A stretch of DNA of 38,800 bases from a virus: positions 1-38,800 of the IMG/VR virus record IMGVR_UViG_3300032093_000353; one strand, written 5' to 3'. The notes beneath the pieces are model-generated. The model searched no databases, was not told the DNA's origin, and was given only the letters and a program-made list of their open reading frames with translations. This document shows, one piece after another, positions 1-38,800 of this stretch. The first letter of the stretch is position 1. The number at the start of each line of letters is the position of its first letter. The position numbers and the translations under genes were made by a program.

Positions 1-2
1 GG

Positions 3-311
3 CAGCTTTACGTTGTCGATCAATCCGCCGCCCTCGCAGCCCAGCGCCAGCACCTGATCCCTCGCGCTACTGGGGATGATGGGGAACTGGTGGGGCGGTT
101 GCGCTACACATACGAGCATGGGATTTTCGTTGCCGCAGAGAACGGTATGCTGGCTGGAGCGGATGAAGCCGCCGACCGCATCGAAGCCCTGAGCGCGGAG
201 GTGGGGCGGTTGAAGGCGGATGGGCGGCTGCTGATAAACGACTGCGACTGTATTGGGATGAAAAGCCCGATGCTTGAAAACTTTCGCCAAGCCCTAGGAG
301 CCAAGCCATGA
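3..311 (+). CDS. Small phage protein, 5' end cut by window edge
   Basis: The reading frame is open from the first bases of the window, so the true start lies upstream; the first internal ATG is at 90. The visible part (about 102 residues) has no domain I recognise. Around residues 55-75 there is a short coiled-coil-like stretch (AADRIEALSAEVGRLKADG). The stop overlaps the next start by 4 bases (ATGA), so it belongs to a rightward set of small genes. It may be the C-terminal part of an Ead/Ea22-type protein like the one starting at 38688, but the frames do not join directly across the window ends. Function unknown. Confidence 0.6.
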   Translation, partial: QLYVVDQSAALAAQRQHLIPRATGDDGELVGRLRYTYEHGIFVAAENGMLAGADEAADRIEALSAEVGRLKADGRLLINDCDCIGMKSPMLENFRQALGAKP

Positions 312-547
312 CCGAAGCAGCAGAGATCGCGGCCAAGCTGACGGAGGCGCAGCGCGAGGCGGTGCTGGCGGGCTACCCAATCCCAAGTATGGGGACGAAC
401 GGTTACGACACATTTATGCTGCCGTTCGAGTATGGCCGAAGCGCCAAGGCCCTGCATCGGCTTGGTCTAGCAGCGCTTCCGTTTGCACCGCAAATGCTCA
501 CCCCGCTCGGCCTCGCCGTCCGCGCTGTTTTGCAGGAGAAGGGGTGA
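308..547 (+). CDS. Small hypothetical phage protein (79 aa)
   Basis: A 79-residue soluble protein starting MTEAAEIAAKLTEAQREAVL. The 'LTxAQREAVL' opening is common in short accessory proteins of proteobacterial phages. It overlaps the upstream gene by ATGA, and its own stop (545-547) shares one base with the next ATG at 547, so translation is probably coupled. No catalytic motif, signal peptide or membrane segment is visible. Function unknown. Confidence 0.65.
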   Translation: MTEAAEIAAKLTEAQREAVLAGYPIPSMGTNGYDTFMLPFEYGRSAKALHRLGLAALPFAPQMLTPLGLAVRAVLQEKG

Positions 548-705
548 TGGGAGCGCATCTGAAAACGACTGGGATTATAGGATTTATGGGATTGCTTGGC
601 TGGATTGGCAGCCGCACCCCTGATTGGGCATGGCTATACCTCGCCTGCGCATTCTATTTTGCGGCGGTCTATGCTGGCATTTACCTGATGGTGAAGCGCC
701 CATGA
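547..705 (+). CDS. Small two-helix membrane protein (52 aa)
   Basis: A 52-codon frame with two hydrophobic stretches, roughly residues 7-21 (TTGIIGFMGLLGWIG) and 28-48, and a short basic C-terminus (KRP). It starts on the last base of the previous stop and ends overlapping the ATG at 702, so it sits in an unbroken chain of coupled small genes. It is predicted to lie in the host inner membrane. The role is unknown; a host-interaction or superinfection function is only a guess. Confidence 0.55.
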   Translation: MGAHLKTTGIIGFMGLLGWIGSRTPDWAWLYLACAFYFAAVYAGIYLMVKRP

Positions 706-785
706 CCCCCGCACTGCGCCACTGGATATGGGTCAACTTTGGCTTTGATGTTTACGAATGGAATGATGAGGAGATTAGGTTTTGA
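702..785 (+). CDS. Very small ORF (27 aa)
   Basis: The ATG at 702 overlaps the preceding stop (ATGA). The 27-residue product is aromatic and acidic (WIWVNFGFDVYEWNDEEI). Only the gene-chain position supports it, since length gives no statistical weight. Function unknown. Confidence 0.35.
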   Translation: MTPALRHWIWVNFGFDVYEWNDEEIRF

Positions 786-796
786 CTGAGGATGAC

Positions 797-949
797 ATGG
801 CGCTTCTTCTTGGCAGACGCCTTTTGGCTGACGCAGATAGATTGAGGCTTTTTATGCCTGATTGCCTAGCCCGGCTTCCGCTGGAATGGCGGGGTGCGGA
901 ATACGAAGTGCTGATTTATTTAAAGTCTAGCGAACCATCTCAGGAGTGA
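797..949 (+). CDS. Small hypothetical protein (50 aa) convergent with the late operon
   Basis: The ATG at 797 is preceded by GAGG at 788-791, a good ribosome binding site. An in-frame TTG at 782 overlapping the previous stop is the alternative. The product starts MALLLGRRLLADADRLRLF and has no recognised domain. Its end overlaps the 3' end of the leftward phosphoesterase gene by 23 bases, and no terminator is visible at this convergence. Confidence 0.45.
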   Translation: MALLLGRRLLADADRLRLFMPDCLARLPLEWRGAEYEVLIYLKSSEPSQE

Positions 950-2090
950 CCATTACCCGACCCACTGCGCCATAGTCGCGGTGATAGGTAATGGCCCAAG
1001 CTGCTCTGTCGGCAATCCAGCCACCCCGCGCTGCGTAGGCATCCCTTGCCGCCAGCGTCGGGTGCTGGACGACAGTCACCCCGTTGTATTCTTTTTCGTC
1101 GCGGTGATGGCGATGCCCGCAGTGAATTTCGCGGCGCTTGGTTGCGCCCCAAATCTCAGGGAACTGCGCCGCAAACAACAGCGGCAGGGATTCGTTTTTG
1201 ACCTTGTGCCCGTGGTGAACGCCCAGCATCACCGTGCCCCACTGGTGGCAGTAGAACGGCAGTGCAGAGTTATCGACCGTCAGGCGCGGCTCGTTTTCGT
1301 AAACCACCGCCATCATGTCCGAGAGCCAGCCGGTGCCCTCCTCGTCGTGGTTTCCTTCAGCGATGACCAGATGCACCGTATCGTGCCGCTCTAGGGCAAT
1401 GCGGACCATCTCGCGGATAACCCGGATCGCCACGCGCCTAATCTTGGGATAGCGGCTATCAGCGTCCAGAACGTGGCCGTGCGCCGGCGTGACGGGCGTC
1501 TTGCCGTCAGTGTGAAGAAAGTCGCCTTGGATGTTAATCACCGCGTGAGATGCTTTGGGGCAGGCATCAATCATATACGCATAAGAGCGCATCAGGATAT
1601 TTTCAGCGATGTGCAAATCCCAGTCTTCGCCGCCTTCTTGGTGCCATGCGAGCATGCCCAGATGATAGTCAGTGAAAGTGTAGAGATTGCACAGCGCGGC
1701 CTCAGTCAGGGCTGGCCTAGCCACGGCGGCAACCGGGTCAATGTCTTCCTTCAGCGCATCGACAGCGTCTTTTAGCGCCTCAAGCAGGGCTTCATGGCGC
1801 AAGCTTGACTTAACCCACTGCCCGGTCGGCTTGCCCTCGTCATTGTAGTAGGTCGAGACGCCCTTGACGACGAAGCCATCCGGCACTGATTTGACCATAT
1901 CATGCTGGGGCGAAAAGCCGCGCATGGCGGCCCTCTTCTGGACCCGCTCCCTAGCTTGAATGATGTTTCGCGCATTTACCCCAAGGGCTCTTGCCGCCGC
2001 TCGCGTGCTGCCATGCTCTCGCCAAGCGAGCAAATATTCGCGCTGACGCGGAGTCGCGAACTCCAGCAAGCTGTCGTCAAAATATGTCAT
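927..2090 (-). CDS. HTH-metallophosphoesterase fusion protein
   Basis: The 387-residue protein has two parts. Residues about 13-45 form a helix-turn-helix (RQREYLLAWREHGSTRAAA onward), like those of terminase small subunits or site-specific DNA-binding proteins. Residues about 135-345 form a calcineurin-like metallophosphoesterase with the family's metal-binding motifs: D141-x-H143, GD (189-190), GNHD (246-249), HHGH (292-295) and GHRH (325-328). The expected activity is metal-dependent phosphodiester hydrolysis, possibly on nucleic acid given the HTH. It is the last gene of the late operon, 10 bases after the spanin gene, with an AGGGGG ribosome site. Substrate unknown. Confidence 0.8.
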   Translation of the reverse strand: MTYFDDSLLEFATPRQREYLLAWREHGSTRAAARALGVNARNIIQARERVQKRAAMRGFSPQHDMVKSVPDGFVVKGVSTYYNDEGKPTGQWVKSSLRHEALLEALKDAVDALKEDIDPVAAVARPALTEAALCNLYTFTDYHLGMLAWHQEGGEDWDLHIAENILMRSYAYMIDACPKASHAVINIQGDFLHTDGKTPVTPAHGHVLDADSRYPKIRRVAIRVIREMVRIALERHDTVHLVIAEGNHDEEGTGWLSDMMAVVYENEPRLTVDNSALPFYCHQWGTVMLGVHHGHKVKNESLPLLFAAQFPEIWGATKRREIHCGHRHHRDEKEYNGVTVVQHPTLAARDAYAARGGWIADRAAWAITYHRDYGAVGRVMVTPEMVR

Positions 2091-2100
2091 GGGTTACCCC

Positions 2101-2613
2101 CTATTCGGCGTAGCCGTCCTGTTTTAATTTTTGAAAGTATTCGTATGTCGCTACTGCGCTGGCTGCGTTGTCTGTGCAGATGCGCAGGTCGGCTTCGGAT
2201 ACCAAGATGGCGTCTGCGGGCAGGTCTTCGCGTGCGCCGGAATCTTGATCTTGGCCGGCGGAATGGGCTCCGCTGCCACTATGGTTTTTCCGCACCCGGT
2301 TAGCAGTGATGTAGCGATCAAGGCTATCGTGAGCCGATGCAAGTTCCTTGGCATGGGTTTCCTCTGCAATCTCATTGGCGCGCTGGTATGCGGCCTTTTC
2401 CTTCTCACGCTGAGCGATCTGAGCCTTGAGGTTGACCTCGCTGGCAGCAAGGATTCGAGCCTGATCGGTCCGGCAATCCTCTAGCGCGTCCTTGGTGCTA
2501 TTCAGCCGCCATGTCTGGACGCCGAGCGCAATGGCCAGCGGGACAACGGCAATCAGGATGCGGTAGCGTTTGAACAGGGCTAGGGCCGCGTCTAGGGCTA
2601 TGGCGATGGGCAT
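2101..2613 (-). CDS. Rz: Rz-like inner-membrane spanin
   Basis: The 170-residue protein has one N-terminal transmembrane helix (about residues 17-33) followed by a charged, helix-forming periplasmic region (about 40-95), the layout of lambda Rz. It would span the periplasm with an outer-membrane partner and fuse the two membranes at the end of lysis. A lipoprotein frame lies wholly inside it in another frame (2151-2354), the classic Rz/Rz1 arrangement. The start shares a base with the stop of the upstream membrane protein gene (TAATG-type coupling). The identification rests on topology and nesting, since spanins diverge quickly. Confidence 0.8.
   Translation of the reverse strand: MPIAIALDAALALFKRYRILIAVVPLAIALGVQTWRLNSTKDALEDCRTDQARILAASEVNLKAQIAQREKEKAAYQRANEIAEETHAKELASAHDSLDRYITANRVRKNHSGSGAHSAGQDQDSGAREDLPADAILVSEADLRICTDNAASAVATYEYFQKLKQDGYAE
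2151..2354 (-). CDS. Rz1: Rz1-like outer-membrane lipoprotein spanin nested in Rz
   Basis: A 67-residue frame inside the Rz gene. It begins with a basic, hydrophobic signal sequence ending in the lipobox LLTGC (cysteine at residue 21), so it should be lipidated and placed in the outer membrane. The mature part is rich in proline (PIPPAKIKIP and later prolines), as in Rz1 proteins. AGAGGA lies 5-6 bases before the chosen ATG at 2354; an in-frame ATG at 2375 is a weaker alternative. Paired with Rz it forms the spanin complex. Confidence 0.8.
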   Translation of the reverse strand: MPRNLHRLTIALIATSLLTGCGKTIVAAEPIPPAKIKIPAHAKTCPQTPSWYPKPTCASAQTTQPAQ

Positions 2614-2879
2614 TAGCTATCTCCCCTATCGTCAATCTTGGCCCCGTCCTTGCTAACGTCGATCTGGATGCGGCGCCCCATTGCCCAGCCCATTGCGGTC
2701 ATGCCGACAAGGATTTGTACATGGGCGGCAATTGCCAGCCAGAACGATAGCTTTACATCCCCGCTGACCAGATAGACCCCAGCGGCGGCAAACAGCGCCA
2801 TGACGACCCAGCCACCCAGAATAGCAAAGAACGCTAGGGCGCGCCTGCCGCCATGCGTATCGACCGGGGGCAGCTTCAC
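2613..2879 (-). CDS. Two-helix membrane protein of the lysis cassette (holin candidate)
   Basis: The 88-residue protein has two clear transmembrane segments (about residues 15-37 and 46-68) and charged termini, the topology of class II holins or of DUF-type holin partners. It sits between the endolysin and Rz and overlaps the endolysin stop by 4 bases. A holin or holin-associated role is inferred from position and topology. Another candidate holin lies just upstream of the endolysin. Confidence 0.6.
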   Translation of the reverse strand: MKLPPVDTHGGRRALAFFAILGGWVVMALFAAAGVYLVSGDVKLSFWLAIAAHVQILVGMTAMGWAMGRRIQIDVSKDGAKIDDRGDS

Positions 2880-3424
2880 GCCCCACCACGGACGGCTGGC
2901 GGGATCATCTTGATTGCTTCGTCCTCGACTTCAGCGACCCGGCGCAGCCAGCCGCGACCGAAGGTGCCAAAGGTGCGAAGCTGCCGGTAGTAGTCCCGCC
3001 GCATATCCTGATACTGCATCACGCAGTGATCGAGGCCGCGAGCCCTGACGGTTTGGTCAACCAGCGAAAGCGTGCGGGGACCGATGATGCCGTCGTCCAC
3101 GGCGCCAACCAGCCTTTGCAGAAACTTGGCCCCGCGCCCAGTGCCGGCATTGACCGAGAAGTCAAAGACGCAAAGATCGAGCCCCGCCGGGATAGAGTCG
3201 CAGTGAACCTTATCCCAGTATTTGACCTTATAAAGCGCACGGACATGATCGACAGTCAGGCCGCGCATAATCTTTTCAGATACAGGGTGACCAACCCACT
3301 CTTCATAAACTCGCTGAGTAACGCCTAGGTTAGTGCGGCCCCCCGGATCAGAAGGATGATTAACATAGCCGCCTTCGTGGTGAAGGATTATTTTTAAACA
3401 AGCGTCAAAGTTTGCCTTCGCCAT
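2876..3424 (-). CDS. Endolysin, GH108-type N-acetylmuramidase
   Basis: The 182-residue protein matches the glycoside hydrolase 108 phage lysozyme family. It carries the diagnostic EGGY near the N-terminus (catalytic E17) followed by NHPSDPGGRTNLGVT, and a C-terminal peptidoglycan-binding-like part (from about residue 90, DDGIIGPRT). It would cleave the glycan backbone of the cell wall. No signal peptide is seen, so release would need a holin. The start MAKANF is preferred because it matches the family's N-terminus; a longer frame from 3469 runs further into the upstream gene. Confidence 0.88.
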   Translation of the reverse strand: MAKANFDACLKIILHHEGGYVNHPSDPGGRTNLGVTQRVYEEWVGHPVSEKIMRGLTVDHVRALYKVKYWDKVHCDSIPAGLDLCVFDFSVNAGTGRGAKFLQRLVGAVDDGIIGPRTLSLVDQTVRARGLDHCVMQYQDMRRDYYRQLRTFGTFGRGWLRRVAEVEDEAIKMIPPAVRGGA

Positions 3425-3623
3425 TGGCTTTACTCCGCCCAAGCCACTCTTGCACAGTCTGGGTTTCAAATATGCGAATGGTCGTCCAAATGATGGTGAT
3501 TAGCGCTGCGATATTAGGAAGCATCTGAAACAGCGTCCCCAGCATGGTGCCAACTGAAAGCGCATCAATCAGATGCTTGACGCCTTCGGGAATGTGCCTC
3601 CAGATGTCGTCGTCGCTCATCAT
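3405..3623 (-). CDS. Putative holin (72 aa, one membrane segment)
   Basis: The 72-residue protein has an acidic N-terminus (MMSDDDIW), one strong transmembrane helix near residues 34-50 and a charged C-terminus (EWLGRSKANGEGK). It lies directly upstream of the endolysin and overlaps it by 20 bases. The 'IIWTTIRIFETQTVQ' pattern resembles small holins of T7-like and other phages. It would form the membrane lesion that lets out the endolysin. Start and stop overlaps (ATGA) with the upstream gene indicate coupling. Family placement is tentative. Confidence 0.6.
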   Translation of the reverse strand: MMSDDDIWRHIPEGVKHLIDALSVGTMLGTLFQMLPNIAALITIIWTTIRIFETQTVQEWLGRSKANGEGKL

Positions 3624-3892
3624 ACCACCATTACTGCCACAATGATAGTTAAAGCGGTAGGAATAATCATGTCAAGAAGAGATTTAATATTCCAAACGCG
3701 CCCCTGAAGCCCGCCATGCCACGGCATATTGGCGCGAATACCCAAGCCGTACCGCTCAATCCAGCGATACTCAGCTTGGGCATGCTCGCGGCCAATGAAG
3801 AGTCCAACGCCCAAAGCCGCGCCGGCCCACCAGTTTCCGGTGGATAGACCGATAGCGGCCTGCATAAGCAAGGCTAGGGAGCCGTGCAGCAT
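3620..3892 (-). CDS. Small membrane protein upstream of the holin
   Basis: The 90-residue product has two hydrophobic segments (about residues 5-30 and 72-90) separated by a polar, basic stretch (REHAQAEYRWIERYGLG). The ATG at 3892 overlaps the upstream stop as TAATG, so it is preferred over an in-frame ATG at 3907. It lies in the lysis cassette and may assist lysis; no family function is known to me. Confidence 0.6.
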   Translation of the reverse strand: MLHGSLALLMQAAIGLSTGNWWAGAALGVGLFIGREHAQAEYRWIERYGLGIRANMPWHGGLQGRVWNIKSLLDMIIPTALTIIVAVMVV

Positions 3893-4224
3893 TATGCGGC
3901 AGCCCAAGGTAGCGTCGGGCTCACAACCGGCGGGCTGGCCTGATCGGCGATCTGCTTGGCGACATTGGCTTCAAGGGCGGCAACCTGCTCTTCGCCAAGG
4001 GCGTCCTGCACCCAGCCGATAACCTGCTCTTCGGTCAGGTCGGCAAAAGACACAAAGTCGGCATCTGGGTCCAGCGTCAGGCCAATCGAGCCGTAGGCCG
4101 AACCGCTATAGGTGCCATCGGTGGCGTTAAGTCGCCAGTGGACGGCAAAGACCACGTCGGTCTCGCCTTCGTACTCGGGGTAGCAGTCCATCTGGTTGAT
4201 GGCCCAAGTGTTGGTAATAGCCAT
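3892..4224 (-). CDS. Small virion-region protein (DUF7936-like)
   Basis: The 110-residue acidic protein starts MAITNTWAINQMDCYPEYEG, the typical opening of a family found just after tail-fibre genes in many phages (DUF7936-like; function not established). The central part is predicted beta-rich and the C-terminal part (about 68-95) helical. It lies 2 bases after the S74 fibre gene and is coupled to the following membrane protein. A fibre-accessory or assembly role is inference from position. Confidence 0.7.
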   Translation of the reverse strand: MAITNTWAINQMDCYPEYEGETDVVFAVHWRLNATDGTYSGSAYGSIGLTLDPDADFVSFADLTEEQVIGWVQDALGEEQVAALEANVAKQIADQASPPVVSPTLPWAAA

Positions 4225-4226
4225 AG

Positions 4227-5975
4227 TCAGTTTCCTTCGAGTTGCGCCACGCGGGCACGGAGAGATTGGAGTTCCTTAATGAGCATCGGGACGAGCTTAG
4301 AGTAGTCCACGCCCATCATTTCTTCCGGGTCGCTCGATGCGCTAACAGCCTCCGGTGCGACCTCGACCAGTTCCTGCGCGACGAAGCCGTAGCGCTGATG
4401 AAAACCAGTTTCCTTCCAGTCAAACTTACGGACTTGGATCGCGTCGATTAGGGCCGAAGCATCGTCTGCATCGGTGATGTTCTCCTTGAGGCGGATGTCC
4501 GAGGTAGTGTTGTACTCGACACTCGTGCCGTTCCAACGCACACCGCCACGGAAGGTGGAAGCAGTGCGAATTGGCAGAACATAAACCGCCGTCCCCGCCG
4601 CCCCTGCGGTATTCGCGTCAACGTAGATAACGTCGGCTGCACTGGCAGTAGTGACATTAAACCTTGCCCCGGCAGCGCTCGTTGCCCCGATCACGACGTT
4701 ACCGCTGGTGTCGATCCGCATGCGCTCGGTGCCGCCAGTCTGGAGGCCCATAGCCCAGCTACGCGTGTCGATATTTACTACAACGCCGTCGGACCCGCCG
4801 ATGTCGAGGCTGCCCTGCGAGTTGCCGAGCCGCGCCGGAATGTTGGTTCCGGTGGCCGTTACTTCAAACAACCGGGCGGGGGATGTTGTCCCGACGCCGA
4901 CGCTGCCGGTAGCACCGTTGATATACAGCCGCGTAGTAAAGGACGCAGTCGAACGGAACTGGAAGTCACCCGTCGTCGAACCAGTACCCACACCACTGTC
5001 GAAGTACATCGTATTGCCAGCGGTAGCAGTGTTGCGGATAGCGCTGCTGTCCGCCATGAAGAGCGACACACCGTTAGCAGTCCCCGCGTTGATGCTGCCG
5101 TTGACATCGAGCTTCTGGCCCGGCGAACTAGTCCCAATCCCGACGTTGCCGCTCTGGTCGATGCGCATCCGTTCGCCGCCAGACACGCCGTAGTTGTTGG
5201 TAGCGAAGGTGATGTAGCTACTGCTCGAAGCCCCGCCAGCTACCGTAGTGAAGCCGATGTTGGCGCGAGCGTCGTCCGCAGGGTCGCCAGTACTCCAGAC
5301 ACCAACTGTCTGCGTCGCAGCTTGGTTACGAGTCAGCGGCCCAAGAACAATGTTGCCGTTAACCGATAGACGGCCATTAGACGACGGTGTGCTCGTCCCG
5401 ACCCCAACATTACCGTTGTTGTCGATGCGGAGGCGCTCAGAGCTGTTGGTGGCGAACACCATGACATTTGATGAGTTGCCGCCATAGATGTAGTTATTGG
5501 CGTTACTACCAAAATTAAGCGCGGCGTCGCTGGCGGTCGTGCTCCGCGATATCTGAATGTCACCGATTACATTGAGCCGCGTGCTGGGCGAACTAGTCCC
5601 AATCCCGACGTTGCCGCTCTGGTCGATGCGCATCCGCTCAGCCGCACCAGTGATAAAGCGCAGCGCATTCGTAATGCCGCCTGAGCCGGTGCCGTTGTAG
5701 GCAAGAATGCTGGCGCTGTTGTCGGCCATGCCGATGGTGCCAGAGTTGCCCCGCAGGTAAAGGTTTGCCGAGTTGAGCGCACCAATCGAATCTACGGTGC
5801 CAAGGAAGTATCCGTTACCATCCTTATCGACGCTAAAGCGCTCAGTGGCGCCAACCTGAAGGGTGACAATTTTAGAGCCCGCAGCAGAGGCGGAATTGGT
5901 CACGTTCATCTTGATCGCGTTGAAAACAGTTCCAGCCGCGTTCCAAGTGTCCGTCAGGTCATAAAGGTAAGCCAT
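4227..5975 (-). CDS. Tail fibre with C-terminal S74 intramolecular chaperone
   Basis: The 582-residue fibre is built of about six imperfect repeats of the type ERMRIDQSGNVGIGTSSP, each a beta-rich fibre segment. The last ~95 residues are an intramolecular chaperone of the peptidase S74 (endosialidase) family: SDIRLKEN carries the Ser-Lys dyad, followed by YGFVAQEL and a coiled-coil tail (ELQSLRARVAQLE). In this family the domain trimerises the fibre and then cuts itself off before the serine. At DNA level two of the repeats share a perfect 50-bp block. The N-terminus probably attaches to the tail tip; the repeat region would meet the host surface. Confidence 0.88.
   Translation of the reverse strand: MAYLYDLTDTWNAAGTVFNAIKMNVTNSASAAGSKIVTLQVGATERFSVDKDGNGYFLGTVDSIGALNSANLYLRGNSGTIGMADNSASILAYNGTGSGGITNALRFITGAAERMRIDQSGNVGIGTSSPSTRLNVIGDIQISRSTTASDAALNFGSNANNYIYGGNSSNVMVFATNSSERLRIDNNGNVGVGTSTPSSNGRLSVNGNIVLGPLTRNQAATQTVGVWSTGDPADDARANIGFTTVAGGASSSSYITFATNNYGVSGGERMRIDQSGNVGIGTSSPGQKLDVNGSINAGTANGVSLFMADSSAIRNTATAGNTMYFDSGVGTGSTTGDFQFRSTASFTTRLYINGATGSVGVGTTSPARLFEVTATGTNIPARLGNSQGSLDIGGSDGVVVNIDTRSWAMGLQTGGTERMRIDTSGNVVIGATSAAGARFNVTTASAADVIYVDANTAGAAGTAVYVLPIRTASTFRGGVRWNGTSVEYNTTSDIRLKENITDADDASALIDAIQVRKFDWKETGFHQRYGFVAQELVEVAPEAVSASSDPEEMMGVDYSKLVPMLIKELQSLRARVAQLEGN
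5122..5171. repeat. 50-bp perfect direct repeat, copy 1
   Basis: Identical base for base to 5587-5636; the flanking bases differ on both sides. It encodes the fibre's repeated RMRIDQSGNVGIGTSS segment on the minus strand. The two copies are 465 bp apart and in the same reading frame, so recombination between them would delete 155 residues without a frameshift. Confidence 0.95.
5587..5636. repeat. 50-bp perfect direct repeat, copy 2
   Basis: Second copy of the block at 5122-5171, in the same frame of the S74 fibre gene. Confidence 0.95.
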
Positions 5976-6048
5976 GATTGTCTCTTAACTCCGCACAATC
6001 CGCTAAGTACACTCATACAGCGTACCAAGCCCAAAAGCAATTCAAAGC

Positions 6049-6741
6049 CTAGTAGTTGGTTACATCCATAACGACTACTTGATAGTCGCCGAAAAGTGTC
6101 GGCGTAGAATCACCCGGCGTCGCCACAAGCAGAAATGAGCCAATTTGCACCCCGTTCGTAGCTCCCGCCACTCCGAGCAGAAATTGCTGCGTATTATTGG
6201 GCAGGGCGCGGTAGAGCAGCCGCTCAGTCCACCGGGTCAGCAGTGACGCATAGGTCCGCCCAGAATCAAAAGTGGTTGTCGATGTCAAGGGGCTCGTCAG
6301 CGTTCCGGTCAGGACGCTTCTGATCCGCATCGGCTTCTCAGCAAGCGAAAACGCCAGATTGCCAGCGGTATCGTAAATCTCAAACAGCTTGCTTGAGGTT
6401 GGCGTCGGTTTCAGATCGAACAGCCAGTAATCAATGGTTGTGCCGACAGCCTGCGTGGACAAAAAGTCCCAAACCCAAGTGAGCGAAGTGGGCGTGCCGT
6501 TTTCGACAAAGCCAATCCCTGTCAGGCCAGTAAGCCCTGACGGCCTAATCGCCAGCATGGGGTATGTACTAGAATTAGGCCGAGTGTAGCTAAACGAGGC
6601 CATGCTGGCTGCTTCAGGAGCGCCGGCCTGCGTATTTGTCACAGTCGTAATGGTGCCCTTCTGAATAAGCACCGGGTTGACCAAGCTGTCGGTAATCTGA
6701 ACCGTGCCGCCATCATTCCAAATTGTTAAACCTGCCGGCAT
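6049..6741 (-). CDS. Accessory tail-fibre protein (MPAG family, larger paralogue)
   Basis: The 230-residue protein starts MPAGLTIWNDGGTVQITDS. The same MPAG-hydrophobic-W-x-x-x-G start occurs in the next upstream gene, so the two look like paralogues sharing an N-terminal module (similar to DUF6453-type fibre proteins). The rest is predicted beta-rich with no catalytic motif. The ATG at 6741 follows the upstream stop by one base; an in-frame ATG at 6774 would overlap that gene. It probably decorates or extends the tail tip. Confidence 0.7.
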   Translation of the reverse strand: MPAGLTIWNDGGTVQITDSLVNPVLIQKGTITTVTNTQAGAPEAASMASFSYTRPNSSTYPMLAIRPSGLTGLTGIGFVENGTPTSLTWVWDFLSTQAVGTTIDYWLFDLKPTPTSSKLFEIYDTAGNLAFSLAEKPMRIRSVLTGTLTSPLTSTTTFDSGRTYASLLTRWTERLLYRALPNNTQQFLLGVAGATNGVQIGSFLLVATPGDSTPTLFGDYQVVVMDVTNY

Positions 6742-6742
6742 A

Positions 6743-7024
6743 TCAATAAACCCCGTAGAAAATCGCCCCAGCAAAGTCAGTGGCGGTTGATTTAGTCCAA
6801 CTCATCGTTGTGCCGGAGAAGCTGACAAAGGGATAGCGATTTGATTCATTGGTCGAGGCCGCAATGAAGTAGAACGGCGAGCCCTCTGATAGCAAAGAAT
6901 TTGTCACGCTACTCGTTTGGTTGCCTGACGTAATGTTTACCTGCCCCAGAATAAAGCCGGTGCGGGTCGATACGTCGATGATGAGGTTGCCAGAGGCATC
7001 CCACAACTGGATACCGGCAGGCAT
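6743..7024 (-). CDS. Accessory tail-fibre protein (MPAG family, short paralogue)
   Basis: The 93-residue protein starts MPAGIQLWDASGNLIIDVST, matching the start of the next gene and echoing the extreme C-terminus of J (LRVYDSSGVLRVRLG). It is predicted to be a small beta protein. It starts on the last base of the J stop (TAATG), so it is translated with J. An accessory role at the tail tip is inferred. Confidence 0.65.
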   Translation of the reverse strand: MPAGIQLWDASGNLIIDVSTRTGFILGQVNITSGNQTSSVTNSLLSEGSPFYFIAASTNESNRYPFVSFSGTTMSWTKSTATDFAGAIFYGVY

Positions 7025-10000
7025 TACCAGATACCCAACCGGACACGCAGGACGCCAGAGCTATCGTAGACCCGCAACTGGTTGCTCTCAATTTCCATCC
7101 GCTGCCCGCTTGTCGCCGTGCGCAGCAGGCCGATAGTGGCGCTAACTGAGGACAGATCGGTGACGCTTATCTTGGCTGCGGTGACGGCCCCGGCGTTAAT
7201 CTTGTCTGCCGTAACCGCGTTCGAGGCGATCTTGTCTGCGGTAATGGCGTTAGCGAAAACCTTGTCGGCAGTGATGGCGCCAGTGGCAATATTGCCAGCC
7301 TCAATGGTGCCTGCGGCGATCTTGGCGCCAGTGATAGTGCTGGCAGCGATCTGAGTTGCCGTAATCGTGCTGGCAGCAATGTTGCCAGCCAGAATGGTCG
7401 CTGCGGCAATCTCATTGGATGTAACTGCCCCGGCGGCGATCTTCGGCGTGCTAATGGCGCTATCAGTAATCTGAGTGCCGGTAATTTGCCCCGTCACCTT
7501 GGCGGCTGAAATGGCCGCAAGCTGAGAATCTGATAGCTGCCCGGTAACCTTCGATGCCGCCACCGCAGCAATCTGAGCGTTGGTTAGCTGACCTGTAATG
7601 TCGGTTGCAGGGACTTCCGCCGACCAAGACGCACCAGTGTAGCGGTAGAGCTTGTCTTCCAGCGTCAGGTAGACGACGCGGCCCTCAAACAGATTGGTCG
7701 TCGGCAGAGTGGCAACGATCTCATAGCCGCCTTTGGTCTTCGATAGGTTAAACACCTTATCGATAGTGACCGCAGCATATGCGCCACTGCCTGTGGCCCT
7801 GATCGTCAGGGTGGCCGTATCTTCATTGGTGTCGAAGCCGCCGGTAATGGTATAGGTCCGGCCAGTGAACGATACAGCGAGCCCCTGCGGATTGCCGCCA
7901 CTGGGGACCGACAGGCTAAAGTTGGTGCTGATGTCGGTGTCGCCGCTGACAATGACGAAGTTGCCGGTTGCCGGGGCATAGGACACCACATCGCCGTTGG
8001 CATAGGCAAACAGGCCGACCGACTCGTTGGTAAGGTAGCCAGAGATGGCCGGCGTGCCTGCGGCGCCAGTTGCCCCCGCCGCGCCGGTAGCGCCCGTAGC
8101 GCCAGTCCGGCTCTTGGCGATGCTGTAGGTTAGGCGAACCGTCACGCCAGAATAGGAAGCGTCAAATTGGGCTGTGGCCGTATCGGAGCCGGGATCGCTA
8201 ATCGTATAGACGCCGCTCGAATTGATCGAGTACCAGCTTCCAGTGCCGACCTTGGAAAAAGTGACCGTGCCGCTAGTGGTCTTTTCGACAAAGCCGTCAA
8301 AGACACGCATGGTCCCGCCGGCAGTGCTATAATCACCACCAGTGCCGTCAAGGGCAGTCGCTACCACATGGGCTGAGTTGGTCAGGAATGCCGAGATTGC
8401 GTTTTCGCCGGGCGTGCCGGTGCCCTGAACGAACAAGTCCCAATAGACAGTGTTGGTCAGCGCAATGCTGGTCGGCACGTTCTGCTTGGCAATGTAAGTC
8501 GCATCGCCAGTAGCATTTTGGACAAGGTCACCCTTGTTGTAGGCCAGAGATGTCGAGTGGACGCCAGCCGGGTTATTGCGGGTCGCGAAGTCTTCCGGCT
8601 TACCTGAGCCAGTGACCGAATCCCAGATAGCCGTGACCGACGCATCGACGGTGCCGAGAATGAACGGGCTGTTAAGCGGATTGTAGATCGTCGGTGCAGC
8701 CGGCGACACTGGGGCAGAGTCTTCAGCGTCCCACAGATAGATTAGCGGGCTTTCCTCGATCAGCGTCAGCGGCACCTGCCCGTCTGGGCGAATTTCCTGA
8801 CTGATGACGCGGAACAACTTATTGCTCCAGCCGAGCGGCTCAAACGACAGCCGGACAACGTCGCCAACGGCGCAGCCCTGACCACGGGCATTGAAGACGG
8901 CGGCGAACGTGCCGCGATACTGGCTGCGCTGCAAAACTTGCTTGGCAATGCGCTGCGCCCGCCGACCGTCCTCGACGTATGGCAGGTCGAGCGACATAAC
9001 GCGGTCGATCCCGTCCGGCGAAGCAAAGCCAACCTCTGGGTAGTCCACAAGTTGGTACAAGCTGTTCTGCGACGGGTCGATATACCGACCGCGTGCCTTA
9101 TTGTAGCTATCGGACAGGCCGCGCGTCTGGTTCCACTCAAACTCGCCGATGACATCGTTTTCGTCAAAGTCCAGCACATACTCGGCCAGATCATTGCGCA
9201 TGATCTCAACCGACAGTTTGCCGTTGCTGTCGCGCAGCGTGCCGTTCATCGAGGCAAGGAAGGTGTTAATAATGTTCATGCGGTCGTCGGCATCCGACGC
9301 CGTACCGGAGGTCCGGTAGCGCTTCTGCGTGCCACCGATGGCAAGGGTCACGTTCTCATCGCAGATATTGGCTGCGGTGATGAAGCTTTCCATGTCGATG
9401 CGATTGGCCGGCACGCCGCAGCCAATCGAAAGCTCGCCATTGATCTTCCAGCCAAGCAGCCACCAAAGCAGTTGCAGGGCCGGATTGTCGGTGTCGTCAG
9501 CCGCCGTATAGGAGCCCCAAGTGGTCTGGTCGTTTGAGCGATGGGCGCCAGAACCGCCGGGCAAAGTGCTGTCCTTGCGCGGATCGTACAGCAGAGCGCC
9601 ATCGCCGATTATGGTGACGCGGCTAGGCAGCCCGTTGACCAGTGGGCTTTCAGTTTTGCTGGAGTTGCCGGTACGCTTAATCCGCAGATGCACATAGGCG
9701 CAGCCAGTCAGCGGCGTGCTGCTACCCCACTTGGAGCCGCCGTTGATAATAATGGCATTGGCAACGCTGCCTTCGATTCTCGTATTAATGGTAAGATAAC
9801 CGGAATAGGTTCCAGTAACACCGCCGCCGGCCGTCCAAGCCTGCTTGTCCTCAAACCAAATCTCATCAATCGACTTAACCTTATGCGACGCAACGGCAAT
9901 GATATAGTCAATGTACTCCTGATTGGTCCCGCTGGCCTCATGGTAGCGGAGATCAAGGTTCATCGCCGTGGTGCCGAATACCGCTTTGCGCGGCGTGGCT

Positions 10001-10215
10001 GGGTCTAAGCTAACATTGAGACGGCCAAGCTGGCTCTTTGGAATGCTGGGGCCAAGAGCCGCTTCAGCAACCCCACTAAGGGCCAAAGTGGCGCCCATAG
10101 CAATAAGGGCACCTTTGGAAACTGTCAGGCCAAGAAACCCAAGGCTCCCGCCACCAGTAAAAATCGCAGCGGCTATTAGCGCAACGCCGGTAATAATCTT
10201 TAGGACTTTACCCAT
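7024..10215 (-). CDS. Tail tip / host-specificity protein (J-like)
   Basis: The 1063-residue protein is the largest in the window and follows the K-like peptidase, the place of lambda J. An N-terminal hydrophobic, glycine-rich segment (about residues 5-50) is typical of one class of tail-tip proteins. The middle (about 60-500) has the phage-tail_3/tip-attachment character. A short collagen-like stretch (GATGATGAAGATGAAG, near residue 700) follows. The last ~190 residues are repeats of the type ITADKIASNAV and AAGTIEAGNIA, then a short beta end (LRVYDSSGVLRVRLG). It likely forms the tail tip, with the C-terminal part determining host recognition. Confidence 0.85.
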   Translation of the reverse strand: MGKVLKIITGVALIAAAIFTGGGSLGFLGLTVSKGALIAMGATLALSGVAEAALGPSIPKSQLGRLNVSLDPATPRKAVFGTTAMNLDLRYHEASGTNQEYIDYIIAVASHKVKSIDEIWFEDKQAWTAGGGVTGTYSGYLTINTRIEGSVANAIIINGGSKWGSSTPLTGCAYVHLRIKRTGNSSKTESPLVNGLPSRVTIIGDGALLYDPRKDSTLPGGSGAHRSNDQTTWGSYTAADDTDNPALQLLWWLLGWKINGELSIGCGVPANRIDMESFITAANICDENVTLAIGGTQKRYRTSGTASDADDRMNIINTFLASMNGTLRDSNGKLSVEIMRNDLAEYVLDFDENDVIGEFEWNQTRGLSDSYNKARGRYIDPSQNSLYQLVDYPEVGFASPDGIDRVMSLDLPYVEDGRRAQRIAKQVLQRSQYRGTFAAVFNARGQGCAVGDVVRLSFEPLGWSNKLFRVISQEIRPDGQVPLTLIEESPLIYLWDAEDSAPVSPAAPTIYNPLNSPFILGTVDASVTAIWDSVTGSGKPEDFATRNNPAGVHSTSLAYNKGDLVQNATGDATYIAKQNVPTSIALTNTVYWDLFVQGTGTPGENAISAFLTNSAHVVATALDGTGGDYSTAGGTMRVFDGFVEKTTSGTVTFSKVGTGSWYSINSSGVYTISDPGSDTATAQFDASYSGVTVRLTYSIAKSRTGATGATGAAGATGAAGTPAISGYLTNESVGLFAYANGDVVSYAPATGNFVIVSGDTDISTNFSLSVPSGGNPQGLAVSFTGRTYTITGGFDTNEDTATLTIRATGSGAYAAVTIDKVFNLSKTKGGYEIVATLPTTNLFEGRVVYLTLEDKLYRYTGASWSAEVPATDITGQLTNAQIAAVAASKVTGQLSDSQLAAISAAKVTGQITGTQITDSAISTPKIAAGAVTSNEIAAATILAGNIAASTITATQIAASTITGAKIAAGTIEAGNIATGAITADKVFANAITADKIASNAVTADKINAGAVTAAKISVTDLSSVSATIGLLRTATSGQRMEIESNQLRVYDSSGVLRVRLGIW

Positions 10216-10608
10216 TTAGCCGACGCTCCAAGCCTTGTCCCACATCGCTCTGGGCACCCTCTCCAGTCCGTCATCAGAAACGAACCATGCGAACGAGCCC
10301 ATTACTACACCAATAGAGCCGTCAAAAAAAGCAATGTCGCCCCTTTGAGCATGGCTAAGCTCAATCGCAGGAAATTTTGCGTCGATAGTTTCCTCAAGGG
10401 TGCCATTACCAATCTCTTTTAGGGCGCGAACGCTGCTCGCGAGGCTGTTATAGGCATTGCGGAACTCTGCCATTTCATCAACGCCTGTGACAGCCTCGAC
10501 GGCACCCCCAGTGAACGTGCAGCAATCATTGATGCCGTAGGCAAATGGCTCATGGCGCTTTTCTGCAATGTACTGCACAAGGCGCTCTTCCCAGTTCGAC
10601 AGTCTCAT
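10216..10608 (-). CDS. Tail-tip NlpC/P60-like peptidase (K-like, DUF6950 type)
   Basis: The 130-residue protein has the NlpC/P60 pattern seen in tail-assembly proteins before J: FAYGINDCCTF places a likely catalytic cysteine in 'NDCC' (about residues 27-30), and QRGDIAFFDG marks the following strand. The canonical histidine is not obvious after it; the DUF6950-type relatives I know also look divergent there. It would cut cell-wall peptide cross-links during DNA entry or help assemble the tip. It overlaps the upstream gene by ATGA and is followed immediately by J. Confidence 0.72.
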   Translation of the reverse strand: MRLSNWEERLVQYIAEKRHEPFAYGINDCCTFTGGAVEAVTGVDEMAEFRNAYNSLASSVRALKEIGNGTLEETIDAKFPAIELSHAQRGDIAFFDGSIGVVMGSFAWFVSDDGLERVPRAMWDKAWSVG

Positions 10609-11321
10609 ACCATTCTCACATCAGAGTCAATTCCGCGACCACCACCGCCGCCGTAATAAACATCTCCGCCGCCGGAGTAGCCAGAGCCCATACCAATGCC
10701 GTTTGCAGCCGAGATCGAGGCGTTGGCACTGGAATCCGCCGCATCGAATATCTTCTGCATCAGGTAGGTCTTACCCGGCGCACCCGAAAGCGTGGCGAGG
10801 TAGTTTTCAATCGTCAGCGTGACCCGCTGCTCTTCTGGCGAGCCGCTGATGGTGATGTCGTTCATGTACCCGGTGTAGTACGGAATGATCGAGCCGATCT
10901 GCGTTTCGTTTTCGTCCACACAGTAGAACCACAGCCTAGCTGCCCGGCCCTGCCAGCGCGAGCGGTCGCCGATTGTATTAAGGAAGTCGGTGACGCGCCC
11001 CTGCACCAAAGCGCCGAAGCGGTCGTAGATTAGCGAGTCGTCGCGCTCTTGGATGAAGGCCAGATTGACGAGCAGCCCGCCGAGCGAGATGGAAACCGTC
11101 TCCGAGCCGCTTTCGTTGTGCCTAACAGCGCCGACTTCAAGAAGATTGTGGTCGTAGCTTTCGTAAGTGCCGTCAAGCTCAAAGTCACCAGAGCCAACTA
11201 CGACCTTATCGTAAAGACCGCTGGTGGCGCGCAATACGTCGCCGTCCACATCGGCATAGATAAGCATCCGCCAATTTAGGACTTGGCTCGCAAGAGCATT
11301 CTGGGTTGTTGCGTCAACCAT
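10605..11321 (-). CDS. Minor tail protein (L-like position)
   Basis: The 238-residue protein is predicted beta-rich through about residue 195 and ends in a glycine-rich tail (SGYSGGGDVYYGGGGGRG). The content and order (tape measure, M-like, this, K-like, J) match lambda's gpL, a tail-tip protein between tape measure and J. Its character resembles DUF2163-type tail proteins. It starts on the last base of the upstream stop (TAATG). Assignment rests on gene order and fold style, not on a diagnostic motif. Confidence 0.65.
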   Translation of the reverse strand: MVDATTQNALASQVLNWRMLIYADVDGDVLRATSGLYDKVVVGSGDFELDGTYESYDHNLLEVGAVRHNESGSETVSISLGGLLVNLAFIQERDDSLIYDRFGALVQGRVTDFLNTIGDRSRWQGRAARLWFYCVDENETQIGSIIPYYTGYMNDITISGSPEEQRVTLTIENYLATLSGAPGKTYLMQKIFDAADSSANASISAANGIGMGSGYSGGGDVYYGGGGGRGIDSDVRMV

Positions 11322-11911
11322 TAAAAGGCTTCTCGCAGATTAAGGGCCAGACTGTAAACATAGCCAGCCTCAACTGACAGATTGGGCTCTTCGACCAAGT
11401 ACATCTTGCAATACGGGTTTTTGTACTCGACGGAGCTATTGTCAGTGATCGGCTGACGTACCGGCGGCTCTACCGCGATTGTCGCCTGTCCAGAGCCATT
11501 GCTGGTGACATTGGCGGTCACCTGCAAAAGCTGGTCGTTAATCGTGACAAACTGACCAGCCTGAAGGACGGTCGTCGATACCGGCCAGCCGTCAGTGGCA
11601 ATATTCCTGCCCACCTGATCCACGCCATTGGTGCTAACGGTATTGGCAAGCGCGCTCTGCGCCGTGGGATCGACGGGGACGTTAAAGTCATTGGCTGTGC
11701 CGCGAGCAAGCGCAATAAAGGCTCGCCAAGCATTGATGTTTGACGATCCGACAATCGGCGGAAGTTGGAACTGGCACTCCCACCAGCCGCGACCAGAGGC
11801 CACGACCTGCCGCCTGCCGGTCCACGACGAGATATTGGCCTGCGTCGGCATCATAAGCCGCCAAGCCATCGTCTGCGGCTTAGGCGTGGCTGGCATCGCA
11901 ATGGTCGTCAT
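11321..11911 (-). CDS. Minor tail protein (M-like position)
   Basis: The 196-residue beta-rich protein follows the tape measure gene and overlaps it by 4 bases (ATGA). No catalytic motif or membrane segment is seen. In lambda-like tails the gene here (M, or a distal-tail equivalent) makes a ring that joins tube to tip. 'WTGRRQVVASGRGWWECQF' near residues 30-48 is typical of distal-tail or minor tail proteins. The function is inferred from position. Confidence 0.62.
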   Translation of the reverse strand: MTTIAMPATPKPQTMAWRLMMPTQANISSWTGRRQVVASGRGWWECQFQLPPIVGSSNINAWRAFIALARGTANDFNVPVDPTAQSALANTVSTNGVDQVGRNIATDGWPVSTTVLQAGQFVTINDQLLQVTANVTSNGSGQATIAVEPPVRQPITDNSSVEYKNPYCKMYLVEEPNLSVEAGYVYSLALNLREAF

Positions 11912-13473
11912 TTAATTGCACCTCCGAGGCGGGGCCGGCGCAGAGACTTGATCGTCGTTGCCTGCGCCGCTGCGATAATGGAAGGCGCCGCCTCAATAAT
12001 ACCCTGCTGGACCTGAGCGCGGACAGCAGCCGGATCACTTGCACCGCGAGCATCTACGTTAATGATGGTCCCGCCGCCGCCGCCAGTCTGTCCAATGCTG
12101 CGGTTGGGGATGACGGTTCCGCTCTTGCCCGGCACCACAATTTCAGGGCCTTTTTCGCCAACCAGATACGGCTTATTGGCCGAAACCGGGCCACCAGCAG
12201 CGCGGGCTCCAGCCAAGCCCGGAACAGGTAGGCCAATGGCGCCGAGGAATTTGGTTACCATGCCGACGATCTGCTGGACGACATAGAGCCGCCACAGTTC
12301 ATCAATCACCGCATTGATAATGCCGCGCATGCCGTCCTTCCACGACATGGCGCCAGTCAGCATGCCCTTGAAGGCATCAGAGACGGCACCGCCAATGCGC
12401 TGATAGGATTTATCAAGCTCCTCAAGCTGGGTAATAAACGGCTTGATGACCTTATCGCTAAGCGTCTGAGCAGCGGCCATGCCCATCTCTTCGGCGCTCT
12501 TAAGCGTTTCCTGAAGCTTGGCCTCCTGATCGTTGGAGAGCTTCTCCAATTCTTCGCGCATCGCCTGATCGCCTTTGTAGCGAATGCGCTCGATGTCTCG
12601 CTGAATTTCAGCAAGCCGCTCAGCAGTCTGTTCCGCTTCTTGAATGGCACTTTGTCCAGACGGCCTTCCACCACCACCTCGTGACGGCCTAATGTTTGAT
12701 TCAGCCCTTTGACTAGCGCTGGCAATCCTCTCGCGCGCTTCATTGCCACGATCAATAGCAAGCTGCTGCCAGCGAATTTCTTGGTCAATCTGATTGATTT
12801 GATCCTGAATGCGGCGGCGCTCGCCGGGCACCGGGGCAAATCGCGAATCGCCCATTTGACCGCCGGGGAGATTTGTTTTGCCAAGTTTAATCTGAAGCTC
12901 TAGGCGCTTCTGTTGCATCTTGGTCAATTCACCTTCGGCGCGAATTAGATCGGCCATGCTGCCGGCGGCGACAGCATCAAGATACTTGTAATGCGCGTCA
13001 GCGGCTTTCTTTGCCGCAGCCTCACTTTGGAATAGCTTATCAATAATCGGCTGAAGCGCAATCGCCCCAATCATTACCGCCGCGCCCCACGGGCCAGCCA
13101 AGAAGTTACCAATTCGCCCAGCCGTGCCGCCCATCATGGACATGGCGTAGCCGACCTGACCGATCTGCTGACTAAATGCCTGCGATACGCTCGCGCCGGT
13201 TGCGACAGAAGTGGCAAAGTCATTAAATTGCATGCCAAGCTGCTGCGTACCCTGACGGGCGTTACGCAGTTCCTTGGACTGGGCATCCAGCGCATTGTTA
13301 TAACGAGTACCATTGCGGATCACGGCTTCGGTTGAGGTCGAAAGCGCCGAGTTGGCTGACGCCAGCTTCTTCGTTTCAGCCTCAAGAGCGCCGACGCGAT
13401 TAATCAGCGTGGCAATGGCTTCCATGCCCTTGACGTTCGCCGCAATGTTGAAGTCAAGGTTTTGCTGAGCCAC
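11908..13473 (-). CDS. Tail tape-measure protein
   Basis: The ~521-residue protein has long helical, coiled-coil regions (about 15-80 and 215-345), a hydrophobic stretch near residues 125-155 (GWGAAVMIGAIALQP-like) and a GQTGGGGG linker before the C-terminus. It acts as the ruler and chaperoned core of the tail tube and is ejected into the cell. Its length would predict a fairly short tail. The GTG at 13473 is preferred: AGGCGG lies 5 bases upstream and the protein then begins MAQQNLDFNI; an in-frame TTG at 13492-13494 lacks a good site. It overlaps the end of the frameshifted T region, as in lambda. Confidence 0.82.
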   Translation of the reverse strand: MAQQNLDFNIAANVKGMEAIATLINRVGALEAETKKLASANSALSTSTEAVIRNGTRYNNALDAQSKELRNARQGTQQLGMQFNDFATSVATGASVSQAFSQQIGQVGYAMSMMGGTAGRIGNFLAGPWGAAVMIGAIALQPIIDKLFQSEAAAKKAADAHYKYLDAVAAGSMADLIRAEGELTKMQQKRLELQIKLGKTNLPGGQMGDSRFAPVPGERRRIQDQINQIDQEIRWQQLAIDRGNEARERIASASQRAESNIRPSRGGGGRPSGQSAIQEAEQTAERLAEIQRDIERIRYKGDQAMREELEKLSNDQEAKLQETLKSAEEMGMAAAQTLSDKVIKPFITQLEELDKSYQRIGGAVSDAFKGMLTGAMSWKDGMRGIINAVIDELWRLYVVQQIVGMVTKFLGAIGLPVPGLAGARAAGGPVSANKPYLVGEKGPEIVVPGKSGTVIPNRSIGQTGGGGGTIINVDARGASDPAAVRAQVQQGIIEAAPSIIAAAQATTIKSLRRPRLGGAIK

Positions 13474-13615
13474 TTTTCCGCCTTTCGCCTTCAATACTGA
13501 AGTATGCAGCCCACTCGTTATATTCCGAAACTGTTATTTCTTCAATCTCTGCGATGGTTTTGCCGAGACGATCCGCCAAAGTAATCAGATTATACCTTAG
13601 CGGATCGTTTCTTAG
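13454..13615 (-). CDS. T extension of the GT tail-assembly chaperone, reached by -1 frameshift
   Basis: After the G frame slips back one base, translation continues for 53 codons to a TGA at 13454-13456. The peptide contains LADRLGKTIAEIEEIT followed by SEYNEWAAYF, the pattern of phage tail-assembly T proteins (DUF4035-type). There is no start codon or ribosome site of its own, so it is made only as a G-T fusion (112 + 53 = 165 residues). In lambda-like tails GT binds the tape measure and recruits tube subunits; the G:GT ratio set by frameshifting matters for assembly. Confidence 0.82.
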   Translation of the reverse strand, partial: LRNDPLRYNLITLADRLGKTIAEIEEITVSEYNEWAAYFSIEGERRKSGSAKP

Positions 13616-13950
13616 TTTTTTTCGTGTTCCTCGACATTGGTGCCGGACATAAGCTCGGCAGCCACACTGGAGATAACCGACACCTCTTCCCGCATCAGAA
13701 CCGGCTTGTCCTCAAGCGTGAAAAGCTTTTCGCCCTGACCATTCTCAGCCTTGAGAATGATTAGATCGACCATCGCCTCAAACGAGGCCGACTGGAGAAA
13801 AGTCGGGTGCTTGCGCTGGATGCGATTAAGCTCCCCGGCGAGCAGGGGGCCGAAGTAGACCTTTTCAGGGCTACCCGGCTCACCCCATGCCGGTACTTCG
13901 ATATGACGCTTCTGGCTCGTTCGAGCCGCAATCCGCTGTGCGATACTCAT
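13612..13950 (-). CDS. Tail-assembly chaperone G
   Basis: The 112-residue protein lies between tail tube and tape measure, the fixed position of gpG-type chaperones. It is helical in the C-terminal half and ends ...EEHEKN at a TAA placed immediately after a slippery heptamer. AAGGAA lies 7-8 bases upstream of the ATG. It coats the tape measure during assembly and is absent from the finished virion in known relatives. Confidence 0.8.
   Translation of the reverse strand: MSIAQRIAARTSQKRHIEVPAWGEPGSPEKVYFGPLLAGELNRIQRKHPTFLQSASFEAMVDLIILKAENGQGEKLFTLEDKPVLMREEVSVISSVAAELMSGTNVEEHEKN
13615..13621 (-). promoter_or_regulatory. Programmed -1 frameshift slippery site A-AAA-AAC
   Basis: On the minus strand the last G codons read GAA AAA AAC TAA. 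The heptamer A AAA AAC is in the correct phase for -1 slippage, with the zero-frame stop directly after it. The -1 frame is open and encodes a recognisable T-type peptide, so the site is functional in all likelihood. Confidence 0.85.
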
Positions 13951-13971
13951 ACTTATTCCTTTCAGTTAAAA

Positions 13972-14364
13972 TTACGCAGCGGTCCCCGTGGTAAGCGCGC
14001 CAGTGCCTTGAAGCGTAATCGTCGATTCAACCATGCCGTCGAAGCTGGCCGAAACAGTCTTGCCGGTGACAATGGCGGTGCCATATAGATAGGCATCGCC
14101 GGTCGTTGCGCCTTCAGGATAGAAGTTCGCGGTCACTTCAGCGCCAACCACAAGCGCGGTCTGGCCGTTAGTGTCCGTTTCGTCCCAGAAAACATCAACC
14201 GTGCCGCTCCAAGCCTTAAGCGTGGTCTTGTGCGTCCGCCAAGAATCGCCCATCGTGGTATCTTCCACGGTGTCCGAAGTCTGCTCGATGGAGTACGAAC
14301 GAATTTCAGCAATCGTATTGGCACCCACCTTGACGGTGCCTTCACTGCCAGTGTGAGTAGCCAT
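13972..14364 (-). CDS. Major tail tube protein
   Basis: The 130-residue beta-rich protein has the style of the siphovirus tube family: MATHTGSEGTVKVGANTIAEI, then a W-x-G-T-V-D-V-F-W-D strand and a C-terminal strand pair (SASFDGMVESTITLQGTGAL). It polymerises into the tail tube. GGAGG sits 7 bases before the ATG, and the start overlaps the preceding stop (TAATG); the strong site suits a protein needed in high copy. It lies directly before the G/GT chaperones, as expected. Confidence 0.85.
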   Translation of the reverse strand: MATHTGSEGTVKVGANTIAEIRSYSIEQTSDTVEDTTMGDSWRTHKTTLKAWSGTVDVFWDETDTNGQTALVVGAEVTANFYPEGATTGDAYLYGTAIVTGKTVSASFDGMVESTITLQGTGALTTGTAA

Positions 14365-14510
14365 TACTCAGCCTCCTTAGTGCTTTTTGACTTGGCCTTG
14401 GCGGGTGCCTTGGCCGGCTCTTCAGGCGTCCAACCTATGGTTTGGTAGTAACCCAAATCACAGGCGCAAGCCAGAATTTTATCGCCATTGGCGTTATAGA
14501 CTGGGATCAT
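14364..14510 (-). CDS. Small protein between tail terminator and tail tube (48 aa)
   Basis: A 48-residue frame, MIPVYNANGDKILACACDLGY at the start and a Lys/Ala-rich end (PAKAPAKAKSKSTKEAE). It starts 2 bases after the upstream stop and ends overlapping the tail tube ATG. Small proteins with 'YNxxGxKxxxC' starts occur here in related phages. Its function is unknown. It fills what would otherwise be a 148-bp gap in a tightly packed operon. Confidence 0.6.
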   Translation of the reverse strand: MIPVYNANGDKILACACDLGYYQTIGWTPEEPAKAPAKAKSKSTKEAE

Positions 14511-14512
14511 TT

Positions 14513-14956
14513 TCACCGAGCAGTCTCCACATCATCAATGCTTGTAACATATTCGACTGCGTAGACCAAGCGGGCCGAACCGATGCCGGACTCGCCTTCG
14601 ATGTTAACATCAGTTTCTGTGGAGGTAAGAACTGTCGATTTGGCTAGGCCGTTCAGGGTAAAGTCGCCGGCAATGGCCTCTTCCGCCGACACGCAGATAT
14701 TATCAATCGTGTCTGAGATTGTTGCGCTGGCGCCCTTGGCAAACACCTCCACCACGACATTGATGACGCGGCGCAGCGTGCGGGCTCCAACAGTAATCAG
14801 GCCGCTGGATTCATCGCCAGTGTAAACGCAGATCGCCGGCAGCTTGGAATCGTCCAGAGCATAGCGCCGCATCTTATAAACGCTTGCCCCGGTGACCGGC
14901 AGCCCAGTCACCAAGGTCGCGATGCGGTTTCTGATCTGGTTGCGAACGTGGCTCAT
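14513..14956 (-). CDS. Tail terminator / completion protein (gpU or gpZ-like)
   Basis: The 147-residue protein begins MSHVRNQIRNRIATLVTGLP and has the alpha/beta pattern of tail terminators, which cap the tube and join it to the head. The order head-tail joining, this gene, tail tube supports the role. It overlaps the upstream gene by ATGA. Whether it is closer to gpU or gpZ cannot be decided by eye. Confidence 0.7.
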   Translation of the reverse strand: MSHVRNQIRNRIATLVTGLPVTGASVYKMRRYALDDSKLPAICVYTGDESSGLITVGARTLRRVINVVVEVFAKGASATISDTIDNICVSAEEAIAGDFTLNGLAKSTVLTSTETDVNIEGESGIGSARLVYAVEYVTSIDDVETAR

Positions 14957-15261
14957 GCCTTCTCCAGCATCAGGGTGGTGATGCCAGTCCCGTCAGTAAT
15001 CACAACGCGAACGTAGTAATTGACTGACCGGATAGCAATTGCATCGCCATCAGCCGCATTTGGGACATCCACAGTGCGGCAGACAAACTGCGGCGCCGGG
15101 ATCGTGACATCCATCATCTCGGTGATATTGCGGCTCGCCTGCGGCGCATCGAAAATGCCCTGAACCGTTACCGGGCTCCCAGCAATCGGCGTATAGGTCG
15201 CATTCTCGGCGAAGTCGTCGAGGGACAGAAAATCAAGCAGGTCTGCGCTAGACTCGATCAC
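14953..15261 (-). CDS. Head-tail joining / attachment protein (gpFII-like position)
   Basis: The 102-residue protein is beta-rich after a helical start (MIESSADLLDFLSLDDFAEN) and occupies the place of gpFII or a head-tail stopper, which binds beneath the portal-connector ring. The start is GTG, overlapping the upstream stop (GTGA). It contains no enzymatic motif. Assignment is by order and size. Confidence 0.65.
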   Translation of the reverse strand: MIESSADLLDFLSLDDFAENATYTPIAGSPVTVQGIFDAPQASRNITEMMDVTIPAPQFVCRTVDVPNAADGDAIAIRSVNYYVRVVITDGTGITTLMLEKA

Positions 15262-15527
15262 TTGAACGCCTTAGCCGGACGACCGCGCCGGGGAGCAACG
15301 GGATCGCGATGCTCTATGGCAGGCGCCTCTGCCACCCGGATTTCTTCAGGCGCATCTTCCACTGGCACGAACTTGGCCGAGAGGGCTTTGGCTTCGCGCT
15401 CAGAAAGCTCAACAATGTCGCCGACGTTGGCAACGCCTTGGCTGGTTACCACACCGCGAATGCACTTATACTTTGCCATAACCTTCTCCGAATTTTTGCC
15501 CATCATCGAGGCGGTAGACAATACCAT
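15258..15527 (-). CDS. Small capsid-region protein with basic C-terminus
   Basis: The start at 15527 is chosen because GAGGAGG lies about 7 bases upstream; an internal ATG at 15479 (MAKYKCIRGVVTSQGV) also has a GGAG site and could give a shorter form. The ~89-residue product has a small beta core (GVANVGDIVELSEREA) and a basic end (RRGRPAKAFK) like an AT-hook. It lies between capsid and head-tail joining genes; a DNA-packing or head-completion role, as for lambda FI, is only suggested by position. Confidence 0.6.
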   Translation of the reverse strand: MVLSTASMMGKNSEKVMAKYKCIRGVVTSQGVANVGDIVELSEREAKALSAKFVPVEDAPEEIRVAEAPAIEHRDPVAPRRGRPAKAFK

Positions 15528-15590
15528 TATATCCTCCTCAAAGGATTGGGGTGGCCGCGACTTCCAAACGGCCACCCCTCACCTTAACGC

Positions 15591-16826
15591 TTACACGCCG
15601 TCGTTGTTGTAAGCGAACGACACAGCGTGACGAACCGCAACGTCAACCGTCTGGAGAGCGACGATACGAACCGTGCCGCTCGTCGAAGCGGTGTACGGAT
15701 CGACCGTCAGGTCCAGACCGGCCCACATGCCGATCAGCAGGTCCGAGAAGTTACCGAAGTAGACGTTCCCGGCGGTGCACTGCTGCGAACGGATCACGTT
15801 GTAGCCGTTGGCCTGACCGTTTTCGATCACGAACATGCCCGAACCAGCGTCCTTGGCCTTGGTCTTCAGACCGCCGTAGGTGGCAGCGTCAGTGATGTAG
15901 GCAAGGTTGCCCATCAGAGCGTTGTCTTCGGCAACGGCGGTTTCGAGAGCCACCATTTCAGCGAAGGTCGGAACCGCAGCAGCGAAGTTGGTCGGCTTGT
16001 TGACGCCAACAGTGCTGAGGATGCCGGTCGGCTGACCCGACAGGCCGGTGCCTTCCAGAGCGCCCTTGTCGATAGCCAGAGCCAGCGCCTGCGTCAGGTC
16101 GTCGCGAACCAGAGCTTCAACCGAAGGAGTCGATTGAAGGATCAACTGGCGGGTCATGTCGGTGAACGCACCAACAGTCTTCGGCGTCAGGCTGACAGTA
16201 CCGAAGGTCGGTTCCGATTCGCTCGAAGCGCCGCCTTCAGTGCTGATCCAGCCGCCAGCCGAAGCAGCGGTCTTCTTCGGGATCGCCACGTTGCCAACCA
16301 GACCCGGCATCATGCGGGCGCCGGCCTGCATGACCGAAGCCGAGTTGCGCAGAACGTCGATGAAGTCGCCGGCCATCAGATTGGTGGCAACGATTTCGTT
16401 GTCGTCCGAGGTGTTCAGGTCGCGCTGCTTCCAGACGCCGAGAACGTCAACGGGGACCATGATGCCCTGAGCCGAGCGGCCATAACGCTGAGCAGCGGCT
16501 TCACCGGCTTCAAATTCGAAGGCGGCAGCTTCGCGCAGGCGACGGTCGCCGGGGTTGGCGAGGGCGGCAATGGCGCGAACCAGCGAGAAGCTACGGGCTT
16601 CCTTCTTGCTCAGGCCAATGTCCTGATTGTCGAGCGGCTTGTCGTTGCCGATCACTTCCAGCAGTTCGCCACGGAACTGCTCGATGCTCTTGCCCGACTT
16701 GATTGCAGCGTCAGCGAGGTCGCGCTTGTTGTGGCGCGCACCCAGTTCGATGATGGCGGCGGCATTGCGGGCAGCAGCTTCAGCAGCTTCGGCCCGAACC
16801 GCATCCAGATTCACTTCGTCAGCCAT
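15591..16826 (-). CDS. Major capsid protein from an internal start within the fusion ORF
   Basis: Inside the protease-capsid frame an ATG at 16826 (MADEVNLDAVRAEAAEAAAR) is preceded by AGGAGG at 16832-16837 with 5 bases between, the best ribosome site in this gene. Initiation here gives a 411-residue product containing the scaffold-like helical part and the HK97 capsid domain without the protease. That would supply the excess of capsid over protease a prohead needs. The internal start is inferred from sequence. Confidence 0.6.
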   Translation of the reverse strand: MADEVNLDAVRAEAAEAAARNAAAIIELGARHNKRDLADAAIKSGKSIEQFRGELLEVIGNDKPLDNQDIGLSKKEARSFSLVRAIAALANPGDRRLREAAAFEFEAGEAAAQRYGRSAQGIMVPVDVLGVWKQRDLNTSDDNEIVATNLMAGDFIDVLRNSASVMQAGARMMPGLVGNVAIPKKTAASAGGWISTEGGASSESEPTFGTVSLTPKTVGAFTDMTRQLILQSTPSVEALVRDDLTQALALAIDKGALEGTGLSGQPTGILSTVGVNKPTNFAAAVPTFAEMVALETAVAEDNALMGNLAYITDAATYGGLKTKAKDAGSGMFVIENGQANGYNVIRSQQCTAGNVYFGNFSDLLIGMWAGLDLTVDPYTASTSGTVRIVALQTVDVAVRHAVSFAYNNDGV

Positions 16827-17561
16827 TTTGGCCTCCTTTTTGATGGATGGTTCAACGGTAGGTTTGGGTTCGAGAGCAGCCGCGCTACGACCGACGCCGA
16901 CTGACGGGTCAGCAGGGATCGAAACGACAGATACCTCAAGGGGCGACCACGAACGGACAAAGTATTCATCCTTGCCCGAAGCAGAGCGCTCCATTTTGTT
17001 GACGCGGTATCCAACGGAGACGTTTCCGCGAATACCATCGACAACATCCTGAAAAACTTCCTGCGCCAGTGCAGAGCGCCCGAACCGGACCTTGGCTCGC
17101 AGCACCCTGTCGGCAGAAAGTTCGACAGATTCAATCACGCCGATCTGGCGTTCCATATCGTGGTCAAGCAGCAGCGGTGCCCGGCCAGACGCGAGGAAGG
17201 CCATATCAATGGCGCCGTCCTCATGAACAAGAATTTCCCTGCCGAAAGAGCGCTCGACCGGAAGCTCCGAAGATACTGCAATGCTTACAGTGCGCTTCTT
17301 TTCGTCAACGCCGCGAATATCCATGTCGGTGGCGCGACGCTCAAGTTCGACTACGTTCTTGCGGTCGGCTTCTTCAGAAACCAGAACATACTCAGGGCCA
17401 TCTTCGCCCATGTCTTCTTCAACGTCGATTACGGGATCGCTGTCGATCTCGACCTCAACCTTGACCTTCATCCGCTCTTCAAGCTCTTCAGACACGGCGC
17501 GTTCCTCAACAACATTGTCGTCATTTATATCCGAGATGTTGCTTTTATTCAACTCAGACAT
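15591..17561 (-). CDS. Fused prohead protease (S78) and major capsid protein (HK97 fold)
   Basis: The 656-residue protein joins two head functions. After an acidic N-terminus (about 1-90), residues about 90-225 match the S78 prohead protease: H134 in LLLDHDM and S182 in GNVSVGY are the expected catalytic pair. Residues about 246-390 are helical (a delta-domain-like scaffold), and about 390-656 match HK97-fold capsid proteins (SEPTFGTVSLTPKTVGAF, ALEGTGLSGQPTGIL). It starts at 17561, just inside the end of the portal gene, with GAGGG upstream. A strong internal ribosome site before M246 suggests a free capsid form. Confidence 0.88.
   Translation of the reverse strand: MSELNKSNISDINDDNVVEERAVSEELEERMKVKVEVEIDSDPVIDVEEDMGEDGPEYVLVSEEADRKNVVELERRATDMDIRGVDEKKRTVSIAVSSELPVERSFGREILVHEDGAIDMAFLASGRAPLLLDHDMERQIGVIESVELSADRVLRAKVRFGRSALAQEVFQDVVDGIRGNVSVGYRVNKMERSASGKDEYFVRSWSPLEVSVVSIPADPSVGVGRSAAALEPKPTVEPSIKKEAKMADEVNLDAVRAEAAEAAARNAAAIIELGARHNKRDLADAAIKSGKSIEQFRGELLEVIGNDKPLDNQDIGLSKKEARSFSLVRAIAALANPGDRRLREAAAFEFEAGEAAAQRYGRSAQGIMVPVDVLGVWKQRDLNTSDDNEIVATNLMAGDFIDVLRNSASVMQAGARMMPGLVGNVAIPKKTAASAGGWISTEGGASSESEPTFGTVSLTPKTVGAFTDMTRQLILQSTPSVEALVRDDLTQALALAIDKGALEGTGLSGQPTGILSTVGVNKPTNFAAAVPTFAEMVALETAVAEDNALMGNLAYITDAATYGGLKTKAKDAGSGMFVIENGQANGYNVIRSQQCTAGNVYFGNFSDLLIGMWAGLDLTVDPYTASTSGTVRIVALQTVDVAVRHAVSFAYNNDGV
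16832..16837 (-). promoter_or_regulatory. Strong internal Shine-Dalgarno for free capsid protein
   Basis: AGGAGG on the minus strand, 5 bases upstream of an in-frame ATG at the exact protease/capsid junction. A perfect match to the anti-SD by chance at this position is unlikely. Confidence 0.65.
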
Positions 17562-19044
17562 TTGCACTACCCTCTTGAGAAATTTCCGCGCCCTTAGCCT
17601 GAAGATTGCCACCAAACGGCCCAAACGCAAGATCAAGGCCGAATTGCTGGGCAAGCTCCTTGTCGCGCTGCCACTGACTGAAGGTTTCTTCGATGTCTCG
17701 CCCAAACTGGCCGGCGACATCGCTCATCGACATGATGCCGTTGTGCATGCCGTCCACAACAGCCGCAATTTCCTTCTGCGGATCAACCCACTGCCATGAA
17801 CGGCCCCGGAAGGTGGCGGCATTGTAGAACTTGTCGAAGCGGGTCGCCGGAATGGGGACAAGTCCAAATTCCATGACATGCTGCAACCAGATGGCAAAGG
17901 CCGGCGCCTCAAAATGCTCGATCAGGAAGCGCTGAAGCATCTTGTAGGCGTCGCGCTCTTCCAGCGCGCCCTGCCGCACAGAGCTATAGGACGTTTCGGC
18001 CAAATCGCCCGAAAGGCTGGCGTAGGAAACACCAAGACCGGAAGCGATGCCGCGCAGGATGCCCTTCTGAAAGTCAGAGAAAGCCGTCGCCGGGTGATTG
18101 GGATCAAACGGCTTGAAGTCCACGCCAGCAGGAAGCTGGTGGAACGTGCCGGGCTCTGCGTCGATAATCGGCACCGTATTGTCGTAATCGTCGGCGGGCA
18201 TGTCCTCGCCGCTCTCGGAGACAAAGAAGCCCATCTTAGATGCCGCCATGCGGGCTGCGACAAGCTCAGCCTCGCGGTGCGCGTTCAGCATCTTCAACTG
18301 GCTAATCGCCGGCGCCATCCAAGGCTCGCCGCGCGTCTGCCCGGCGCGATCTGGCGCATAGATGTGCAGCATGTTCTCTGCCGGGATTCGCACAGCCGCG
18401 CGCTGATATGCAGCCGCGAAGTCATAGTCGCCGGGGTGACGGGGCTTCACCCAGTAGGCCACTGGGCGCTGATATTCGTCAAGCTCGATGCCCATGCGAA
18501 TTTCAGTGCCATTCCGCAGGCGCTCGTTCTTTTGCTCGTCAATCTGGTCGGCTTCGACCGGATGAAAGGCAATCCCATGCTTAAAGCGACGGTTCTTGAC
18601 CACCTGAATGAAGGCTTCGCCGTCGCGGGCGACAGTTTCAATGACATACTTCTCGACATCGACGCGGCTGCGCTTGCCGTCCGGCGTGAAGTTGCCCTTC
18701 AGGCTAAAAACGGCCCAAGCCTGCTCAATGATCTGGTTGCCAATGGTATCGAGGCTGCCGTCAGTATTGCGCGCCTTAATCTGCGCCGCAATGCCATTCT
18801 CGCCGACGACATTGGTCTTAAGCAGGTTGAGATAACGGCGAACATAAACGTCGTCACGCGCCAAGGTCCGCGAGCGATTGCGCATCGTCACCAGATCGCT
18901 GCGAAGCTCGCTGTCGGCGCTGCGGTTTGAACTTAGAAAGTCAGCAAAGAGCCGCCCGACATTGGCAGCGTGATATGAGCGCTTGCGAGGCGCGGCCACC
19001 GCCCGCCCTTCAGGCAGCCCAAGCAAATTACGCCATACGCTCAT
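17554..19044 (-). CDS. Portal protein (lambda gpB family)
   Basis: The 496-residue protein matches the lambda-type portal family: an N-terminal region with RNRSRTLARDDVYVRRYLNLLKTNVVG, the central EADQIDEQ/NGTEIRMGIELDEYQRPVAYWV region and the conserved GVSYASLSGDLAETSYSSVR (about 340-360). It forms the dodecameric DNA-entry ring of the head. It overlaps the upstream joining protein by 4 bases and the capsid fusion by 8. No C-terminal protease is fused to it; the protease is instead fused to the capsid. Confidence 0.92.
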   Translation of the reverse strand: MSVWRNLLGLPEGRAVAAPRKRSYHAANVGRLFADFLSSNRSADSELRSDLVTMRNRSRTLARDDVYVRRYLNLLKTNVVGENGIAAQIKARNTDGSLDTIGNQIIEQAWAVFSLKGNFTPDGKRSRVDVEKYVIETVARDGEAFIQVVKNRRFKHGIAFHPVEADQIDEQKNERLRNGTEIRMGIELDEYQRPVAYWVKPRHPGDYDFAAAYQRAAVRIPAENMLHIYAPDRAGQTRGEPWMAPAISQLKMLNAHREAELVAARMAASKMGFFVSESGEDMPADDYDNTVPIIDAEPGTFHQLPAGVDFKPFDPNHPATAFSDFQKGILRGIASGLGVSYASLSGDLAETSYSSVRQGALEERDAYKMLQRFLIEHFEAPAFAIWLQHVMEFGLVPIPATRFDKFYNAATFRGRSWQWVDPQKEIAAVVDGMHNGIMSMSDVAGQFGRDIEETFSQWQRDKELAQQFGLDLAFGPFGGNLQAKGAEISQEGSANV

Positions 19045-19628
19045 AGGAATCGCACCTTTACAGTCGTTTTAGTCGGCCTGCCCAAGGCAATGGCGTTGTC
19101 GCGGCGCTCCTTAAGGACTTCCTTGCGGTAGTAATCGCGCCACTGAAGCAAGTCAGAAACGCTCATCTTGGAGATAGAGCGGCCCTGAATTGCATAAGAA
19201 GAAACATCCTTGTCGGCGCGGCCCTCAAGCAGCGACTCGATCTTGTCGAGCATGATCTCAGCATGAGTGCGGGGGTCAGCGCCATTGCTGTCGAGGTCGG
19301 GAATAGCCTCGAACTCGCCGCGCTCGACAACAATGCGATTGCCGGTGGCGGTTTGGACAACCTCAAGCTGCCAGTGATAGAAGCCCGGTGTAAATAGCTC
19401 AGAAGTGGCGCTCGAAACCTGAAACAGGTAATAATCAGTACGCTCAATCGCAGGCAATTGAATTTCCGACGCGCCGCCCTGAGTGATCCGGGCCACATAC
19501 TGCGCCGAATGCGTGGCAGGCGGATAGGCTTCGGCAAGCGCCGTCTTTTTCCACTGGATGAAGTCGCCAACCACTATCTTAAGCGGTTCGCCCTCTGGAG
19601 CATTGCTTTCGTCGAACAGGTTAGCCAT
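19041..19628 (-). CDS. gpW-like head-tail joining protein with N-terminal domain
   Basis: The 195-residue protein sits between terminase and portal, the place of lambda gpW. The last ~65 residues (DKIESLLEGRADKDVSSYAI, GRSISKMSVSDLLQWRDYYR) match the gpW-type pattern of two helices with 'GRSI...LLxWR'. The first ~125 residues are an extra beta-rich domain that lambda gpW lacks. It probably helps attach tails to filled heads; the role of the extra domain is unknown. Confidence 0.7.
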   Translation of the reverse strand: MANLFDESNAPEGEPLKIVVGDFIQWKKTALAEAYPPATHSAQYVARITQGGASEIQLPAIERTDYYLFQVSSATSELFTPGFYHWQLEVVQTATGNRIVVERGEFEAIPDLDSNGADPRTHAEIMLDKIESLLEGRADKDVSSYAIQGRSISKMSVSDLLQWRDYYRKEVLKERRDNAIALGRPTKTTVKVRFL

Positions 19629-19634
19629 CAGCCC

Positions 19635-21500
19635 TCAACGCCAGTTATTCGCAAATCCGCCCTTTGGTCTTGCCCGCTTGGGGCCTACCAGTGGATGCGG
19701 CTTCGCCACCTCCTTCGGGGCTGCAACTTCCGCCCTACGCTCCACATTAGCATAAAAGCGGCGAGCAATGCTATCCATATTCACATTTAATATGTGAAAG
19801 GCAGCAATCGCGTAAACACGAACGTCCAGAGCCTCGTTTCTGGTGCGGGTTTTCACCCAAGTTCTGGTCGGATAACCCTTGTGATACTTGATGACCTGCT
19901 TTTCCGCCGTCAACTGCCGGAAGTATTCATCATCCCGTTTTGCCTGAAAATGGCAGTAACCGGGGCCGACTTCGTCAATTCTTAGCCGGGCATAGTGCAG
20001 TTCCTTGGCCGTATCTACGCCAATGGCGTATAGCGGGACCTTGCCGACGTTGTTTTTGCTGGGGCGACCCACGATTGGCTTACCCTCGCCGCCGACACCC
20101 TTGATGGCAAACACCCGGTGGCCGGCGCGAGTCTTGGCATAGTTATAGACAGCGCGGGTGTGGTGACCGCCGGAGTCCACGCAAGTTGCGCGGATAAGCA
20201 TAGGCTCGCCAATCGGATGCTCATAGGTCGCCAGAATAATCTCATCCAGTTGCGCCCAGAGGCGCGGCGATGACGGATCGCCATACAGAACGTGGTATTC
20301 AATCTGCCAGCTTTCCTCCCCGGCGCCCCAACCGACCACTTCGACTTCGAGGCGGTCGTCCTGTACGTCAACGCCGGCAGTCAGCAGCACGACATCCTCC
20401 GGGATGCCATCATAATCCTCTTTGCGCTGCGCCACGGCATAATCATCGACGCCGTCGCCCTGATCTTCCCAAGTCTCGGCCAGAATAGTGTTAACGAACG
20501 TCTTCAGCCGCATTGGGTCTTTGCGGCAGGCCAGAAACTCCTCGACCGTATCGACCAAATCGACCCAAGGGGAGTACAGCGCATTGAACCAAAAGCCGGC
20601 GGCGCCGTTAAACTTGGCCGTAGCCACCCATTGCCCGCGCGAGACAGCCGCGTGCCGTTCGCTTTCCGTCCAGCCGGCACCGCATTCCGCACAGTGATAG
20701 CGCGCCGTCTTGGGATTATCGTCTTCCCAGTTGACGTTGGCCCAGAGCAAAAGCTGAGAATGGTCGCAATGCGGGCAAGGGACATAAAACTTGCGTTTAT
20801 CTGTCTCCTCGTATGCGTCCTCGATCCGGCTTGCACCCCGATTGGTCGGGGTCGATACCTGAATTATCTTCCGGTTCCAAAACGTAGCCGCTCGCCGCTT
20901 AGCCAGAGAAATTGGGTCACCTTCTTCACCTGCCGAAGGAGGGTATCGGTCAACTTCGTCGCATAGGACAACGCGAATAGGACGAGAAGCAAGGGAAGAT
21001 GGACTGTTAGCCCCAACAAGAGACAGAGCGCCACCAGCGAAAACCTTATGAAGTGTCGTATTATTAGCATCTTTGGCCCTACTATCGTTAACCAGCCCAC
21101 GCAGAGCCGGGGTTGGACGGATCAGACCGGCGGTGACGCGGTCCTTCGAGAAAGACTGCGCCATATCGACGGTCGGCTGCATCACCAAGATCGGGCAGGG
21201 ATCATGGTGCATGTGATAGCCAATGGTATTGAGGATCGCCTCAGACTTGCCGGACTGCGTGCCGCACATGACGACGACTTCGCGCACAGACGGGTCGGAG
21301 CAGGCGTCCATGATGCCGCGCTGGTACTCCGCACGCGAAGTATACCACCGACCGGGCTCAGCCGAAGACTGGGAATCCAGCCGCCGTTCGGCATCAGCCC
21401 ACTCGGCCACGCTCAAGCGCGGCGGCGGAGTCAGGCGGCGCATTGCGTTAGCCATCTGGCTAAGAGCCTCCGCCCTAATCGTCTGGTCTAAGACAATCAT
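19635..21500 (-). CDS. Terminase large subunit (GpA family)
   Basis: The 621-residue packaging motor has an N-terminal ATPase with Walker A CGTQSGKS (79-86) and Walker B VVLCDE (177-182), then a two-CxxC zinc-binding insert (CPHC at 242, CAEC at 270). The C-terminal nuclease has D378 in AGVDVQDDRLE and a second acidic site at DSGGHH. This is the lambda gpA type, which generally cuts at cos sites. It overlaps the small subunit gene by ATGA and works with it and the portal to fill heads. Confidence 0.95.
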   Translation of the reverse strand: MIVLDQTIRAEALSQMANAMRRLTPPPRLSVAEWADAERRLDSQSSAEPGRWYTSRAEYQRGIMDACSDPSVREVVVMCGTQSGKSEAILNTIGYHMHHDPCPILVMQPTVDMAQSFSKDRVTAGLIRPTPALRGLVNDSRAKDANNTTLHKVFAGGALSLVGANSPSSLASRPIRVVLCDEVDRYPPSAGEEGDPISLAKRRAATFWNRKIIQVSTPTNRGASRIEDAYEETDKRKFYVPCPHCDHSQLLLWANVNWEDDNPKTARYHCAECGAGWTESERHAAVSRGQWVATAKFNGAAGFWFNALYSPWVDLVDTVEEFLACRKDPMRLKTFVNTILAETWEDQGDGVDDYAVAQRKEDYDGIPEDVVLLTAGVDVQDDRLEVEVVGWGAGEESWQIEYHVLYGDPSSPRLWAQLDEIILATYEHPIGEPMLIRATCVDSGGHHTRAVYNYAKTRAGHRVFAIKGVGGEGKPIVGRPSKNNVGKVPLYAIGVDTAKELHYARLRIDEVGPGYCHFQAKRDDEYFRQLTAEKQVIKYHKGYPTRTWVKTRTRNEALDVRVYAIAAFHILNVNMDSIARRFYANVERRAEVAAPKEVAKPHPLVGPKRARPKGGFANNWR

Positions 21501-21934
21501 GACTTCAGCTTGTCGATCTTACGAGGCCGGCCCCGCTTCTTGGGCGCCTCATCTTCGGCAATTGCATCTACCGGCGCCGCAGTTCCGGTCGCCACGGGGT
21601 CAACGCTAGGGTTGTAGTTAGCTAATTCGCTTAACGCCTCGCGGACCGCGTCTTCCAGCCGTTCCTTAATGACGCTGACATCGCTGGTGCCGGCCACAAT
21701 GGGCGCCATCTTGGTCGGGACCGCTAGCATCTTGGCCCGGCAGGCGTGCAGGACACTTTCCCACGCCTTCACCACATCAGCGGTAAAGCACATGGTCGCC
21801 TTGATCCGCTGAAGCTCTAGCTCCGCGATCTCGGCTTCCGCATTAATCTTGCGGGTGCGGGCTTCGTCGTAGGACATGCCCACATTAGTGAGCATCATAC
21901 TTTCTTCACCTGCCCGCTTGCGCGACTCTGTCAT
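21497..21934 (-). CDS. Terminase small subunit (Nu1-like)
   Basis: The 145-residue protein precedes the GpA-type large subunit and overlaps it by 4 bases. The middle is helical (EARTRKINAEAEIAELELQR), as in Nu1-type small subunits. The C-terminus carries an AT-hook-like KKRGRPRKIDK, suggesting minor-groove DNA binding. It would recognise the packaging site and load the large subunit. A typical N-terminal winged HTH is not obvious, so recognition may differ from lambda Nu1. Confidence 0.75.
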   Translation of the reverse strand: MTESRKRAGEESMMLTNVGMSYDEARTRKINAEAEIAELELQRIKATMCFTADVVKAWESVLHACRAKMLAVPTKMAPIVAGTSDVSVIKERLEDAVREALSELANYNPSVDPVATGTAAPVDAIAEDEAPKKRGRPRKIDKLKS

Positions 21935-22842
21935 TAGAAGGTTAGACCCATTTTGCCGTAATGCTCGCGCATTCTAGCAGCCGCCTCTGGTTTAAGCAAC
22001 TGAAGCCAACGACTGGGGTGGTGCGCGGCCTTTGCAGAGTTACAACTCCAGCACATCACTGTGACATTGCTGGCGGAATGAGTGCCGCCAAGTTTTAGCG
22101 GAACAATGTGGTCAAGCACCTTATCGTCGCGCTCCATATAGCCATCGCAGCATGGGCATATTTTTACCGAAAATCTTTCTCGCATCAGTTCAGATGTAAT
22201 TGTCCCATCTGAACGCTCATCAATAGTCGCTTGTCGGCGCGTATTGCCATTCCACTCGCCAGAATGAACCTTGGCCGATCGGCATGGCCTACAGGTTGTC
22301 TGCCTTCCATCTTTTGCAGCCTTGTTTGGTGAGAAGTCATTGAATGACTTTCTGATGCCGCAAGCAGAGCACGTTTTCATGCGCTCAGAAATATCAATAT
22401 CTACTTCGGCATCAGTTCGCTTGGGCGGCGAGCAACAATATTTGCGGGTTTTGCCTGCATAATTTCCACGAGCAGTGCCGCGTTCTATGGGCCACTTAGA
22501 CCTTGGACTTTCCTGCCCGCATCTAGAGCATTTCATAAGAACAGACAAAAGCTTGTCCTTTCTGCCTTGGGCGTTAGCCATCTTTTTTTGTAGATTGTCG
22601 AATGACATTTTGAGCCTTTGATTGCGGGCCGAAACCCTACCAATTTCAGTGCTGCAATTTTTGCAATAGCTTGGGAATCTCGTCGGATAATTTGCATTAA
22701 CCCGATACTCGTCAATCGGCTTATGCGTTTTGCACCTGACGCATAGCCATAACTCCCCCATCAGGCGCTTAGCCTTTGTCATTTCAAACACGCGTTCCGC
22801 GTATTCTCTCTGCTTTTGAGATGGCGCTCGCTTTTTTCCCAT
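21934..22842 (-). CDS. HNH endonuclease with multiple zinc-binding CxxC pairs
   Basis: The 302-residue protein ends in an HNH nuclease domain (about 225-280): CPCC, then LDHIVPLKLGGTHSASNV and MCWSCNSAKAAHH. Upstream are several CxxC units (VRCKTH, YCKNC, KCSRCG, TCSACG, CRPCRS) that look like serial zinc fingers. HNH enzymes next to cos-type terminases assist packaging cleavage in phages such as HK97; a homing role is the alternative. The stop overlaps the small terminase start (TAATG). There is no good ribosome site at the start; a promoter ends only a few bases before the ATG, so the message may be leaderless. Confidence 0.85.
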   Translation of the reverse strand: MGKKRAPSQKQREYAERVFEMTKAKRLMGELWLCVRCKTHKPIDEYRVNANYPTRFPSYCKNCSTEIGRVSARNQRLKMSFDNLQKKMANAQGRKDKLLSVLMKCSRCGQESPRSKWPIERGTARGNYAGKTRKYCCSPPKRTDAEVDIDISERMKTCSACGIRKSFNDFSPNKAAKDGRQTTCRPCRSAKVHSGEWNGNTRRQATIDERSDGTITSELMRERFSVKICPCCDGYMERDDKVLDHIVPLKLGGTHSASNVTVMCWSCNSAKAAHHPSRWLQLLKPEAAARMREHYGKMGLTF

Positions 22843-22848
22843 AGCCCG

Positions 22849-22878
22849 AACCTATGGCATCATGGTGGGTTTAGTCAA
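22849..22878 (-). promoter_or_regulatory. Candidate leftward promoter for the late operon
   Basis: On the minus strand TTGACT (22873-22878), an 18-base spacer and TAGGTT (22849-22854). The -35 is 5/6; the -10 is weak (3/6). The expected start falls within a few bases of the HNH ATG at 22842. A phage late regulator might assist. Confidence 0.4.
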
Positions 22879-23188
22879 CTGGCAATAGGTGTGACATCTT
22901 TGCAACTGGGGTCCGAATCACCCGCAGGGGCCAGATCGCCAGCAGGACCCGTTGCCGCCCCTGCACAGAATGCCCCGGAAATGCCCAGAAACAGGGCCTA
23001 GGGCGCGACGATATGGCATGGGCATGCCGTATACTAGGGCCATATGGCAGGCGCTAGCAGGGGCGTTTTTGGGGCGTTTCGGGCATGGCCGATTGACCTA
23101 TACCGCAAGCGCAATCGCCCGGAACAAACGCGCGCCGGGCATAGCAAGCGGGGCGCAAGCTTTCGCCGCGCCCCGGATTGCGAGCAAT
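22879..23188. other. Non-coding stretch upstream of terminase; candidate cos region
   Basis: About 310 bases with no convincing gene. It holds an imperfect 22-bp dyad at 23011-23032 (arms ATATGGCATG and CATGCCGTAT with GG between, one mismatched pair) and a perfect 10-bp palindrome GCCATATGGC at 23039-23048. In lambda-like phages cos lies just upstream of the terminase genes, so these are candidate cos or terminase-binding elements. The frame 22952-23239 on the plus strand looks spurious. Confidence 0.4.
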
Positions 23189-23214
23189 GAAAAGCCCGGC
23201 GCAATGGCCGGGCT
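23189..23214 (-). terminator. Intrinsic terminator of the small-protein island
   Basis: On the minus strand a 7-bp stem (AGCCCGG with CCGGGCT) and 8-base loop are followed by TTTT, starting 5 bases after the XRE gene stop. It would end the leftward island transcript before the late operon. Confidence 0.75.
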
Positions 23215-23218
23215 CAGG

Positions 23219-23374
23219 CTAAATGGCGAGTCGGGCTAGCATTGCGACTCGTTTGTTGATTGGCGCGCGCCCCGTTTCAAGCTTGCGGTAATGCGACTCT
23301 GTCATTGCCAGCAAGCTTGCGGCTTGCGCTTGCGTTATGCCCCGCGCTTTGCGCCATGATGCTAGGTCAATCAT
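23219..23374 (-). CDS. XRE/Cro-type repressor-like DNA-binding protein (51 aa)
   Basis: The 51-residue protein is almost entirely an XRE helix-turn-helix: MIDLASWRKARGITQAQAAS, then LLAMTESHYRKLETGRAPI. It lacks any dimerisation or sensor domain, so it is Cro-sized. AAGGGG lies 5 bases before the ATG, which overlaps the upstream stop (ATGA). It is the last gene of the island operon and is followed by a terminator. It probably regulates this operon or the nearby late promoter. Confidence 0.8.
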   Translation of the reverse strand: MIDLASWRKARGITQAQAASLLAMTESHYRKLETGRAPINKRVAMLARLAI

Positions 23375-23652
23375 AGCTGCCCCTTTGCTTTAGCGATTGC
23401 GGCGCGTGCTGCATCCATAGTTGGCCCCGTCATGCCCACACCATTAAAGATTTCATCGAGTGCGGCCAGCAGATCGGGCGCGGCGGCGATCAGGCGGGCA
23501 TTCGCATCGGCATTGATATATTGAGCCGCCTGCACGGCAGGATTCACCGCTTCCGCAACGCAATAGCCATTTGCGTCCCGAATGAGCTTTAAGCCGCGCC
23601 CCGTTGTTTCGCAGATATGCCACGGGGCAGGCGTATGATTGACGTTTTCCAT
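23371..23652 (-). CDS. Phage 'TPAPW...ARLIAAAPDLL' protein (93 aa)
   Basis: The 93-residue protein carries HTPAPWHI near its start and NADANARLIAAAPDLLAAL in the middle, the signature of a very common phage family (Ead/Ea22-related) with no established function. It overlaps the XRE gene by ATGA. Such genes usually lie in early accessory regions. Confidence 0.75.
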   Translation of the reverse strand: MENVNHTPAPWHICETTGRGLKLIRDANGYCVAEAVNPAVQAAQYINADANARLIAAAPDLLAALDEIFNGVGMTGPTMDAARAAIAKAKGQL

Positions 23653-23679
23653 GTTCCTATTTCCTTTCGATCAATTGAC

Positions 23680-24579
23680 CTAAGCCGCTTGCCGCATAAA
23701 TGCCGCTTCCCGCAAAAGCTGCCAATGTTCGGACAAATCCGCGCCGGATTGTTCCAGCCAACGGACCACAAAACCGCTAGTATCCTTTTGCGCTTTCCGC
23801 CCCTTTGGCGACAATCCGACAATGAATCCGCCTTTAGCGTCAAGGTGCCGCAAATCGTGCTGGTCCCCGTCAATGACAGGAAAGCCGGCAAAGCTTTCCG
23901 GCAATCCGCCGGCAAATACCATTGCAACGTTTTCCCCTGCCAGTAGGGCATTGACGCAAGCGGCGCTATTTTCCGCGCTATATGATAGCGTCAAATCCAA
24001 ATTTGCAGGCTTGCTGGCAAGCCGCTTTGGATTCTTAGTATATTCGACAAACTGAATATCGGGAAACAATTGCAGGATTGTCCGCACGCGCCCCGCATAA
24101 TACGAGTCGTCAATGGCAATCCCCATAAGAGCCCCGTTGTAAGCGGCCAAAGCTTTCGACGTTTTCGCGTCAATCGCAAAGCTTATCCGTTCCCATACAA
24201 TATCGGTTGAGCCATTAAGCCGCACGCAAAGCTTTAGGTTTTCGCGGCGCGCTTCCCTATCGAGCTTGACGATATCACGGACTAGGCGATTCATATATTC
24301 GGCGCGATTGCGCATAAACAATTGCGCCTTAAGCTTGCGGCTTTCGCGAGTCGGGTTTGTGCCATTTTCCAAGTCGGAAACAATCGCGGCTTGGCCGCTA
24401 TACTGGCCTAGGCAAAGCGCAATGCAGGCAACGCTAGCGTGCGAGCAAAGATTGCCGACTCCGCCTAGTTTGTAAGGGGCCATATAGTGAATTGCATTCA
24501 GATAACCAAAGCCGCTTGCTTTTGCGGCTTTCGCGCTATCGGTCGAAAACAGGCGCGGAAAATAATTTTCTTTTGTCAT
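23680..24579 (-). CDS. GP88-like phage protein with conserved cysteine cluster
   Basis: The ~299-residue protein resembles the phage 'gene product 88' (GP88) family. A cysteine cluster near the N-terminus (NLCSHASVACIALCLGQYSG) is followed by a helical part (ESRKLKAQLFMRNRAEYMNR) and an alpha/beta barrel-like remainder (LCVRLNGSTDIVWE, then QFVEYTKNPKRL). The cysteines could bind metal or an iron-sulphur cluster. The biochemical role is not known. The start MTKENYF at 24579 is preferred over an ATG at 24594 because GGGA lies upstream of it. It is the largest gene of the AAGCTT-rich island. Confidence 0.7.
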   Translation of the reverse strand: MTKENYFPRLFSTDSAKAAKASGFGYLNAIHYMAPYKLGGVGNLCSHASVACIALCLGQYSGQAAIVSDLENGTNPTRESRKLKAQLFMRNRAEYMNRLVRDIVKLDREARRENLKLCVRLNGSTDIVWERISFAIDAKTSKALAAYNGALMGIAIDDSYYAGRVRTILQLFPDIQFVEYTKNPKRLASKPANLDLTLSYSAENSAACVNALLAGENVAMVFAGGLPESFAGFPVIDGDQHDLRHLDAKGGFIVGLSPKGRKAQKDTSGFVVRWLEQSGADLSEHWQLLREAAFMRQAA

Positions 24580-24618
24580 TGTTCTAAATCCCATTTCTAA
24601 AGCTTGAACGATTAATGA

Positions 24619-24798
24619 TTAGCCAATCCATTCACGGGACCATCCATATTCTCGAAAATCCCGGAACAGACTCCACCAATTGCGCTTAATCCAATGATAG
24701 CGCCATTTTGCCTGCCCCTTTGTTAAGCCGGGCCAAACTTGATCGGGCTTGTCGTTTCCATATCGGACATAGGCGCAATACGTTTCCTTATACGGCAT
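24619..24798 (-). CDS. Small Trp/Arg-rich protein (59 aa)
   Basis: A strong AAGGAG lies 7 bases before the ATG. The 59-residue protein is basic and unusually rich in tryptophan, tyrosine and arginine (QAKWRYHWIKRNWWSLFRDF, then EYGWSREWIG). It has no membrane segment and no family I recognise. Composition suggests binding to nucleic acid or to a host protein, but that is a guess. Confidence 0.7.
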   Translation of the reverse strand: MPYKETYCAYVRYGNDKPDQVWPGLTKGQAKWRYHWIKRNWWSLFRDFREYGWSREWIG

Positions 24799-24809
24799 TG
24801 CCGGACTCC

Positions 24810-24932
24810 TTATAGACTAGCAGCGATGCAGGCTTGGCTATTGCCGCAAGCTTGCCTGATATCGGATTCAATGCATGCCCACGCCCCAAAGAAACAAATC
24901 GCGGCAATAATGGCTAACTTGATTCTAATCAT
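24810..24932 (-). CDS. Small exported or membrane-anchored peptide (40 aa)
   Basis: AAGGGG lies 7 bases before the ATG. The 40-residue product starts MIRIKLAIIAAICFFGAWAC, a signal or anchor sequence, and carries a short cysteine-containing tail (CIESDIRQACGNSQAC). The tail's cysteines could form disulphides in the periplasm. It ends 11 bases before the next gene. Function unknown. Confidence 0.6.
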   Translation of the reverse strand: MIRIKLAIIAAICFFGAWACIESDIRQACGNSQACIAASL

Positions 24933-24943
24933 TAGGTTTCCCC

Positions 24944-25093
24944 TTATCGATAGCGGCGGATTGCATAGCGATTCCACCCGGCAATCGCATTTTCGCTTGC
25001 GGCAAGCTTATCGGCAATTGCAGACGTTTCGGCGCTTTGAATATAACGGCCAGTCATCAGATCGAGAATATACCACGGGCGCGGCGAAGTCAT
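24944..25093 (-). CDS. Small hypothetical protein (49 aa)
   Basis: AAGGGG lies 7 bases before the ATG, the same arrangement as in the two following genes. The 49-residue soluble product starts MTSPRPWYILDLMTGRYIQS and ends with a basic WNRYAIRRYR. No family recognised. Confidence 0.65.
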   Translation of the reverse strand: MTSPRPWYILDLMTGRYIQSAETSAIADKLAASENAIAGWNRYAIRRYR

Positions 25094-25104
25094 ATCGAAT
25101 CCCC

Positions 25105-25293
25105 TTAGTTATAAATGCCGAAACCGGCATTGCGAGCGCGGGTTTCATCACCCCATGCCTGCAAGCTCAAATCGCAAGCCGCATAATTCGCGGCATTGCC
25201 ACAAATGCGGCGCGTTTCCATACGGCCATGAATTCCGATTGCCAGCAATGCAGCAATACCGGCGGCAATGATTGCTTTGTCCATGCGAGTCAT
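25105..25293 (-). CDS. Small single-span membrane protein (62 aa)
   Basis: First gene after the island promoter. The 62-residue product has one hydrophobic segment (about residues 7-21, AIIAAGIAALLAIGI) and a polar tail with two cysteines. The ribosome site is modest (AGGGA or TAGG). A large plus-strand frame overlaps it, but the small minus-strand series with repeated good ribosome sites is the better reading. Confidence 0.55.
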   Translation of the reverse strand: MTRMDKAIIAAGIAALLAIGIHGRMETRRICGNAANYAACDLSLQAWGDETRARNAGFGIYN

Positions 25294-25519
25294 AAAACCT
25301 ATTCCCTAAATCGTTTCTATGCCCCTGCACTAAACCGGGCATTTTGATCGGTCAATAGGAAAATGCGCCCCGATCAAAAAAACCGCATTTCTTGATCGCT
25401 AGCCGGCGCAAGCGCGCCGGGGCAAGCTTTCCGTCAAATCCACATAGGGCGAAAACCGGAATCGCGGCGATAGCAATTGCCGGATTGCATAGGGCCAGAA
25501 ATGGCGGAAAACCTAGGCA

Positions 25520-25548
25520 ATTACATGAAATATAACGGTTTTTGTCAA
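25520..25548 (-). promoter_or_regulatory. Strong leftward sigma-70-type promoter for the small-protein island
   Basis: On the minus strand TTGACA (25543-25548), a 17-base spacer and TGTAAT (25520-25525): 6/6 and 5/6 to consensus with ideal spacing, the best promoter in the window. It drives the genes from 25293 down to 23219. Three 11-bp-spaced repeats lie about 40 bp upstream and could bind a regulator. Confidence 0.8.
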
Positions 25549-25588
25549 TTTGGCCGTTCGATCGTTGTTGCAAATGCATCGCAATAGC

Positions 25589-25627
25589 GGAACGGAAGTG
25601 GAACGTTCCGGGAACGGAGCGTGAACA
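25589..25627. repeat. Iterated GGAACG repeats with 11-bp period
   Basis: GGAACG occurs at 25589, 25600 and 25611, each 11 bp apart (one helical turn), with a degenerate fourth copy (TGAACA) at 25622. The middle copy is also the palindrome GGAACGTTCC (25600-25609). Sites on one face of the helix suggest cooperative binding of a repressor, activator or replication initiator. Confidence 0.75.
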
Positions 25628-25938
25628 TTGAAAATCGCCAAAACCCCCCCTCGGTTTATGGAACAAAAAATTTAGGCGGGGGCGGCTGGGGCCGGGCCGG
25701 GGATCGGGCGGCAAAGCGGCCAGCCAGCCCCGGTATACGATTTACGAGCCATCGAGCGGGAAAAGCCGGCCAGCAAACCCCCTGTGCGATTTACGGGCCA
25801 AAATTGCCGGTCACTGGCGGAAGCGCCATCGAAGTGCAAGCCAGACTAATTTGGGCTCCGCTCCGTCTTAGGCTCGGCTTGGCGTGGAGGAAATTAAGGC
25901 CGCAGCCAACGGCAATGCATCCAGCACCCCAGATACAA

Positions 25939-25966
25939 CTAGGGGCCGCTAAAGCGTCAGCCCTAG
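25939..25966. other. Nested inverted repeats
   Basis: An outer pair CTAGGG (25939-25944) and CCCTAG (25961-25966) encloses an inner pair CGCT/AGCG around AA (25947-25956). It lies right beside the G-quadruplex motif, downstream of the primase operon. It has no T-tract, so it is not a standard terminator. Confidence 0.55.
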
Positions 25967-25969
25967 CGA

Positions 25970-25999
25970 CCCCCCACCCCACCTATATACCCCACCCCC
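25970..25999 (-). other. Putative G-quadruplex motif
   Basis: The minus strand has four G-runs of 5, 4, 4 and 6 with loops of 1, 9 and 1 bases. The transcript of the leftward replication operon would carry the same G-rich sequence just after its last stop codon at 26010. It could fold in DNA or RNA and stall polymerase. Confidence 0.65.
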
Positions 26000-26009
26000 T
26001 TAGTGGACC

Positions 26010-26222
26010 CTACGCGGCCAGTGGACCCTTCCTTGGACCCTTCGCCAGCCCCAACACCTTAGCGCATTCATCAGCCCAGAAGCCGGGACAGTATACGCCC
26101 TCGCCGTCTACCACCCTATCGACCCCCTGCGCCTCCATGTTAGCAAGGATCAGCATTAGGTCATTAATCAACGCCAGTGCGGCGGCATGGTTTGGTCCCT
26201 CAACGGGAAGATTGTCGTTCAT
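26010..26222 (-). CDS. Small hypothetical protein (70 aa)
   Basis: The 70-residue protein (MNDNLPVEGPNHAAALALIN...) is helical then ends with a short basic repeat (AKGPRKGPLAA), encoded by repeated GGGTCCA at DNA level. AGGA lies 8 bases before the ATG and the gene begins 1 base after the upstream stop. It is the last gene of the leftward replication operon. Function unknown. Confidence 0.65.
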   Translation of the reverse strand: MNDNLPVEGPNHAAALALINDLMLILANMEAQGVDRVVDGEGVYCPGFWADECAKVLGLAKGPRKGPLAA

Positions 26223-26223
26223 A

Positions 26224-26949
26224 TCAAATCCTAGACAGATAACGCTGAATGATCCGGTTAAAGTGCAGTGGCAGACTGTAGGCAACCTGCTTCTGACCGA
26301 CACCGAAGTAATCGTAGCGCTTTTGATATGACACTGACTGGGTGAGCGCAAGGATAATTTTGGTCGAGGTCCCGTTACGCTCAGCAATGGCAATCGGCTT
26401 ACCGCCACGGCGGATCACAAAGTAGCTCGTCCCGCCCCGGTTCTTCTGCCGGTTCTTGGGCATCGACTGCCGCGCCATATCGGACAGCCCGCCAAGCTGA
26501 TGCAGCATTTGCGTATACCTAGCGCCAGAAATGTCGCCAGACGAGTTTTTCGGGTACTCGCTGCCCATGACACTAAAGCCATTACCCGGCAGCAGCCCAA
26601 GCCCGGCTAGGCGACGCTCAGAGCGCTTCTGCTGGCGGCTGCCGCCAAACACATGCGGCTTGACAATATCCTCTGGCGACTTGCCGACCGGGAAGAACTC
26701 AAAGTACGTCCCGGCCCCACCTACACCGCGTCCCATCTTACCGCCGGGATAGCGCTTCTTGAGTCCCCGCAGCACATATGGCGTCGGGTTGTTAAACACC
26801 TGCTTCATTTCGAGCGTCTGGCGGGTGTGGAGGTCGTCTACCGTCTCAGAAAGCGCGCCGGTCACCGCCTTGCGGATAATATCGGGCATTCCAGCCAGCT
26901 TCCTGACCGACTCGTTAAAATTCGAAGTATCGACCTCCAGCGCAATCAC
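26224..26949 (-). CDS. Virion-type phage protein (minor tail / gpZ-like)
   Basis: The 241-residue protein resembles phage proteins with the pattern 'ETxDxLxTRQTxEMKxVFxxPTPYxLRGL', then KPHVFGGSRQQKRSERRLA and LLPGNGFSVMG, often annotated as minor tail or hypothetical virion proteins. It is basic with no enzyme motif. Its place in the replication-side operon, away from the tail genes, is unusual for a tail protein. The GTG at 26949 is chosen because it overlaps the upstream stop (GTGA); the longer frame from 26976 runs into that gene. Confidence 0.6.
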   Translation of the reverse strand: MIALEVDTSNFNESVRKLAGMPDIIRKAVTGALSETVDDLHTRQTLEMKQVFNNPTPYVLRGLKKRYPGGKMGRGVGGAGTYFEFFPVGKSPEDIVKPHVFGGSRQQKRSERRLAGLGLLPGNGFSVMGSEYPKNSSGDISGARYTQMLHQLGGLSDMARQSMPKNRQKNRGGTSYFVIRRGGKPIAIAERNGTSTKIILALTQSVSYQKRYDYFGVGQKQVAYSLPLHFNRIIQRYLSRI

Positions 26950-27128
26950 TCGGCATCGCCCTCCCAGAGCCCGCACCAGTTGTTAGGCCCAACCACCGGG
27001 TTAAAGAACCGTGGCCGACCCTGATCGTCCAGATTGGTAAATACTGGCGGCGATGCCTTGCAGTAGCCATGCGTGCCGGCATGCGCCTCATGGTAAAACC
27101 GGCAGTTAGAGCAAACCTCAGTTGTCAT
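26946..27128 (-). CDS. Small zinc-ribbon-like protein (60 aa)
   Basis: The protein starts MTTEVCSNCRFYHEAHAGTH and has a CxxC pair near the N-terminus, further cysteines in GYCKASPP and NWCGLWE, and interspersed histidines, consistent with one zinc site. It overlaps the DUF3310-like gene by 11 bases. Such mini zinc proteins are common near phage replication genes. Function unknown. Confidence 0.6.
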   Translation of the reverse strand: MTTEVCSNCRFYHEAHAGTHGYCKASPPVFTNLDDQGRPRFFNPVVGPNNWCGLWEGDAE

Positions 27129-27339
27129 TCTCAAGAACCCCAATCAATTTTTCGATATACCAATGAGCCTTCTGCAAATCCTCAATACCGTTTTTCCGCT
27201 TCCAGCGCCATAGGTACTTTATGGCATTGGCAGTGCAAACCGCCTCAATCCCACTTAGCCCCTCAACCGCCGCATCAATTGCCTCAATGCACTCAACCTT
27301 GCCTTGGTAGTGCGCCGGGTGATTAACCTTATCGACCAT
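27118..27339 (-). CDS. DUF3310-like phage protein
   Basis: The ~73-residue protein has VNHPAHYQGKVECIEAID at its start and ANAIKYLWRWKRKNGIEDLQ followed by KAHWYIEKL, the conserved pattern of DUF3310 proteins, sometimes labelled nucleotide kinase without proof. The ATG at 27339 gives the family's typical start; an in-frame ATG at 27369 overlaps the methyltransferase gene further. It sits among replication genes, fitting a role in nucleotide metabolism. Confidence 0.78.
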   Translation of the reverse strand: MVDKVNHPAHYQGKVECIEAIDAAVEGLSGIEAVCTANAIKYLWRWKRKNGIEDLQKAHWYIEKLIGVLENDN

Positions 27340-27844
27340 AAAATTCGGTCCTTCCTCTAAACTCGCCATAGAACAGATACCAGCAGCAATTGTCCTTCCC
27401 GGTCATTTTGCTGTCAGCGATCCACTTGACCCTGCCGACACTAACGATCTTCACCAGCCGATCAAGATAGGGCCGGGCCTGCTTGGTATGCATCCAGTCC
27501 GCATCAAACAGCAACCACGTTGGCGCCTGATCCGACAGATGCTCAATCAGCGGATGCAGTATGCCTCGATCCCACGGCGGGTTGGTAATGAAGAAGGTCG
27601 CATCGCCAATTCGCGCCTTGAACGCATCCAGAGCTTTCACCGACTGGTCCTGCGGCTCGATGTCACTGGCGCTGACGCAGTGATGCCCATGTCGATGCAG
27701 ATGGCTCACCAGCACCCCATCGCCAGCACAGGGCTCGACGAACATGGACCGTGTTGGCAGGTGTCCCAGCAGTGGCACCACAGCCTCATATGGGGTGGGA
27801 TAAAAGTCCCTTTCCCGACGCTCAAAATCTGATCTCTTACCCAT
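27329..27844 (-). CDS. Putative DNA adenine methyltransferase (NPPW motif)
   Basis: The 171-residue class I methyltransferase has the AdoMet-binding motif FVEPCAGDGVL (near residue 34) and the amino-methyltransferase catalytic motif NPPW (near residue 85). NPPW marks transfer to an exocyclic amino group, most often N6-adenine in DNA. An N-terminal DFYPTPYEAV is typical of phage Dam-like proteins. GAGGAG lies 7 bases before the ATG. Its start lies beside a dense cluster of GTAC tetramers, which are palindromic and contain an adenine. The target is unknown. Confidence 0.8.
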   Translation of the reverse strand: MGKRSDFERRERDFYPTPYEAVVPLLGHLPTRSMFVEPCAGDGVLVSHLHRHGHHCVSASDIEPQDQSVKALDAFKARIGDATFFITNPPWDRGILHPLIEHLSDQAPTWLLFDADWMHTKQARPYLDRLVKIVSVGRVKWIADSKMTGKDNCCWYLFYGEFRGRTEFYGR

Positions 27845-27882
27845 TCTAATTCTCCTCGTACTGGAGGCCTCCGCATCGGGTC

Positions 27883-28035
27883 GGTACACCGTACACATCC
27901 TATAGGATGTGTGTACGGTACGGTACCGCCACTCGCCTTGCCCCCTACCGTGTACCAACCCGTGTACCGCTATAGTACACAGCATTGTTTTTATTACATT
28001 TCTTCCGGTACACCCCCAAAAGTACCGCGTGTACC
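27883..28035. repeat. Cluster of GTAC / GTGTACC motifs
   Basis: Eleven GTAC tetramers fall in about 150 bp (at 27884, 27891, 27913, 27918, 27923, 27952, 27964, 27975, 28008, 28022 and 28031), where under one is expected by chance. Six read as GTGTACC or its complement, or the near-match GTACAC. The cluster spans the methyltransferase upstream region and the 3' end of the primase-helicase gene. Confidence 0.8.
27893..27912. promoter_or_regulatory. Perfect 20-bp palindrome upstream of the methyltransferase
   Basis: ACACATCCTA joined to its exact complement TAGGATGTGT, no spacer. A further 5-bp pair (ACCGT/ACGGT) extends it with a 2-base offset. It lies about 50-70 bases before the methyltransferase ATG and is a good operator candidate. 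Confidence 0.7.
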
Positions 28036-30048
28036 GCCCTCGTTTTTCCGCACCATCATGCCCGAAGCCAGTTCAGGGCAAATTATGGCCCATCCATGCC
28101 CCTGTGGGGACACCACTTCGGCCACTGTTAGCACCCCGATTAGCCGCTTTGGATCGCTTGCCTTGAGGTGCTGCTTGGCGGTGTTTTCACTGCAATCCAT
28201 CTTGAGCTTGACGTAGTCCATCAGGGCCGACCGAGAGATATACGGCGCCCCGTTATCGACCTCTGCGCCAGTGTCGAACCATGCGGTTGTGATGAACTTC
28301 TTGAACGAAGCCAGCTTCGATTCCTTATTCGTCTCAGCCGGCGGGTCGGCCTTGACCAGTACGGCTGATCCTACCGGCTCACCATCTTCATCGTACCAGC
28401 CGTTAATGTGGACTATACCCAAATTGGCATAGACCGGCTTTGCCTCTTCGGCATCCTTGGACTTGCGCTGGACGATCTGCATGGGGCTATCGCCCTTGGC
28501 CGGGACGATGCTAATTTCAATTTCGAGCGCCCCCTTCCATGCTGACGATCCGCGAGCCCGGTGCTGAGCCTCTTCCGATACCCCGGTGTGGTGGACCAGA
28601 ATGATGCTGCAATCGAACTCCATCATCAGGGCGTTGCAGGCGTCGATCATGGTCTTGGCGTCCTGTGCGCTGTTCTCGTCGCCATTGAGGAAGCGATGCA
28701 GCGTATCGACGACAATGGCCTTGGGGCGCTCTGGCAGGCCCCTGACAGCCTCGACCACCCGGCTATAGCCTTCAGCCGTGTTAAGATCACAGCCAGCCTT
28801 GCTGACCCACATATTGAGATTGCCGGCCTCATGGTGCTGGAGCCACGCCGCAATTCGCGAACGCATGCCGTGATGGCCTTCGCCGGCAAGGTAAACCACA
28901 GCGCCGGGATTGACCTTGTGCCCAAACCAGTCGGGCTTGCCCGCCGCGATGTGCAAACACCAATCCAGCACGGCAAAGGTCTTGCCGCCTCCGGACGGGC
29001 CGTGGACCATGATTAGCGCCCGGTCTTGCAGCCAGTGCTTGACCAGCCACTTGATCGGAGCCGGCTTGGTCGAGAACTCATTTGCCGGCACCAGCCAATC
29101 CGTTACCGGCGGCTGGAGCAGGATTTTGAGATCGCCGCCCTCATTAACATAGTCGTTGGCATCGCCCTGCACCGGGATGGTAATCGCCCGCGCGCCATAT
29201 TTGGCCGAAGCTTGATCGGCATACTTCTGCCCGGTGCCGGAGGCATCGTTATCGGCAACAATGACGATGTCCTGACTGATCCCGTAGCGGTCGCGCAGGT
29301 GCCCCGTCACTGGCACCAGATTGGAGGCAGAATAAGCCACGACGCAGGGCCGGCCCATGATCTGGTGGATTGTCGCTGCCGTGGCGAAGCCTTCAGCAAC
29401 GTACAGAGTGCCGGGCTCGTCCATTGTCCCCAACATCCAGTAGCAGCCGCCGGTTTGCCCGCCGCTGTGATAGAGCTTGGAGCCGTCGTCAGAGATGTAC
29501 TGGATCGAGGCAATATGCCCCTCTGGCGTGTATAGCGGCACCATCAGGCGTCCGTCGCCAGTGATACGAGCGCCGTGAACGTCGATCCGCTTCCTCGACA
29601 GGTAGGGATGGCTTGGTTCAGCCAAGGCCCCATCAGCCCAGATTGTCTCAACCGTGTCGGCTGCTACTTCCCGCTGGCGCTTTATTTCTGCATCGCGGAG
29701 CCGGACGGCCTCACTCAGCCGGCGGGCGTGGAGCATTTGCTCTGCGTCGGTCAGGTTGCGGCCAATGTCGGCCCGAAAGGTAACCTCAACCCCGGCTCGC
29801 CAACAGCCGAATCGTCCGGCTGGGATGCCATCTGGGAAAATGATGTACCAGCCGGTCTTGTCGCCTTTGCCCGGCGTGCCCCGCGCTCCAGAGCGGAAGC
29901 GGTGCAGTTTACCATCAATTTCAATGCTTGGCGGAGGAGCGATTCCCGCCGCTTCCATTGCATTTGCAAGCTGTACTTCCACCGGCTCTGGTTCAATTTT
30001 AGTAGGCGGGGACCAAGGCCCGCCGAGAATATTAGACAAATCAGCCAT
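27994..30048 (-). CDS. Primase-helicase (TOPRIM plus RepA/DnaB-like ATPase)
   Basis: The 684-residue protein combines two replication activities. A TOPRIM primase domain is centred on E219 (LYVAEG) and D266-x-D268 (IVADND). A RecA-fold helicase follows with Walker A HGPSGGGKT (349-357) and Walker B IVVDTLH (445-451), then ILVHHTG. The C-terminal ~130 residues may be a winged-helix DNA-binding part. A zinc-binding domain is not seen at the N-terminus. AAAGG precedes the ATG at 30048; a longer frame from 30144 lacks a ribosome site. It heads the leftward replication operon. Confidence 0.88.
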   Translation of the reverse strand: MADLSNILGGPWSPPTKIEPEPVEVQLANAMEAAGIAPPPSIEIDGKLHRFRSGARGTPGKGDKTGWYIIFPDGIPAGRFGCWRAGVEVTFRADIGRNLTDAEQMLHARRLSEAVRLRDAEIKRQREVAADTVETIWADGALAEPSHPYLSRKRIDVHGARITGDGRLMVPLYTPEGHIASIQYISDDGSKLYHSGGQTGGCYWMLGTMDEPGTLYVAEGFATAATIHQIMGRPCVVAYSASNLVPVTGHLRDRYGISQDIVIVADNDASGTGQKYADQASAKYGARAITIPVQGDANDYVNEGGDLKILLQPPVTDWLVPANEFSTKPAPIKWLVKHWLQDRALIMVHGPSGGGKTFAVLDWCLHIAAGKPDWFGHKVNPGAVVYLAGEGHHGMRSRIAAWLQHHEAGNLNMWVSKAGCDLNTAEGYSRVVEAVRGLPERPKAIVVDTLHRFLNGDENSAQDAKTMIDACNALMMEFDCSIILVHHTGVSEEAQHRARGSSAWKGALEIEISIVPAKGDSPMQIVQRKSKDAEEAKPVYANLGIVHINGWYDEDGEPVGSAVLVKADPPAETNKESKLASFKKFITTAWFDTGAEVDNGAPYISRSALMDYVKLKMDCSENTAKQHLKASDPKRLIGVLTVAEVVSPQGHGWAIICPELASGMMVRKNEGGTRGTFGGVPEEM

Positions 30049-30092
30049 GCTGCACCTTTCTAACTTAGGTCCGGCTGTGTCGCACAAAGTCG

Positions 30093-30120
30093 TTGACATT
30101 GGCAAGCGAGAATGTAGGCT
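30093..30120 (+). promoter_or_regulatory. Candidate rightward promoter for the recombination/modification operon
   Basis: TTGACA (30093-30098), 16-base spacer, TAGGCT (30115-30120); perfect -35, weak -10. A palindrome CGGATCATCCG (30137-30147) lies between it and the ATG at 30172 and could be an operator. The region separates divergent operons. Confidence 0.5.
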
Positions 30121-30171
30121 TGCCTCACCCAGCGACCGGATCATCCGACCGTTGGTTTGGAGTACATTGTT

Positions 30172-30849
30172 ATGGCTATTTCGCTTAAGCGCACTGGCGC
30201 GTTCGCGGCCAACGGCGTGAAGCTTATTGTCTACGGGCCGTCAGGTGCCGGTAAGACATCTCTGATTAAAACTCTGCCCAACCCGGTGATTCTCTCGGCT
30301 GAGAGCGGGCTTCTGTCGATCCAAGACAGCAACCTGCCGTACATCGAGATTGCCTCTATGACCGACCTGACGGAGGCATTCGAGTGGGTGTCGAAGTCGG
30401 ACGAGGCCAAGGGCTTCGACTCGATTGCGCTCGATTCGATCAGCGAGATTGGCGAAGTTGTGCTCAATTACGAGAAGAAGATCGCCAAGGACCCGCGCCA
30501 AGCTTACGGCGCACTGTCCGAGCAGATGACTGACATTATCCGCGCGTTTCGCGATCTGCCGGGCAAGCATGTCTATTTCAGCGCCAAGCTCGAAAAGAGC
30601 CAAGATGAAATGGGCCGGCTGATGTACAACCCGTCGATGCCGGGCAAGTCGTTGACTCAGGCATTGCCGTACCTTTTTGACGAAGTGCTGGCCCTGCGGG
30701 TCGAGCGTGATGCTGAAGGTGTCGCCCAGCGCGCGATCATGTGTGACAGCGACGGTGTCTGGCTCGCTAAGGATCGCTCTGGCAAGCTGGAAGCGTGGGA
30801 GGCCCCTGACCTTGGCGCCATCATTGGCAAGATTGGGGGTGGGCAGTGA
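30172..30849 (+). CDS. RecA-like ATPase, Sak4-like recombinase
   Basis: The 225-residue P-loop protein has Walker A YGPSGAGKT (21-29) and Walker B SIALDSI (84-90). These short RecA-core ATPases (AAA_24/Sak4 type) bind single-stranded DNA and act in phage recombination with an SSB. Two genes downstream is a DUF669 SSB-like protein, the usual partner. GGAG lies 9 bases upstream; an in-frame TTG at 30157 is less likely. It heads the long rightward operon. Confidence 0.85.
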   Translation: MAISLKRTGAFAANGVKLIVYGPSGAGKTSLIKTLPNPVILSAESGLLSIQDSNLPYIEIASMTDLTEAFEWVSKSDEAKGFDSIALDSISEIGEVVLNYEKKIAKDPRQAYGALSEQMTDIIRAFRDLPGKHVYFSAKLEKSQDEMGRLMYNPSMPGKSLTQALPYLFDEVLALRVERDAEGVAQRAIMCDSDGVWLAKDRSGKLEAWEAPDLGAIIGKIGGGQ

Positions 30850-31235
30850 TCGCCACCCTCGACAACTACTCAGCCCTATGGGTCGAGGCCAAGGCCCGCG
30901 AGGCCAAGGCCATCAAGGACCGGCGTGACATCGAGGATGAAATGATCCGCCTGATGAACCTGCCGGAAACACTGGAAGGCACCAAGACCGAAAAGGCCGG
31001 CCAGTTTGTTGTCAAAGTAACTGGCAGGATCAACCGCAAGGTCAATGGCGATATGCTGCAAGAATTGGCGGCTGAGCATGGCCTATCGGATCATTTGACC
31101 AGCCTGTTCCGGTGGAAGCCGGAGATTAACATGGCGGCGTGGAAAGCGACCGACGCTGCTATTACAACGCCTTTACTGAGGGCAATCACTTCGGAGGCCG
31201 GTCGCCCTTCGTTTGCAGTTAACGCACAGGAGTAA
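30846..31235 (+). CDS. DUF7173-like phage protein
   Basis: The 129-residue protein begins with a coiled, charged helix (AKAREAKAIKDRRDIEDEMI) followed by EGTKTEKAGQFVVKVTGRIN and RKVN, typical of a small family between Sak4-like ATPases and DUF669 proteins (DUF7173-like). It starts with GTG overlapping the upstream stop (GTGA). A role in recombination is inferred from its constant neighbours; no activity is established. Confidence 0.7.
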   Translation: MIATLDNYSALWVEAKAREAKAIKDRRDIEDEMIRLMNLPETLEGTKTEKAGQFVVKVTGRINRKVNGDMLQELAAEHGLSDHLTSLFRWKPEINMAAWKATDAAITTPLLRAITSEAGRPSFAVNAQE

Positions 31236-31240
31236 ATACG

Positions 31241-31747
31241 ATGGCATTTCTTGGTTCAACTTTTTCCGTCAACGAGCTTCCGCAGTCTGATCGTTCTTAC
31301 GACCTGCTGCCGGAAGGCTGGTACACTGCCAAGATCACTGACGCGAAGCTCAACCCGACCAAGAGCGGGACTGGCGAAAAGATCGACGTTCGCTATGACA
31401 TTCTCGGCCCCAGCCAGCAGGGCCGCGTCATGTTCTCGGCTATCAATATCCGCAACCAGAGCGCTGAAGCCGAGCGCATTGGTCTTCAGCAGCTTGGCGA
31501 AGTCATGCGGGCAATCGGTCTTGATCGCATTGAAAACACCGATCAGTTGATCGGCGGTGAATTGCAAATCAAGGTGCGGGTCAAGCAGCCCAGCGAGCGC
31601 GATAAGTCCGCTGGTCACGATCAGGCTCGCAACGACATTGGCGGCTACAAGGCGTGCGAAGGCCGCTCCGCTCCGCTGCCGTCTGCCGCTCCGCAGGCAA
31701 GCCCCGCTCCGTCTGCGGGTGCAACTCCGCCTTGGGCTAAGAAGTAA
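31241..31747 (+). CDS. DUF669 protein, SSB-like
   Basis: The 168-residue protein has the DUF669 pattern: LPEGWYTAKITDAKLNPTKS, GTGEKIDVRYDILGP, then GGELQIKVRVKQ. It ends in a proline/alanine-rich linker closing with PPWAKK, reminiscent of SSB tails but basic rather than acidic. DUF669 proteins are thought to bind single-stranded DNA and partner the recombinase. AGGAG precedes the ATG. Confidence 0.8.
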   Translation: MAFLGSTFSVNELPQSDRSYDLLPEGWYTAKITDAKLNPTKSGTGEKIDVRYDILGPSQQGRVMFSAINIRNQSAEAERIGLQQLGEVMRAIGLDRIENTDQLIGGELQIKVRVKQPSERDKSAGHDQARNDIGGYKACEGRSAPLPSAAPQASPAPSAGATPPWAKK

Positions 31748-31794
31748 TCAAGATTGTCGCCCTACGCCAAGGACTGGGGGCACTCGGTCGAATA

Positions 31795-31899
31795 ATGGTC
31801 TGGTTTACCGGACGGGCGCACCAAGGGTTTGTCGCACTAGCGGCACGGTGCCGGGGGACACTAGGACTTTTCCCCCACCCAATTAGCGAGGTTATATGA
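31795..31899 (+). CDS. Possible 34-aa ORF before the nuclease gene
   Basis: A short frame (MVWFTGRAHQGFVALAARCR...) fills most of the 148-bp gap after the DUF669 gene and overlaps the next ATG as ATGA. There is no good ribosome site and the region contains two hairpins (31841-31853 and 31853-31876). It may be a leader peptide or chance. Confidence 0.2.
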   Translation: MVWFTGRAHQGFVALAARCRGTLGLFPHPISEVI

Positions 31900-32918
31900 C
31901 TAAGATACCAGAGCCAATGCACCAGTTGGTCGGCCTTATTGATGCCCACCACGAGTCGCAACAGTCGCATCCGCGCGGCCACTTGGGATGCTCATTGCTT
32001 GGGCACCCCTGCGACCGTTGGCTCTGGCTATCGTTCCGCTGGGCGGTTCAGGAGCAGTTTCCCGGTAGGGTGCTGCGTCTGTTCCGTCGCGGACACAATG
32101 AAGAACGCACCATCATTTCCGATCTGCGCGCCATTGGCGTTGACATCCGTGACACGTTCAATGGGCGCCAGCGCAAGGTTGACTTCGGTGCGCACGTTAG
32201 TGGTTCTATCGACGGCATTATCGAAAAGGGCCTGCCTGAAGCGCCTAAGAGCCGGCACATTGCTGAGTTTAAGACGCACTCGAAAAAGTCGTTTGATGAC
32301 CTCGTCAAGAATGGCGTCGAGAAGTCGAAGCCGCAGCACTATGTGCAGATGCAGGTTTACATGCACGGCACAAATATTCGCAAGGCCGTTTACATTGCCG
32401 TCTGCAAGGATGACGACCGGCTGTACTCTGAGCGCATCGAACTAAACAAGGAAGTCGCCGAGAAATACATTGCCCGTGGCCGCAGGATTGCGCTGGACGC
32501 CCGGATGCCGCCGCCAGTTTCGACGGACCCGACTTGGTATCAGTGCAAGTTCTGCCCGGCCTATTCGCTGTGTCACGAAAAGGCACCGACCAAATTTGCC
32601 AACTGCCGCACCTGCGCGCATTCGACACCAACTGAGGCATCGACTTGGCGGTGCGAGCGGCATGACGCTGACGGCATCCCAGAGGATTTTCAGCGCACCG
32701 GGTGCGACGACCATGTGATCCACCCCGATCTGGTGCCGTGGGAGTACGAGGGCTCAGAAGATGGGCTGCATGTAACTTGGCTGATTGACGGCAAGCGCAT
32801 TCTGAATGGCCCCAATGGCTACAAGAGCCGCGAGATTGTCGCTAACCCAGCCGCATGCGGCTCTGAGCAAGTTGAAGCCGTTAAGGCGATTTTTCCCGAT
32901 ACTGAGGTTGTAGGATGA
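31896..32918 (+). CDS. PD-(D/E)XK nuclease, Cas4/RecB-like with cysteine cluster
   Basis: The 340-residue protein has the PD-(D/E)XK core: D106 (GSIDGII), E124-x-K126 (HIAEFKTH) and the QxxxY-type motif (YVQMQVYM, 149-156). Cysteines C39, C217, C220 and C226 match the spacing of the Fe-S cluster of Cas4 and AddB nucleases. More cysteines (237, 240, 253, 270) suggest a second metal site in the C-terminal extension. It would resect DNA ends to feed the Sak4/SSB annealing system. GAGG precedes the ATG. Confidence 0.85.
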   Translation: MTKIPEPMHQLVGLIDAHHESQQSHPRGHLGCSLLGHPCDRWLWLSFRWAVQEQFPGRVLRLFRRGHNEERTIISDLRAIGVDIRDTFNGRQRKVDFGAHVSGSIDGIIEKGLPEAPKSRHIAEFKTHSKKSFDDLVKNGVEKSKPQHYVQMQVYMHGTNIRKAVYIAVCKDDDRLYSERIELNKEVAEKYIARGRRIALDARMPPPVSTDPTWYQCKFCPAYSLCHEKAPTKFANCRTCAHSTPTEASTWRCERHDADGIPEDFQRTGCDDHVIHPDLVPWEYEGSEDGLHVTWLIDGKRILNGPNGYKSREIVANPAACGSEQVEAVKAIFPDTEVVG

Positions 32919-33523
32919 GCAAGAAATATACTGTCAAAGAGATTTTTCCGACGATCCAAGGCGAAGGGTTCTGGTCTGGCCGAGCAGCTACGTTTGTTCG
33001 ATTTGCGGGATGCAATCTGTGGACCGGCTTGGAAGAGCATCGTGCCAAGGCAGTTTGCCAATTTTGCGACACCGACTTTCTTGGCGGTCGGCGGTACACG
33101 CTTGAGTCGCTTGTCGCGGCTATTCAATCGCATCGACCAAAGTTCGTCGTATTCACTGGCGGCGAGCCCGGACTTCAACTTGATACGCAACTTGTGCGCC
33201 AACTTCAGCGCCGTGGGTTTTATTGTGCCGTGGAGACGAATGGAACGCTACCGATTCCGCCATTATTGGATTGGGTGTGCGTCAGTCCGAAGTCTGGGAC
33301 TGACATTATCGTGTCCGCAGCCGACGAATTGAAGTTGGTGTACCCTCAAGATGGCCTTGCGCCGTGGCTGGCTCAAGCAAAAGTAAGTGCTAAGCATAAG
33401 TGGCTGTCACCGATGGACGGCCCCGCTCTGCGCGAAAACATCGCCAAAGCTGTCAAGTACGTTTCTGAAGACTGTCAGTGGCGCTTGAACGTACAAGCGC
33501 ACAAATTCTGGGAGATACGCTGA
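32915..33523 (+). CDS. queE: 7-carboxy-7-deazaguanine synthase QueE
   Basis: The 202-residue radical SAM protein has the QueE start IFPTIQGEGFWSGRAATFVR, cluster cysteines C33, C48 and C51 (CX14CX2C, as in some bacterial QueE) and the GGEP motif. QueE ring-contracts carboxytetrahydropterin (CPH4) to 7-carboxy-7-deazaguanine (CDG), the core of the 7-deazaguanine pathway. It overlaps the nuclease upstream by ATGA and shares a base with the QueD start. In phages this pathway feeds DNA-base modification. Confidence 0.92.
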   Translation: MSKKYTVKEIFPTIQGEGFWSGRAATFVRFAGCNLWTGLEEHRAKAVCQFCDTDFLGGRRYTLESLVAAIQSHRPKFVVFTGGEPGLQLDTQLVRQLQRRGFYCAVETNGTLPIPPLLDWVCVSPKSGTDIIVSAADELKLVYPQDGLAPWLAQAKVSAKHKWLSPMDGPALRENIAKAVKYVSEDCQWRLNVQAHKFWEIR

Positions 33524-33828
33524 TGGGGAAAATGACAGGAATCAGCGGCACGATCTCCGCTGCTCACTACAGCCGTGACGGCAAATTGCATGGCCACACT
33601 TGGCAGGTCGTGGTCTGGCATCATGCAAATGGAGACATAATCTTAGACGCTGAACATCGCAGACGGCTGTTGACTCAGTACCTTGCGCGGTTCGACCACA
33701 ACGTCCTGCCGGATGAACTTGCTTGGGGTGAAGACCTTGCCGAAAAGATCGGGCAAGACCTTCGCGCTGCGGCTGTTGATGTCAGCCGCCCACTAGAAGG
33801 CATTTACGCGAAGTGGATCAGAGATTGA
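33523..33828 (+). CDS. queD: QueD-like 6-carboxytetrahydropterin synthase, catalytic Cys replaced
   Basis: The 101-residue protein is a short T-fold enzyme of the QueD/PTPS family (E. coli QueD is about 121). Zinc ligands are present: H15 (SAAH), H23 and H25 (LHGHTW); the FDHN motif and a C-terminal LEG glutamate also fit. QueD makes CPH4, the substrate of QueE. The usual catalytic cysteine in 'CxxLHGH' is aspartate here (D19, in DGKLHGH). It may work with altered chemistry. It is coupled to queE and overlaps the transglycosylase gene downstream. Confidence 0.82.
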   Translation: MGKMTGISGTISAAHYSRDGKLHGHTWQVVVWHHANGDIILDAEHRRRLLTQYLARFDHNVLPDELAWGEDLAEKIGQDLRAAAVDVSRPLEGIYAKWIRD

Positions 33829-34499
33829 CGATCCATTATCACGGCACGCCGATCACGCCGAAAGAGGTGTTTATGGAGGTCGCGGGAAGGCACTACTGTG
33901 TGTCTCACGCGCAGCCTCAGGACATTGCGCGCGCCCATCAGTACGGTCAAAGTGTTATGCTTGATAATGGCGCCTTTTCAAAGTGGCGAACTGGCAAACA
34001 AACTGATTGGTCAGCTTATTATGAATGGACGGATCAATGGCTGGATCATCCAACAACTTGGGCCGTCATCCCAGATGAAATTGATGGAGATGAAAATACG
34101 CAGGATTGCTTGATGGCCCAGTGGCCGCATGGCCAGCGTGGCGCTCCGGTCTGGCATATGCATGAATCAATTAACCGGATGCTAAGACTGTTGGATAGCT
34201 GGCCAAAGGTCTGCATCGGCTCATCTTCGCAATATTCATCTGTGGGCTCACCAGAATGGAGAGCCAGAATTGAGACGACATTTGATGAGATAAATAAAAG
34301 ACATAAAAGAACTCCATATATTCATATGCTGAGAGGAATGCAGTGCGTGAAGTGGGAGTATCCTTTTGCAAGTGTAGACAGCACAGATGTTGCCCGCAAT
34401 CATTCTCAATCAAAGCGAAGCGCAAGAGAAATGGCAGATAGATGGGATCAAATGCAATGCCCATCAAAATGGATTAAAATGCAAATGGAGTTATTTTAA
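33825..34499 (+). CDS. dpdA: DpdA-like DNA 7-deazaguanine transglycosylase
   Basis: The ~224-residue protein has the pattern of TGT-like transglycosylases used by phages on DNA: IHYHGTPITPKEVF, FCVSHAQP-like strand, VMLDNGAFSKW (the base-binding aspartate region), VIPDEIDG, KVCIGSS and FASVDSTD (the likely nucleophile region). It would exchange guanine in DNA for a 7-deazaguanine base made by QueD and QueE. The TTG at 33825 overlaps the queD stop; a GTG at 33813 is the alternative. Gene context makes the assignment stronger than sequence alone. Confidence 0.72.
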   Translation: MTIHYHGTPITPKEVFMEVAGRHYCVSHAQPQDIARAHQYGQSVMLDNGAFSKWRTGKQTDWSAYYEWTDQWLDHPTTWAVIPDEIDGDENTQDCLMAQWPHGQRGAPVWHMHESINRMLRLLDSWPKVCIGSSSQYSSVGSPEWRARIETTFDEINKRHKRTPYIHMLRGMQCVKWEYPFASVDSTDVARNHSQSKRSAREMADRWDQMQCPSKWIKMQMELF

Positions 34500-36082
34500 T
34501 GCTTAGGCCATATCAGCGCAGAGCAATTGACGATTTGTACGCATGGTTCAGCAAGCATGATGGCAACCCATGCTTGGTGCTGCCTACTGGTGCCGGCAAA
34601 AGCCACATTGTCGCGGCGCTGTGCAAAGATGCCGTGCAGAACTGGCCTGAGACACGCATATTGATGCTGACGCATGTGAAGGAGCTTATCGAGCAAAATG
34701 CCGAGAAGCTGCGCCAGCACTGGCCGAATGCGCCGATGGGGATTTACTCTGCCGGCCTAGGGCGGCGCCAGCTAGGCGAACCGATCACCTTTGCCGGCAT
34801 TCAGTCCGTCAGAAGCAAGGCGTGGCAAATCGGCCACATTGACCTGTGCATCATTGATGAGTGCCATTTGGTTAGCCACAAGGATGAAGGTGGCTACAGG
34901 ACGCTTCTTGCCGAGCTTCGGACTATCAACCCCAGTATGCGGGTTGTCGGCCTGACGGCCACCCCATACCGGCTTGGGCATGGCCTGATTACCGACAAGC
35001 CGGCGATTTTCTCTGAGCTAATCGAGCCCGTGTCGATTGAAGAACTTGTGTATCACGGGTATCTTTCCAAGCTGCACTCCAAGGCGACCGAAAGCGGCTA
35101 CGACCTGTCCGGCGTCCACAAGCGCGGCGGAGAGTATATCGAATCTGAGTTAGCCGCCGCAGTTAACACTGATGCCCAAAATTCCCAAGTTGTTGACGAG
35201 GTCATTGCCCGTGCCGGCGACCGGCGAGCGTGGCTATTTTTCTGTACCGGCGTTGAGCATGCCCGCGCTGTTGCCGCGACCTTGCGGGACAAAGGCGTAC
35301 CCGCAGACTGCGTTACTGGCGACACTCCGAAGGCCGAGCGGGAGCGGATCATTGCTGACTTTAAGGCTGGACGGTTACGGGCGTTAACTAACGCCAATGT
35401 GCTGACGACCGGGTTTGACTATCCAGACATAGACATGATTGCCATGCTGCGCCCCACCATGTCGCCCAGCCTTTATGTCCAGATGGCCGGTCGCGGGATG
35501 CGGATCAAAAGCCACACCGACCACTGCTTGGTTCTCGACTTTGCCGGCGTGGTCCGCCAGCACGGCCCGATCATAGCCGTCCAGCCGCCCAGCAAGGCCG
35601 GTACAGGCGAGGCGCCGATGAAGGCGTGCCCGGAGTGCCATGAACTGCTCTACATTAGCGCCAAGGAATGCACGGCCTGCGGGTATGCCTTCCCAGCAAA
35701 GGAGGAGGATGAGGCGAAGGTTCTCAAGCTCCACAATGATGACATCATGGGGCTGTCAGCGCTTGAGATGGAGGTTTGGGTCTGGGTCTGGGCCAAGCAC
35801 ATCGCAAAAGCCAGCGGGAAGGAGATGCTCAAGGTTACCTACTACGGCACTGCCTTATCCGATGCGCCTGTTACGGAGTATTTAACGGTGCTGCACGATG
35901 GCTACGCCGGCCAGAAGGCTTTGGCGACGCTACACAAGATTGTTCAATCAAGCGGCGCAGATGTTACCGAACTTTCTTGCCTAGAAGATGTCGCGGCCAG
36001 CTTGACTAACGCAGAGCCACCGACCAGCATAAGTTTTCACAAAGACGGCAAGTTTTATCGAATTATAAGTAGGAGTTGGTAA
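34499..36082 (+). CDS. SF2 DEAD/DEAH-type helicase with zinc ribbon
   Basis: The 527-residue protein has helicase motifs in order: Q-like (RPYQRRAID), I (PTGAGKSH, 29-36), II (DECH, 120-123), III (TATP), then the C-terminal domain with TGFDYP and VI (QMAGRGMR). A CPEC...CTAC zinc ribbon follows, then ~130 residues of unknown fold. Such phage helicases (resembling RadD/YejH) act in replication or recombination. The start overlaps the upstream stop (TAATG). Confidence 0.88.
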   Translation: MLRPYQRRAIDDLYAWFSKHDGNPCLVLPTGAGKSHIVAALCKDAVQNWPETRILMLTHVKELIEQNAEKLRQHWPNAPMGIYSAGLGRRQLGEPITFAGIQSVRSKAWQIGHIDLCIIDECHLVSHKDEGGYRTLLAELRTINPSMRVVGLTATPYRLGHGLITDKPAIFSELIEPVSIEELVYHGYLSKLHSKATESGYDLSGVHKRGGEYIESELAAAVNTDAQNSQVVDEVIARAGDRRAWLFFCTGVEHARAVAATLRDKGVPADCVTGDTPKAERERIIADFKAGRLRALTNANVLTTGFDYPDIDMIAMLRPTMSPSLYVQMAGRGMRIKSHTDHCLVLDFAGVVRQHGPIIAVQPPSKAGTGEAPMKACPECHELLYISAKECTACGYAFPAKEEDEAKVLKLHNDDIMGLSALEMEVWVWVWAKHIAKASGKEMLKVTYYGTALSDAPVTEYLTVLHDGYAGQKALATLHKIVQSSGADVTELSCLEDVAASLTNAEPPTSISFHKDGKFYRIISRSW

Positions 36083-36276
36083 TGCCGCGTCACCCGAAGC
36101 CGCAAGGACTGATTGATTACGAGCTTTGGCTTGCCAAGGGACCACCGCGATACTGCCATAACTGCGATCACTACGGCGCCGATGGCAGATGCTTAGCTTT
36201 CGGGGTTGCCATTCCGCTTGATTTTAGCCAAAATCCAGACAGTTGCCCAACGTGGGAACAGGAGTTGCCGTTCTGA
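36082..36276 (+). CDS. Small zinc-finger-like protein (64 aa)
   Basis: The 64-residue protein has YCHNCDHYGADGRCLAF and later DSCPTW, four cysteines likely to bind one zinc. It starts on the last base of the helicase stop with AGGAG upstream. It resembles the small zinc protein at 26946-27128 in layout. Function unknown. Confidence 0.65.
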   Translation: MPRHPKPQGLIDYELWLAKGPPRYCHNCDHYGADGRCLAFGVAIPLDFSQNPDSCPTWEQELPF

Positions 36277-36620
36277 CCGACAAGCCGCCAAGTGAGCATT
36301 GGGAGCAGTGCCAAGTCGTTAGCTGGTTCCGCCGCAAATATAGCCCAATGCGCATCTTTGCCATTCCCAACGGCGGATGGCGATCAAGGGCGACTGCTGC
36401 AAAGCTGAAGGTCGAGGGCGTCGTGCGCGGCGTCCCTGATCTGTATGTGCCAGAAGTTAATTTATGGATCGAGATGAAGCGTCTCAAGGGCGGTAAGCTG
36501 TCTCCAGAGCAGCGCGATTGGGGCCGCTATCTTGGCGAAATAGGGCACACTTTTTTAGTGTGCAACGGCCATGAACACGCCATCGAGCAGATTGACGCAT
36601 TCATGGCCGAGCGCTCTTAA
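36252..36620 (+). CDS. VRR-NUC domain nuclease
   Basis: The ~115-122-residue protein carries the VRR-NUC pattern: EHWEQCQVVSWFRRKYSP, IFAIPNGGWRS, GVVRGVPDLYV, WIEMKR and GGKLSPEQRDWGR. VRR-NUC enzymes are PD-(D/E)XK-type nucleases that cut branched or single-stranded DNA; D and E-x-K (VPDL, IEMK) are present. The start is uncertain: GTG at 36252 and TTG at 36243 lack ribosome sites, whereas CTG at 36273 has AGGAG 7 bases upstream and overlaps the previous stop. Confidence 0.85.
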   Translation: MGTGVAVLTDKPPSEHWEQCQVVSWFRRKYSPMRIFAIPNGGWRSRATAAKLKVEGVVRGVPDLYVPEVNLWIEMKRLKGGKLSPEQRDWGRYLGEIGHTFLVCNGHEHAIEQIDAFMAERS

Positions 36621-36766
36621 TCCTCCAGCCCTTGCTCGACCATTTCGATCTGAGCCCGCGTAACCCGCAGGATATGCTCTACATCTGACTTGGGTATTTC
36701 GCGATCTGAGCGCTTGCACAGTTCATCCAGCAGGCGCTCAACGCGCGATAGTGTTTTCATGCTCAT
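36617..36766 (-). CDS. Small helical protein (49 aa)
   Basis: The 49-residue charged helical protein starts MSMKTLSRVERLLDELCKRS. The ATG at 36766 overlaps the upstream stop (ATGA); the second ATG at 36760 has the better-spaced AAGG. It is the last gene of a leftward three-gene operon and its stop overlaps that of the convergent VRR-NUC gene. Function unknown. Confidence 0.6.
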   Translation of the reverse strand: MSMKTLSRVERLLDELCKRSDREIPKSDVEHILRVTRAQIEMVEQGLED

Positions 36767-36921
36767 ACCTTTTCAACCTTTCTGCCGGCCAAGGCCGCTT
36801 CTCGCAAAATCCGGGGATGCTCGCGCCATAGGGCTCTTAGCAGGCTGTCTGACATAAGCGCCATTGCAATTTGCTCCTGCTCTAGGGACGACATGGCATT
36901 AAAGGTTTTAGACTCTGACAT
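36763..36921 (-). CDS. Small helical protein (52 aa)
   Basis: The 52-residue protein starts MSESKTFNAMSSLEQEQIAM and ends in a basic EAALAGRKVEKV. It overlaps the regulator-like gene upstream by 14 bases and the next gene by ATGA. Possible partner of the upstream DNA-binding protein; no family recognised. Confidence 0.6.
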   Translation of the reverse strand: MSESKTFNAMSSLEQEQIAMALMSDSLLRALWREHPRILREAALAGRKVEKV

Positions 36922-37465
36922 ACTTCTGTGCCTTCTCCATCATTTCCTGAGTGTCCAGAATATTCCTGCCGACTCGCCAGAACTTGCCGTTGGCGTTGAA
37001 CGAGCCGTCCATATTGCAGCGATTAACCGGGAAGCGCTCGCGCCGCAAAACGTCGGCGGCTTCCTCGCATTCGCTTTTGTGCCTTGTTGCCTCAAACTGC
37101 CGGTGCGCCACCTTGCCCATGCGGCTTAGGCGATTCTTAACTGGCACAAACTTTCTAGCATAGGTGCCAGTCTCTTCCAGCCAGCGATCAATGGTTCCCG
37201 ACCATAGGACGTTATAGTGGCGGGCCAATTCGGCCTTCGTCATGGTCGGAGCCACGGTCGCAAAGTCGCTTGGGATTTGCCTAGCATTGTGAGTCGTGCG
37301 CCGGCCTTTCTCGTTAACTGTGACATGGTGGCTGCGCAGCGCCGCAATGCGATTCACCGATGGGCTTTCGCCGAATTGCTTCAGGACAAGCGACCGAATG
37401 TATAGCGCGCTGCTGCATTCCTTAACCAATGCTCGCGCCATTTGCTCTGCTGTTTGGTACTCCAA
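36908..37465 (-). CDS. Putative HTH DNA-binding regulator (185 aa)
   Basis: The 185-residue basic protein has two helix-turn-helix-like parts: residues about 8-45 (RALVKECSSALYIRSLVLKQ onward) and about 75-98 (MTKAELARHYNVLWSGTIDR), the latter with the spacing of an XRE- or homeodomain-like HTH. The C-terminal half has no recognised fold. The start is TTG with AGGAG 7 bases upstream. It faces a divergent gene, a common layout for an autoregulating regulator. It may control the accessory genes on its right. Confidence 0.6.
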   Translation of the reverse strand: MEYQTAEQMARALVKECSSALYIRSLVLKQFGESPSVNRIAALRSHHVTVNEKGRRTTHNARQIPSDFATVAPTMTKAELARHYNVLWSGTIDRWLEETGTYARKFVPVKNRLSRMGKVAHRQFEATRHKSECEEAADVLRRERFPVNRCNMDGSFNANGKFWRVGRNILDTQEMMEKAQKYVRV

Positions 37466-37496
37466 CTTTCACTCCTATTGGCTAGATGATGCCCAA

Positions 37497-37524
37497 ACCA
37501 TATTCCGAAAAAAGTGTTTGACAA
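37497..37524 (-). promoter_or_regulatory. Candidate leftward promoter for the regulator operon, overlapping a rightward -35
   Basis: On the minus strand TTGTCA (37519-37524), 16-base spacer, TATGGT (37497-37502). The opposite strand carries TTGACA (37518-37523) at the same place, a possible rightward -35 whose -10 is poor. Overlapping divergent promoters suit a switch. Confidence 0.4.
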
Positions 37525-37578
37525 GATAAAATTGCACAGGCACTCTCCGGGCATCAAAAGTAGTAAGTGAGGTTTAAC

Positions 37579-37716
37579 ATGGCATTTGAACGTCATAGCA
37601 AGCGTTGGTACGCCCCGCGCCCGTCATGGGGCCGTGGCGCCACGATCAATGGCAAGCCGGCATGGCAGGTTGCCCAAGAACGGGCTGAGCAGATGAAGGG
37701 GAAGGTCGATGCGTAA
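37579..37716 (+). CDS. Small basic hypothetical protein (45 aa)
   Basis: The 45-residue protein starts MAFERHSKRWYAPRPSWGRG and is basic and aromatic. GAGGT lies about 6 bases before the ATG. Its end overlaps the next gene by 8 bases. It is the first gene right of the divergent promoter region. Function unknown. Confidence 0.6.
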   Translation: MAFERHSKRWYAPRPSWGRGATINGKPAWQVAQERAEQMKGKVDA

Positions 37717-38140
37717 ATATCTGACTGGATTTGCTATCGGCATAGCTATTAGCGCTGTCGTGCCAACATCCGCGGCTGCATCCACTGAGGATCAGTTGCC
37801 GGAGTGGTTTCCCGTTGTGACTACAGACACCGGCACGATCATTACGGCCCGTAGTGAGGACTTGATTAAGGGTCGGTCCAATCAAACGGCTGCTAAAGTT
37901 TGGGTCAAAACGGATGCTCGCAATGACAAAACGATCAGCTTCATGGAGGCCAGATCGCTCTACGCGATTAACTGTGTTGCGCGAACCTCAGTGCATGCAA
38001 TGAGCGTGTTCTATTTCCGCAACGGGCGCATTGAAACCACGGACCGTGAGCCGGAACAATTTATTGTTCCGGAAAGCAATCTCGATCTTGTTGCCGATCT
38101 GCTTTGCTTTGATCCGGCGCCCGAACCAGATTATCGTTAG
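37709..38140 (+). CDS. Secreted protein, surface-adhesin E-like domain
   Basis: The 143-residue protein has a clear cleavable signal peptide (MRKYLTGFAIGIAISAVVPT, cut near SAAA). The mature part has the layout of surface-adhesin E-type domains: a TIITARSEDL strand, KVWVKTDAR, then two cysteines (INCVAR and LLCFD) that may bond. Exported phage proteins of this sort can act in the host periplasm, for example as superinfection exclusion or fitness factors. That role is inference. AAGGGGAAGG precedes the ATG. Confidence 0.65.
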   Translation: MRKYLTGFAIGIAISAVVPTSAAASTEDQLPEWFPVVTTDTGTIITARSEDLIKGRSNQTAAKVWVKTDARNDKTISFMEARSLYAINCVARTSVHAMSVFYFRNGRIETTDREPEQFIVPESNLDLVADLLCFDPAPEPDYR

Positions 38141-38150
38141 GAGAAGACCG

Positions 38151-38270
38151 ATGCGTGACTGGATCGCACTATTTATTGTCAGCGTCGTTGGCGTCGCTGT
38201 CTGGATCGCATTCACCATGCCTGACATTGGCACAGAACATCTGACAGACGAGGATTGGTACGATCTATGA
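38151..38270 (+). CDS. Small membrane-anchored protein (39 aa)
   Basis: AGGAGA precedes the ATG. The 39-residue product has one transmembrane segment (about residues 4-22, WIALFIVSVVGVAVWIAFT) and an acidic tail (EHLTDEDWYDL). It overlaps the next gene by ATGA. Function unknown. Confidence 0.6.
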   Translation: MRDWIALFIVSVVGVAVWIAFTMPDIGTEHLTDEDWYDL

Positions 38271-38494
38271 GCAAGCCCCCTGTACATTGGTCCTACGCCG
38301 AGCAGCGCTATTGGATCAACACGCCCGATGGCGTCGAATGGTTCGACGGGCCGCTGGAGGCTGAAGACGCTGCGGCTGTCATAGACCGACACAAGGCCGC
38401 ACAGGCCGAGCGCGACCGCATCGCAGCATGGCTGCGCCGGATCGGTAAGCCCCAGTTGGCTGATGCCATCGAGCGCGAGGAGCATTTGAAATGA
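38267..38494 (+). CDS. Small hypothetical protein (75 aa)
   Basis: The product starts MSKPPVHWSYAEQRYWINTP and has a helical, charged second half (HKAAQAERDRIAAWLRRIGK). The ATG at 38267 overlaps the upstream stop. No family recognised. Confidence 0.6.
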   Translation: MSKPPVHWSYAEQRYWINTPDGVEWFDGPLEAEDAAAVIDRHKAAQAERDRIAAWLRRIGKPQLADAIEREEHLK

Positions 38495-38694
38495 GCAGCG
38501 GCGACCGTTTGCGCGAGGCTTTGCGCTCCGTAGCTGGTTTGGTTGAACCACCGGCTGAAGATGTCGTCGCGGTGGCGGTCTACTTGAGAGCGCAACTTGC
38601 CGCTTTCTCCGACAACATGGAGGTCGATAGCGGCTTTGGCTTCGGTGAAGCCTGTCTGGACTTCCAGATGGACGGGAAGACTTGGAAATGCTGA
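38491..38694 (+). CDS. Small hypothetical protein (67 aa)
   Basis: The product starts MSSGDRLREALRSVAGLVEP, helical then turning to short strands (FGEACLDFQMDGKTWKC). It overlaps its upstream neighbour by ATGA and the next ATG by 7 bases. No family recognised. Confidence 0.55.
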   Translation: MSSGDRLREALRSVAGLVEPPAEDVVAVAVYLRAQLAAFSDNMEVDSGFGFGEACLDFQMDGKTWKC

Positions 38695-38800
38695 TTAATC
38701 AACTTCAGCAGCTATCCAAAGCTGCAACGCCGGGGCCTTGGCGCGTCGGCAATGGCGGTCACTCGCATGGGACCGAGTTTGAAATTGAAACGGCGGAACA
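38688..38800 (+). CDS. Ead/Ea22-like protein, 3' end cut by window edge
   Basis: Only the first 37 codons are present. LSKAATPGPWRVGNGGHSHG contains the 'AATPGPW' motif of phage Ead/Ea22-type proteins, an abundant accessory family of unknown function. It runs off the right edge. Confidence 0.6.
   Translation, partial: MLINQLQQLSKAATPGPWRVGNGGHSHGTEFEIETAE

Follow-up and report, generated by a model that had tools for sequence, protein, structure and literature searches.

The DNA analysed here, referred to as the window, is an entire IMG/VR virus record of 38.8 kb; its source is a siphovirus-like environmental phage known from metagenomes. Seven minus-strand genes running from 25293 to 23219 form an operon, which is preceded by a promoter-like site and followed by an intrinsic terminator (Table 1). 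In the original prediction four consecutive genes of 40-62 residues, a GP88-like gene, a gene for a protein with the NARLIAAAPDLLAAL motif and a 51-residue XRE gene were placed ahead of a terminator, and every one of these frames was present as claimed. The identical 7-base ribosome spacing described for three genes was exact for B49, C40 and D59, because the three consecutive junctions before them read TAAGGGG or TAAGGAG, seven bases and ATG, with a stop-to-start gap of 11 nt. The F93 and X51 genes overlapped by ATGA.

Table 1. Genes and transcription signals of the operon.
Feature	Position	Strand	Description	Basis
Promoter	25520..25548	-	sigma70-like, TTGACA-N17-TGTAAT; 255 nt 5' of the first gene	11/12 consensus matches
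A62	25105..25293	-	62 aa	ORF and layout
B49	24944..25093	-	49 aa, basic	ORF and strong Shine-Dalgarno
C40	24810..24932	-	40-aa predicted membrane peptide	ORF and homologues in L018 and L013
D59	24619..24798	-	59 aa, Trp/Arg-rich; unnamed small-protein family	ORF
GP88	23680..24579 (or 24594)	-	299-aa GP88 protein (PF17338, phrog_1617)	Relatives support the 299-aa start
F93	23371..23652	-	phrog_1273 protein with the NARLIAAAPDLLAAL motif	PHROG E 1.9e-18
X51	23219..23374	-	XRE/Cro-like HTH protein of 51 aa; closes the operon	HTH profile matches
Terminator	23189..23213	-	Intrinsic; 7-bp GC stem and T-rich tail	Fold -18.9 kcal/mol

When the leader was shuffled by mononucleotides, 0.15% of the shuffles reached the score of the promoter-like site. 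The site is missed by a stock promoter scan because of the G at the second base of its -10 box. Conservation of the promoter was not established, since no sigma70 site with at least 10 consensus matches was detected upstream of the operon in the relatives L004, L013, L018 and L041. A search for an operator-like sequence common to the leaders gave short matches only. The terminator (z = -2.5) starts a few bases 3' of the XRE stop codon. Its loop, CCATTGyG, recurred after the XRE gene of L010, L013, L014, L018 and L041, and the stems covaried by compensatory changes.

The variable accessory locus in which the operon lies is flanked by tail/replication genes on one side and by the terminase on the other. 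The upstream genes on this strand encode a primase-helicase, a methylase-like protein, a minor tail protein (phrog_1924) and a 70-aa protein; downstream lie genes of an HNH protein, of the terminase and of structural proteins. The most informative relative was the near-identical phage G007 (38,250 bp), which is collinear with the window at 86-97% DNA identity over most of its length and is probably complete, because a 127-bp terminal repeat is present. Between 21874 and 25681 nothing aligned with G007 except the genes of D59 (93%) and of the XRE protein (80%). The corresponding locus of G007 contains a 63-aa gene, a membrane peptide gene, a 50-aa gene, D59, a 114-aa gene, a DUF7227 gene, a 53-aa gene and an XRE gene, so that GP88 of the window is replaced by DUF7227 (PF23872, phrog_2554; found for example in the Pakpunavirus PaP1). 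Different gene mixtures were observed at the same locus of L013 and L018. The locus was therefore regarded as an accessory cassette that can be swapped, in which certain elements recur: a gene of the three-cysteine enzyme-like kind, frequently D59 as well, and a small XRE gene that closes the unit. As in a moron, the promoter-like site (predicted) and the terminator are present in the window, and the unit is replaced in G007. The description of the operon as a self-contained unit was thus borne out by the promoter-like site, the tight operon, the conserved terminator and the exchange as a block.

Two other regions differed between these genomes. An HNH/endonuclease VII-like gene (21934-22842), which separates the cassette from the small terminase gene, lies outside the blocks aligned with G007, and L041 carries a gene resembling it at this position. 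The stretch 32915-34499, also unmatched in G007, carries a 7-deazaguanine module made up of a QueE-like gene (phrog_2076), a DpdA-like gene (phrog_887) and a frame recognized by reading as QueD-like. Among the 20 records searched, the DpdA-like gene occurred in the window alone and was absent from the 19 related records; a tie of GP88 and D59 to the deazaguanine genes was ruled out on this ground.

The Trp/Arg-rich D59 had been described as matching no family. This held for Pfam, PHROGs, NCBIfam, PADLOC and PDB sequences, none of which gave a match, but clear relatives were found in other phage contigs. Viral contigs were scanned and all loci searched with a profile, which gave 18 distinct sequences in two branches with the core W-x-[GN/K]-L-x-x-x-[QK]-A-x-W-R. 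A codon comparison gave a dN/dS of about 0.18, which indicates purifying selection, and all 13 members measured were basic (pI 9.6-10.6). The AlphaFold model of D59 adopts a beta-beta-alpha-beta topology (pLDDT 84.7). No homologue was found in GenBank phages by tblastn with either branch, nothing below E 0.001 was returned by a fold search of BFVD, and searches of contigs from GTDB genomes with short peptide patterns confirmed neither D59 nor GP88.

The GP88 protein of the window matched PF17338 with E 9.7e-28 and 98 bits (cut-off 24.4) over profile positions 7-228 of 230, and phrog_1617 with E 1.1e-48; its gene was also under purifying selection (dN/dS 0.15). Across 22 homologues the invariant residues were C45, C52, C56, G123, D126, Y180-T181-K182 and D237-G238-D239. 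The top three structural matches found by VIA-align for the GP88 model (pLDDT 85.4, pTM 0.86) were radical SAM enzymes, including viperin and EpeE, at a low Z of 5.0-5.3, short of a safe level, and Foldseek returned no significant match. The likeness would lie in three cysteines that come after strand 1 of a predicted partial barrel, and the model weakly suggests a radical-SAM-like barrel. The cysteines of GP88, however, are spaced as C-x6-C-x3-C, and the protein was not assigned to the radical SAM enzymes because the classical CxxxCxxC motif is absent.

DUF7227 and a divergent phrog_2554 type were homologous in a profile comparison (E 1.9e-9), whereas direct comparison of GP88 with DUF7227 by hhalign was not significant (probability <1%). 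A phrog_1392 protein in L012 matched both PF17338 (1e-28) and PF23872 (3e-8), and because of this double match a single superfamily is likely. A 313-aa ORF in L055 (2875-3816) encodes DUF7227 with a long N-terminal extension, and the phrog_2554 profile, with 529 positions, likewise points to an additional N-terminal domain in part of the family. The phage collection contained 117 records with GP88 and 186 with DUF7227, and no paper on the function of either family was found.

A62 has one predicted membrane helix (hydrophobic peak 2.67) followed by two cysteines. Both A62 and B49 were found in only two contigs, which are 100% identical, so that start signals and layout are the evidence that they code for proteins. 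The homologues of C40, at 52-54% identity, lie in the same operon of L018 and L013, and the tail cysteines C29 and C35 were the sole pair kept among them; for C40, which the original prediction called exported, a membrane helix with two conserved cysteines is plausible. A common plan, a membrane helix and then CGN...AC, was noted in A62 and C40. The Pfam profiles HTH_31 (E 1.3e-8) and HTH_3 (E 7.8e-7) matched X51, which has an 80% identical homologue in L004 and a dN/dS of 0.26. Small XRE genes occupied the same place in relatives and closed the unit in many of them. Evidence for coding thus came from purifying selection for D59, GP88 and X51 and from the homologues for C40.

The genes next to D59 were then compared between loci. 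D59 was found beside GP88 in the window, L010, L014, L019, L020 and L041; beside DUF7227 in L013, L047, L048 and L050, and one gene away from it in L004, L043 and L046; beside the divergent phrog_2554 type in L005 and L015; and beside the phrog_1392 protein in L012. A three-cysteine protein was directly adjacent in 8 of the 11 distinct D59-anchored loci (P = 4.9e-5 for a random gene of the loci), and over all loci D59 was adjacent in 13/16 cases vs 39/166 for other small families (Fisher P = 7e-6). Both P values assume independent loci, an assumption that related phages do not satisfy. Since four enzyme-like types are involved and D59 lies either upstream or downstream of them, the association probably arose more than once. 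It is neither obligate nor exclusive, as most DUF7227 and phrog_2554 loci are without D59, and L006 and L007-L009 carry D59 on records where none of the three enzyme-type PHROG families was found. A second small unnamed family (L004:3521-3865; ~106-114 aa, MGNRA...) had an enzyme-like gene directly beside it in all 7 distinct cases, and shared cargo pools could for this reason explain part of the D59 pattern. Taken as a whole, the neighbourhood suggests that D59 and the enzyme-like proteins work together early in infection.

Indirect evidence on timing was obtained from cluster A mycobacteriophages, whose GP88 proteins score in the same family above the Pfam cut-off and are encoded among small uncharacterised genes of the early region. 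Gene 87 of phage Kampy encodes a homologue of GP88 (26% identity, E 2e-10), and RNA-seq of Kampy showed expression at 5 min to be largely confined to genes 82 to 88 (PMC4626039). In Achebe the GP88 gene is the third from the right genome end. Outside the mycobacteriophages, some ten distinct phage records have GP88 no more than 2 kb from a record end. The Kampy timing and these positions fit early expression of the GP88 family. The role in early host takeover put forward in the original prediction was thus indirectly supported, by a homologue in the block that dominates at 5 min and by the frequent location of GP88 near genome ends, and would extend to this phage by analogy. The Achebe and Kampy operons examined differ in that neither D59 nor a closing XRE gene is annotated in them, and GP88 stands near the right genome end there. 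The operon of the window adjoins late genes, which counts against the explanation preferred below.

It is quite possible that D59, GP88 or DUF7227 and the XRE gene are unlinked members of a cargo pool which recombine at a hotspot of related phages, the job of D59 being unrelated to its neighbours. The locus is hypervariable, other small families also cluster beside these enzymes, and L006-L009 have D59 without any of them; however, D59 exceeded the other small families taken as a group, and its adjacency covers four enzyme types in both orders. A superinfection-exclusion or anti-defence island, in which the membrane peptides would be active and the remainder would serve regulation, was considered improbable. 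Its moron-like layout and its two membrane peptides with paired cysteines would suit such a unit, but these peptides are among the least conserved genes, whereas the enzyme, D59 and the XRE gene recur. The defence or anti-defence role proposed earlier was also left unsupported by the PADLOC defence models, which gave generic HTH matches for X51, a weak one for F93 (E 0.006) and nothing else.

XRE domains occur in antitoxins, and the overlap of F93 with a small XRE gene in second position recalls a toxin-antitoxin pair that would guard the locus. We regarded this as very unlikely, since the gene preceding XRE differs between relatives (e.g. 53, 57, 61, 64 and 104 aa), leaving no fixed pair, and F93 belongs to a known phage family. 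The lowest probability of all was given to D59 as a DNA mimic that inhibits uracil-DNA glycosylase in the manner of phi29 p56. Structures of p56 were among the top structural matches of D59 (3zoq, Z 4.7; 8ail, 4.3; 4l5n, 4.3) and are alike in size and topology, but these Z values (4.7 over 50 residues) were tied with those of unrelated ACT and PII-like folds. Inhibitors of Ung are described as proteins which mimic DNA and obstruct the cleft where DNA is bound (PMC10303552); an acidic surface is therefore required, and the 13 D59 proteins measured are basic.

The explanation that we prefer, with a confidence falling somewhat short of even, is a moron-like swappable cassette with an early-acting three-cysteine enzyme-like protein, D59 as its optional partner and an XRE regulator. 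It was proposed that host RNA polymerase would read the cassette from the cassette's own promoter and stop at its own terminator, and that X51 would most likely regulate the cassette, and thereby its own gene. The centre of the cassette would be the three-cysteine enzyme-like protein, GP88 here and DUF7227 in near-identical phages. In the GP88 model the three invariant cysteines come after strand 1 of a barrel-like fold, an arrangement reminiscent of radical SAM enzymes, and on this ground GP88 is likely an iron-sulfur enzyme. Judging by its neighbourhood, charge and fold, D59 would most likely act as an adaptor, binding the enzyme or delivering it to a nucleic acid or to a target in the host. 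The enzyme would probably act early in infection upon a host or phage molecule, and the membrane peptides may be separate cargo.

A possible parallel is phage Gp37/Gp68 (DUF5131) with its three-Cys-motif partner TcmP. What the two systems would share is the idea of a phage protein with three cysteines that is served by its own partner gene; as differences, D59 has about 60 residues and matched no NCBIfam model, and DUF5131 (PF07505) was found neither in the window nor in five related records. It may also be, though this is rather unlikely, that the D59 family comprises dedicated partners (adaptors or substrates) of several early-acting three-cysteine enzymes, with GP88 and DUF7227 as interchangeable catalytic modules of one host-takeover system. 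Both GP88 and DUF7227 are widespread in phages, and D59, which follows several of the enzyme-like types, is a candidate partner for them. The natural swap, in which the enzyme changes and D59 stays, permits a clean comparison within a pair of near-identical genomes.
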